33,199 nucleotides of DNA from Chthoniobacterales bacterium (GTDB lineage: Bacteria > Verrucomicrobiota > Verrucomicrobiia > Chthoniobacterales > JACTMZ01): contig VEQL01000030.1 of NCBI GenBank assembly GCA_018883245.1, positions 1 through 33,199 of the forward strand. Direction: 5' to 3'. A model generated the notes under the pieces. It had not been told where the DNA came from and ran no database searches. It was given only the letters and a program-made list of their open reading frames with translations. Numbering within the stretch: the stretch's first letter is position 1; each line of letters begins with the position of its first letter. Positions 1 to 33,199 of the stretch are shown here, piece after piece. Both the position numbers and the translations under genes were made by a program.

Positions 1-149
1 AGGTCGTAGGCCGTTTCGATCACTTTCGGATTTCCCGTGCCATCGATGGTTACATCGGCCAATCCGCCGAGGATTTCCTTAATCCTTTCGGCGGCGTTTT
101 CGCGCGAGGCATTGATCTCATGCGTCAGGCCGTATTCCGCTGCCTTGGC
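1..149 (-). pseudogene. Truncated alcohol dehydrogenase copy (3' part, continues off the left edge)
   Basis: This stretch aligns without gaps to 1292-1440 inside the intact dehydrogenase gene at 1003-2040, with about 16 mismatches in 149 bases by hand count (roughly 89% identity). It covers the end of the NAD-binding Rossmann half. The translated frame is open here and differs from the intact protein at only about two residues, so most changes are silent. Homology stops abruptly at 149, and the stop codon of the toxin gene lies only 30 bases further on. The N-terminal catalytic half is missing on the upstream side. The rest of the fragment presumably continues beyond position 1, which cannot be seen. 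It is called a pseudogene because a dehydrogenase without its catalytic half should not work, although a GTG in frame just upstream could restart translation. Confidence 0.85.
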
Positions 150-178
150 ACCCCTCACATCCGGCGAGGGCGCGAGCA

Positions 179-439
179 TTATTTTGCTCTGAGAATCCTG
201 TCGTATTCCGCATGTGTGCCCACCCAGAACCAGAAATACGTGTCTTGGTCGAGAAGTGCCAAGGCGCGGTAGTCGTCATTGATGCGCACCGACCAGAACG
301 GGCCCACCTTTTTGAAACGCAGGGACGGGTGCCGCGGATCCACGAGCCATCTTTGGTATTGCTTACGGACACTTTTACGAATCCCGACGGGCAACTCGGC
401 GTAGGCGCGCCAAAACTTACTCGTCGCGGAGGACTTCAT
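179..439 (-). CDS. RelE/ParE-family toxin
   Basis: An 86-residue protein of the RelE/ParE superfamily, which are usually ribosome-dependent mRNA interferases or gyrase poisons. Typical segments are HPSLRFKKV at 37-45, WSVRINDDYRAL at 49-60 and WFWVGTHAEYDRIL at 69-82. The ATG at 439 was chosen over an upstream start at 466 because it gives the usual family length and begins inside the last codons of the antitoxin gene (23-base overlap), the standard coupled arrangement. The toxin is the last intact gene of the module: its stop codon lies 30 bases from a broken copy of the dehydrogenase gene. Family assignment is firm; whether it cuts mRNA or targets gyrase cannot be told from the sequence. 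Confidence 0.85.
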   Translation of the reverse strand: MKSSATSKFWRAYAELPVGIRKSVRKQYQRWLVDPRHPSLRFKKVGPFWSVRINDDYRALALLDQDTYFWFWVGTHAEYDRILRAK

Positions 440-638
440 GCATGGGCTTGGCTCTTCCTGCAGCAATGTCCTCCCGCACTTCGGCGATCAGCGAGTCTAA
501 ACGCCCGGCACGGTGGTCGGACTCGATTTGGGCATCCCAATCGTCCCACATGCGATCACTGAAGCGGTGCAAAAGACTCCATCGCTCCTCTGCGGGCAAC
601 CTCTCGATGGCAGTTTCTATTTCATGCACAGTGCTCAT
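417..638 (-). CDS. Antitoxin of the RelE/ParE-type module
   Basis: A 73-residue, acidic, probably mostly helical protein. Its first part (EIETAIERLPAEE) and its WDDWDAQIESD segment near residues 31-41 match a small antitoxin family that I recognise as the usual partner of this RelE-type toxin. The reading frame overlaps the toxin start by 23 bases, so the two are probably translationally coupled, with the antitoxin made first. No Shine-Dalgarno sequence is seen before the ATG at 638. Autoregulation of the pair is usual for such modules but no operator was identified here. The gap to the upstream orphan VapB-like gene is only 30 bases, so all three are likely co-transcribed. Confidence 0.8.
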   Translation of the reverse strand: MSTVHEIETAIERLPAEERWSLLHRFSDRMWDDWDAQIESDHRAGRLDSLIAEVREDIAAGRAKPMHEVLRDE

Positions 639-668
639 AGGAGAATTTTACACCCTGAAATGCCACGT

Positions 669-917
669 TCAAGTCCGGGAGCAACGCTTGGGCGGGACTC
701 CGCTTCTTGCGTGCTTTCTGGCAGTGCGCAGCACTTCCAAGTCAGCGGCCGTCATAAAAGTCTCGGAGCGGCCCAACTTGACGGCCAACGCCCGCATGCG
801 GCCGCGCCGGGTAAAATCATCCAACGCCGCGAGCACTGCGGCACGCTTGGTGCGGGCCCCAGACAGTCGGATAGCTTTTTCCAAGATCGGGGTCGGAATA
901 TCCAATGTTGTTTTCAT
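669..917 (-). CDS. Orphan VapB-type antitoxin
   Basis: An 82-residue protein whose first 60 or so residues fit the VapB antitoxin family: a short N-terminal strand (MKTTLDIPTPILEKAIRLSG), then a basic helical region with TKRAAVLAALDDF and an FMTAADLEVLR segment. The expected VapC toxin should begin at or just after its stop codon, but a different TA pair starts 30 bases downstream. The last 17 or so residues (rich in R, K and S) run past the normal end of the family, suggesting that the 3' end was rearranged when the neighbouring module arrived. It may be a relic, or it may have been adopted by the RelE-type pair as a third component. The ATG at 917 lies 86 bases after the dehydrogenase stop codon. 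Confidence 0.7.
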   Translation of the reverse strand: MKTTLDIPTPILEKAIRLSGARTKRAAVLAALDDFTRRGRMRALAVKLGRSETFMTAADLEVLRTARKHARSGVPPKRCSRT

Positions 918-1002
918 ACGGCAGGTTTACAGCGCTTTTATGGATACTCTACGGAAATATTCCACATTTTCGGCACAGGGGAAAGCGGGTCGACGCGGAG
1001 AC

Positions 1003-2040
1003 TCACTCGCGCGGGTTGGCGACAGCATGAATCACCTCGCCTGAACGCATCTTCCCAATGATCCGCTCAATATCAGCAAGACTGCCTCGGTGCGAGATGA
1101 ATCCGGAGCAATCGATTCGGGCCGAGGCAAGCTGATCCAAGATGCGGGGGATGTCCTTCTCTGGGCGGCTTTGGCCGCCCTCGGATCCGGTGAGAATGCG
1201 ACCAAAATGCAAGGGCAGTGTATGAATGCTGACCCGTTGATTGTGAGGCATCACACCGAAGAGCACGCAGCGTCCGCCACGCAGTTTGGCCAGATCGTAG
1301 GCTGTCTCGATCACTTTCGGATTTCCCGTGCCGTCGATGGTCACGTCGGCCAGACCGCCGAGAATCGCCTTAATCCGCTCCGCGGCGTTTTCGCGCGAGG
1401 CATTGATCTGATGGGTCAGGCCGTATTCCGCTGCCTTGGCCAGTTTGTGGTCATGAAGGTCGACGCCGATGATCGCATTGGCCCCGGCGAGCTTGGCGCC
1501 AAGCATCACACCCAACCCGATGCCCCCTACCCCGAAGATGACGACCGATTCGCCGCGTTGGACTTTCGCGTCGTTGTGGATGATGCCGAATCCAGTGGTC
1601 AGCGTGTCGGCCAACAGGCAGCACAGCTCGAAATCGGTATCCGGTGGGACTTTGGTCAGACGGTTTTCGGAAATGACCGCGTATTTCTGGAACGTGGTGA
1701 TCGGACCGGCGTTCACTTTGGTGCCGTTCCAATCATAGACCGAGCCCCCGGCATCAATCCCCGCTCCCGGACGCCAGTGGCAAACGACGCGGTCGCCCGG
1801 TGCAATGTGGGTCACTTCGGGACCAATCTCGAGGACAATGGCCCCAGCCTCATGACCAAGCAAATGCGGAAGGAATTGGTCGGGACCCTTGACGCCATCG
1901 ATCTCGCCAATCTGAGATCCGCAGACGCGGGTGGCATGGATTTCGACAAGCACTTGCCCGCGTTTGAGCGCAGGCACCTCGACTTCATCGATGACAAGCG
2001 GTTTGCGCTGCTCGACCAAAATGGCAGCGGGTGTTTTCAT
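1003..2040 (-). CDS. Zinc-type medium-chain alcohol/sugar dehydrogenase
   Basis: A 345-residue medium-chain dehydrogenase with an N-terminal GroES-like catalytic domain and a C-terminal Rossmann domain. Cys40, His63 and Glu64 (GHEAG) match catalytic zinc positions. The usual third ligand cysteine position reads ADTLTTG with Asp145, and the four-cysteine structural zinc loop is absent. The nucleotide-binding glycines are GVGGIG at 170-175. I start the protein at the ATG at 2040; an upstream in-frame start at 2079 would add 13 residues read from a repeat. As part of the polysaccharide cluster, the enzyme probably oxidises or reduces a hydroxyl on a sugar or sugar nucleotide; the substrate is unknown. 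The leader carries A-family repeats. A truncated second copy lies at 1-149. Confidence 0.88.
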   Translation of the reverse strand: MKTPAAILVEQRKPLVIDEVEVPALKRGQVLVEIHATRVCGSQIGEIDGVKGPDQFLPHLLGHEAGAIVLEIGPEVTHIAPGDRVVCHWRPGAGIDAGGSVYDWNGTKVNAGPITTFQKYAVISENRLTKVPPDTDFELCCLLADTLTTGFGIIHNDAKVQRGESVVIFGVGGIGLGVMLGAKLAGANAIIGVDLHDHKLAKAAEYGLTHQINASRENAAERIKAILGGLADVTIDGTGNPKVIETAYDLAKLRGGRCVLFGVMPHNQRVSIHTLPLHFGRILTGSEGGQSRPEKDIPRILDQLASARIDCSGFISHRGSLADIERIIGKMRSGEVIHAVANPRE

Positions 2041-2045
2041 GATTC

Positions 2046-2068
2046 TCTCACGGAGGCACGAAGACACC
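2046..2068 (+). repeat. A-family repeat, forward copy 1
   Basis: An imperfect 8-base-period repeat built on CACGGAGA / CACGAAGA-like units (CACGGAGG CACGAAGA CACC). It lies 5 bases upstream of the dehydrogenase start codon, so it is in the mRNA leader of that gene. Related copies follow at 2118-2187, 2236-2306 and 2700-2726. Confidence 0.75.
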
Positions 2069-2117
2069 AAGAGTAGCAATCTGAGGTAACGGCAAACATC
2101 TTCACAGTTTCAGACAC

Positions 2118-2187
2118 TCTGCGTCTCTGTGTCTTTGTGAGAAACACTTTTCCTTACTGCTTTCTCTCACGGAGACACGAAGACACA
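2118..2187. repeat. A-family inverted pair (hairpin unit 1)
   Basis: A reverse-oriented element (CTCTGCGT CTCTGTGT CTTTGTGA, 8-base period) is followed after a pyrimidine-rich spacer by a forward element (CTCACGGAGACACGAAGACAC). Bases 2129-2141 (GTGTCTTTGTGAG) pair with 2166-2178 (CTCACGGAGACAC) as a 13-base stem with two G-U pairs and a 24-base loop. The whole 70-base unit is similar to 2236-2306. Confidence 0.75.
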
Positions 2188-2221
2188 AGAAACGCTAAAT
2201 ACGAACAGACCATAGGTGTTT

Positions 2222-2698
2222 TCAAAGCTTCAAATCTCCAATGCCTTTGTGTCTTTGTGAAAAACCTTCTTCCGAACTGTTTCCTCTTACGGAGGCACGG
2301 GTGCTCAAAGGGATGGGATCCAAAGAGCCATTGATAATGCGAGTGATTCCGTCGCGCATGAGCGCTTCACCGAAGTTCAGCAAGTAACCCAACTTCAACC
2401 CAGTGAGTCGCAAATACGTCAAAAGCTGCTTCTTGTGCGCGGGTGTTACGTGTTCGACCGACTTCAACTCCAAGAGCACTTTTCCCTCCACAATCACATC
2501 TGCGCGAAAGCCCTCGGCAAATCGCTCGCCCTCATATTCGATCGGCACCGCAACCTGCCGTTCCACGCGAAGTCCGCGACGCTCCAGCGCCCGCGCCAAA
2601 GTCACTTCGTAGACGGTCTCAAGAAGACCAGGCCAAAGATCCCGAGGCAGAGCAACCGCACAGTCCACGACAGCGGATCCAATCTCATTCTCGTCCAT
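2222..2698 (-). CDS. GxxExxY family protein (PD-(D/E)XK nuclease-like)
   Basis: A 158-residue protein named for the GLLETVY signature at residues 24-30. The family is placed in the PD-(D/E)XK nuclease superfamily. Here Asp67 (FRADVIVE), Glu77-x-Lys79 (LELKS) and a QxxxY motif at 91-95 are all present, so a nuclease active site is plausible, though no function is established. The ATG at 2698 precedes the standard MDENEIG opening; a longer reading upstream is read from repeat DNA. The usual family C-terminus falls near 2324; the last 33 or so residues are encoded by repeat sequence. The core gene lies between two inverted A-family repeats (2284-2298 and 2711-2725), raising the possibility that gene and repeats form one mobile unit. 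Confidence 0.85.
   Translation of the reverse strand: MDENEIGSAVVDCAVALPRDLWPGLLETVYEVTLARALERRGLRVERQVAVPIEYEGERFAEGFRADVIVEGKVLLELKSVEHVTPAHKKQLLTYLRLTGLKLGYLLNFGEALMRDGITRIINGSLDPIPLSTRASVRGNSSEEGFSQRHKGIGDLKL
2236..2306. repeat. A-family inverted pair (hairpin unit 2)
   Basis: A second copy of the 70-base unit seen at 2118-2187, clearly diverged. Bases 2249-2260 (GTGTCTTTGTGA) still pair fully with 2287-2298 (TTACGGAGGCAC) when G-U pairs are counted, so pairing has survived substitutions in the right arm. The forward arm, 2284-2298, also matches the inverse of 2711-2725 at 13 of 15 positions across the GxxExxY gene. The unit encodes the C-terminal tail of that gene. Confidence 0.7.
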
Positions 2699-2699
2699 C

Positions 2700-2726
2700 T
2701 TCGTGTCTCTGTGCCTCCGCGAGAGT
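2700..2726 (-). repeat. A-family repeat, reverse copy at the right side of the GxxExxY gene
   Basis: This element (GTGCCTCCGCGAGAG at 2711-2725) is the inverse of the left copy at 2284-2298, with 13 of 15 bases matching. It sits 2 bases upstream of the GxxExxY start codon and 8 bases from the methyltransferase fragment at 2734. Confidence 0.7.
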
Positions 2727-2733
2727 CCCCAAT

Positions 2734-2808
2734 CTACTCGAAGTAGATGAAACTGTGGTCGCCGGTGTAGCCGGTTTATTTGAACTACCAGTCCCCGGCG
2801 TCGAAAGC
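2734..2808 (-). pseudogene. Degraded 3' end of a second methyltransferase copy
   Basis: Bases 2734-2794 align with the last 61 bases of the intact methyltransferase gene (3616-3676) with about 10 mismatches. Weaker similarity, needing a small gap, runs to about 2808. The shared C-terminal residues TGYTGDHSFIYFE and the stop codon are recognisable, but a glutamine and a tryptophan codon have become TAA and TAG, so the fragment is dead. Homology begins exactly at the stop codon. The upstream break is within about 6-20 bases of the vapC stop codon. This repeats the layout of the dehydrogenase locus: intact gene, TA module, then a stub of the same gene. Confidence 0.8.
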
Positions 2809-2813
2809 GTGTG

Positions 2814-3251
2814 TTATTTTGCTTGGCGCGTCCTCGCCTCTTTCGCCGGCAACCGCAGCTGTCCAAGGAGATCTCCGGGAATGCTCGTAAGATGCTTGTC
2901 GCGGTATACCAACACGAAACCGTTCGCTTTCGCGCACGCGGCGATCAAAAGATCCGTCAGCGGAATCCGGGCCCCAAGCGCTTCCCGGATCACCAGCGCC
3001 TCGCGGCCGACTTTTTCATCGACCGGGAGAGGATCTCCCAACGCGGCCCGATAGATCGAGAGGATCCGCGCTTTTTCTTTTGCCGTGTAGGTAGAGCGGC
3101 TCAAAAAGATTTCGAACTCGACCCAGGTCAGGATGCAGATGGCCAACTTGTCGCCGGAGGCCTCGAGCAAACGCTCGACCACCTCACACCCGCTCTCTTG
3201 CAACAAGTGGGCAAGCAGTGCGGACGTGTCGATGAGATAGCGCTTTTTCAA
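2814..3251 (-). CDS. vapC: VapC toxin, PIN-domain ribonuclease
   Basis: A 145-residue PIN-domain protein, the toxin half of a VapBC module. PIN toxins are magnesium-dependent RNases that mostly cut tRNA or rRNA. The acidic site is complete: Asp8 (LIDTSALL), Glu45 (TWVEFE), Asp100 (PLTDLLIAA) and Asp118 (VYRDKHL). The start codon overlaps the end of vapB by four bases (ATGA), the usual coupling. The gene ends a few bases from the broken methyltransferase copy. The RNA target cannot be predicted. Nothing suggests the toxin is inactive. Confidence 0.92.
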   Translation of the reverse strand: MKKRYLIDTSALLAHLLQESGCEVVERLLEASGDKLAICILTWVEFEIFLSRSTYTAKEKARILSIYRAALGDPLPVDEKVGREALVIREALGARIPLTDLLIAACAKANGFVLVYRDKHLTSIPGDLLGQLRLPAKEARTRQAK

Positions 3252-3535
3252 ACTTGACGGTCATGCGCCCGCTGCCAAGCGCGATCGGCTTCATACTCGG
3301 CCTTCAGCTTGGCGGCCGCCCTCTTGTTGCCCGTGGCAATTTTCTGTGCTTCGCGAAGCCGCGTCACTGCATCCGGCAACACCCGAGCCACGAGAGTCTT
3401 GTTCTTGGAGTCGGCTAGCCACACCAATCTGGTGCCGGTCTTTATACCGTGGCGCCGCGCGAGCACCGCGGGAATGGTGGTTTGCAGTTTACCTGTCACC
3501 AATGAACTTGGAAGGAGCGTGCTGCTGGAATCCAT
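3248..3535 (-). CDS. vapB: VapB antitoxin, AbrB/MazE-type DNA-binding fold
   Basis: A 95-residue antitoxin with an N-terminal SpoVT/AbrB swapped-hairpin segment (GKLQTTIPAVLARRHGIKTG, roughly residues 15-34) that would bind its own promoter. A charged helical C-terminus probably wraps around VapC. I use the ATG at 3535; a TTG at 3556 in the same frame would add seven residues. The stop overlaps vapC by four bases. The gene begins about 80 bases after the methyltransferase stop. The 3536-3615 gap shows no clear promoter, so the module may be read from the long cluster transcript as well as its own start. Confidence 0.88.
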   Translation of the reverse strand: MDSSSTLLPSSLVTGKLQTTIPAVLARRHGIKTGTRLVWLADSKNKTLVARVLPDAVTRLREAQKIATGNKRAAAKLKAEYEADRAWQRAHDRQV

Positions 3536-3615
3536 ATCAAGGAAATTATTATTCAAGGATTACGGGTGTCAAGGGGGCCGCCTTAAGCCAACAGCTCATG
3601 CGCCCCGCTCCACGC

Positions 3616-4284
3616 TTATTCAAAGTAAATAAAGCTGTGGTCGCCGGTGTAACCGGTTTGTTTGAACCACCATTCCCACTCATCCGGGGCGAAAAAGGCG
3701 CGGCAGGTCAGCTGCCAATAGAGCAGATTGGCTTTCTCTGATTCATTCCGCCAGCTCTCGACACAAAGGTAACGGTGTTTCTTGCCGACCCGCATCATTT
3801 CACGGAGCGCACGGTCGAGATCGTAGCAAGGCAGGTTGTGAAGCGTGTTGATGGAAAATACAAAGTCGAATTCGCCGTCGGCAAAGGGCACCTCGGACGC
3901 TTTACCATGCACCATGCGGTCCTTCACCTCGGGCTTGGCGTGGTCGATGGCATACGAACTGATTTCCAGACCGGCAACCTCAATTCCGGGGACGGCTTGG
4001 GTGAGATCGTAGAGCAGGAAACCCTTCCCGCAGCCGATATCGAGGACCTTGTCGCCGGCCTTGAGTCCGTAGTGTTTCGCCATCAGGTCCGCGACCTTGC
4101 GCCAGCGTCCGTCGTAATTCATGCCGCCGTAGCCGGTCCGACGGTCGCCATCCCAATATTCGACGTCCCATTTCAGCGCCAGTTCGGCAGCCTTGGCCTT
4201 CGGGTATTCAGGATCGTTGACCCTAGCGAGGTAGTCGCGCGTTGTCGCCTTGTGGATCGGCGCGATGAAATCGACGTAGGACAT
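3616..4284 (-). CDS. Class I SAM-dependent methyltransferase
   Basis: A 222-residue methyltransferase. Motif I is VLDIGCGKG at residues 80-88, and the Rossmann core continues through GLEISSYAI and the acidic FADGEFDFVFS segment. The roughly 75-residue N-terminal cap contains YWDGDRRTGYGGMNYDGRW, which may help bind the substrate. In a polysaccharide cluster the likely job is methylation of a sugar or sugar nucleotide, but the acceptor is not known. The protein ends in the aromatic-rich WEWWFKQTGYTGDHSFIYFE tail that is duplicated as a pseudogene at 2734. The leader (4285-4324) consists of a C-family repeat, and no Shine-Dalgarno sequence is apparent. Confidence 0.88.
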   Translation of the reverse strand: MSYVDFIAPIHKATTRDYLARVNDPEYPKAKAAELALKWDVEYWDGDRRTGYGGMNYDGRWRKVADLMAKHYGLKAGDKVLDIGCGKGFLLYDLTQAVPGIEVAGLEISSYAIDHAKPEVKDRMVHGKASEVPFADGEFDFVFSINTLHNLPCYDLDRALREMMRVGKKHRYLCVESWRNESEKANLLYWQLTCRAFFAPDEWEWWFKQTGYTGDHSFIYFE

Positions 4285-4287
4285 GAG

Positions 4288-4324
4288 AGGAAATGAAGAA
4301 GTTAAAGTGAAGAATGCAGAATTT
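4288..4324 (+). repeat. C-family repeat, forward copy
   Basis: An AT- and purine-rich repeat with an approximate 7-base period (AAATGAA, AAGTGAA, GAATGCA units), filling the whole gap between the nucleotidyltransferase stop codon and the methyltransferase start codon. Confidence 0.7.
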
Positions 4325-4894
4325 TCAGAGACCCGACGCCAAACGCTCGAATTTTTCCATGCTTTCGGAATCCTCTTTGGCTTCGAGCAAGGGGCACAGT
4401 TCTTTCCGGATCAAAGAAAGGTCGAGTTGTTTGCCTTGGCGCGACAACACGCCTCGCACATCGGCCCAGTCTCTATCGCGCCCGGCAAAAACTTTATGCA
4501 CGATTAGATCCTCGGCCGAGCAGGTTGGCAAAACGCAGCTCTCTCTGAAAGCATAGTCCGACGACCTCTTCACAGATCGCTCCTCAAACGGAAGTGCCCC
4601 CAGCGCCACATCGAGATCAACTCCATTCCCGGCTTTGAGCAACACCACGCGTGCTCGCTGGGCAAACTCTGCAGCATCCGCACGCCGCGGCGCGAAATTA
4701 CCTACCAACTCGTCAATGAATACACTCTCCGAACCAAAGCCCGTTAACAACGTGAGATCAGCGTCGCGCGTGAAGCGCGGTTCGCCCCAACGCTGCACGG
4801 CAAGACCACCGATGAGACAGCTAGGCCAATCTCGCTCGCGGCAGAAGCTCACAAGTTCCGAGGCTGCGACAAGAACGGGTGTCAGCTCCGACAT
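4325..4894 (-). CDS. AbiEii/MNT-like nucleotidyltransferase
   Basis: A 189-residue member of the DNA polymerase beta-like nucleotidyltransferase fold, resembling the AbiEii/AbiGii toxin group. The active-site region shows GG at 29-30, the RWGEPRFTRDADL stretch around 35-47 with Asp44 and Asp46 as likely metal ligands, and a later LDVALG segment that may supply the third acidic residue. Such proteins act as toxins or antitoxins by nucleotidylating tRNA or proteins. The start overlaps the end of the preceding 78-residue gene by 13 bases, so the pair looks like a coupled TA-like module lodged in the polysaccharide operon. Function is inferred from fold only; it could be a housekeeping nucleotidyltransferase. 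Confidence 0.75.
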   Translation of the reverse strand: MSELTPVLVAASELVSFCRERDWPSCLIGGLAVQRWGEPRFTRDADLTLLTGFGSESVFIDELVGNFAPRRADAAEFAQRARVVLLKAGNGVDLDVALGALPFEERSVKRSSDYAFRESCVLPTCSAEDLIVHKVFAGRDRDWADVRGVLSRQGKQLDLSLIRKELCPLLEAKEDSESMEKFERLASGL

Positions 4895-5118
4895 AGCTTG
4901 CCAAAGATTCGTTGCTGCTCAACCAAGCCCGAATCCGGGCGCGAGCCTTGGAGAAACCATTCTATCGGTCCGGCCAGAACGTCGGCGATGGCACGCAGGT
5001 GCTCTTCTTCGCTTTGAGCGCGAAACGCCTCGGCGCGCAGTCGTTCCAACTCGGGACCATAGGTCTCCCAGCGGCGAACGTGGGCGGCGAGAGCAGCCTT
5101 CTCCTCGTCTTTGTTCAT
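4882..5118 (-). CDS. Small helical partner of the nucleotidyltransferase
   Basis: A 78-residue charged protein, probably nearly all helix (KAALAAHVRRWETYGPELER near the N-terminus, an aromatic GPIEWFLQG segment in the middle). I do not recognise a named family. The ATG at 5118 overlaps the transketolase stop as ATGA, and the 3' end overlaps the nucleotidyltransferase start by 13 bases, so it is tightly coupled on both sides. This arrangement of a small helical gene before a nucleotidyltransferase resembles antitoxin-toxin pairs. The ATG at 5118 was preferred over an upstream start at 5169 that would lie inside the transketolase gene. Confidence 0.6.
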   Translation of the reverse strand: MNKDEEKAALAAHVRRWETYGPELERLRAEAFRAQSEEEHLRAIADVLAGPIEWFLQGSRPDSGLVEQQRIFGKLCRS

Positions 5119-6035
5119 ATAGTTTCGCTGATGCGTTTGACGACTTGCTCCACGGTTAGCCCAGCCCAAGCACGCGCGGAAGGCTGGTGCGTGGTTTGGT
5201 GAAGGAATTCGTCGGGCGTGCCGAATGTCAGGAGTTTAGCCCTCGCGCTTTCTCCGTTCGCCGCCATCCACTCGGCGGTGGCCGTTCCAAGTCCACCGAG
5301 AATGGAATGTTCTTCGAGCGTCGCGACGGCTTTGGCTGAACGGAAAACCTCGGCCAAAAAATCCGTGTCGAGCGGCTTCAAAGAACCCATGCTGGCCACG
5401 CCGCAGTTGATACCGCCGGATTCCAACTGTGCCGCTGCGTCAATGGCCATCGGCAAGGTGTTGCCGAGCGCAAGAATCCAAGCGTCTTTGCCATCGCGCA
5501 GCTTTACGGCCTTGCCAATTTCTACTTTGAGCTCCGTTTTGTGGACGACCGGTTCACCTTTTTTCCCGATTCTGATGTAAACGGGCCCCGGGTAATCGAG
5601 AGCCGCGCGCAAGGCCGGCCGGAGCTCCATTTCATCGCCGGGAGCCAACACGGCAAGTCCGGGAACGAGGCGCAACATGCCCATGTCTTCCACCGAATGA
5701 TGGGTCGATCCGAGCGAGGCGTAGGAAAGTCCTGCACCGGTGCCAACGAAGACGACGTTTTGATGATGGTAGCCGAGGTCGAGGCGGATTTGTTCGATCA
5801 CGCGATACGTGATGAAAGAGGCAATGGTGTAGCAGACAGGCTTGAGTCCGCTGGCAGCCATCCCGGCGGCAACGCCGATCATATTGGCCTCGGCCACGCC
5901 GCAGTTGTAGAAGCGCGTGGGCGCGACCTCCTTGAACTTGTCGAAGAGACGGTTCCCGATGTCTCCTGAGAGCAGCACGATATCCTCGCGCTTCTGCGCG
6001 ATTTTGGTGATCTCGTCGGCGAAAGCGTTACGCAT
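5115..6035 (-). CDS. Transketolase, C-terminal subunit
   Basis: A 306-residue protein covering the pyrimidine-binding and C-terminal domains of a split transketolase. Glu49 in GVAEANMIG is the residue expected to activate thiamine diphosphate, and THHSVEDMGM at 111-120 lines the active site. Together with the N-terminal subunit at 6446-7270 it should form a complete enzyme that moves two-carbon ketol units between sugars. Split transketolases are found in several antibiotic and surface-sugar clusters, so this pair probably makes a special sugar rather than serving the pentose phosphate pathway. A four-helix-bundle gene sits between the two subunit genes. The leader is C-family repeat DNA. Confidence 0.9.
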   Translation of the reverse strand: MRNAFADEITKIAQKREDIVLLSGDIGNRLFDKFKEVAPTRFYNCGVAEANMIGVAAGMAASGLKPVCYTIASFITYRVIEQIRLDLGYHHQNVVFVGTGAGLSYASLGSTHHSVEDMGMLRLVPGLAVLAPGDEMELRPALRAALDYPGPVYIRIGKKGEPVVHKTELKVEIGKAVKLRDGKDAWILALGNTLPMAIDAAAQLESGGINCGVASMGSLKPLDTDFLAEVFRSAKAVATLEEHSILGGLGTATAEWMAANGESARAKLLTFGTPDEFLHQTTHQPSARAWAGLTVEQVVKRISETI

Positions 6036-6036
6036 C

Positions 6037-6072
6037 GAAAAAGTTAAAAGGCGGAATGCAAAGTGAAGAATT
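6037..6072 (+). repeat. C-family repeat, forward copy (left side of the bIVP gene)
   Basis: A degenerate AATGCAAAGTGAAGAA-type element that contains the bIVP stop codon at its right edge and ends one base from the start codon of the transketolase C subunit. Its inverse lies at 6419-6450, on the other side of the bIVP gene. Confidence 0.7.
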
Positions 6073-6421
6073 ACTGCCTGCGGGCGGTCTTGATGCTGGA
6101 AACGAGTATAGCAGTAATCTCACCTGTTTCTTCCAGCAATGGTTGCAGTCTTCTCGGCGAAACCAAGGATTCCTCAGACAGGAGTTCCAACCAATACGCC
6201 GACTCACTGGCCTCCTTAAGCGAATCCCCCAGCTTGGCGATAAATTCGGCCTTACTGCGCGAACGCATTGCTTCCCGGTAGTTCGCCCCGATGGATGTGC
6301 CGCTTCGCAACAATTGATGTCCTAGCACTTGCGCAGCCCCGCTTCGCGGCAAGGCGGAATACAAGCGAATAACGCGGCGCGCATACTCCTTAGTTCGCGC
6401 TTCCAGAACTTTCTCAGACAT
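6071..6421 (-). CDS. Four-helix-bundle protein (bIVP / 23S intervening-sequence-protein family)
   Basis: A 116-residue all-helical protein of the bIVP (S23/intervening-sequence protein) family, typified by LLRSGTSIGANYREAMRSRS around residues 38-57, followed by FIAKLGDSLKEASESAYWLELL. Relatives occur inside 23S rRNA intervening sequences, and the Avd protein of diversity-generating retroelements shares the fold, but freestanding members have no settled role; nucleic-acid binding is likely from their basic faces. The gene interrupts the split transketolase, between its N and C subunits. Inverted C-family repeats lie at both ends, and the start codon itself is inside one. No reverse transcriptase or rRNA gene is in this window. 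Confidence 0.88.
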   Translation of the reverse strand: MSEKVLEARTKEYARRVIRLYSALPRSGAAQVLGHQLLRSGTSIGANYREAMRSRSKAEFIAKLGDSLKEASESAYWLELLSEESLVSPRRLQPLLEETGEITAILVSSIKTARRQ

Positions 6422-6450
6422 TTTGCATTTTGCATTCCGAACTCATCATT
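6419..6450 (-). repeat. C-family repeat, reverse copy (right side of the bIVP gene)
   Basis: Two tandem TTTTGCA-type units followed by TTCCGAACTCATCATT. The repeat spans the bIVP start codon and the stop codon of the transketolase N subunit (6446-6448), filling the whole space between the genes. Confidence 0.7.
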
Positions 6451-7270
6451 TCCCCAGCAGTTCTTCCCTCGCGGCAGCGAGCTCCTCAGCGCTGGGGATG
6501 CGGTAGTGCCAGTTGTTGTCATCCTCCATGAATGACACGCCGCGGCCTTTGATCGTGTGGGCCACAATGGCCAAGGGTTTGGTGCGGTCGGGCAATTCGG
6601 CACAGGCAAGCGCGGCGCGGATCTCGGCAAAGTCGTGGCCGTCCACTTCGTAGCTTTCCCAGCCGAAAGCCTCCCACTTGTCGCGCAGCGGAGCCAAAGC
6701 CATGACTTCCTCACTGCGACCGGTAGCCTGCCATTTGTTGTAGTCGACCAACACCGTCAGGGACCCGAGATTTTGCGCCGCGGCAAACATGGCCGCTTCC
6801 CACACGCTTCCCTCGTTGCATTCGCCATCACTGAGTAGCACTACCGTCCGGTAATTTTGCTTTTGTATCCGCGCGGCGAGCGCCATGCCGATACCGACAG
6901 AAAGACCATGCCCGAGCGATCCGGTCGCCCACTCGACACCGGGTGCACAGTTTGGAGCGGGTTGTTCGGCCAGTGCGGCTCCGTCCTTGCCGTATTCTTC
7001 GAGGAATTGCTTCGGAAAGAAACCGCGCTCGCACAGCGTGACGTAAAGCGCCGGTGCCGCGTGGCCTTTGCTCAGGATGAAGCGATCGCGATCAGCCGCG
7101 TCCGCTTTTTTCGGATCGATGCGCAGGAAGTCCCAGTAGAGCGCAACGAGCAGATCGATGCATGAGAGCGATGATCCCAAATGAGGCGTCTTGGCCCGAT
7201 GGGACAGACCGATGGCATCCACGCGAAGATTCGACGCGGCGCTCTGAAGTTCTTCGAAGGAACTACTCAA
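6446..7270 (-). CDS. Transketolase, N-terminal (diphosphate-binding) subunit
   Basis: A 274-residue protein covering the thiamine-diphosphate-binding domain of transketolase. The cofactor motif runs from SDGECNEG at 147-154 to the asparagine of DYNKWQ near 178. His30, His70 and the GSLGHGLSVG loop at 117-126 match the donor and cofactor pocket. No ATG is suitably placed; the protein appears to start at a TTG (7270), preceded by C-family repeat DNA rather than a Shine-Dalgarno sequence. It should pair with the subunit at 5115-6035. The gene follows the nucleotidyltransferase-kinase fusion and ends inside a repeat at 6446. Confidence 0.9.
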   Translation of the reverse strand: MSSSFEELQSAASNLRVDAIGLSHRAKTPHLGSSLSCIDLLVALYWDFLRIDPKKADAADRDRFILSKGHAAPALYVTLCERGFFPKQFLEEYGKDGAALAEQPAPNCAPGVEWATGSLGHGLSVGIGMALAARIQKQNYRTVVLLSDGECNEGSVWEAAMFAAAQNLGSLTVLVDYNKWQATGRSEEVMALAPLRDKWEAFGWESYEVDGHDFAEIRAALACAELPDRTKPLAIVAHTIKGRGVSFMEDDNNWHYRIPSAEELAAAREELLGK

Positions 7271-7276
7271 GGCGGC

Positions 7277-7406
7277 GAAATGAAGAGTGCAAAATGCAAA
7301 ATGAAGAACTCAGAAGACTCGGAAAAGTGACGAATGCAAAACGTAGAATGATGAATTCAGGAAATCCCCATTTTGCATTCTGCATTTTTAGTTCTGCACT
7401 TTCTCA
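7277..7406. repeat. C-family repeat cluster (two forward copies, one reverse copy)
   Basis: The gap between the fusion enzyme and the transketolase N subunit is entirely repeat. There is a forward copy at 7277-7312 (with TGCAAAATGCAAAATG), a second, more diverged one at 7323-7360, and a reverse copy at 7369-7406 (CATTTTGCATTCTGCA). The forward and reverse copies could pair into a long hairpin. The stop codon of the fusion gene (7404-7406) lies at the end of the reverse copy. Confidence 0.75.
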
Positions 7407-8954
7407 CCCCGCGGGGTCGCGGTTGAGCAAGGCCATGCCGCTCTTGAGCAGGATGGCTTTGGAGATGGGTTCGCGGTTGCCGACGATTTTCACGGCCTGC
7501 GCCCCGGCCAATTGTCCGAGGAAAGTTGTCAGGTCGACGGGCAAACCGCGCGCTGCGGCGAGGGCCATGACGGAAAAGAAAGCATCCCCTGCCCCAATGG
7601 TGTCCGTGATGTCATCACCAAGCGGAGGACACGCCGCCGCGTTGCCATTCGCATCGAGTCCGATCGTCTTGACCGCGCCACGGGTAAGCCAACCGGCACG
7701 GGCGGACAAATGGGCGCGCAATTTGTCGAGTTCCGCGGAAAAATCCACATGGCGGTGTCCGCAGGAAAGCAGAATCTCCTGCTCATCGAGGGAGAAGACA
7801 TCGGCGCGGCGGTATTGGCGCGAGATGATGTTGAATCCGTGGTTGTTCGAGTTGGTCTGGCAGTTGAGGGCGAGAAAGACGCCGCTATCCTGCAGAAAGT
7901 CGCGCACGGCCTGCTGCATGATGCCGTGTCCGAAGTCCGCCAGCACCACGAGGTCGGCATTTTTGATTTCCGCCTCAAGTTTCCCGAGCACGCGGTCGAT
8001 AACAGCCTGCTTCGGGGGGTCAGCATTGATGAAGTTGACGCTGAACAGCTTGCTCAGGTCTTTGCCCTCGCTGACCGGTTCGACATAGCGCTGTTTGATG
8101 ATCGAGACAAAATCGGGATCGCGAACGGTTGCGTCGTCCTCGGTCGGCATAAACATGCGCAGGGTCGGTTCGAGCCAGTCTTCCGTCCCCAGCAAGGAGA
8201 CCAGGCGCGCGTTCGGCGTGAACTGCTTGAGGTGGCGATAGACGGCCAGCGCGCCACCGGCCTGCGCCTCCTCCTCGAGGTATCGACCGGAAATGATGCG
8301 ATTTTTCGAGGTAAGCCCCTGAACTTTGACGAACGAGTATTTGTCGAAAATCGTGTCGCCGACGACGAGAACACGAAGGCCGGAGAACTTGGCCACGGCA
8401 TCGGCGAACTGCTGCGGCGTGACGCGGGAAGCGAGGTCACCGCAAAACTCCGCGACCGCGGGATTGGCTGTTTCGAAGTGGCGGTTGAGCAGACGGGTGG
8501 AGCTGAAAACGAAGTCGCCAAGATAACGACCCTCCCCGCCGTGCTTTTGCACGGTGGCCACGTCGTCATGGATATTTCCGGTGACGTCGTTGGACGCGTC
8601 GGCATATTCCGTGCCCTTGCAGTAAATGTGCGGCTTGACCGTCTCGATCACCTCGACCGCCGCGGTGTGCGGAACAAGGACCACGTAGTCCACGCAGGAG
8701 AGCGCGGCCAGCGTGCGCGCTCGCAGCGCGTCATTGAAATAGGGACGACCGGGACCTTTGTTGACGTGTTTTTCGTCGGTGACCGTGACAACCAACACGT
8801 CCCCAAGCTTCTTCGCGTCCTCGAGGTGGACGATATGGCCCGGGTGGACCAAATCGAACGTGCCGTGGCACTGCACGAGGCGCTTCCCCTCGCCGCGCAA
8901 CTTGTCAAAAAGCGCGGGAGCTTCGGGGAACGAGATAATTTTTTCGGACGCCAT
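7404..8954 (-). CDS. Nucleotidyltransferase-PfkB kinase fusion (HldE-like, reversed domain order)
   Basis: A 516-residue two-domain enzyme. The N-terminal domain is a cytidylyltransferase-type nucleotidyltransferase with CHGTFDLVHPGH at 29-40. The C-terminal domain (from about residue 195) is a PfkB-type sugar kinase ending in DTIGAGD at 451-457, where the last Asp is the catalytic base. HldE, the heptose enzyme, has the same two activities but with the kinase first. Here the order is swapped, so this is a distinct architecture. The likely role is phosphorylating a sugar phosphate and coupling it to a nucleotide, perhaps the product of the neighbouring transketolase. The start overlaps the upstream epimerase stop (TGATG). 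Whether heptose or another sugar is used cannot be told. Confidence 0.88.
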   Translation of the reverse strand: MASEKIISFPEAPALFDKLRGEGKRLVQCHGTFDLVHPGHIVHLEDAKKLGDVLVVTVTDEKHVNKGPGRPYFNDALRARTLAALSCVDYVVLVPHTAAVEVIETVKPHIYCKGTEYADASNDVTGNIHDDVATVQKHGGEGRYLGDFVFSSTRLLNRHFETANPAVAEFCGDLASRVTPQQFADAVAKFSGLRVLVVGDTIFDKYSFVKVQGLTSKNRIISGRYLEEEAQAGGALAVYRHLKQFTPNARLVSLLGTEDWLEPTLRMFMPTEDDATVRDPDFVSIIKQRYVEPVSEGKDLSKLFSVNFINADPPKQAVIDRVLGKLEAEIKNADLVVLADFGHGIMQQAVRDFLQDSGVFLALNCQTNSNNHGFNIISRQYRRADVFSLDEQEILLSCGHRHVDFSAELDKLRAHLSARAGWLTRGAVKTIGLDANGNAAACPPLGDDITDTIGAGDAFFSVMALAAARGLPVDLTTFLGQLAGAQAVKIVGNREPISKAILLKSGMALLNRDPAG

Positions 8955-9988
8955 CAGCGAGCGAGGTAATCGAGGCAGCCGGTGTCGCGGCCGATTTTCA
9001 TGAACTTCATGTTGTAATGCTCGGGCGCATCGATGTCGGGGAACTGGCCCGCTTCGAGGGCGGCGCGGAGGTTGGCCACTTCCTGTCTGATGCTGCTCAC
9101 CGGTTTGTAACCGAGGTCACGGAGGATGCGGTCCGAGGAGATGTGGTAGTCGCGGTGGTCGGTCGTGTCCGTCACCTTGATTTCGACATTCAGGTCGGAC
9201 AACTCGGACTGGATGATTTTCGCGATGTCGATGACCTGGTGGTTCTCGAAGCCGAAGTTGAAGGTCCGGCCGTTGATTTTGTCCGCCGGGGCGTCAACCA
9301 AGATTCCGTAGAGGTTGATCATGTCGGTCATGCCGACATTCGGACGGCGCTGCTTGCCGCCATGCACAGTGATCACTTTTTTCCGTAGAGCATCGGCGGT
9401 TAGCTTGTTGACCGTGAGATCAAAGCGCTGGCGCGGCGAGTAGCCGCAGATGGTGGCTGGGCGGACATTGACCGCGCAGAATTCCGGTCCGGAAGCGGAG
9501 AGAACCAGCCATTCGGAAAGCGCTTTGTATTTCGAGTAGTAAGTCAGCGGTTCGGGCTCGAGACGCTCGTTGATTTCCGATTCGGTGCGGGCGCCGAAGA
9601 CGCTCGACGAAGAGGCGTTGATGAAGCGCTTCACACCGGACTCCTTGGCCAAGGCCAGAAGCATTCCAATGGCGTCGAAGTTCACTTGCCGGGTGAGAAC
9701 TTCATCGATGTCGCCCGTCGGGTCATTGGAGATGGCCGCGAGATGGATGACAGTGTCGCGTCCGGCTAGCCCTTCGCGCACCTTGTTCGAATCGCGAAGG
9801 TCCCCGCGAACCAGGCTGAAACGCTTTTCCCACTCGGGCCATTTGGGATCGGCTTTGAGGGCGTCAAGCCCGGCCTCGGTGTAGAGCATGAGGTCGAGCA
9901 CGCGCACGTCGTGACCGAGGGACAGAAGATGCGGGACCAACCGGCTGCCAACGTAGCCGAAGCCGCCTGTAACGAGGATTTTTGACAT
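8954..9988 (-). CDS. NAD-dependent sugar-nucleotide epimerase/dehydratase (SDR)
   Basis: A 344-residue extended SDR enzyme. The NAD-binding glycines are GGFGYVG at 8-14, the serine cluster is NASSSSVFG at 124-132, and the catalytic pair is Tyr151 and Lys155 (YSKYK). The family interconverts NDP-sugars by oxidation at C4. The gene stops one base into the start of the fusion enzyme (TGATG overlap), so the two are translationally coupled. Upstream is a 176-base spacer made of repeats. The specific sugar cannot be assigned; it could be a 4-epimerase, a 4,6-dehydratase or a reductase. Confidence 0.88.
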   Translation of the reverse strand: MSKILVTGGFGYVGSRLVPHLLSLGHDVRVLDLMLYTEAGLDALKADPKWPEWEKRFSLVRGDLRDSNKVREGLAGRDTVIHLAAISNDPTGDIDEVLTRQVNFDAIGMLLALAKESGVKRFINASSSSVFGARTESEINERLEPEPLTYYSKYKALSEWLVLSASGPEFCAVNVRPATICGYSPRQRFDLTVNKLTADALRKKVITVHGGKQRRPNVGMTDMINLYGILVDAPADKINGRTFNFGFENHQVIDIAKIIQSELSDLNVEIKVTDTTDHRDYHISSDRILRDLGYKPVSSIRQEVANLRAALEAGQFPDIDAPEHYNMKFMKIGRDTGCLDYLAR

Positions 9989-9992
9989 AAAG

Positions 9993-10035
9993 GGGAAATT
10001 TTAGAATGCAGAATGCAAAATGATGAATGGAAAAG
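9993..10035 (+). repeat. C-family repeat, forward copy
   Basis: A near-perfect 7-base-period run (GAATGCA GAATGCA AAATGAT GAATGG) starting 5 bases upstream of the epimerase start codon, forming its mRNA leader. A reverse copy lies at the other end of the same spacer (10128-10167). Confidence 0.75.
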
Positions 10036-10048
10036 ATGGCTGGCTTTT

Positions 10049-10086
10049 AAACCACGGATTCCACAGATAACACAGATTACCGTAAT
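10049..10086. repeat. B-family repeat (CACGGATTC-type, 9-base period)
   Basis: Three imperfect 9-base units (CACGGATTC CACAGATAA CACAGATTA) lie in the middle of the spacer between the two SDR genes, nested between a forward and a reverse C-family copy. The B element is unlike the A and C families in sequence but shares their short-period, strand-asymmetric character. I see no gene in the remaining bases, 10087-10127. Confidence 0.75.
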
Positions 10087-10127
10087 ACCCTTGCGGTTCG
10101 CAGGAACGCTCATCCTCCGAGTGCTTG

Positions 10128-10167
10128 TCATTTCGCACTTTGCATTTTTTATTCATCACTTTTCTCA
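10128..10167 (-). repeat. C-family repeat, reverse copy
   Basis: TTTCGCACTTTGCATTTTTT followed by ATTCATCACTTTTCTCAC. The final TCA is the stop codon of the dehydratase gene, so the repeat begins at the stop in the direction of transcription. Confidence 0.7.
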
Positions 10168-11172
10168 CGCTTTGTGGATGTAATTCATGGGTTGCTCGCG
10201 GAGAGCGGCGAGGTTGGCGTCGATCCAACGCTTGGTATCGGCGATCCCCTCCTCCAGCGAAACGCGATCCTGCCATCCGAGCTTCGTGCGGGCCAGCGTT
10301 GCGTCGAGCAGATAGGCGGAATCCTTGCCGGGACGGTCGGCGACGATCTCGGCAAAGTCTTCGAACTTCACGCCGGCCTGGTCGCACATGAGCGCAACAA
10401 GATCGCGGATGGAAATGGTGCGCTTCGTCGACAAATGAAAGACGTCGCCCGGATCGCCGCTGAGCGCGGCACGAAGCGTGCCGTCGGACACATCGTCGAT
10501 GTGGATAAACGACCGCACTGAATGTCCGCCACCATGGAGCTGGAGCTTTTTACCAAGGGCGAGAAAGAGAAGCGTGCGGGGAACGATGCGATACAATTGC
10601 TGACTGGGTCCGAAGACATTGGCGGCGCGGGTGAAGACGGCGGGAAAGCCGTATTGCCGGATGAAGGTTTGGAGATGCAGGTCACACGCCGCGCGCGATG
10701 CGGCATAAGGCGTGCTGGGATTGAAAGGCGCATCCTCCCGCACATCGCCGGAACAACTGCCGTAAACCTCGGGGGTCGAAACATGGACGTATTTTTTCAG
10801 ACCCGAAATTTTGCGCAGTCCGTCATGGAGCCGCACATTGGCCACGACATTGGTCTGATACCAATGATCCGGATGCTCCCAGCTTTCGGCCACCATGCTC
10901 TGGGCGGCGAAGTTGACAACATACGGCGCACCGAATTCCGAAATCGCATCGAGCAACTCCTTCGTGTGCAGGTTGAGATCGAGTTGCGCGAAGCGGAAAC
11001 GCGACAATTCCTCCGGCGTCCGCTGCCAGCGATACGGGAGAAAAACCGTATGCGCTTCAACCGAGCGGCTGGTGCCCACGACTTCCCAACCCTCGCGCAG
11101 GCAGTGCGAGACAAAGCTCGCTCCCGAGAAGGAGTTGCTGCCGATGACGACGATGCGCTTGGTGTCACTCAT
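10165..11172 (-). CDS. GDP-mannose/dTDP-glucose 4,6-dehydratase-like SDR
   Basis: A 335-residue extended SDR enzyme related to NDP-sugar 4,6-dehydratases. The cofactor loop is GSNSFSG at 11-17 in place of the usual GxxGxxG. STPEVYG at 132-138 carries the conserved glutamate, with Pro where the dehydratase acid Asp often sits. The catalytic motif is Tyr156-Ala-Ala-Ser-Arg160, with Arg instead of the standard Lys. This may be a subfamily feature rather than damage. The start overlaps the end of the membrane-protein gene by 8 bases. A role in NDP-sugar modification is likely, but dehydratase activity should be regarded as unproven given the two substitutions. Confidence 0.82.
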   Translation of the reverse strand: MSDTKRIVVIGSNSFSGASFVSHCLREGWEVVGTSRSVEAHTVFLPYRWQRTPEELSRFRFAQLDLNLHTKELLDAISEFGAPYVVNFAAQSMVAESWEHPDHWYQTNVVANVRLHDGLRKISGLKKYVHVSTPEVYGSCSGDVREDAPFNPSTPYAASRAACDLHLQTFIRQYGFPAVFTRAANVFGPSQQLYRIVPRTLLFLALGKKLQLHGGGHSVRSFIHIDDVSDGTLRAALSGDPGDVFHLSTKRTISIRDLVALMCDQAGVKFEDFAEIVADRPGKDSAYLLDATLARTKLGWQDRVSLEEGIADTKRWIDANLAALREQPMNYIHKA

Positions 11173-11923
11173 TGGCCGGCGTCATTGTCGGATTTTCGGG
11201 CAACATGGACAGCGGAGCGGAGCCAGCGCGGAACCGGCCCTGCTCAAGGCGCAGCAGACGATACCAGAGTTCTTCGAGACGGTTGCGGTAGGTGCCGGAG
11301 TTTCGCTGCCAACTGATACCCACGGCTAATTCGAGATGCTTGCGCTGCGTTTCCGAAACATCGGTCCGCGCAGCGGAATCAGGGGCTATCCCTTCGACCG
11401 GCGCGCCAAGCTTCACAAGGCGTTCCATGTGACGGGTGCGATCTTGGAGCGCCTCTCCGAGAATTTGCGCGATCGTGGCCGCGGTGGAGTAGATGTCCCT
11501 GCTGTCGAGGTTGACTTTGTCTCCCTCAATGCGGAACTGCGACTGCAGGCCGGAGAGTGTCTCGGCACTGTAGCCCGTGGTTCCGGTCTCAAGCGGCGCG
11601 AGAATCGGATCGATAAAAGGCATGAGCTGATTGGACGGAGCCTCACCCGCCAGCGGAGCAGGAGCGCTGCGCTGATGATGCAAAAACGCGCCGAAACCAA
11701 GCGCCACCAAGGCAAGCAAGGCGAGCACCCACAACCAAGCGGACGTGTTGCGGTCCGGCGACTCACGAAGCGGCTCGTCGAAGCGCGCGGCGTCCTCGAA
11801 CGACGAAGAACGACGACGGCGGCGACGGGAGGAATTCCGCTGCCGGGCATCACCCGGGCGGCGGCGCGAAGACCCGCGGTCGGGATCGGGGCGCGAAGGC
11901 TCGCTGACGTCGTCGAAAATCAT
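11165..11923 (-). CDS. Single-span membrane protein with arginine-rich N-terminus
   Basis: A 252-residue protein that I do not recognise. The first 60 or so residues are rich in Arg, Ser, Asp and Pro, with an Arg/Ser stretch at 29-41. One membrane span follows at about 61-81 (SAWLWVLALLALVALGFGAF). The remaining 170 or so residues are soluble, probably outside the cytoplasm and helical, with many charged residues. I start at the ATG at 11923; an earlier start at 11947 would add eight residues and overlap the ops-like element. It is the first gene after the regulator pair and its leader, and overlaps the dehydratase gene by 8 bases, so it belongs to the operon. A role in polymer export or assembly is possible but unsupported. 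Confidence 0.75.
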   Translation of the reverse strand: MIFDDVSEPSRPDPDRGSSRRRPGDARQRNSSRRRRRRSSSFEDAARFDEPLRESPDRNTSAWLWVLALLALVALGFGAFLHHQRSAPAPLAGEAPSNQLMPFIDPILAPLETGTTGYSAETLSGLQSQFRIEGDKVNLDSRDIYSTAATIAQILGEALQDRTRHMERLVKLGAPVEGIAPDSAARTDVSETQRKHLELAVGISWQRNSGTYRNRLEELWYRLLRLEQGRFRAGSAPLSMLPENPTMTPANE

Positions 11924-11944
11924 GGGCAAGTCGCCGCATCCGGA

Positions 11945-11957
11945 CAAGCTGCCGCCC
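11945..11957 (-). promoter_or_regulatory. ops-like element in the leader after the NusG paralogue
   Basis: On the transcribed strand this reads GGGCGGCAGCTTG. It matches the E. coli ops core GGGCGGTAGCGTG at 11 of 13 positions and keeps the GCxxxxGC hairpin capacity. The central T that RfaH reads is a C here, which weakens the case. It lies 21 bases before the membrane-protein start and directly downstream of the NusG-family gene. Confidence 0.35.
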
Positions 11958-11965
11958 TTGGTCGC

Positions 11966-11979
11966 GGGGAAGATTCCCC
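11966..11979 (-). promoter_or_regulatory. Short GC-rich hairpin in the operon leader
   Basis: GGGGAAGATTCCCC folds into a short perfect hairpin, placed just before the ops-like element in the direction of transcription, as stem-loops do in JUMPstart leaders. No T-run follows, so it is not an intrinsic terminator; it could be a pause site. Confidence 0.35.
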
Positions 11980-12022
11980 CGACCCGCCAAGCGCGACTTG
12001 TCCTGACTGCGCGATAATTTTT

Positions 12023-12589
12023 CTATGTTCCCGCCACGGACCGGCCCGAAAGCGGATGAACTTTTCCGGCGACCACACGGTCGAGAGTCACTTCCACCTC
12101 GCGTTGCGTCCCCAGCAAATCAAGCAAAACGGCGACGCGCTCTTTGGCCGGCATCACCCGCGTGACCACGGCCCGCAGGCCTTTGAAAGCGCCGTCCAGC
12201 AACGTGACCTCGTCACCGGCGGCAATGACGGGAGAAACTTCGATCACCTCGTTGTCGCGCACGTAGTGCCGCAACTCGGCGACCACGTCTTCCGGAACAA
12301 CAGCCGGCTCGCCGCCGAATCCGACAATCTTGGTGACGCCCATGGCTGAGGCCACGAGACGGTAGTGCGTGCGGTAGGGAAATTTGCCGAAGATGTATCC
12401 CGGAAAAAGCGCCTCCTCGAACCACTTCTTGCCCTTCACCGTCACCCGTTGGAAACGCAGGACGGGACTGAACACTTCGAGACCGACTTTGGCGCGCAGG
12501 AACTGCGCCGCCAGCTTCTCGTGCTTGGGCTGCGTCTTGAGGCAGAACCACAGGGGATCGGTCGATTCGATGACGGGTTGACGGTCCAT
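12023..12589 (-). CDS. Specialised NusG/RfaH-type transcription antiterminator
   Basis: A 188-residue NusG paralogue. The NGN domain covers roughly residues 12-105 (PLWFCLKTQPKHEKLAAQFL opening, FPGYIFGKF in the core), followed by a KOW domain around 122-150 (GDEVTLLDGAFKGLRAVV). Housekeeping NusG is normally found beside ribosomal protein genes, so a copy at the head of a polysaccharide cluster is best read as an RfaH/UpxY-type factor that helps RNA polymerase through the long operon. It starts three bases after the GbsR-like stop codon. The leader downstream holds a hairpin and an ops-like element. Its regulatory target is inferred from position. Confidence 0.88.
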   Translation of the reverse strand: MDRQPVIESTDPLWFCLKTQPKHEKLAAQFLRAKVGLEVFSPVLRFQRVTVKGKKWFEEALFPGYIFGKFPYRTHYRLVASAMGVTKIVGFGGEPAVVPEDVVAELRHYVRDNEVIEVSPVIAAGDEVTLLDGAFKGLRAVVTRVMPAKERVAVLLDLLGTQREVEVTLDRVVAGKVHPLSGRSVAGT

Positions 12590-12592
12590 GGG

Positions 12593-13114
12593 TTACATCC
12601 TCAGGAAAGTGGAGACGAGCGGCACAAGACGGCGCGCCTTTTTGTTCCAGGAAGCGAGACGTTCAACGCGCGCGGAGAGACCGTGGGGAGCGCCGTTGCG
12701 CGGGTCCGCGACGACAGAGTGCAGTCGCCCCAGTCGCCGGTTCGCATGCTCAATCCGCAGCGCGAGTTGGTCGCGCAGAAGCCCGTGCACCAGCGCGGGC
12801 AACTCCGACTCGGCCTCGTAATAATCTTTGCGATCGCCGGGCTGATGACTCACCCGCACCGCCCCCGCACCCCGAAGCAGACGCAACCCTTGGCTGGCGG
12901 AACCCTTGCTGATGCCCAGCCTGGCCACCATGTCGTCGAGAGTGAGCTTTTCTCCGCAGGCAAAGAGCAGACCGTAGATTTCCCCGACGGAACGCGGCAA
13001 CGAAAGGTATCTGCCGAGGTGGACGAAAAATTCGATCACCTCGCGTTCGGCCGGTCCCAAGCGGACGGCCGGTCGCGTAGGGCGCGCTGTGACCAAGGAG
13101 GGAATGCGGGGCAT
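12593..13114 (-). CDS. GbsR/MarR-type transcription regulator
   Basis: A 173-residue regulator with a winged helix-turn-helix of the GbsR/MarR group. The conserved region runs from GRYLSLPRSVGEIYGLLFA (about residues 34-52) to LTLDDMVARLGISKGSASQG, the recognition helix, and the wing at HQPGDRKDYYEAE. The C-terminal half is helical and probably forms the dimer interface. It is the first gene of the polysaccharide cluster and is followed at once by the NusG-type gene; this regulator-antiterminator pairing is likely to set expression of the operon. No effector is evident. The intergenic space upstream is shared with the divergent polymerase gene, which it could also control. Confidence 0.85.
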   Translation of the reverse strand: MPRIPSLVTARPTRPAVRLGPAEREVIEFFVHLGRYLSLPRSVGEIYGLLFACGEKLTLDDMVARLGISKGSASQGLRLLRGAGAVRVSHQPGDRKDYYEAESELPALVHGLLRDQLALRIEHANRRLGRLHSVVADPRNGAPHGLSARVERLASWNKKARRLVPLVSTFLRM

Positions 13115-13123
13115 GGAGGATCG

Positions 13124-13151
13124 AATGTAGCACGCGCGTTCCGCAATTCAA
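13124..13151 (-). promoter_or_regulatory. Possible sigma70-type promoter for the regulator-NusG-polysaccharide operon
   Basis: On the minus strand TTGAAT (13151-13146) and TACATT (13129-13124) are 16 bases apart, each matching four of six consensus bases. The -10 box ends only 9 bases before the ATG at 13114 and no Shine-Dalgarno sequence is present, so a leaderless transcript would be expected if this promoter is real. Confidence 0.35.
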
Positions 13152-13238
13152 TAGATGCTGAACAAACTGAACACGGTGGAGCCGTCATCCCTCTCCGCGC
13201 ATTGCCGGACATCCGCAGAACCGTTAGTTTGACACGTC

Positions 13239-15611
13239 ATGACCAAGCGGACACCGGCGTGGGTTCACCGCGAAGACCTCTTCATCGTGCCGCCCGGAGG
13301 CTGGGTTCTCGCGGGCACGTTGCTGCTGTCGATCGTGCTGGCAGGCGGACGCCCGCTCTGGGCGCAGGGAGTCGTGGCGGCGGGGGTCGGCATTCTTTGG
13401 TTGGTCTGGCCACCGCAGACTTTGCCGAAAAGAGGAGTGCTTTGGATGCTGCTGCTGCTCGTTCTGGTTCCTTTGGTTTCTTATTTGCCGACGGCGTTGG
13501 CCACGCCTCCGGCTTGGCGGACTGCGCTGTATCAGTTGCCGGCCATTGCGCCCTCACCCGTCTTGACTCCGCAGCCGTGGCTCACGCTCCATGTGTGGTT
13601 CCTCTGGCTCTGCGGCGTTGCCTTGGCCGGGTGGTGCGCCTGTCAGTCATGGGACCATTACAACCGTGACACACTTGCCCGGATGTTCGCCGGATCCGTG
13701 GCGGCGGTGGCTGCGTTTGCCATCGTTGCATCTTTAGCCGGCTCCAATCCCTCCTTTTGGCAGAGCACGGACAACTTCGGGCCGTTCCTCAACCGGAATC
13801 AATGGGGCTCGCTCTTGGGCATGACAAGCATCGTCGCATTGGCGTTGGTGCATCAATCCCTGCGGCACGGCAGCAAAAGGGGATTTTTCTTCTGGGCCGT
13901 GGCCCTTGCGATCCTGGTATTTGCCCTGCTGCGCAACGGCTCGCGCGGAGGTGTCGTGGTCTTGTTCGCGGGGGGCTTCGCTTATTGGATGTTCTTCGGC
14001 CTCGCCCGCAAACAATACCGCTATGCCGCGATCGCCGTCTCGTTCCTCTTGTTGTCGTTTGCGTTTTTCTCCTACGGCGGCGGCCAGTTGGTCGAGCGCT
14101 TCACGGGTTTGCGCGAGACCGTGGAAACCGCGGGCGAAGGCGATTTCCGTCTGGAGTTTTACCGGATGACACGAGCCATGCTGGCGGACGCACCGCTGAC
14201 CGGTTTCGGGCTCGGGAACTTCGAATACGTGCTGCCCTTCTATCTCGATTTCGCCCCCGTTTTCAACCGGCGGCCCGCGCATCCCGAAAGCAGCTTCCTT
14301 TGGCTCGCATGCGAAGGCGGGTGGCTTGCCGTGATTGTGGTGGGAGCCGCTTTGACCATGGTCATCGCCATGGGTCACCGCGCAAGGCGCTCGCGCGCGA
14401 CAACCATCCGGTCCGCCGGGATGGCTTGCGCCCTGGTGCTTGTCATGAACGCGTTTTTCGAGGTCAGCGGTCACAGAATCGGCACTTTGTTTCCCGCACT
14501 CTTCCTTGCCTCGCTTGCCCTGCCTGCCGCCTCCGGCGGGACTGCCAGAATGCGCACCACCCTGGCCGCGCGCTTTTTGGGTGCCGTTGTTGCCGGAGTC
14601 GGGCTGCTTTGGATCATTGGCGGCCTGGGGCGTCCAGCGCTGCCCGAGGTGCAAGGAACCACCGCTCTGCGCGAGCAAGCCGGAAAGTTGAAAGAAGCCG
14701 GCGACACCCAAGGCGCCGTGACTCTGCTGCACGAGGCCGCACACCTTCTTCCTTTGGACTGGAGCACACACTGGGCGCTGGCGAGCTACTTGCTCGAAAT
14801 GGGAAACACCCAAGATGCGTGGGGCGAGTTCCGCGCGTCGGGTGCACTGCTTCCCTACATGGACTGGGTGATCGAGAAGGAAGGGTATTTCTGGCTTCCG
14901 ATAAGTCCGGCCCGCGCCGTCTATGCATGGAACGAAGCCATGCGCCGCGCACCGTCCGGGCGCCGCGCGCAAATGTATGCGGGGTATCTCAACAAAGCGA
15001 AAAACAACAAGGAACTTACGGCGATGCTCATGCGTCTTCGGCCGGAAGATCCTGAGTTCGAATTCGCGCGGGTGCGTGCAGCCGGAGACGCCGGACCGAG
15101 GCGCCTTGAGTTGCTTCTGAAAAAAACCAACGGCTTGGCTTTGGCACCGGAACCGCTCGTTGAGCCGGTCATGCGGTATATGCTCGAACGCGGCCTGGGT
15201 GCCCAACTCGACCAACTGGTCGAGGCTTCACCCCGTCTCAAACTCATCGGATACCGGGTGCTGGCAGATCGCGCGGCCCGGGAGAATCGTCTGGCCGACG
15301 CTCTTGAACTGCACCTGCAATACGCTCCGCGCCCGTCGTTGCCCGCGCCGATCAGCCGCAGCGATCTCCGCAGCATCGAACGGGCTGCCGCGCTTGCCCC
15401 GATGGATATCGCCACCGCCATCGCCTACTATCAGGCCCTGGAAGCCGCACGACGCGGCGACGACGCCTACCGGCAACTGCGGCACATCATGAGTATGCCG
15501 AACGCCCCGAGCTATGTATGGTATCTTGCGGCCCAAGCCGCCTACGAACGCGGGCAATTCGAGGAAGGCTGGAAATACCTGCAGGCTTACAGCCAGAAGA
15601 CCAAGAAATGA
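13239..15611 (+). CDS. O-antigen ligase/polymerase-like membrane protein with TPR-like C-terminal half
   Basis: A 790-residue protein. The first 460 or so residues are hydrophobic, with about ten or more membrane spans. They include the Wzy_C/WaaL signature region GPFLNRNQWGSLLGM (around 182-196) and an external loop with FYRMTRAML and HPESSFLWLA, as in O-antigen ligases and polymerases. From about 470 on the protein is soluble and built of helical TPR-like repeats, which would probably lie on the outer face of the inner membrane. It may polymerise or attach the glycan made by the divergent cluster, but could equally glycosylate protein. It overlaps the next gene by four bases (ATGA). Confidence 0.85.
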   Translation: MTKRTPAWVHREDLFIVPPGGWVLAGTLLLSIVLAGGRPLWAQGVVAAGVGILWLVWPPQTLPKRGVLWMLLLLVLVPLVSYLPTALATPPAWRTALYQLPAIAPSPVLTPQPWLTLHVWFLWLCGVALAGWCACQSWDHYNRDTLARMFAGSVAAVAAFAIVASLAGSNPSFWQSTDNFGPFLNRNQWGSLLGMTSIVALALVHQSLRHGSKRGFFFWAVALAILVFALLRNGSRGGVVVLFAGGFAYWMFFGLARKQYRYAAIAVSFLLLSFAFFSYGGGQLVERFTGLRETVETAGEGDFRLEFYRMTRAMLADAPLTGFGLGNFEYVLPFYLDFAPVFNRRPAHPESSFLWLACEGGWLAVIVVGAALTMVIAMGHRARRSRATTIRSAGMACALVLVMNAFFEVSGHRIGTLFPALFLASLALPAASGGTARMRTTLAARFLGAVVAGVGLLWIIGGLGRPALPEVQGTTALREQAGKLKEAGDTQGAVTLLHEAAHLLPLDWSTHWALASYLLEMGNTQDAWGEFRASGALLPYMDWVIEKEGYFWLPISPARAVYAWNEAMRRAPSGRRAQMYAGYLNKAKNNKELTAMLMRLRPEDPEFEFARVRAAGDAGPRRLELLLKKTNGLALAPEPLVEPVMRYMLERGLGAQLDQLVEASPRLKLIGYRVLADRAARENRLADALELHLQYAPRPSLPAPISRSDLRSIERAAALAPMDIATAIAYYQALEAARRGDDAYRQLRHIMSMPNAPSYVWYLAAQAAYERGQFEEGWKYLQAYSQKTKK

Positions 15612-17338
15612 GAGACAAAGGCGACAAGCCCCCCATCGATGAAGATGATCTGAGCGCGGAGGAGATCCGGCAGCTTTGGCGACGCCGCTTCGTCCGCAGG
15701 ATTCTGACCCTGGGGCTGCCGGCTGTTCTCATCCTCGGCATCGGAATCGCATTGGCCGTGCCGCGCATCAAAGACTGGCGCGCGCGACAATTCGCGGAGA
15801 GATCGGATGCGCTTCTCGCCGAGGGCAAGCTGCAGGAAGCATTCAACAACGCGTCCTCTGCCCTCCAGATGCGCCCGCAAATGGCCGAGGCCCAGCGGTC
15901 GTATGCGGCCGTGCTTTTGGCCGCGGGAAAACCCCAGAGCGTGGAGGTGCTGCGCCAGTTGGTGGAAAGCGGCAGGGGTAGCGCGGATGACAGGCTGCAA
16001 CTGCTCGAGGCTGCGCTGCGCTTCGGCGATATCGCGCTGGCCGAACGTGAATCGTTCGCCCTGATGCAGCAGGGCGGACAAACGGGAGCGGCGCTGTTCG
16101 CTTTGGCACGCGTGAGGATCGCACAGCAGCGGTATGACGATGCCATGCAAGCTCTGCGCGAAAGCATCGACGCGGGCGGCGGACCCGAACCCTCCATCCT
16201 GCTCGCCAAACTGCGGTTCGCGCAGAACACGCCGGAGTCCGTCGCCGCCGCCACGGATCTTCTCCGCCCGCTGGCTTTGCGTGACGACAAGACCGGACTC
16301 GATGCGCTCATGGCGCTGCTTGCATCGCCGGCACTGCGCACGAAGGAAGCAGCCGGATGGGTCGAAAGCCTGCGGTCGCACCCCATGGCCAGCACGGAAC
16401 AAAAACTGGCGGCGGCCAGCGCCGAGATCCAAATCGAACCTTCGTCCTACGCCGAGGTCGTCCGGAAAACCATCGATCTCCACCGCTCCGGGTCCACCGA
16501 AGAAAAAGCCCAGCTCGCGCGCTGGCTGAACCAGAACCGCGAATACCGCGCCGTTCTCGACACCATCCCCGCGGACGAAGCCACCACGCGCAGCGACCTT
16601 TTCCTCATCCGCCTGGACGCAATGGCGGGACTTGGCGACTGGAAAGGCATCACCACGCTGCTGCGCGGCGAAAACCTTCCGCTGCAGACGCCGGTCATCA
16701 TGCTCTATCGCGGCCGTGCTTCCAGGGAGACGGGCGATGCGGAGGCTGCGGTTTCCTTCTACCGGCGCGCTGTCATCGAGGCGGCCCCGAGTCCCGAGGT
16801 CATGTGGTATGTCATCGATTACCTGCAGAGAGTCGGCGAAGACGCGGTGCTGGAGCAGGAACTCACACGCCTCACCGAAAACCCCGCCACCGCGCGCCAG
16901 GCATTCCAGGCGCTGGTTCCGATCGTGCAAAAGCGGCAGGACGCGGAAACCCTGTTCCAGCTTTACGACCGGATGATCAAAAAACTCCCGGCCGAGCGCG
17001 CCGTTCAGAACGACCGCCGCTACTTTGCCGCGCTGACCGGACGCAGCCTCGATGTCGCGGGTGCGCAGGAGCTGGCGGCCGCGGAGCCCCAGATGCTCGC
17101 CTACCGCATCACGCTGTCTTTTATCCTGTTGAAGAACGGACAAAATGAGGCGGCCCTGCGTGTTTTCGACGGCGTAACGCTCGACCCGGCACAAATCCAG
17201 CCTTACCAGCGGGCCGTGCTCGCTGCTGTATTGGGAGCAAACGGGAGAAAAAACGAGGCGCAGCAACTGGCGCGAAACGTGCCGGGCGAAGCCGTCACGG
17301 CAAAAGAGTTCGAGCTGATCGCGCCCTACCGCGAGTAG
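15608..17338 (+). CDS. Membrane-anchored TPR protein
   Basis: A 576-residue protein with a short charged N-terminus, one membrane span at about 32-51 (ILTLGLPAVLILGIGIALAV), and more than 500 residues of helical TPR-like repeats, for example AEGKLQEAFNNASSALQMRP just after the span. It is probably anchored in the inner membrane with the repeats outside. The ATG at 15608 overlaps the polymerase-like stop as ATGA, so the two are coupled and probably form a complex in glycan polymerisation, export or quality control. No enzymatic motif is visible. The gene ends five bases before the convergent Hsp33 gene; no terminator hairpin is seen in that gap. Confidence 0.82.
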   Translation: MRDKGDKPPIDEDDLSAEEIRQLWRRRFVRRILTLGLPAVLILGIGIALAVPRIKDWRARQFAERSDALLAEGKLQEAFNNASSALQMRPQMAEAQRSYAAVLLAAGKPQSVEVLRQLVESGRGSADDRLQLLEAALRFGDIALAERESFALMQQGGQTGAALFALARVRIAQQRYDDAMQALRESIDAGGGPEPSILLAKLRFAQNTPESVAAATDLLRPLALRDDKTGLDALMALLASPALRTKEAAGWVESLRSHPMASTEQKLAAASAEIQIEPSSYAEVVRKTIDLHRSGSTEEKAQLARWLNQNREYRAVLDTIPADEATTRSDLFLIRLDAMAGLGDWKGITTLLRGENLPLQTPVIMLYRGRASRETGDAEAAVSFYRRAVIEAAPSPEVMWYVIDYLQRVGEDAVLEQELTRLTENPATARQAFQALVPIVQKRQDAETLFQLYDRMIKKLPAERAVQNDRRYFAALTGRSLDVAGAQELAAAEPQMLAYRITLSFILLKNGQNEAALRVFDGVTLDPAQIQPYQRAVLAAVLGANGRKNEAQQLARNVPGEAVTAKEFELIAPYRE

Positions 17339-17343
17339 AACCG

Positions 17344-18114
17344 TCAAACGCCTTCGTCGAACAACCCGCGGGGCAGTTCGTGTCTGCGGCCGCAGCGCGG
17401 ACAAGGCACATTGATATGCGAGTCCCCCGCGAAAACTTCGTCGAGGCTGCCGCGCAGGGCCGGAAAAATCGCGGAGGCCACACGCTCGGGCGAGCAACCG
17501 CACTCGAATCGATACGCTCGCGTCTCCAGCGGCGCGGCATTGTCTTGGCGCGCGAGCGGGGAGATTTCCCCGACGTCTGCCTCGCGAAACCACGACGTAT
17601 CGCAATCGGGTTGGGCGGCCAGAATCGCAAAGTCGTCTCCACCGAGTTCAAAAAATCGTGCGGGCCGCTGCTCGCTGCATTCGTAGTAGGCCTCGGCCGC
17701 GGCAAAAACACCGCCGCGGAATTCGACCGAGCTTTTGCGCCGCGGAAAACTCTCCCGCACCGTTTCGCCGTGGAGAATGTTCGAGCCGACTCGCCTCACA
17801 TTTTCGGAGAATGCCTGCCCGGTCACACGACCCGTCGGGCCATCCACAGCCGCGAAAAGATTGAGACCCTCGCCCTCGAAATGCATCGTCCAGGCGAAAC
17901 TTGAAGCCCGGGGCTGCGCCGCCGCATGCAGCACGAGCGCCGCCAGCAGAAGCTTCAGCTTCTCGTCCGCGCCCCCGCCCAGCACGACGCCCGTCTGGCC
18001 GAGGTGGAGGTAGAGATCGGTGAACATCGGCCCGAAATCCCCGGAGCAAAGGAGCGCGTTGCGGCCGCGCACAAAGCGGCACTGGACCAAAACATTTTCC
18101 GTTTCCGCGTTCAT
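17344..18114 (-). CDS. hslO: Hsp33-family redox chaperone
   Basis: A 256-residue Hsp33-type holdase. The C-terminal zinc site is present as CGC near residue 206 and CPRC near residue 240, the four cysteines that bind zinc in the reduced form and form disulphides on oxidation, switching the chaperone on. The GEGLNLFAAVDGPTGRVTGQ segment matches the N-terminal core. It is somewhat shorter than the usual 290 residues. The ATG at 18114 was taken in preference to an upstream start at 18138. It faces the TPR gene convergently and the PII gene divergently, with about 137 bases between it and PII. Its presence suggests exposure to oxidative and unfolding stress. Confidence 0.85.
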   Translation of the reverse strand: MNAETENVLVQCRFVRGRNALLCSGDFGPMFTDLYLHLGQTGVVLGGGADEKLKLLLAALVLHAAAQPRASSFAWTMHFEGEGLNLFAAVDGPTGRVTGQAFSENVRRVGSNILHGETVRESFPRRKSSVEFRGGVFAAAEAYYECSEQRPARFFELGGDDFAILAAQPDCDTSWFREADVGEISPLARQDNAAPLETRAYRFECGCSPERVASAIFPALRGSLDEVFAGDSHINVPCPRCGRRHELPRGLFDEGV

Positions 18115-18239
18115 TTTATCACGCCGGAGGCCCTGCATTCACCCGGCCCCCGCTGCATGCCGGATTTTATCCGGTCGCAGCGCGAAAGCAAAATTCTTGC
18201 GCTCTTTTCCGTGCTTGCAATCGGCGGGACGTGCATTAG

Positions 18240-18590
<351 letters not shown>

Positions 18591-18626
18591 TCCCTCACCG
18601 CGCGGGGCGAACAACGAAGACCTCCC

Positions 18627-19463
18627 GTGGATATCATCCAAGCCCTCCTGCTCGGTGTGGTGGAGGGAGTCACCGAATATCTTCCGGTCAGCTCGACGGG
18701 CCACCTTCTGCTCGCGCAGCGCCTCATGGGCATCCAATCGAGCAACGTGTCGGATGCGTTTGCCATTTGCATACAGGCCGGCGCCATCATCGCCGTGCTC
18801 GGCCTTTACCGGGCCCGCGTTGCACAGATGCTGGCCGGCCTGGCGGGCCGTAACGCGCCCGGAAAACGACTTGCCTTCAATCTGGTCGCGGCATTCGTGC
18901 CGGCCGCGATCCTTGGCCTGGCGCTCGAGAAGCCCATCAAAAAGTATCTTTTCGGCGGTGACCAGTGGGGCCTCTGGCCCGTCGTCGCCGCGTGGCTCGT
19001 CGGCGGGATTGCCATTCTCGCCGTGTCATATGCGCGGCGCAAGCGCGGCAAAGCTCCGGCCACAGGACTCGACCTCGACCAACTGACCGTGCGCATGGCC
19101 GTGATCGTCGGCGTTGCCCAATGCCTGGCCATGTGGCCCGGGGTAAGCCGCAGTCTCATCACCATCGTCGGCGGCGTTCTTGTCGGACTTTCCCTGCCGG
19201 CCGCGGTGGAACTCAGCTTCCTTCTCGGCGTGGTCACGCTCACCGCCGCCACCGCCAAGGATGCGCTGTCCCACGGGCAGGAGATGCTTGCCGCCTACGG
19301 CGCCGGACCGCTCATCGCCGGTTTTGCGGCCGCTTGGCTCTCCGCCGTTCTGGCGGTCAAATGGATGGTCGGCTACCTGAAAAGCCACGGTATGGAAATC
19401 TTCGGCTGGTATCGCGTGGCACTCGCCATCGCCGTCGCCGCCTGGTTGATGCTCTCCGCATAA
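18627..19463 (+). CDS. uppP: Undecaprenyl-diphosphate phosphatase
   Basis: A 278-residue integral membrane phosphatase of the UppP/BacA type, which recycles undecaprenyl diphosphate to the monophosphate carrier used for peptidoglycan, O-antigen and other envelope glycans. The two active-site regions are present: EGVTEYLPVSSTGHLLL at 13-29 and PGVSRS at 171-176. The start codon is GTG at 18627. It lies between PII and a small conserved gene in the same direction, probably one transcript ending at the terminator at 19943. The carrier-recycling role fits the nearby glycan cluster, although uppP is also a general housekeeping gene. Confidence 0.95.
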   Translation: MDIIQALLLGVVEGVTEYLPVSSTGHLLLAQRLMGIQSSNVSDAFAICIQAGAIIAVLGLYRARVAQMLAGLAGRNAPGKRLAFNLVAAFVPAAILGLALEKPIKKYLFGGDQWGLWPVVAAWLVGGIAILAVSYARRKRGKAPATGLDLDQLTVRMAVIVGVAQCLAMWPGVSRSLITIVGGVLVGLSLPAAVELSFLLGVVTLTAATAKDALSHGQEMLAAYGAGPLIAGFAAAWLSAVLAVKWMVGYLKSHGMEIFGWYRVALAIAVAAWLMLSA

Positions 19464-19472
19464 CGCACAACG

Positions 19473-19901
19473 ATGGACCCGATCGCTCCCGACCTGCAGT
19501 CCGTCATCCTGTGCGAGGACGTGCGCACCGAAGTCAGCGGATCGCAAAGCCTGGTCGGGGTGATCGGCGCCATCCCGGCACCCCAGTTGCCCATCGGTTT
19601 TTTCAAGCTCTGCCTTTGGACACGGTGGTGCGGCGGCATCGGAAAATTCCACCAAGACTCGCGCTTCCTCGATCCCGAGGACGAAGTCGTCGCCGAAGCA
19701 GGCATCGATTTCGAGCTTCGGGAAATCGAGGGCAGCGCGACCAACGTCCATTTTTTCGGCGGCGTCCAAGTAAAATCCTTTGGCGTCCACCACGTCGAAA
19801 TACGCCTCGATGGCGACCTCCGGATGCGCTTCCCCGTGCCCGTGGTGCGTGTGACTCACAACCCGGCCGGTCCGCCCCCTTTCCAGACGCCGGCCGAATA
19901 A
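19473..19901 (+). CDS. Small conserved protein of unknown function (DUF6941-like)
   Basis: A 142-residue soluble protein beginning nine bases after the uppP stop. It resembles small, probably beta-rich proteins grouped as DUF6941, with an opening segment SVILCEDVRTEVSGSQSLVGV and a central run of charged strand-like sequence. The match is from memory of the family pattern, so the domain name is tentative. It has no signal peptide or membrane span. It is the last gene before the intrinsic terminator at 19907-19943. I cannot suggest a function beyond its probable co-transcription with uppP. Confidence 0.7.
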   Translation: MDPIAPDLQSVILCEDVRTEVSGSQSLVGVIGAIPAPQLPIGFFKLCLWTRWCGGIGKFHQDSRFLDPEDEVVAEAGIDFELREIEGSATNVHFFGGVQVKSFGVHHVEIRLDGDLRMRFPVPVVRVTHNPAGPPPFQTPAE

Positions 19902-19906
19902 CGACG

Positions 19907-19943
19907 AAACTTCCGCGAGCGGCACATCTGCGGAAGTTTTTTT
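19907..19943 (+). terminator. Intrinsic terminator after the uppP operon
   Basis: A perfect 10-base stem, AAACTTCCGC (19907-19916) with GCGGAAGTTT (19930-19939), around a 13-base loop and followed by a T-run. It starts five bases after the stop codon of the preceding gene. Confidence 0.85.
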
Positions 19944-19998
19944 GAACGCGAATCCGCTCCGGCGGTCAAAATACTCACAAGTTTTCATGAGGGGGAGT

Positions 19999-20046
19999 AA
20001 AGGCGTCCGGCCCGGATGGGTCGCGGCGCCTTTCTCCTTTTGTTTT
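19999..20046 (+). terminator. Possible second terminator-like hairpin
   Basis: AAAGGCG at 19999-20005 pairs with CGCCTTT at 20027-20033 and is followed by the T-rich CTCCTTTTGTTTTT. It lies between the uppP-operon terminator and the tRNA promoter, with no gene visible between 19944 and 20079. It could end a short RNA or be a backup terminator. Confidence 0.35.
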
Positions 20047-20079
20047 TCGCGAGGCGCATTGGCAGAGCAGCCGAAAATC

Positions 20080-20107
20080 TTGCACCAAGCCACCTTCCGG
20101 CTATGCT
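20080..20107 (+). promoter_or_regulatory. Promoter of the tRNA-Leu gene
   Basis: TTGCAC (20080-20085) and TATGCT (20102-20107), 16 bases apart, end 10 bases before the tRNA. Spacing and position suit a sigma70-type promoter. Confidence 0.5.
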
Positions 20108-20117
20108 GCCGCTATAA

Positions 20118-20201
20118 GCTCGGGTGGTGAAATGGCAGACACGTGCGTTTGAGGGGCGCATGCCGCAAGGCATGGGGGTTCAAGTCCCCCCCCGAGCACC
20201 A
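20118..20201 (+). tRNA. tRNA-Leu (anticodon GAG)
   Basis: An 84-base tRNA with the long variable arm of class II tRNAs. Acceptor arms GCTCGGG (20118-20124) and CCCGAGC (20191-20197) pair. The anticodon stem TGCGT/GCGCA encloses the loop TTGAGGG, giving anticodon GAG at 20151-20153, which reads CUC and CUU. The variable arm (TGCCGCAAGGCA) and T arm (GGGGGTTCAAGTCCCCC) are regular. The 3' ACCA is encoded. Fumarase follows 35 bases downstream. Confidence 0.96.
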
Positions 20202-20236
20202 CTTTTGATGCCGCAATCTGCGGCCCAGATATCCCT

Positions 20237-21622
20237 ATGAAGACACGCCGTGAAACCGACACCATGGGGGCTATTGAGGTTCCCGCCGACCGCTACTACG
20301 GGGCGCAAACAGCCCGCTCCCTCGTTCATTTTGACATAGGGGACGACACCAAGCCGCGGGAGCTTGTCCGCGCCTTGGGAATACTCAAAAAGGCCTGCGC
20401 GCTGGTGAATCAGGACCTCGGCAAGCTTCCGGCGGACAAAGCGAAACTCATCGCGCAGGCCGCCGACGAGGTGATCGCGGGCGAACTCGACGAGCACTTC
20501 CCTCTCCGCATCTGGCAGACCGGTTCCGGCACCCAGAGCAACATGAACGCCAACGAGGTCATCTCCAACCGCGCCATCGAAATTGCCGGCGGGGAGATGG
20601 GATCGAAAACGCCGATCCACCCGAACGACCACGTGAACATGTCCCAGTCGTCGAACGACACATTTCCCACGGCCATGTCCATCGCCGCCGCGGAAGTCGT
20701 CGTCCATAAGCTCCTGCCGGCGGTGCGCGAGCTGCGCGACACGCTGGACAAGAAAGCCAAAGACTTCGCCAAGATCGTCAAAATCGGCCGCACGCATTTG
20801 CAGGATGCCACTCCCATCACGCTCGGACAGGAATTCTCCGGCTACGTGGCCCTGCTCGACGCCGACCTCGCGCGGATCGACGCCTCCCTGCCGGGCATCA
20901 TGTCATTGGGCATCGGAGGCACCGCCGTGGGCACCGGTCTCAACTCGCACCCGGAATTCGGCGAGCGCGCCTCAAAAAAAATCGCCGAACTAACCGGCCT
21001 GCCCTTCACATCGAATCCCAACAAGTTTGCTTCGTTGTCCGCCCATGACGAGTTCGTCTTCGCCTCCGGAGCGCTCAAGACCCTCGCCTGCTCGCTCATG
21101 AAGATCGCCAACGACATCCGCTGGCTAGCCAGCGGGCCACGCTGCGGCCTCGGCGAACTCACGATACCCGAAAACGAACCCGGCTCGTCCATCATGCCCG
21201 GCAAGGTCAACCCCACCCAGAGCGAGGCCATGACCATGGTGTGCTGCCAAGTGATGGGCAACGACGCCGCCATCGGGTTCGCCGGGTCGCAGGGAAACTT
21301 CGAACTCAACGTCTTCAAGCCCGTCATCATCCACAACTTTCTCCACTCGGTCCGGTTGCTGTCCGATGCCTGCCATTCCTTCAATCACCATTGCGCCGTC
21401 GGCATCGAGCCGAACATGGACCGTATCAACCATTACGTGCAGGACTCGCTGATGCTCGTCACGGCGCTCAACCCGCACATCGGCTATGACAAAGCCGCGC
21501 AGATCGCCAAGAAGGCGCACAAGGAAAAAACCAGTCTGCGCGAAGCGGCCATCGCTTCCGGCCACCTCAGCGGCGAACAGTTCGACCAATGGGTCAACCC
21601 CGAAGCCATGACCCGTCCTTGA
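20237..21622 (+). CDS. fumC: Fumarate hydratase, class II
   Basis: A 461-residue fumarase of the iron-independent class II type, which interconverts fumarate and malate in the TCA cycle as a cytoplasmic homotetramer. The superfamily signature [10 protein letters not shown] is at 316-325 and includes the catalytic Ser. GRTHLQDA at 184-191 carries the catalytic His, and [12 protein letters not shown] at 93-104 and [10 protein letters not shown] at 137-146 complete the active site. The length is normal and the sequence looks intact. It begins 35 bases after the tRNA. Downstream is a short D-family repeat spacer before the peroxiredoxin gene. Aspartase and argininosuccinate lyase share the fold, but the motif set is that of fumarase. 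Confidence 0.95.
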
Positions 21623-21658
21623 CCCTGTTCGTTTTCTTCTTTCAAATCTGCTTTTCGA

Positions 21659-21696
21659 TATCTCTCAACACTCAACCCTAAACTCTCAACCAACTC
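21659..21696 (-). repeat. D-family repeat (CTCAACC-type, reverse copy)
   Basis: A degenerate 7-base-period run (CTCTCAACACTCAACC then CTAAACTCTCAACCAACTC) directly before the peroxiredoxin start codon. The same family recurs at 33025-33060 and 33139-33173. Confidence 0.7.
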
Positions 21697-22179
21697 ATGC
21701 TTACCGTAGGAACCACCGCGCCCGACTTCGCCCTCTCTTCCAAAAACGCCGACGGCCTCAACTTGGTCAAACTCTCCGACCACAAAGGCAAAAACGTCGT
21801 CCTCCTTTTCTTCCCCATGGTTTACACCAGCGTCTGCACCGACGAGTTCTGCTCGGTGTCGAAAGGCTTGTCCGATTTCGCCGGAGCCGAAGTCATCGGC
21901 ATCAGCGGTGACAACCCCTTCGCGCAGGAAGCCTGGGCGCAAAAAGAAGGCATCAAGGTGACCTTGGCCAGCGACTACGACCACAAAGTCGCGCAGGCCT
22001 ACGGCATCGCCTACGCGCAATTCGCCCCGCAACTCAATCTCCCTATGGGTGGCGTGCCCAAGCGCTCGGCCTTCATTGTCGATAAAAACGGCGTCATTCA
22101 ATACGCTGAATCCCACGACGATCCGCGCCAGCTGCCCAACTTCGACACGATCAAAGCGAAGCTGTCCGAGCTGAAATAG
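21697..22179 (+). CDS. Peroxiredoxin (AhpC/TSA family)
   Basis: A 160-residue thioredoxin-fold peroxidase that reduces hydroperoxides with electrons from thioredoxin or similar donors. The active-site loop FFPMVYTSVCTDEFC includes Pro40, Thr44 and the peroxidatic Cys47. A second cysteine at 52 could act as resolving cysteine. The short C-terminus fits the AhpE-like group better than the typical 2-Cys AhpC. The start is the ATG immediately after a D-family repeat, and no Shine-Dalgarno sequence is seen. An orphan antitoxin gene lies downstream on the other strand. The family is certain; the electron donor is not. Confidence 0.92.
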   Translation: MLTVGTTAPDFALSSKNADGLNLVKLSDHKGKNVVLLFFPMVYTSVCTDEFCSVSKGLSDFAGAEVIGISGDNPFAQEAWAQKEGIKVTLASDYDHKVAQAYGIAYAQFAPQLNLPMGGVPKRSAFIVDKNGVIQYAESHDDPRQLPNFDTIKAKLSELK

Positions 22180-22234
22180 CGGCCTTCTCACGCTCTTGTG
22201 GCGGCGGTCTTCTATGGCCGCCGGGCCTATTCCA

Positions 22235-22492
22235 TCAAACGGCTCTGGAAAGCCTCGTAGACCCAACGCCGCGCTCCTCTCGGTGCTCGCGGATCGCCTT
22301 CATCCCCGCCGGATCAGCCAGAATCTCCATCGTCTCAGCGAGGGCCTCCATCCTCTCGATCGACATCATCACGGCCACCGCCTTTCCCTGCTTGGTAATG
22401 GTCACAGGATGATCCGCAGCGTCCCTCACCACCGCGAAAAACTGCTGCTGGGCGGCTTTTACAGTGTAGGAGTCAGCCACCCCCAGAAGCAT
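22235..22492 (-). CDS. Orphan Phd/YefM-type antitoxin
   Basis: An 85-residue antitoxin of the Phd/YefM group. The N-terminal fold is visible in TVKAAQQQFFAVVRDAADHP and ITKQGKAVAVMMS, followed by a helical tail. In a TA module the toxin gene should follow on the same strand, but only 55 bases separate the stop from the end of the peroxiredoxin gene and contain no toxin. The ATG at 22492 was chosen; a GTG at 22519 would add nine residues. It could regulate a toxin elsewhere, act as a simple repressor or be a relic. Confidence 0.75.
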   Translation of the reverse strand: MLLGVADSYTVKAAQQQFFAVVRDAADHPVTITKQGKAVAVMMSIERMEALAETMEILADPAGMKAIREHREERGVGSTRLSRAV

Positions 22493-22565
22493 GCTTTTTT
22501 CATTGAAAAACAGCACCACGGATCATCAAGACTCGGGACACTTTCGGGACTAAAGTTGCGACCTT

Positions 22566-23618
22566 ATGGACTCACTGACCCAGATCACCCTCGGCGCGTG
22601 CGTGGCGGCGGCATGTGTCCCGCCGGAGCAGCGGCGCAAAGCCGCGCTGGTCGGCGCCGCACTCGGCACTTTGCCCGATCTGGATGTTTTTATCGATTAC
22701 GGCGGACCAGTGGAAAACTTCACCATGCACCGCGGGTTCAGCCACTCGCTGTTTGTTTTGGCCGGATTCGGAGCATTGCTCTGGATCGCACTGCGAAGAT
22801 TGTGGCCGGCCGCTCGCCAAGCACCGGGACGATGGTTCGCCGCCATCTTTCTCGCACTCCTCACCCATCCTCTGCTCGATGCGCACACTGCTTATGGCAC
22901 ACAACTTTTCTGGCCGTCCGGATCCAACCCGGTTTCCTGGGCCACGATCTTCATCATCGACCCGCTTTACACACTGCCGCTGCTCGCCGGAATGATCGCC
23001 GTTCTCATCCGCCCCGCATCGAAAGCTGCCGGACGGTGGCTAATGGCCGGACTGGCCTTGAGCACGCTTTACCTCGGATGGTCCTGGACTGCTCGGACCA
23101 TTGTCACAGCCAACGCCCAACGGAGCCTCGATGCCCAAGGCATCACCGATGTGCGGCTCTTCATCACCCCCGCACCCCTCAACACGCTGCTGTGGCGCGT
23201 GGTGGCAAAGACCAACGGCGGCTACTACGAGGGACTCGACTCGGTTGTGGCCGACGACGGGTCCATCGAGTTCATTTTCCGTCCATCGGACGACCAAGCG
23301 CTCGCCGCCGCGCTTCCTTACGTTCCCGCGGCACAGCGACTGCAATGGTTCGCCAACGGCTTCGTCGGCGCGGCTGTGCAGGATGACACGCTCACCATGA
23401 CCGATCTGCGCATGGGACAGCACCCTGACTACGTTTTCCGCCATTCGGTGGCGCGACGTGGGAATCCGCACTGGCATGCCATCGAAGCACAGCGGTTGCC
23501 AACCAGGATTGGAACAGAATTCCTTGCTTCGCTCTGGCGGCGAATCTGGACCGATGCGGCCGTGACGACCGGATTTACTGCGCCGCCACGCGCCCGCCCC
23601 AGCTCTGCAGGACTTTGA
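22566..23618 (+). CDS. Membrane-bound metal-dependent hydrolase (YdjM-like)
   Basis: A 350-residue protein of the YdjM/LexA-binding metal-dependent hydrolase family. Metal ligands are suggested by Asp38 and Asp40 (LPDLD), HRGFSHS with His55 and His60, and HPLLDAH with His101, Asp105 and His107. Four or so membrane segments carry these motifs, and the C-terminal half (from about residue 190) is soluble. The substrate is unknown; lipids are a guess. The 3' end overlaps the convergent dihydroorotate-dehydrogenase-like gene by 44 bases, so the last residues are read opposite that gene's C-terminus. Confidence 0.85.
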   Translation: MDSLTQITLGACVAAACVPPEQRRKAALVGAALGTLPDLDVFIDYGGPVENFTMHRGFSHSLFVLAGFGALLWIALRRLWPAARQAPGRWFAAIFLALLTHPLLDAHTAYGTQLFWPSGSNPVSWATIFIIDPLYTLPLLAGMIAVLIRPASKAAGRWLMAGLALSTLYLGWSWTARTIVTANAQRSLDAQGITDVRLFITPAPLNTLLWRVVAKTNGGYYEGLDSVVADDGSIEFIFRPSDDQALAAALPYVPAAQRLQWFANGFVGAAVQDDTLTMTDLRMGQHPDYVFRHSVARRGNPHWHAIEAQRLPTRIGTEFLASLWRRIWTDAAVTTGFTAPPRARPSSAGL

Positions 23619-24582
23619 GATAGTTGGCACGCTCGAATGCCGCAGGGTCCGGACACGTGCGGAGATTCATGCTGCCGCGCAACTGCGAGAGGCTGGCGTA
23701 TTCGTGCTCTTCGAGCCAATTGGCAAAGAAACGCAGCACTTCGGCGAAATGGCCGGGACCTTGGCGCAGCAGCACGGATACAAGCTGGACGGTCGTCGCG
23801 CCGGCCATCACGGCCTTGATCGCATCCAAGCCGGTATGAACACCACCGCTCGCGGAAAGGTCCGCCGTGACCGTTGTGCTGAGGATGGCCAGCCAGCGCA
23901 GTCGCAAACGCAACTCGTAAGGATCCGACAACTGCAGGGTCGGCCGGACTTCCAATTCCTCCACATCCAGATCGGGTTGGTAGAATCGGTTGAAGAGCAC
24001 CAAACCACGCGCGCCGGCATCCTGCAATTGGCGGACGAAATGCGGTAGCGCCGTGAAAAACGGAGACAACTTCACCGCCACCGGCACCGTGACCTTGGCC
24101 GCGACCGCCCGCGTGATATCTACCACCTGCGCCTCGACATCGGCGGAGCTTTTTCCGGGATCGGTCGGAAGGAAATACGTGTTGAGTTCGATCGCATCCG
24201 CACCCGCATCCTGCATGAGCTTCGCGTAAGCGATCCAACCGCCGGCAGTGACGCCATTGAGCGAGGCGATCACGGGAATGCCCACCGTCCGCTTGATCTT
24301 CGCAATCTGCTCCAGATAAGTGTCCGGCCCGAGGGGAAACTGGTCGGCCGCCGGAAGGTAGGTGGCTGCTTCGGCGAACGAGTATTCGTGGGCATCGACA
24401 TCCTCCATCTCAGCCCGCGCCTCCATGGCAATCTGCTCCTCGAAAAGCGAATGCATCACCACGGCCGGTGCCCCGGCATCCTCGAGCCGCCGCACATTGT
24501 CCAAATCGTCCACCAAGGGCGAAGCACCAGGAATCAGCGGGTTTTTGAGCTTCAGGCCGAGATATTCGGTGGTCAGATCCAT
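23575..24582 (-). CDS. Dihydroorotate-dehydrogenase-like flavoprotein
   Basis: A 335-residue TIM-barrel protein of the dihydroorotate dehydrogenase family, with GLKLKNPLIPGASPL at the N-terminus and TADLSASGGVHTGLDAIKAV near the FMN-phosphate site. The start codon lies two bases after the nifJ stop, so the two are in one operon. Dihydroorotate-dehydrogenase-like genes are often found next to pyruvate:ferredoxin oxidoreductase, suggesting a redox partnership rather than pyrimidine synthesis. No pyrimidine gene is nearby. It overlaps the convergent hydrolase gene by 44 bases. Confidence 0.88.
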   Translation of the reverse strand: MDLTTEYLGLKLKNPLIPGASPLVDDLDNVRRLEDAGAPAVVMHSLFEEQIAMEARAEMEDVDAHEYSFAEAATYLPAADQFPLGPDTYLEQIAKIKRTVGIPVIASLNGVTAGGWIAYAKLMQDAGADAIELNTYFLPTDPGKSSADVEAQVVDITRAVAAKVTVPVAVKLSPFFTALPHFVRQLQDAGARGLVLFNRFYQPDLDVEELEVRPTLQLSDPYELRLRLRWLAILSTTVTADLSASGGVHTGLDAIKAVMAGATTVQLVSVLLRQGPGHFAEVLRFFANWLEEHEYASLSQLRGSMNLRTCPDPAAFERANYLKVLQSWGGRVAAQ

Positions 24583-24584
24583 GG

Positions 24585-27500
24585 TCAGTTTGCCGAAGGC
24601 TCGGGTGGCACCTTCATGGCGTCGCGCAGCCTTTCGTATTCCGCAAAGTGTGCCTGCACATGACGCTGCGCGGCCTCCTGCAGTTGCTTGGCGTGCTCAG
24701 GATTCACGCGCTCGAGCGCGCGGTAGCGCAGTTCGTTGGCCAGATACTTCGAGAGAGGAACCTTGGGCGGGCCGGAATCGAGTTTCAGCGGCTCTTCGCC
24801 AGGGCCCGTCCGCCGCGGGTTGAAGCGGAACAGAGGCCAGTAGGCCGAATCGACGGCGAGTTTTTGCTGCTCCAACCCATGGTGCATCCCGTAACCGTGC
24901 GCAATGCAGTGGCTGTAAGCGACAATGAGCGAAACACCCGGAAAAGACTCCGCCTCGGCAAAAGCCTGCACCGTCTGGCCGTCCTTGGCCCCGAACGCCA
25001 CCCGCGCAACATAAGCCGTGCCGTTCATCATCGCATAAAGAGCGAGATCCTTCTTCGGCAACTCCTTGCCGGAAACAGCGAACTTCGCGGTGGCCCCGAG
25101 GGGAGTAGCCTTCGAAGATTGGCCGCCGGTGTTGGAATAGACCTCCGTGTCCATGACGAGGATATTCACGTCTCTACCGCTCCAGAGCACATGATCAAGG
25201 CCGCCGAAGCCTATGTCATAAGCCCACCCGTCGCCGCCGACGATCCACACCGACTTTTTGACCAAATAGTCTGCGAGCAATGAAAGCCGGCGCGCTTCGA
25301 CGGTTTCACTACCGGCCAATTTCGACCGAAGCATGCGCACGCGTTCGCGCTGGGCGGCAACTGTTTCTTCGTCGCTGGCATAGCCCGCAAGCAGCGCGGC
25401 CACAAGTTCATCCCCGACTTGCGGCGCCAATTTTTTCAGCAGCTCGCATGCGTGCTCGTGATGCTTGTCCAGGGCAATGCGCATCCCGAGCCCGTATTCC
25501 GCGTTGTCCTCGAAAAGCGAGTTTGACCACGCCGGTCCCCGCCCCTCGCGATTGGTGGTGTAGGGCGTGGTGGGCAAGTTTCCCCCGTAGATCGAGGAGC
25601 ACCCGGTTGCATTCGCGATGAAGAGCCTGTCTCCATACATCTGCGTGAGGAGCTTGAGATACGGGGTCTCGCCGCACCCCGCGCAGGCGCCGGAATATTC
25701 GATCAGCGGCTCGAAAAACTGCGTCGCCTTGACCTCGGCTTTCATCGTCCGGCGGTCGGGCTCCGGCAGCGCGAGGAAAAATTCGTAGTTGCGCCGCTCC
25801 TGCTCGCGCAGCGCGTGCTGCGGCGCCATATCGAGCGCCTTGTGCCGGGGATTGGCTTTGTCTTTCGCCGGACAAACCTGCACGCACAAAGTGCATCCCG
25901 TGCAGTCCTCGGGCGCGATCTGGATGGTGAAGTCCATGCCCTTGAGCGCGGTGGAACGGAACGCCGCATGCTTGAAAGTCTCCGGCGCGTGCTCCAGGGC
26001 TGACGGCTCGTAAAATTTCGCCCGCACCGCCGCGTGCGGGCAAACGAGCACGCATTTGTTGCACTGGATGCAAAGGTCGGCGTCCCATACCGGGATTTCC
26101 TGCGCCAGGTTCCGCTTCTCCCATTTCGTCGTTCCCATCGGCCAGTTGCCATCGACGGGAAAAGCGCTAACCGGCAAGAGGTCGCCTTTGCCTTCGAGCA
26201 TGACAGCCGTGACCCGCTTGACAAAATCCGGCGCATGTTCCGGAACCACCGGGGGACGATGGCGCGTTGCATCCGCAGCCGCGGGCACCGGCACCTCGTG
26301 CAATGCCGCCAAGGTTGCATCGACGGCAGCAAAATTTTTCTGCACCACCTCGGCCCCCTTCCGCGCGTAGGTTTTTTCGATCGCCTTTTTGATCTGCGCA
26401 ATAGCCTCGTCCCTCGGGAGCACCCCGGAAATGGCGAAGAAACACGTCTGCATGATCGTGTTGATGCGCCCGCCCATGCCGGTCTCCCGGGCAACGTTGT
26501 AGGCGTCGATGGTGTAGAGCCGCAACTTGCGCGCAACGATGATCTCCTGCGCCTCGCGCGGGAGCGCGGACCACACGGCATCAGGGCCGTGCACAGAATT
26601 CACCAGCACGACAGCGCCCGGGGCCGCGAGATCCAACACATCGAGTTTGTCGAAAAACTCCCATTGGTGAACGCCGACAAAATTCGCGCGGCTGACAAGG
26701 TAGGTGCTGCGGATCGGGTGCGGCCCGAAGCGGAGATGCGACACAGTCACGGCCCCCGCCTTCTTCGAATCGTAAACGAAGTAGCCTTGGGCGTAATTGT
26801 CCGTCCCCTCGCCGATGATTTTGATCGTGTTTTTGTTGGCGCCCACCGTTCCGTCCGAGCCGAGGCCGTAGAACACCGCGCGCGTCACCTCGTCAGGTTC
26901 GATGTCCCATTCGCGATCCCACGGCAGCGATGTGCCGCTGACGTCATCCATAATACCGACAGTGAAATGGTTGCGCGGCGCCTCGGACTTCAACTCGTCG
27001 AAAACCGCCTTGGCCATGGCGGGCGTGAACTCTTTCGAAGAAAGACCGTAGCGGCCTCCGACGACGACCGGGTTGCAACTCCTCGGCAAAAGTCCCGCGG
27101 CCCGCGCTTCGGCAAGCGATGTGACCACATCCTGATAAAGCGGTTCACCAACGGAACCGGGTTCTTTGGTGCGGTCGAGGACGGCGATCGCTTTCACCGA
27201 GTCGGGCAACGCCTCGGCAAAGCGCTGCACGGACCACGGGCGAAACAGGCGCACTTTGAGAACACCGGTCTTCTGGCCATGGCAGTTGAGCCATTTGCTG
27301 CATTCGGCCGAGGTCTCCGCTCCCGATCCCATGATCACGATCACGCGCTCCGCCCGCGGGTCTCCTTCGTATTCGAACAATCGGTAAGAGCGGCCGGTGA
27401 GGCTTGCGAACCCGGCCATAATTTCCTCCAGCGCACCCGGCACCGCGGCATGAAACGGGTTGCACGCCTCGCGGGCCTGGAAAAACGTGTCGGGGTTCTG

Positions 27501-28163
27501 CGCCGTCCCGCGGATCACCGGCGCGTCGGGCGTGAGCGCCCTCCGTCGGAAGGCATCCACATCCTCCTCGCGCACCAGCCTCCGGAGCAAATCGTCCGTC
27601 AGCAATTCAATCTTGCCGACCTCGTGCGACGTGCGGAAGCCGTCGAAAAAATGAATAAAAGGCACGCGTGTGCGCAAGGTCGCGGCGTGCGCTATGGCCG
27701 CCATATCCTGGGTTTCCTGAACGTTGCCCGAGCAAAGCATGGCCATCCCGATTTGACGGCACGCCATCACGTCCGAGTGGTCGCCGAAAATCGAGAGAGC
27801 GTGGGTAGCAAGAGTCCGCGCCGCGACATGCGCCACGAAGGGCAGCAACTCTCCCGCGATCTTGTAGAAGTTCGGGATCATCAGCAGCAGCCCCTGCGAG
27901 GCCGTGAACGTCGTGGACAATGCTCCCGCTTGCAGCATGCCGTGCACCGCACCGGCGGCGCCGCCCTCGCTCTGCATCTCGATGATACGCGGGACCGTGC
28001 CCCAGATGTTTGTGCGGCTTTTCGCTGCCCACTCGTCACAGGATTCCGCCATGGGAGATGACGGCGTGATCGGATAAATCGCGATGGTTTCGCTCAGCGC
28101 ATACGCAACCGCGGCAGTGGCTTCATTTCCATCCACTGTGGCCCTGCGGGCGCCGTCAATCAT
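24585..28163 (-). CDS. nifJ: Pyruvate:ferredoxin (flavodoxin) oxidoreductase
   Basis: A 1192-residue single-chain enzyme that oxidises pyruvate to acetyl-CoA and CO2 and passes electrons to ferredoxin or flavodoxin. The order is: pyruvate-binding domain I (VDGNEATAAVAYALSE), the gamma domain, two 4Fe-4S motifs (CIQCNKCVLVC and CTGCTLCVQVC), and the thiamine domain with CAGCGETPY, NATGCSSIYGGN and GGDGWAYDIG. The ATG at 28163 gives the normal length; the frame remains open further upstream, but that part overlaps the RlmI gene in another frame. Oxygen-sensitive enzymes like this indicate anaerobic or microaerobic metabolism. The nifJ name does not imply nitrogen fixation; no nif genes are here. 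Confidence 0.95.
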   Translation of the reverse strand: MIDGARRATVDGNEATAAVAYALSETIAIYPITPSSPMAESCDEWAAKSRTNIWGTVPRIIEMQSEGGAAGAVHGMLQAGALSTTFTASQGLLLMIPNFYKIAGELLPFVAHVAARTLATHALSIFGDHSDVMACRQIGMAMLCSGNVQETQDMAAIAHAATLRTRVPFIHFFDGFRTSHEVGKIELLTDDLLRRLVREEDVDAFRRRALTPDAPVIRGTAQNPDTFFQAREACNPFHAAVPGALEEIMAGFASLTGRSYRLFEYEGDPRAERVIVIMGSGAETSAECSKWLNCHGQKTGVLKVRLFRPWSVQRFAEALPDSVKAIAVLDRTKEPGSVGEPLYQDVVTSLAEARAAGLLPRSCNPVVVGGRYGLSSKEFTPAMAKAVFDELKSEAPRNHFTVGIMDDVSGTSLPWDREWDIEPDEVTRAVFYGLGSDGTVGANKNTIKIIGEGTDNYAQGYFVYDSKKAGAVTVSHLRFGPHPIRSTYLVSRANFVGVHQWEFFDKLDVLDLAAPGAVVLVNSVHGPDAVWSALPREAQEIIVARKLRLYTIDAYNVARETGMGGRINTIMQTCFFAISGVLPRDEAIAQIKKAIEKTYARKGAEVVQKNFAAVDATLAALHEVPVPAAADATRHRPPVVPEHAPDFVKRVTAVMLEGKGDLLPVSAFPVDGNWPMGTTKWEKRNLAQEIPVWDADLCIQCNKCVLVCPHAAVRAKFYEPSALEHAPETFKHAAFRSTALKGMDFTIQIAPEDCTGCTLCVQVCPAKDKANPRHKALDMAPQHALREQERRNYEFFLALPEPDRRTMKAEVKATQFFEPLIEYSGACAGCGETPYLKLLTQMYGDRLFIANATGCSSIYGGNLPTTPYTTNREGRGPAWSNSLFEDNAEYGLGMRIALDKHHEHACELLKKLAPQVGDELVAALLAGYASDEETVAAQRERVRMLRSKLAGSETVEARRLSLLADYLVKKSVWIVGGDGWAYDIGFGGLDHVLWSGRDVNILVMDTEVYSNTGGQSSKATPLGATAKFAVSGKELPKKDLALYAMMNGTAYVARVAFGAKDGQTVQAFAEAESFPGVSLIVAYSHCIAHGYGMHHGLEQQKLAVDSAYWPLFRFNPRRTGPGEEPLKLDSGPPKVPLSKYLANELRYRALERVNPEHAKQLQEAAQRHVQAHFAEYERLRDAMKVPPEPSAN

Positions 28164-28206
28164 CGCTTCAGCATCGTAAACAAAAGCTTCCCCGACGGTC
28201 AAATGT

Positions 28207-29085
28207 TCACGCCCTCTGCAAACGCCATGAAATGGCACCGCAAGGAATCTCGCGAGGTGTCTCGCCGGGCGTGATCGTGAAGCGCGTGCCGGCAAGGGAA
28301 CTCCCGCAAAGATCGCGCAAATCCGCAGGCGACCACTGCGAGAAATTGGACGAGACAAGCAACCACCCGCCGGCATCGAGCAACCCGAAGCATTCCCGCA
28401 CCAGCAACGGCAGGTCCTTTTCAATGCGGAACACGCGCCCGCCTGCCCGCCCGAAAGTCGGCGGATCCAGAATAATGAGGTCGAACTTTTCCCCGCGTCT
28501 TGCCAAACGCGGCACGACTTTCGTGACATCATCCGCAAGAAAGCGGTGGCCTTCGGAAGGATCAATGCCGTTGAGAACGAGGTTGGCACGTCCCGCCGCC
28601 AGCGCGTGCTTCGACGCATCGACGCTGCAAGTGACACCCCCGGCCGCAGCCGCGCAGACCGTGAAGCTGCAGGTGTAAGCAAAAAGATTGAGCATGCGCG
28701 ACGGCCGGACACTTCCAACCCATCGCCTGTTGAGCCTTTGGTCGAGAAACAGGCCGGAGGAATACCCGCCCTCCGGATGCACGGAGTATGACAGTCCTGC
28801 TTCGCGGACAACAATGACACCCGGAGGTTCGCCGGCAGCCAACTGCGCGGGCTTTTGGTCCTTCGCACTCCGCGCAAGCCCGCGGACGAGATATCCCCTC
28901 GCGGCAAAGCCGTATCTGGCGATCATTTCCGTGCGCAGAAAGGCGGCATCGGGCGGGGCAGCCCCGCTCCACAGCAGCCAGTCACCGTAACGGTCCAACC
29001 ACCCTTTCCCGCCCGTGGCCACCCGATGCGCGTCCGTTTCTTCACCGGCGAGCTGCTGCCACGTCTCCTGCTCGATCCACTGCAT
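28207..29085 (-). CDS. RlmI-type class I SAM-dependent RNA methyltransferase
   Basis: A 292-residue methyltransferase of the RlmI/RlmK-like group, which modify cytosine or guanine in 23S rRNA. The SAM pocket includes NLFAYTCSFTV with SVDASKHAL, and ILDPPTFGR is motif IV. The ATG at 29085 is preferred because an earlier start at 29136 would only add a low-complexity stretch. It ends 43 bases before nifJ, so it is probably in the same transcript. The N-terminal PUA-like part of RlmI seems absent or short. The target nucleotide is not known. Confidence 0.82.
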   Translation of the reverse strand: MQWIEQETWQQLAGEETDAHRVATGGKGWLDRYGDWLLWSGAAPPDAAFLRTEMIARYGFAARGYLVRGLARSAKDQKPAQLAAGEPPGVIVVREAGLSYSVHPEGGYSSGLFLDQRLNRRWVGSVRPSRMLNLFAYTCSFTVCAAAAGGVTCSVDASKHALAAGRANLVLNGIDPSEGHRFLADDVTKVVPRLARRGEKFDLIILDPPTFGRAGGRVFRIEKDLPLLVRECFGLLDAGGWLLVSSNFSQWSPADLRDLCGSSLAGTRFTITPGETPREIPCGAISWRLQRA

Positions 29086-29211
29086 GACCGCAGAAGATGC
29101 CCGAGATGATTTGCCCCGCCAACCCCGTGTTTGCATTCTCGGGACGATGCCCGTCCGGTTTCAGCCCGTCCCTCTACGCGACCAAACCGGCAAGTCACCT
29201 GAAAAAGCCCG

Positions 29212-29913
29212 ATGAATCCGCGATTCGAACTTGTCGTTGCGCGACACTGCGAGAGTCTTGCTTGGCTGCGGCGGGTGCCGCGGGAGTTCCGTGTGACGGT
29301 CTACGACAAAGGCGACGGTCGATACGGGGGAATCCCCCTGCCGAACACAGGCCGCGAGGCCCACACTTACCTCCACCACATCACGGAGCGGCACAGCTCG
29401 CTCGCAGATGTGACCGTCTTTGTGCAGGGGCATCCCTTCGACCACGCGCCGGACCTCCATGTCCGCCTGCGTGCGCTGGCCAATGGAACCGAAACGGTCG
29501 GCGACTTCCGGTGGCTCGGCTTTCTGGCCGACACGGACGATCCGCGCGGACGCCGCCTCTTTGTGCCTTGGAGCAAGAATCCGGAACGATGCGAACTCGA
29601 ACTCGACCGCTTTCATCGCGAACTGTTTCGAGAGGCGGGTCCGGACTATTACCGTTTTTTTGCGGGCGCGCAATTTGCCGCCACCCGCGAAGCCATCCGC
29701 CGCCGCGATGCGCTGTTTTACGCTCGCGCGCGGGACTTGGCCGTCTCGTTCCCCCACGCGGCGCACTGCTATGAGCGCTGCTGGGACCGGGTGTTCGGGG
29801 CCGACGGCACCGCGGGGCTGTTGCCCGACGGCCGGATGACTGCCTATTTCAAACCTGTAAAGCGACTGGTCGCCACCAAAGACCCGCTTGTTCCCCCGGC
29901 CGGGCCGCGCTAA
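29212..29913 (+). CDS. DUF3431 family protein
   Basis: A 233-residue protein matching DUF3431, recognised from VTVYDKGDG, PLPNTGREAHTYLHHI and VFVQGHPFDHAP in the first 80 residues. The pattern of conserved Asp, Asn, Arg, His and Gln suggests a glycosyltransferase-A-like or other nucleotide-sugar-related fold, but no enzymatic activity is established. It has no signal peptide or membrane span. It begins 126 bases from the divergent RlmI gene. It ends just before the rhomboid-like gene in the same direction. Confidence 0.8.
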   Translation: MNPRFELVVARHCESLAWLRRVPREFRVTVYDKGDGRYGGIPLPNTGREAHTYLHHITERHSSLADVTVFVQGHPFDHAPDLHVRLRALANGTETVGDFRWLGFLADTDDPRGRRLFVPWSKNPERCELELDRFHRELFREAGPDYYRFFAGAQFAATREAIRRRDALFYARARDLAVSFPHAAHCYERCWDRVFGADGTAGLLPDGRMTAYFKPVKRLVATKDPLVPPAGPR

Positions 29914-29923
29914 TTTGCAGATC

Positions 29924-30760
29924 GTGATCGCGCACCGCAGCCCCGAGAACCAAGACCCGATCACTTGGGTCGGCCGCGTGCCGGTGTATGCCACCACCAT
30001 CATTGTGGCACTCTACGCCGCGAGTATGGTTGCCGTGGCTGTCGCCTTGGCCTCCGCGGGAAGCGCCCCGCTGGAGCGGTTCGGCTTCGATACGTGGGCC
30101 GTCCTGCACAAGTTCGAGATATGGCGATGCCTGACCTACGCTTTCGTCAATCCCCCGGATCCGTGGTTCATCATCTCGCTCGTCATGCTCTACATCTTCG
30201 GTCGCGACTTGGAGCAATACCTCGGCAGAAAAGGTTTCGTCCGCCTCTATCTGGGCTTCCTTCTTCTCGGACCGTCCATCCTTCTCGCCGCAACGGCGGC
30301 TACCGGACAAAACTTCCAGCTTCTGCAAGGCTTCGCCAACTTTGCCGTCTTCCTCTCCTTTGCTGCTCTTTACCCGGGTGCGCAGCTGATTTTCCAGATT
30401 ACCGCCAAGGCCTTCGCCTGGGTGCTGCTCGCCATTTCGGCCCTCCAACTCCTCGCATCACGGCAATGGACGGAACTGACCGTTCTTTTGGCGACGGCAT
30501 TCCTTGCGTGGTATGCCATCCGCCACGGCGCGGCCCTCAATCTCAATTTCATCTCCCGCCTGCGCCCCGTCTCCCATCGCACGTCCCACCCCAAGCTCAG
30601 GATTGTAAAAGATCCTGATCCAACGCCCGTGGACCCCCATCGCATCATCGATCCTCTTTTGGACAAGATCTCGCGCGACGGACTCGCCAGCCTGACCCGG
30701 CGGGAACGTGAGCAACTGGAGCGTGCGCGTGCAGTGCTGTTGCAAAAGGAGCAGCGCTGA
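29924..30760 (+). CDS. Rhomboid-like membrane protein, apparently lacking the catalytic serine
   Basis: A 278-residue membrane protein with the rhomboid layout: about six spans, the WRCLTYAFVNP loop region early in the fold (near residue 70) and LEQYLGRKGFVRLYLGFLLLG. The GxSG site that should hold the catalytic serine instead reads GFANFAVF, and no matching active-site His-containing span is obvious, so proteolysis is unlikely. The soluble C-terminus (IIDPLLDKISRDGLASLTRR) is the tail found in many bacterial rhomboids. The start is uncertain: GTG at 29924 is used here, with TTG at 29915 and 29888 as alternatives. It overlaps nothing; the next gene starts three bases after the stop. Confidence 0.75.
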   Translation: MIAHRSPENQDPITWVGRVPVYATTIIVALYAASMVAVAVALASAGSAPLERFGFDTWAVLHKFEIWRCLTYAFVNPPDPWFIISLVMLYIFGRDLEQYLGRKGFVRLYLGFLLLGPSILLAATAATGQNFQLLQGFANFAVFLSFAALYPGAQLIFQITAKAFAWVLLAISALQLLASRQWTELTVLLATAFLAWYAIRHGAALNLNFISRLRPVSHRTSHPKLRIVKDPDPTPVDPHRIIDPLLDKISRDGLASLTRREREQLERARAVLLQKEQR

Positions 30761-30763
30761 TTC

Positions 30764-31462
30764 ATGGAAGACCGCAAAACCAGCACGACAGGCACACGGG
30801 AACTCGAAGATCCGTGCTACGTCAATGCAATGTCGCATTTTTACCGCGGCGAACTCGGCCGCATCATGGTCTGGCGCCAGCGTCTGGACATCACGACCAA
30901 CTGGGCCATCACCAGCACCACGACCATCATCACGGTGGCATTCTCGTTCCGTGATATCCCGCACATCGTGTTTTTCTTCAACCTTGTGATCGTGCTGATG
31001 ATGCTCTGGATCGAGGCTCGGCGTTACCGCTTTTACGATGCCTTCCGGGGCAGGGTGCGGATGCTGGAATCGCATTTTCTCGTCGCCATCGTCTCGCGCA
31101 ATCCCGCCCTGCTCGGGGGCGATTGGCAGAGGCTGGTCTGCGAGGACCTGATCCTGCCGTCGTTCAAGATCAGCAAACTCGAGGCCGTAGGCCGGCGACT
31201 GAAGCGCAACTACATTTTCATCATCGCCGTCATTCTCGTCGCATGGATGACCAAGCTGTTCATGCACGCCAAGCCGCCGATCCATTCGTTGGGCGCTTTC
31301 TACCAAGCGTTGGGTGTCGGCGAGCTGCCGGGCTGGTTTGTCGGCGTGATTCTGGCCTTCACCATCGTCGGTTCGATCGCCCTCACGTGGTATGTCTCGT
31401 TCAACACGGCCGGCGAAGTCACGGACCTCCGCGGCAGCCACAAAGAGCAATGGCGCATTTAG
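30764..31462 (+). CDS. DUF2270 family membrane protein
   Basis: A 232-residue inner-membrane protein of the DUF2270 family. The core pattern MSHFYRGELGRIMVWRQRLD near residues 23-42 is typical, followed by a pair of membrane spans with WIEARRYRFYDAFRGR between the halves and two further spans near the C-terminus. Function is unknown. It starts three bases after the rhomboid-like gene and overlaps mazG by 13 bases, so these genes form one operon. I see no catalytic motif. Confidence 0.85.
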   Translation: MEDRKTSTTGTRELEDPCYVNAMSHFYRGELGRIMVWRQRLDITTNWAITSTTTIITVAFSFRDIPHIVFFFNLVIVLMMLWIEARRYRFYDAFRGRVRMLESHFLVAIVSRNPALLGGDWQRLVCEDLILPSFKISKLEAVGRRLKRNYIFIIAVILVAWMTKLFMHAKPPIHSLGAFYQALGVGELPGWFVGVILAFTIVGSIALTWYVSFNTAGEVTDLRGSHKEQWRI

Positions 31463-32244
31463 ACAGTCTGCCGGGAGAACCCCTCGCCCGTCTCCGCGCC
31501 ATTGTTGCCATCCTCCGCTCGCCGGAGGGATGCCCGTGGGACCGCGAACAGACCCACGAGAGCCTCCGCGCGGGACTGCTCGAGGAGGCGTGCGAGGCGA
31601 TCGATGCCATCACCCGTGCGGACGACGCCAATCTCCGCGAAGAACTCGGAGATCTGATGCTGCAGGTGGTATTCCATGCCGACCTTGCGACGGAGCGCGG
31701 GGCTTTCACATTGGAAGACGCCGCCGCCCACGCTTGCGAGAAACTCGTGCGGCGACACCCGCACGTTTTCGGGGGTGCCGACGCGAAAGATACGCACGCC
31801 GTCCTCCGCCAATGGGAGCAGATCAAGCGCGAAGAGAAAGGAGCTTCGGCTTCGGTTATGGACGGCATCCCGCGGGCTCTTCCCGCCCTCGTCCGTGCGG
31901 CGAATGTGCAAAAAAAAGCCTCGCGCGTCGGCTTCGACTGGCCGGACGCCTCGGGCGTGATCGACAAATTCCGCGAGGAGGTTGCCGAACTTTCCGCAGA
32001 ACTCGGCTCCGGCGACCCCGGCAAGCTGGAGCACGAGATTGGCGACATCCTTTTCACGGCTGTCAACATGGCCCGCAAGCTCGGCGTGGAACCGGAGCTT
32101 GCCCTCGAGAATGCCAACCAGCGCTTCATCGCGCGGTTCCGGCACATGGAAAAGGCAGCCGGCGAAACCGGCGGCAAGCTCGAGGATCTCTCGCCCGGTG
32201 AACTCGAACGCCTTTGGGAAAACGCGAAATCTCAGAAGCTGTAG
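31450..32244 (+). CDS. mazG: Nucleoside triphosphate pyrophosphohydrolase MazG
   Basis: A 264-residue all-helical NTP pyrophosphatase with the two tandem MazG domains of the long form. It converts NTPs and dNTPs to NMPs, helping to clear damaged nucleotides and to limit ppGpp in some bacteria. The first domain shows LLEEACEA at 44-51 with EELGDL at 64-69, the acidic magnesium site. The second shows EEVAELSAELG and EIGDILFTAVN. The ATG at 31450 gives the typical start and overlaps DUF2270 by 13 bases. Despite the name, no MazEF toxin is near. Confidence 0.93.
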   Translation: MAHLDSLPGEPLARLRAIVAILRSPEGCPWDREQTHESLRAGLLEEACEAIDAITRADDANLREELGDLMLQVVFHADLATERGAFTLEDAAAHACEKLVRRHPHVFGGADAKDTHAVLRQWEQIKREEKGASASVMDGIPRALPALVRAANVQKKASRVGFDWPDASGVIDKFREEVAELSAELGSGDPGKLEHEIGDILFTAVNMARKLGVEPELALENANQRFIARFRHMEKAAGETGGKLEDLSPGELERLWENAKSQKL

Positions 32245-32271
32245 CACCTCGGACTACCGGCTGCTGTTACC

Positions 32272-33021
32272 ATGACCCGCCGCCACCACGCCATCAACTT
32301 GGCCATTTCGATTGCGCTCGGAGCGACCCTCCTCTCCGCTGCCAGCTTCGCGGTGCTGCAGGCTGCCTCGTGGAACTGGTCCTCCGTATGGAAATACCGC
32401 GAAGTGTTCTGGAAAGGCTGGATCACGACCATCTGGATCTCCGCCGCGGCACTGGTGCTCAGCGTTTTGCTCGGGCTTTTCGCGGCACTCGGCCGCCGTA
32501 GTCCGTATCCCGCGCTTCGCTGGCTGTCCGCCGGCTACGTGGAACTCATCCGCGGAACGCCGCTTCTCGTGCAGCTGCTCATCCTTTTTTACGTCGTCGC
32601 CGACGCGGTCGGGCTGCAGAACCGCTACACCGCCGGCATTCTGATTTTGTCGATCTTCAGCGGCGCCTACATCGCGGAGATGATCCGTGCCGGCATCGAA
32701 AGCGTGGGCAAGTCCCAGCTGGAGTCCGCACGAGCCATCGGCCTGACGCGATGGCAAACCTACCGGCACGTCATTTTTCCGCAGGCCATCCGCCAAGTCA
32801 TTCCGCCGCTGGCCGGACAAGCTGCGTCGATCATCAAGGACTCGTCGCTCCTTTCCATTCTCGGCATCGAGGAGTTCACGCTCGCCGCGCAGCAGGTCAA
32901 TTCCGCCACTTACAGCACGCTCGAAAGCTACCTTCCTCTCGCCGCAGGCTACCTCGTGCTGACATTGCCGATCTCCATCTTCGCCCGCCGGCTCGAACGC
33001 AAATTCCGCTATGAAACTTGA
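32272..33021 (+). CDS. Amino-acid ABC transporter permease
   Basis: A 249-residue integral-membrane permease of the polar amino-acid uptake family (HisM/GlnP/GltK type). The EAA loop, which contacts the ATPase, is visible as GKSQLESARAIGLTRWQTY with FPQAIRQVIPP. Five or so spans are evident, including one near the N-terminus. Its binding protein and ATPase are not seen in the window; a partial gene begins at 33177 and could be the ATPase, though too little is visible. The substrate is not predictable. It follows mazG by 27 bases. Confidence 0.92.
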   Translation: MTRRHHAINLAISIALGATLLSAASFAVLQAASWNWSSVWKYREVFWKGWITTIWISAAALVLSVLLGLFAALGRRSPYPALRWLSAGYVELIRGTPLLVQLLILFYVVADAVGLQNRYTAGILILSIFSGAYIAEMIRAGIESVGKSQLESARAIGLTRWQTYRHVIFPQAIRQVIPPLAGQAASIIKDSSLLSILGIEEFTLAAQQVNSATYSTLESYLPLAAGYLVLTLPISIFARRLERKFRYET

Positions 33022-33024
33022 TGA

Positions 33025-33060
33025 ACAGTTGAGGGCTGAAAGATGAAAGTTGAGAGAAAC
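33025..33060 (+). repeat. D-family repeat, forward copy
   Basis: GTTGAGG GCTGAAA GATGAAA GTTGAGA, a 7-base period of the D family, four bases after the permease stop codon. An inverse copy lies at 33139-33173. Between them, 33061-33138 shows no gene. Confidence 0.7.
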
Positions 33061-33138
33061 AAAACCTCTCGTGCGAACCCTATCCGCCGAGGCTTGCTGC
33101 GCCGGCCCCCGTCCCGACGTTGTTTTCAGATCCCCGCT

Positions 33139-33173
33139 CCAACCCTCAACCCTCAACCCTCAACCCTCAACTA
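33139..33173 (-). repeat. D-family repeat, reverse copy (CTCAACC tandem)
   Basis: Four nearly perfect CTCAACC units in tandem, directly before a possible ATG at 33177. It has the same 7-base period as 21659-21696. Confidence 0.8.
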
Positions 33174-33176
33174 GCA

Positions 33177-33199
33177 ATGCAACTCGAGTTGCAGCAGCT
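33177..33199 (+). CDS. Start of a further gene (partial)
   Basis: An ATG at 33177 opens a reading frame of seven full codons (MQLELQQ) to the window edge. Its position next to a repeat leader and after the permease fits a downstream operon gene such as an ABC-transporter ATPase, but too little is visible to support any identity. Confidence 0.35.

What the first reader, a model, noticed from the sequence alone, without database searches (positions are those of the whole stretch)
1..4284. TA modules sit between an intact gene and a broken 3' copy of the same gene, at two neighbouring loci
Seen: in the direction of transcription the order is intact methyltransferase (3616-4284), vapBC, degraded methyltransferase 3' end (2734-2808); then intact dehydrogenase (1003-2040), orphan vapB plus RelE-type pair, dehydrogenase 3' part (1-149). 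In both cases the fragment begins within about 6-30 bases of the toxin stop codon. Known: integrative elements that target gene 3' ends can replace the 3' end and leave the old one on the far side. Inference: either TA cassettes entered this way, or homologous exchange of cluster genes left stubs at junctions where TA modules then accumulated. Two independent occurrences argue against chance.
Basis: partly seen in the sequence, partly recalled or inferred. Interest (0 to 1): 0.82.

Follow-up and report, generated by a model that had tools for sequence, protein, structure and literature searches.

The report
Toxin-antitoxin genes beside recombination scars
In an uncultured bacterium, small toxin-antitoxin gene pairs sit between a working gene and a leftover scrap of an older version of that same gene, which suggests the pairs arrived by an unequal DNA exchange anchored in the neighbouring gene, and the same layout recurs in relatives.

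Summary
At two neighbouring operon junctions the order is intact gene, toxin-antitoxin (TA) genes, then a 3'-ward fragment of the same gene starting 3-6 and 30 bases after the toxin stop. The window is a whole contig, so the dehydrogenase (ADH) stub is cut off at position 1.

Relatives resolve the methyltransferase (MT) case. In G008, G036 and one named contig MT abuts ADH. G003 and G006 have MT-GxxExxY-ADH, collinear with the window's GxxExxY gene and stub. G001 and G010 have MT-vapBC, collinear with the window's intact MT and vapBC. The window is a hybrid, so the MT stub is the old native 3' end.

Differences between intact copy and stub fall mostly at third codon positions (24 of 30 over three stubs), so the copies diverged mainly as working alleles, not as a fresh target duplication. 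I count eight such trios in five genomes, two stacked in series in G010. One rule hit 6 of 59 PIN-toxin loci and 4 of 363 controls; by eye 4 and 0 are clean trios.

Best explanation: one-sided homologous exchange anchored in the upstream gene, with a non-homologous join after the toxin gene. No integrase was seen in the window's cassettes.

The parts
1..149 (-). ADH stub: fragment of the dehydrogenase gene (codons about 201-249), open frame, runs off the contig end
   Evidence: 89% nt identity to 1292-1440; contig C30 ends at 1
179..466 (-). ParE_like toxin gene
   Evidence: PF24732, E 7.4e-6
417..638 (-). putative antitoxin ORF overlapping the ParE_like gene
   Evidence: position and overlap only; no Pfam hit
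669..917 (-). orphan VapB antitoxin (vapB2); G010 keeps the homologous vapB with a PIN gene after its ADH
   Evidence: PF09957 E 2.6e-8; G010 VapB2 84% aa followed by a PIN ORF
1003..2040 (-). intact zinc-binding dehydrogenase (ADH)
   Evidence: PF00107, PF08240
2222..2698 (-). GxxExxY / PD-(D/E)XK_3 gene, the native downstream neighbour of the MT stub (start codon chosen by eye)
   Evidence: PF13366 E 1.4e-35; collinear with G003/G006
2734..2811 (-). MT stub: last about 25 codons with stop; two in-frame stops and, by eye, a 6-nt deletion
2814..3251 (-). VapC-type PIN toxin
   Evidence: PF01850 E 1.9e-18
3248..3535 (-). MazE/VapB-type antitoxin
   Evidence: PF04014 E 5.9e-5, 23.4 bits, just under its cut-off of 24.7
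3616..4284 (-). intact class I SAM methyltransferase (MT)
   Evidence: PF08241 E 4.6e-19
4325..5118 (-). AbiEii-like nucleotidyltransferase and small partner, a further cassette in the operon, no stub detected
   Evidence: PF08843 E 1.2e-6 for the first ORF, no hit for the partner; a relative of the partner lies beside vapBC in G010

Best explanation
The trios are scars of one-sided homologous exchange between related lineages. Incoming DNA carried a homologous copy of the operon gene (MT or ADH) followed by TA genes. It recombined by homology within or upstream of that gene, and its other end was joined without homology, near the toxin's stop codon, to the interior of the resident allele. The result is an intact (donor or hybrid) gene, the TA genes, then the resident allele's 3' remnant still attached to its native downstream neighbour. 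Shown: two allele types in relatives, the hybrid order in the window, the native setting of the MT stub, mainly third-position divergence, recurrence and stacking. Inferred: entry as linear DNA (for example by transformation), the non-homologous join, and that TA addiction helps retain the insert.
For: Empty sites: MT and ADH abut in G008, G036 and named contig L061. Recipient type: the GxxExxY gene plus stub are collinear with G003 (window 2245-2795, 77%) and G006 (2220-2795, 78%), where the stretch runs into the real MT 3' end; DNA just past the stub stop resembles the MT-GxxExxY junction of both. Donor type: window vapBC plus MT is collinear with G001 (81% over 1462 nt) and G010 (82% over 1506 nt). 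MT 3' end (61 nt): intact copy 92-97% to G001/G002/G010 but 85-87% to G003/G006; at 4 sites separating these groups (picked by eye; at one of them only G010 is aligned on its side) the stub has the G003/G006 base at 3 and the intact copy at 0. Third codon positions: ADH 12 of 16, MT 7 of 9, C5 locus 5 of 5; stub-branch changes 13 of 17, p 3e-4. Series: G010 ADH-vapBC2-stub A-TA2-stub B, with stub A followed by TA2 as intact ADH is in G006. Further trios: C5 of the own genome, G008 L206, G003 L230, UBA9088 L114. Excess at PIN loci. ComEC family in 11 of 11 genus genomes.
Against: Over its whole 61 nt the MT stub is no closer to G003/G006 (85.2%) than to the intact copy (85.2%) or G002 (86.2%); the case for its origin rests mainly on gene order. 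The homologous crossover in MT could not be located. No sampled genome is the direct donor or recipient (about 72-84% identity in aligned stretches). Among sampled sequences the ADH stub and ADH intact copy are each other's closest (89%), as are the C5 copies, so there the two alleles must come from unsampled close strains. Stub-branch changes at ADH are only 4 of 6 at third positions, and all differences in the G008 trio only 6 of 11. No Ku gene in 11 of 11 genomes, so the joining activity is unknown. Why joins fall so near toxin stops is unexplained. Most PIN loci tested are not trios.
Confidence: 0.68

Rival explanations
1. A donor fragment holding the 3' part of the gene plus the TA closed into a circle and integrated by one crossover, giving a repaired intact gene, TA, then a stub that starts at the circle's joint.
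For: Gives the same final order; circularisation by ligation and single crossing-over is a described fate of linear DNA in E. coli (abstract of PMC3240628). Possible for the ADH stub, which would be about 435 nt long if it runs to the gene end (inferred).
Against: The crossover would have to fall inside the stub-length overlap: 60-62 nt detected at 82-92% for MT, C5 and G008, 171 nt at 70% for G003. That is very short for RecA (general knowledge).
Confidence: 0.15
2. TA modules insert like restriction-modification systems with long target duplication: insertion itself duplicates the gene's 3' end.
For: Similar module-between-duplicates layout is reported for R-M systems (passages of PMC3031569); ADH and C5 copies are each other's closest relatives among sampled sequences.
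Against: Copies that were identical at insertion should then differ by unbiased changes in the dead stub; instead stub-branch changes are mostly third-position (13 of 17). The MT stub sits in the G003/G006 setting while the intact end groups with G001/G002/G010. The same TAs in relatives have no detected duplicate. For ADH alone the test is not decisive.
Confidence: 0.07
3. Metagenome assembly chimera: contigs of different strains falsely joined.
For: The named records are MAGs; four contigs of this operon end inside ADH or its stub, a sign of graph ambiguity; G010 carries this stretch on two contigs at 99.7%.
Against: The joins lie at non-homologous sequence, where assemblers rarely switch (general knowledge); the layout recurs in five genomes and also inside long contigs (C5 of 121 kb, G010 C32 of 187 kb); MT stub decay (two stops, a deletion) needs time.
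Confidence: 0.06
4. A site-specific integrase targets gene 3' ends and the element carries a replacement 3' end (as recalled, from no call, for icd and prophage e14).
For: Allelic 3' ends with synonymous differences would also follow from this. One trio (G008 L206) has an integrase-like ORF about 0.3 kb beyond its stub (by eye).
Against: No integrase among the 10 window proteins tested; stub starts differ between events in the same gene (ADH codons about 201, 225-230, 260); unrelated genes and TA types are involved.
Confidence: 0.03

Closest known systems
Insertion with long target duplication of restriction-modification systems (Nobusato et al. 2000: title seen in a reference list; statements about it seen as passages of PMC3031569; original not read)
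   Same: A small addiction module is flanked by a long duplication of target sequence.
   Different: Here the module is a type II TA (or a nucleotidyltransferase-HEPN pair), and the two copies are diverged alleles, the MT one still in its native downstream setting, so duplication at insertion does not explain them.
Homology-facilitated illegitimate recombination (HFIR; abstract of PMC3240628)
   Same: Homologous join on one side, illegitimate join on the other, linear donor DNA.
   Different: Described from laboratory work; here inferred from genome scars, repeated, stacked and found at TA loci.
R-M systems inserted in operons, and replacement of an R-M pair by a toxin-like gene (hrgC) that left terminal fragments of the R-M genes (passages of PMC4615327)
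   Same: Co-directional small modules between operon genes; leftover gene ends after a replacement.
   Different: There the remnants are of the replaced R-M genes; here they are 3' stubs of a host gene whose intact copy stands on the other side of the TA.
VapBC and ParE-like type II TA families
   Same: The modules themselves are ordinary by Pfam, apart from one antitoxin-like ORF without a hit.
   Different: The unusual part is the arrangement, not the proteins.

Membership tests
Insertion with long target duplication | Direct repeat of target DNA flanks the module | tested here: met
   61 and 149 nt repeats
Insertion with long target duplication | The two repeats arose from one target copy at insertion | tested here: not met
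   Stub-branch changes third-position biased, 13 of 17; MT stub lies in the G003/G006 setting while the intact end groups with G001/G002/G010. Inconclusive for ADH taken alone
Homology-facilitated illegitimate recombination | One side of the insert is collinear and homologous with a donor-type allele | tested here: met
   Window MT-vapBC collinear with G001 and G010
Homology-facilitated illegitimate recombination | Other side is a junction without extended homology | tested here: met
   vapC stop joined to MT codon about 197; sequences after vapC in G001/G010 and before the stub point in G003/G006 look unrelated by eye; no alignment statistic was computed
Homology-facilitated illegitimate recombination | RecA dependence, linear DNA entry | not testable with these tools
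   Needs experiment
Site-specific integrative element in gene 3' ends | Integrase in or next to the insert and a constant att core | tested here: not met
   No integrase among 10 window proteins tested, 179-5118; three ADH stub starts differ. One G008 trio has an integrase-like ORF nearby (by eye)
Integron cassette | attC site after the cassette gene | tested here: not met
   No room for one in the window: 3-6 nt between vapC stop and MT stub, about 30 nt between ParE stop and ADH stub; attC size recalled, no attC search was run

The most novel reading that the evidence does not exclude
Small TA modules act as recombinase-free mobile cassettes: they ride on the 3' part of whatever gene lies upstream, using it as a homology arm, enter other lineages by one-sided exchange, and are kept by addiction. 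Each arrival leaves the displaced allele's 3' stub behind, so gene-TA-stub-TA-stub series are a layered record of successive arrivals, across phyla.
Probability: 0.3. Interest if true: 0.8.

Novelty: new variant of a known kind. Interest (0 to 1): 0.58.

Why it matters
How solitary chromosomal TA modules, which carry no recombinase, move between genomes is to my knowledge an open question. Here a junction can be read with both allele types in hand, and the stubs give a searchable signature that orders arrivals. If the excess at TA loci holds against a better control, it gives a concrete route and a way to count TA acquisitions in any genome collection.

Tried and rejected
Rfam and tRNA scans: no RNA family at the gathering threshold in the window, one tRNA-Leu at 20118-20201; no link to the trios.

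Own-genome search for the missing part of the ADH stub: none found.

Sliding identity along TKc, MT and ADH to find the crossover: no clear switch in MT; in ADH the last 300 nt are mostly closer to G010 (which shares vapB2) than to G003/G006, suggestive only.

C31 of the own genome (L148/L187) first looked like two more trios. I dropped it: by eye the repeated pieces are the front of a decayed ABC-ATPase-like gene plus a GC-rich insertion, and the ORF has no Pfam hit. C8 (L143/L165) repeats an inner piece of the PIN gene itself (third positions 4 of 9) and was not counted. Other direct repeats in the 833 kb scanned looked by eye like tandem paralogues, repeats within large proteins, IS-like, intergenic or low-complexity sequence; not each was traced. 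A cruder test found a straddling repeat at 10 of 332 own-genome ORFs, one of them the C31 vapC. Looking only for straddling DNA repeats, several PIN loci (for example L139, L147, L216, L218, L226) had repeats that look intergenic or low-complexity by eye and were not counted.

In the rule-based test the two order-level hits, L266 and L268, rest on doubtful upstream ORFs: kept in the raw count (6 of 59), left out of the clean count (4 of 59). The 4 raw control hits are L158 (shared protein tail), L165 (the C8 PIN piece), L174 (repeat) and L188 (tandem paralogue). The clean/unclean split is by my eye. Loci shorter than 3.2 kb (cut by contig ends) were dropped before the count: 15 of 74 PIN loci and 4 of 43 adh_short loci; in loci cut only a little the gene position is approximate. 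G010's ADH trios and the window's ADH trio are not in these counts. Against the adh_short control alone the difference is not significant (5 of 59, counted before L268 was set aside, vs 0 of 39, p 0.07). PIN loci were those the searches returned as best matches, not a random sample.

Among the 80 loci, a tblastn pass showed further partial ADH copies only in L057 (G010), and the DNA self-repeat pass picked out L114; self-repeats in 12 other loci were not traced to genes.

Paper searches for TA or R-M with target or partial duplication, truncated copies, flanking-gene recombination, or HFIR: I saw listings, one abstract (PMC3240628) and find-passages of three papers (PMC3031569, PMC2654758, PMC4615327). 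None of what I saw describes TA modules between a gene and its allelic stub; absence from print is not claimed.
Full report
Where it is. The window is the whole of contig C30 (33199 bp) of an 84-contig, 2.9 Mb genome. The operon on the minus strand runs RfaE-like, transketolase N and C halves, MT, ADH; the first three names are by eye, MT and ADH by Pfam.

Observation. Both stubs are real. MT stub: 61 nt at 85%, E 1e-12. ADH stub: 149 nt at 89%, E 3e-51. Both start just after a toxin stop. The ADH stub is cut by the contig end.

What relatives show. I compared the operon in seven same-genus loci from six genomes (two contigs of G010) and in more distant G036. G008 and G036 have no insert: MT and ADH abut; named contig L061 agrees. 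G003 and G006 carry only a GxxExxY gene between MT and ADH, and the window aligns to them without a break from that gene into the MT 3' end (window 2245-2795 and 2220-2795); the bases after the stub stop resemble their MT-GxxExxY junction. G001 and G010 carry vapBC directly after MT, and the window aligns to them without a break through MT and vapBC. G002 has other inserts there. So the window holds both allele types one after the other, and the stub is the resident's old 3' end. The last 61 nt agree, though the sites are few and picked by eye: the intact copy is 92-97% to G001/G002/G010 and 85-87% to G003/G006; the stub has the G003/G006 base at 3 of 4 group-separating sites, the intact copy at none. 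Over the whole 61 nt the stub is about equally far from all (85% to G003, G006 and the intact copy, 86% to G002).

Not a duplication made at insertion. Differences between intact copy and stub fall at third codon positions in 12 of 16 (ADH), 7 of 9 (MT) and 5 of 5 (C5); 24 of 30 in all, p 2e-7 against one third. That test includes changes on the intact branch, which would be biased anyway. Polarised by relatives, stub-branch changes alone are 4 of 6, 5 of 7 and 4 of 4 at third positions: 13 of 17, p 3e-4 (the C5 polarisation was read by eye from the five relatives shown, and one of its four sites rests on 3 of 5). The MT stub's two non-third changes make its two stop codons. So most divergence happened while both copies coded. 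For ADH alone this is not decisive. All differences in the G008 trio are 6 of 11 and in the G003 trio 33 of 51 at third positions.

Recurrence. Trios counted: window MT and ADH; C5 of the same genome (208-aa gene without a Pfam hit, vapBC, 62-nt stub at 92% ending two bases after the stop); G010 ADH twice; G008 L206 (Methyltransf_28 gene, vapBC, stub about 6 nt after the toxin stop); G003 L230 (GT4 glycosyltransferase, vapBC, 171-nt stub at 70%, followed by what looks like another antitoxin-PIN pair); and UBA9088 L114 (an ADH, a nucleotidyltransferase-HEPN pair, a 109-nt ADH stub at 79%), picked out among the 80 loci. That is eight trios in five genomes, in each the TA co-directional with the gene and the stub on the 3' side. 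Distances from toxin stop to stub, mostly by eye, run from about 0 to 62 nt.

The series in G010 reads ADH, vapBC2, stub A, TA2, stub B. In G006, intact ADH is followed by the same TA2 (84% over 840 nt) and then a membrane-protein-like gene (by eye) that abuts ADH in G008. So stub A, like the MT stub, is still attached to the neighbour its intact form has in a relative; the spacer between them differs in length.

Controls. One rule (C-terminal 150 residues of a co-directional upstream ORF, tblastn against 1.5 kb downstream, E 1e-3) gave hits at 6 of 59 complete PIN loci (own 2 of 19, genus 2 of 21, order 2 of 19), 0 of 39 adh_short loci and 4 of 324 ORFs from 39 stretches of the own genome. 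By eye 4 of the 6 and none of the 4 are clean gene-stub trios. All hits, 6 of 59 vs 4 of 363: p 8e-4; clean hits, 4 of 59 vs 0 of 363: p 3e-4. Against adh_short alone, 5 of 59 vs 0 of 39, p is 0.07. PIN loci are the best matches returned, and many of the 324 ORFs may not be genes. TA genes are also often recent arrivals, so the right control, recently acquired non-TA genes, is missing.

Inserts often leave no stub: I detected none with vapBC in G001 and G010, TA2 in G006, the four-helix-bundle gene, GxxExxY in G003/G006 or the AbiEii pair of the window. My reading is that stubs appear where two differing alleles meet.

Mechanism. The data fit a homologous join in or upstream of the gene and a non-homologous join after the toxin gene. 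The ComEC family is present in 11 of 11 genus genomes, so DNA uptake is possible; Ku is not found in 11 of 11 (its search rings in 1 of 14 control genomes, Bacillus subtilis), so the end-joining step needs another activity. The nearness of joins to toxin stops may reflect survival of inserts that keep a whole TA, followed by trimming; this is inference.

Comparison with what is known. R-M systems, also addiction modules, are reported to insert with long and variable target duplications (passages of PMC3031569). HFIR is described in three competent species and at low frequency in E. coli (abstract of PMC3240628). This case looks like the first and most likely works like the second. The claim of a new variant rests on diverged allelic copies, stacking and the tie to TA loci.

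Noticed in passing
window 6071-6421 (-): A four-helix-bundle (S23-like, named by eye) ORF lies between the transketolase N and C genes; relatives of it are there in G001, G006 (in two frames) and G010, not detected in G003, G008, G036, and elsewhere in the operon in G002.
   Followed up: partly
window 2043-2306 and 2698-2725: Short CTCTCACGGAGACACGAAGACAC-type repeats, direct and inverted, bracket the GxxExxY gene; a similar one follows MT in G003 and G006.
   Followed up: partly
window 1; L028, L026, L030: Four contigs of different genomes (G000 C30, G001 C70, G002 C82, G010 C5) end inside ADH or its stub, as if ADH were repeated or strain-variable.
   Followed up: no
L187 1-4954 (G000 C31): Three copies of a decayed ABC-ATPase-like fragment (by eye) with a shared GC-rich insertion, spaced by vapBC and a pair of which one ORF weakly matches DUF2283, again at a contig end.
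   Followed up: partly
L206 2182-3360 (-): An integron-type tyrosine integrase ORF (by eye) lies just downstream of the G008 gene-vapBC-stub trio.
   Followed up: no
L034 4469-5879 (G041): In another family of the order, a 37-residue MT C-terminal remnant and an ADH N-terminal remnant lie beside a PIN-like gene (by eye), with no full-length close MT found by the search in that genome.
   Followed up: partly
G002 and G006 genomes: PIN-domain loci vary strongly within the genus: 40 in G002 and 36 in G006 against 5 in G005 and 6 in G007; completeness of these assemblies also varies.
   Followed up: no

Follow-up and report, generated by a model that had tools for sequence, protein, structure and literature searches.

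The stretch of DNA analysed here (the window) comprises 33,199 nucleotides and is a complete contig, positions 1 to 33,199 of VEQL01000030.1 of a Chthoniobacterales bacterium (assembly GCA_018883245.1). In this window an alcohol dehydrogenase-like (ADH-like) gene (1003-2039) and a methyltransferase-like gene (3616-4284), both on the minus strand, are separated by a stretch (2040-3615) that is absent in two relatives (G202 and G225). This stretch contains a GxxExxY gene (PF13366/TIGR04256; 2222-2698, minus strand), which starts with an ATG at 2698-2696 and encodes 158 amino acids, and whose conserved PD-(D/E)XK domain lies at about 2336-2686. The gene is accompanied by two inverted arms, each composed of about three copies of a 7-mer of the CACRGAG/CACGAAG type joined by linkers of 1-3 nt. 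The upstream arm (2699-2725, minus strand; CTCTCGCGGAGGCACAGAGACACGAAG on the gene strand) has the units CGCGGAG, CACAGAG, and CACGAAG, the last of which abuts the ATG; the inverted downstream arm (2283-2310, plus strand; CCTCTTACGGAGGCACGGGTGCTCAAAG) has a degenerate third unit. Two gene-less arm pairs, one at 2043-2145 (CTCTCACGGAGGCACGAAGACAC ... GCGTCTCTGTGTCTTTGTGAGAA) and the other at 2162-2263 (TTCTCTCACGGAGACACGAAGACACAAG ... GCCTTTGTGTCTTTGTGAAAA), directly adjoin this gene unit and repeat each other at a spacing of about 120 nt.

An earlier note on this DNA had described inverted copies matching at 13 of 15 bases that bracket the conserved core of the gene. The match is exactly as described (2284-2298 against the reverse complement of 2711-2725; CTCTTACGGAGGCAC / CTCTCGCGGAGGCAC) and is equalled in none of 100 shuffles of the two short flanks; the full arms exceed these 15-nt stretches. 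The bracketing holds for the conserved domain and not for the entire ORF, because the reading frame crosses the downstream arm and ends only at 2222; in two congeners, too, the ORF crosses this arm. The upstream arm pairs in addition with 2045-2072 (28 nt, 86%), with a local alignment score that is equalled by 2 of 1000 shuffles, and the score of the locus for six 7-mers is 76, compared with a shuffle maximum of 69. Within the 2.9-Mb source genome, an iteron run with at most one mismatch is found in six places, five of which are at the window locus; the sixth (contig C36) is a solo arm pair. A second PF13366 match in this genome (contig C42) lies between arms of another type (TCACGCAACGTTCGCCAAGGACGCCAAGG ... 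GCGACCGTGGCGAACTTTGCGTGA) and was rejected as a second intact GxxExxY gene, being an internally deleted remnant. When the window is compared directly with congener G200, the upstream arms are alike at 22 of 27 positions although the synonymous sites of the gene are saturated (71% differ; omega 0.03), which argues that the arms are under constraint.

Profile searches place the window protein in the GxxExxY family well above the curated cut-offs, with 123.7 bits for PF13366 (cut-off 22; 6.5e-36) and 125.5 bits for TIGR04256 (cut-off 35; 1.3e-36); PF13366 is the sole Pfam family in the protein, and the unit contains this one ORF and no recognised transposase. The protein has the D...ExK signature and the core fold of the PD-(D/E)XK superfamily. 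The residues that had been singled out from the sequence, Asp67, Glu77-x-Lys79, and QxxxY, are indeed present as D67, E77-x-K79, and Q91xxxY95 (ATG = 1), and E28, D68, E78, K80, and Q92 are invariant among 48 aligned sequences (the alignment numbers being the ATG numbers + 1). A search by sequence for a solved relative yielded none, the best match being Cas4 (4r5q, E 0.22). In a structure model of the GxxExxY protein (pLDDT 82.7), the closest solved fold is that of Cas4 SSO0001 (Z 9.5, rmsd 4.1 over 108 residues), and Hjc ranks lower among the matches (Z about 6.8); a Cas4/Hjc-like fold is common, and this modelled likeness indicates chemistry at most. The nuclease core is under purifying selection, with an omega of about 0.03 relative to two congeners (dS saturated). 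In the window copy, two of the conserved residues close to the GxxExxY motif are no longer present (H to P, and the first G of GPG to W, giving PRDLWPGLLE where the congeners have HRDLGPGLLE), and this copy may be ageing or decaying.

The arrangement of a GxxExxY gene between inverted arms is general. Three 7-mers per arm (score of at least 75) are found at 83% of 143 GxxExxY loci and in 0% of shuffles, and none of 18 other genes in the same loci reaches this six-iteron score; the strong enrichment of these genes for flanking period-8/9 inverted repeats is what the earlier note had proposed to look for. The layout is present in loci of 18 or more phyla of bacteria and archaea, including Methanobacteriota. 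Flanks were also aligned for 118 loci, drawn from Verrucomicrobiota and other phyla and from plasmids and viral contigs. In 78% of these loci the upstream flank matches the reverse complement of the downstream flank with a score of at least 30, compared with 10% for pairs of flanks taken from different loci and 0% for a reversed control. A chance origin of the arms is rejected by the shuffles, the cross-locus pairs, the reversed controls, and the other genes.

The unit usually has the form C-R-C-N-R-A-D (106 of 119), as in CACAGAG, CACGGAG, CGCAAAG, CACGAAG, CGCAGAG, CACGAAA, CACGAAT, and CGCCAAG; ACAGGAT and AACGGAA are units of another form. Between the two arms of one locus the units are 90% identical but the linkers only 50% (35-42% is expected from composition), and at 86 of 106 loci the two arms share one pattern of linker lengths. 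This combination, units that agree, linkers that agree much less, and a spacing that is kept, is as for iterons that are read by a protein. Almost without exception, the inner spacing is at least as long as the outer one, and the outer edge of the arm is mostly AAC or CAC. The median distance from the upstream arm to the start codon is 9 nt, and that from the stop codon to the downstream arm is 5.5 nt.

The family is multi-copy (up to 12 genes per genome) and patchy (75 of 108 genera). It was rejected as phage or plasmid cargo, since it is almost absent from both: 5 of 72,556 plasmid records carry it, and a pattern-based scan of 2.9 million viral contigs, which detects only some relatives, found two loci. 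On the protein tree of genome loci with a named phylum there are 29 changes of phylum (minimum 17; shuffled 44), so horizontal movement of these genes occurs to some extent but is not free.

The sequence of the unit varies with the protein, as had been predicted. Unit distance is correlated with protein distance (Mantel r 0.48; permutation maximum 0.165), and the correlation is unchanged after removal of flank GC; host base composition is rejected as its cause, given that unit distance is unrelated to flank GC (rho 0.01). Position 7 of the unit changes 4 times on the protein tree, compared with at least 16 times when the labels are shuffled. Several unit types can be present in one genome (CACGAAA, CACGGAA, CGCGGAT, and CACGACG in G122), and a test of co-variation inside single genomes, made on 37 pairs, gave no more than a suggestive result (rho 0.30, p 0.07). 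Because the arms are physically linked to the gene and inherited with it, co-variation alone is no proof of recognition, and could in part be plain linkage.

Arm pairs are also found without a gene, and these depend on the presence of a GxxExxY gene in the genome. Among Verrucomicrobiota, the exact pair CACAGAG-N1-2-CACAGAG is present in 57 of 105 genomes that have the gene and in 1 of 90 that lack it, with 803 and 5 copies, respectively (36 and 3 for the reversed pattern); a genus-level table gives 43/32 for genera with the gene against 1/32 for those without (Fisher p 2e-8). The repeats are thus far from being equally common in genomes without the gene, an outcome that would have spoken against the original proposal. 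An independent unit, CACGAAW, behaves similarly, with 511 copies in genomes that have the gene and 23 in those that lack it, and with three or more copies in 35 genomes of the first kind and 2 of the second. Both units tested, CACAGAG and CACGAAW, are absent from some genomes with the gene, and among the genomes without it, copies are held by one (G071) for CACAGAG and by 15 of 90, mostly as single copies, for CACGAAW.

The gene-less pairs can be numerous. In G125, a genome from the same order as the source, there are 50 exact hits and 4 genes. Most of the hits are pairs without a gene, which read TTGAC-CACAGAG-GA-CACAGAG-AG-CACAGAG, then a loop, then the inverted arm, and whose loops differ and are unrelated to each other. 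The genes sampled in G125 have CACGGAG or CACGAAA arms and the scattered pairs are mostly CACAGAG; consequently, the match between solo pairs and resident gene is loose. In G015 the dispersed gene-less copies are nearly identical and number about ten or more, and their boundaries are not uniform. In G051 two internally deleted relatives of one GxxExxY unit are found at other places (90-95% identity), with the similarity running from the arm onward.

Comparison of orthologous sites reveals both occupied and empty states, in support of the suggestion that gene plus repeats is a mobile unit. The ADH-like and methyltransferase-like genes abut in congener G202 and in a relative from the same order, G225. 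At this junction two other congeners, G200 and G197, have one arm pair and a GxxExxY unit only, and G196 has several arm pairs of the CACGGAT type together with another, different GxxExxY gene whose arms are of that type. Within the G125 genus, 3 of 6 arm pairs examined clearly have no counterpart at the orthologous site of a congener (L311 in G276, L327 in G272, and L322 in G279 and G282), and for one more, L320, several congeners have either a reduced pair or none; at one site in this genus the arms are of the CACAGAG type in two species and of the CACGGAG type in two others. (The intergenic position of the G125 pairs was judged from congener alignments, ORF overlap being uninformative owing to spurious antisense ORFs.) In Sphingomonas parapaucimobilis a unit lies between fabD and fabG, and in Bacteroides finegoldii between radA and the next gene, which encodes a FAD-protein; in both cases the two genes adjoin in relatives. 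No target-site duplication is readable at the junctions compared in the source's own genus and the G125 genus, where the divergence of the flanks could hide one.

Taken together, these observations are, in our judgement, probably explained by a mobile unit, made up of the gene and its arms, whose nuclease reads the iterons and processes the DNA that the arms bound, and by which gene-less pairs are moved in trans. The minimal unit would measure about 450 bp and have the layout 5' TTAAC-CACAGAG-n-CACAGAG-n-CACAGAG-ATG ... stop ... inverted, with inward-facing arms of about three 7-bp iterons and 1-3-nt linkers. The protein, which is a minimal nuclease of the PD-(D/E)XK superfamily and has a Cas4/Hjc-like fold, would most likely recognise the iteron sequence carried by its own unit, and would cut or process the DNA between the two inverted arms either as duplex or as an extruded hairpin; the segment would then be copied, or cut and pasted, into intergenic gaps. 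Units that bear the gene would be the autonomous form, and gene-less arm pairs, with their internal deletions and decayed loops, the non-autonomous form, spread in trans as REPINs are with RAYTs. Different proteins would use different 7-mers, which would lead to several families of units side by side in one genome.

The main rival, which we consider unlikely, holds that the arm pairs are miniature elements spread by another enzyme and that the GxxExxY gene is a retained passenger, kept for example because it protects or resolves hairpins. The mover could then be an unlinked transposase, or host replication and recombination acting at palindromes. A Hjc/Cas4-like fold could serve to resolve hairpins or cruciforms, pairs without a gene are far more numerous than genes (as the 50 hits and 4 genes of G125 illustrate), and the repeats do occur in a few genomes without the gene. 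Such a passenger, however, would have no need of arms, and yet more than 80% of the genes, in many phyla, lie inside them; moreover, the sequence of the unit tracks the protein, and very few repeats are found outside the genomes that have the gene (803 copies against 5).

It is less likely still that the arms are RNA or operator elements, serving for autoregulation, with the protein bound to the iterons, or for pairing of the 5' and 3' ends of the message, with the scattered pairs being a regulon or transcript-end elements. The closeness of the upstream arm to the start codon and of the downstream arm to the stop codon (medians of 9 and 5.5 nt) would suit this, as would the location of pairs in intergenic gaps, often within operons, and the strong single-stranded folds given by CACAGAG pairs; orthologous hairpins in which both arms have a different unit type are equally compatible with a constraint on the hairpin. 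Against it, linker length is kept but linker complementarity is not, congeners differ by gains and losses of pairs at sites upstream of unrelated genes, and near-identical dispersed copies together with internal deletions are typical of mobile DNA. No known structured RNA family is matched: Rfam covariance models gave no hit up to E 1 in 1900-3000. Finally, it is very improbable that the protein is a homing-type selfish nuclease that cuts gene-less pairs, its arms being target sites, rather than transposon ends, into which repair copies the gene-bearing version: the nuclease fold, the placement of the window unit next to two consecutive gene-less pairs of its own type, and the different gene family among several hairpins at the G196 junction are in keeping with homing, but the G202 and G225 sites, like those of other units, are fully empty with no repeat at all, which argues that the arms arrive too, and the loops of the G125 gene-less pairs are mutually unrelated.

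The mobile unit favoured here is closest in organization to REPIN/RAYT (TnpA-REP) systems, in which a single small DNA-processing gene is flanked by inverted palindromic repeats, the repeat type is tied to the protein, and gene-less inverted pairs are dispersed between genes in greater number than the gene, as is found here. RAYT, however, is a Y1 HUH single-strand transposase, and the GxxExxY protein is a PD-(D/E)XK nuclease with no HUH domain; consequently, the GxxExxY unit is a functional analogue of REPIN/RAYT and not a member. The ends also differ, being 7-mer triplets here and REP hairpins with a tetranucleotide guide there, and GxxExxY is found in many more phyla, with several genes having different units in one genome. 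Insertion sequences with terminal inverted repeats, and MITEs, share with the unit a gene between inverted ends, internally deleted non-autonomous copies, and presence or absence at orthologous sites, all of which were observed; in contrast, the GxxExxY unit is without a DDE, HUH, or tyrosine/serine recombinase, its ends are iterated 7-mers matched in spacing, and no target-site duplication is seen at its diverged junctions. With the Cas4/RecB-family and Hjc nucleases, its closest solved folds, the protein shares the PD-(D/E)XK core and the QxxxY motif; unlike them, it has about 120 amino acids and its own flanking repeats, with no Cas1/Cas2 within the unit. The GxxExxY alignment has no invariant or nearly invariant cysteine that could correspond to the four-cysteine Fe-S cluster of Cas4, and the PADLOC Cas4 match of the protein has an E of only 0.026. 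The nuclease superfamily is used in transposition by TnsA and other PD-(D/E)XK transposase subunits; TnsA partners with the DDE protein TnsB, whereas the GxxExxY unit contains no partner gene. We know of no stand-alone PD-(D/E)XK transposase.

The gene and its repeats have the appearance of a minimal mobile DNA element of a kind not described before. In the open-access literature searched, which takes in few subscription journals and bioRxiv preprints, there is no description of the gene-repeat link; GxxExxY is mentioned in passing in two papers and PF13366 in one, and the repeat strings only as incidental primers. The broader proposition, which seems to us a real possibility though somewhat short of an even chance, is that these are autonomous mobile elements of many phyla, in which a 120-amino-acid PD-(D/E)XK nuclease that reads 7-bp iteron arrays is the sole transposition enzyme, with many mutually different protein-iteron specificities side by side in a genome, and that they drive the spread of intergenic hairpin repeats. 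If so, a transposition-like system would be added whose basis is a nuclease fold that is not known to work by itself. The common but uncharacterised GxxExxY family gains a testable role, a possible origin is offered for very widespread, unexplained intergenic repeats (period-8/9 runs of, for example, CTCTGTG or TTCGTG), and proteins with different 7-bp specificities would form a natural library of small, sequence-specific DNA-processing enzymes.

Several further observations concern GxxExxY genes and related repeats elsewhere. One locus of G051 (L205, contig C30) has two GxxExxY genes separated by about 0.8 kb, of which one is nested among CGGAATT-type repeats. At another (L057; contig C32 of G139), a long perfect palindrome of a different repeat type, GTTACGCGATTTTGACAAATGG..., is found on both sides of the GxxExxY gene, inside a long direct repeat. 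A primer directed at a capsule promoter of Bacteroides fragilis (PMC3090145) has AACTCTGTGTTCTCTGTGGTG at its end, which resembles an iteron arm and on which the paper makes no comment.

The junction between the ADH-like and methyltransferase-like genes has other contents as well. A 61-nt direct repeat (2735-2795 and 3617-3677; 85%), a copy of the 3' end of the methyltransferase-like gene, flanks a toxin-antitoxin pair consisting of a PIN gene (2814-3251) and a MazE-like gene (3248-3556). In G200 and G197 the 61 nt are single and the PIN/MazE-like pair is absent, as if the pair had arrived with a duplication. Varied toxin-antitoxin-like genes, iteron hairpins, and GxxExxY genes are found at this junction in congeners (L229, L230, L231, L232), and the junction (2040-3615 in the window) is an insertion hot spot.

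Other repeats are present in the window. A 149-nt direct repeat (1-149 and 1292-1440; 89%) comprises part of the ADH-like gene; its copy at the contig end, which adjoins ParE-like (179-466) and VapB-like (669-917) genes, is likely a second, partial copy of that gene. Another family of short intergenic repeats, of the GAATGCAAAATGCAAAATGAAGAA type with its inverse, is found near gene starts at 6041-6076, 6415-6455, and 7263-7393, and a similar AAAACTTAA type precedes genes in G125 and its congeners. Close to the other contig end (33140-33171), there is a perfect tandem repeat of CAACCCT in 4.6 copies.
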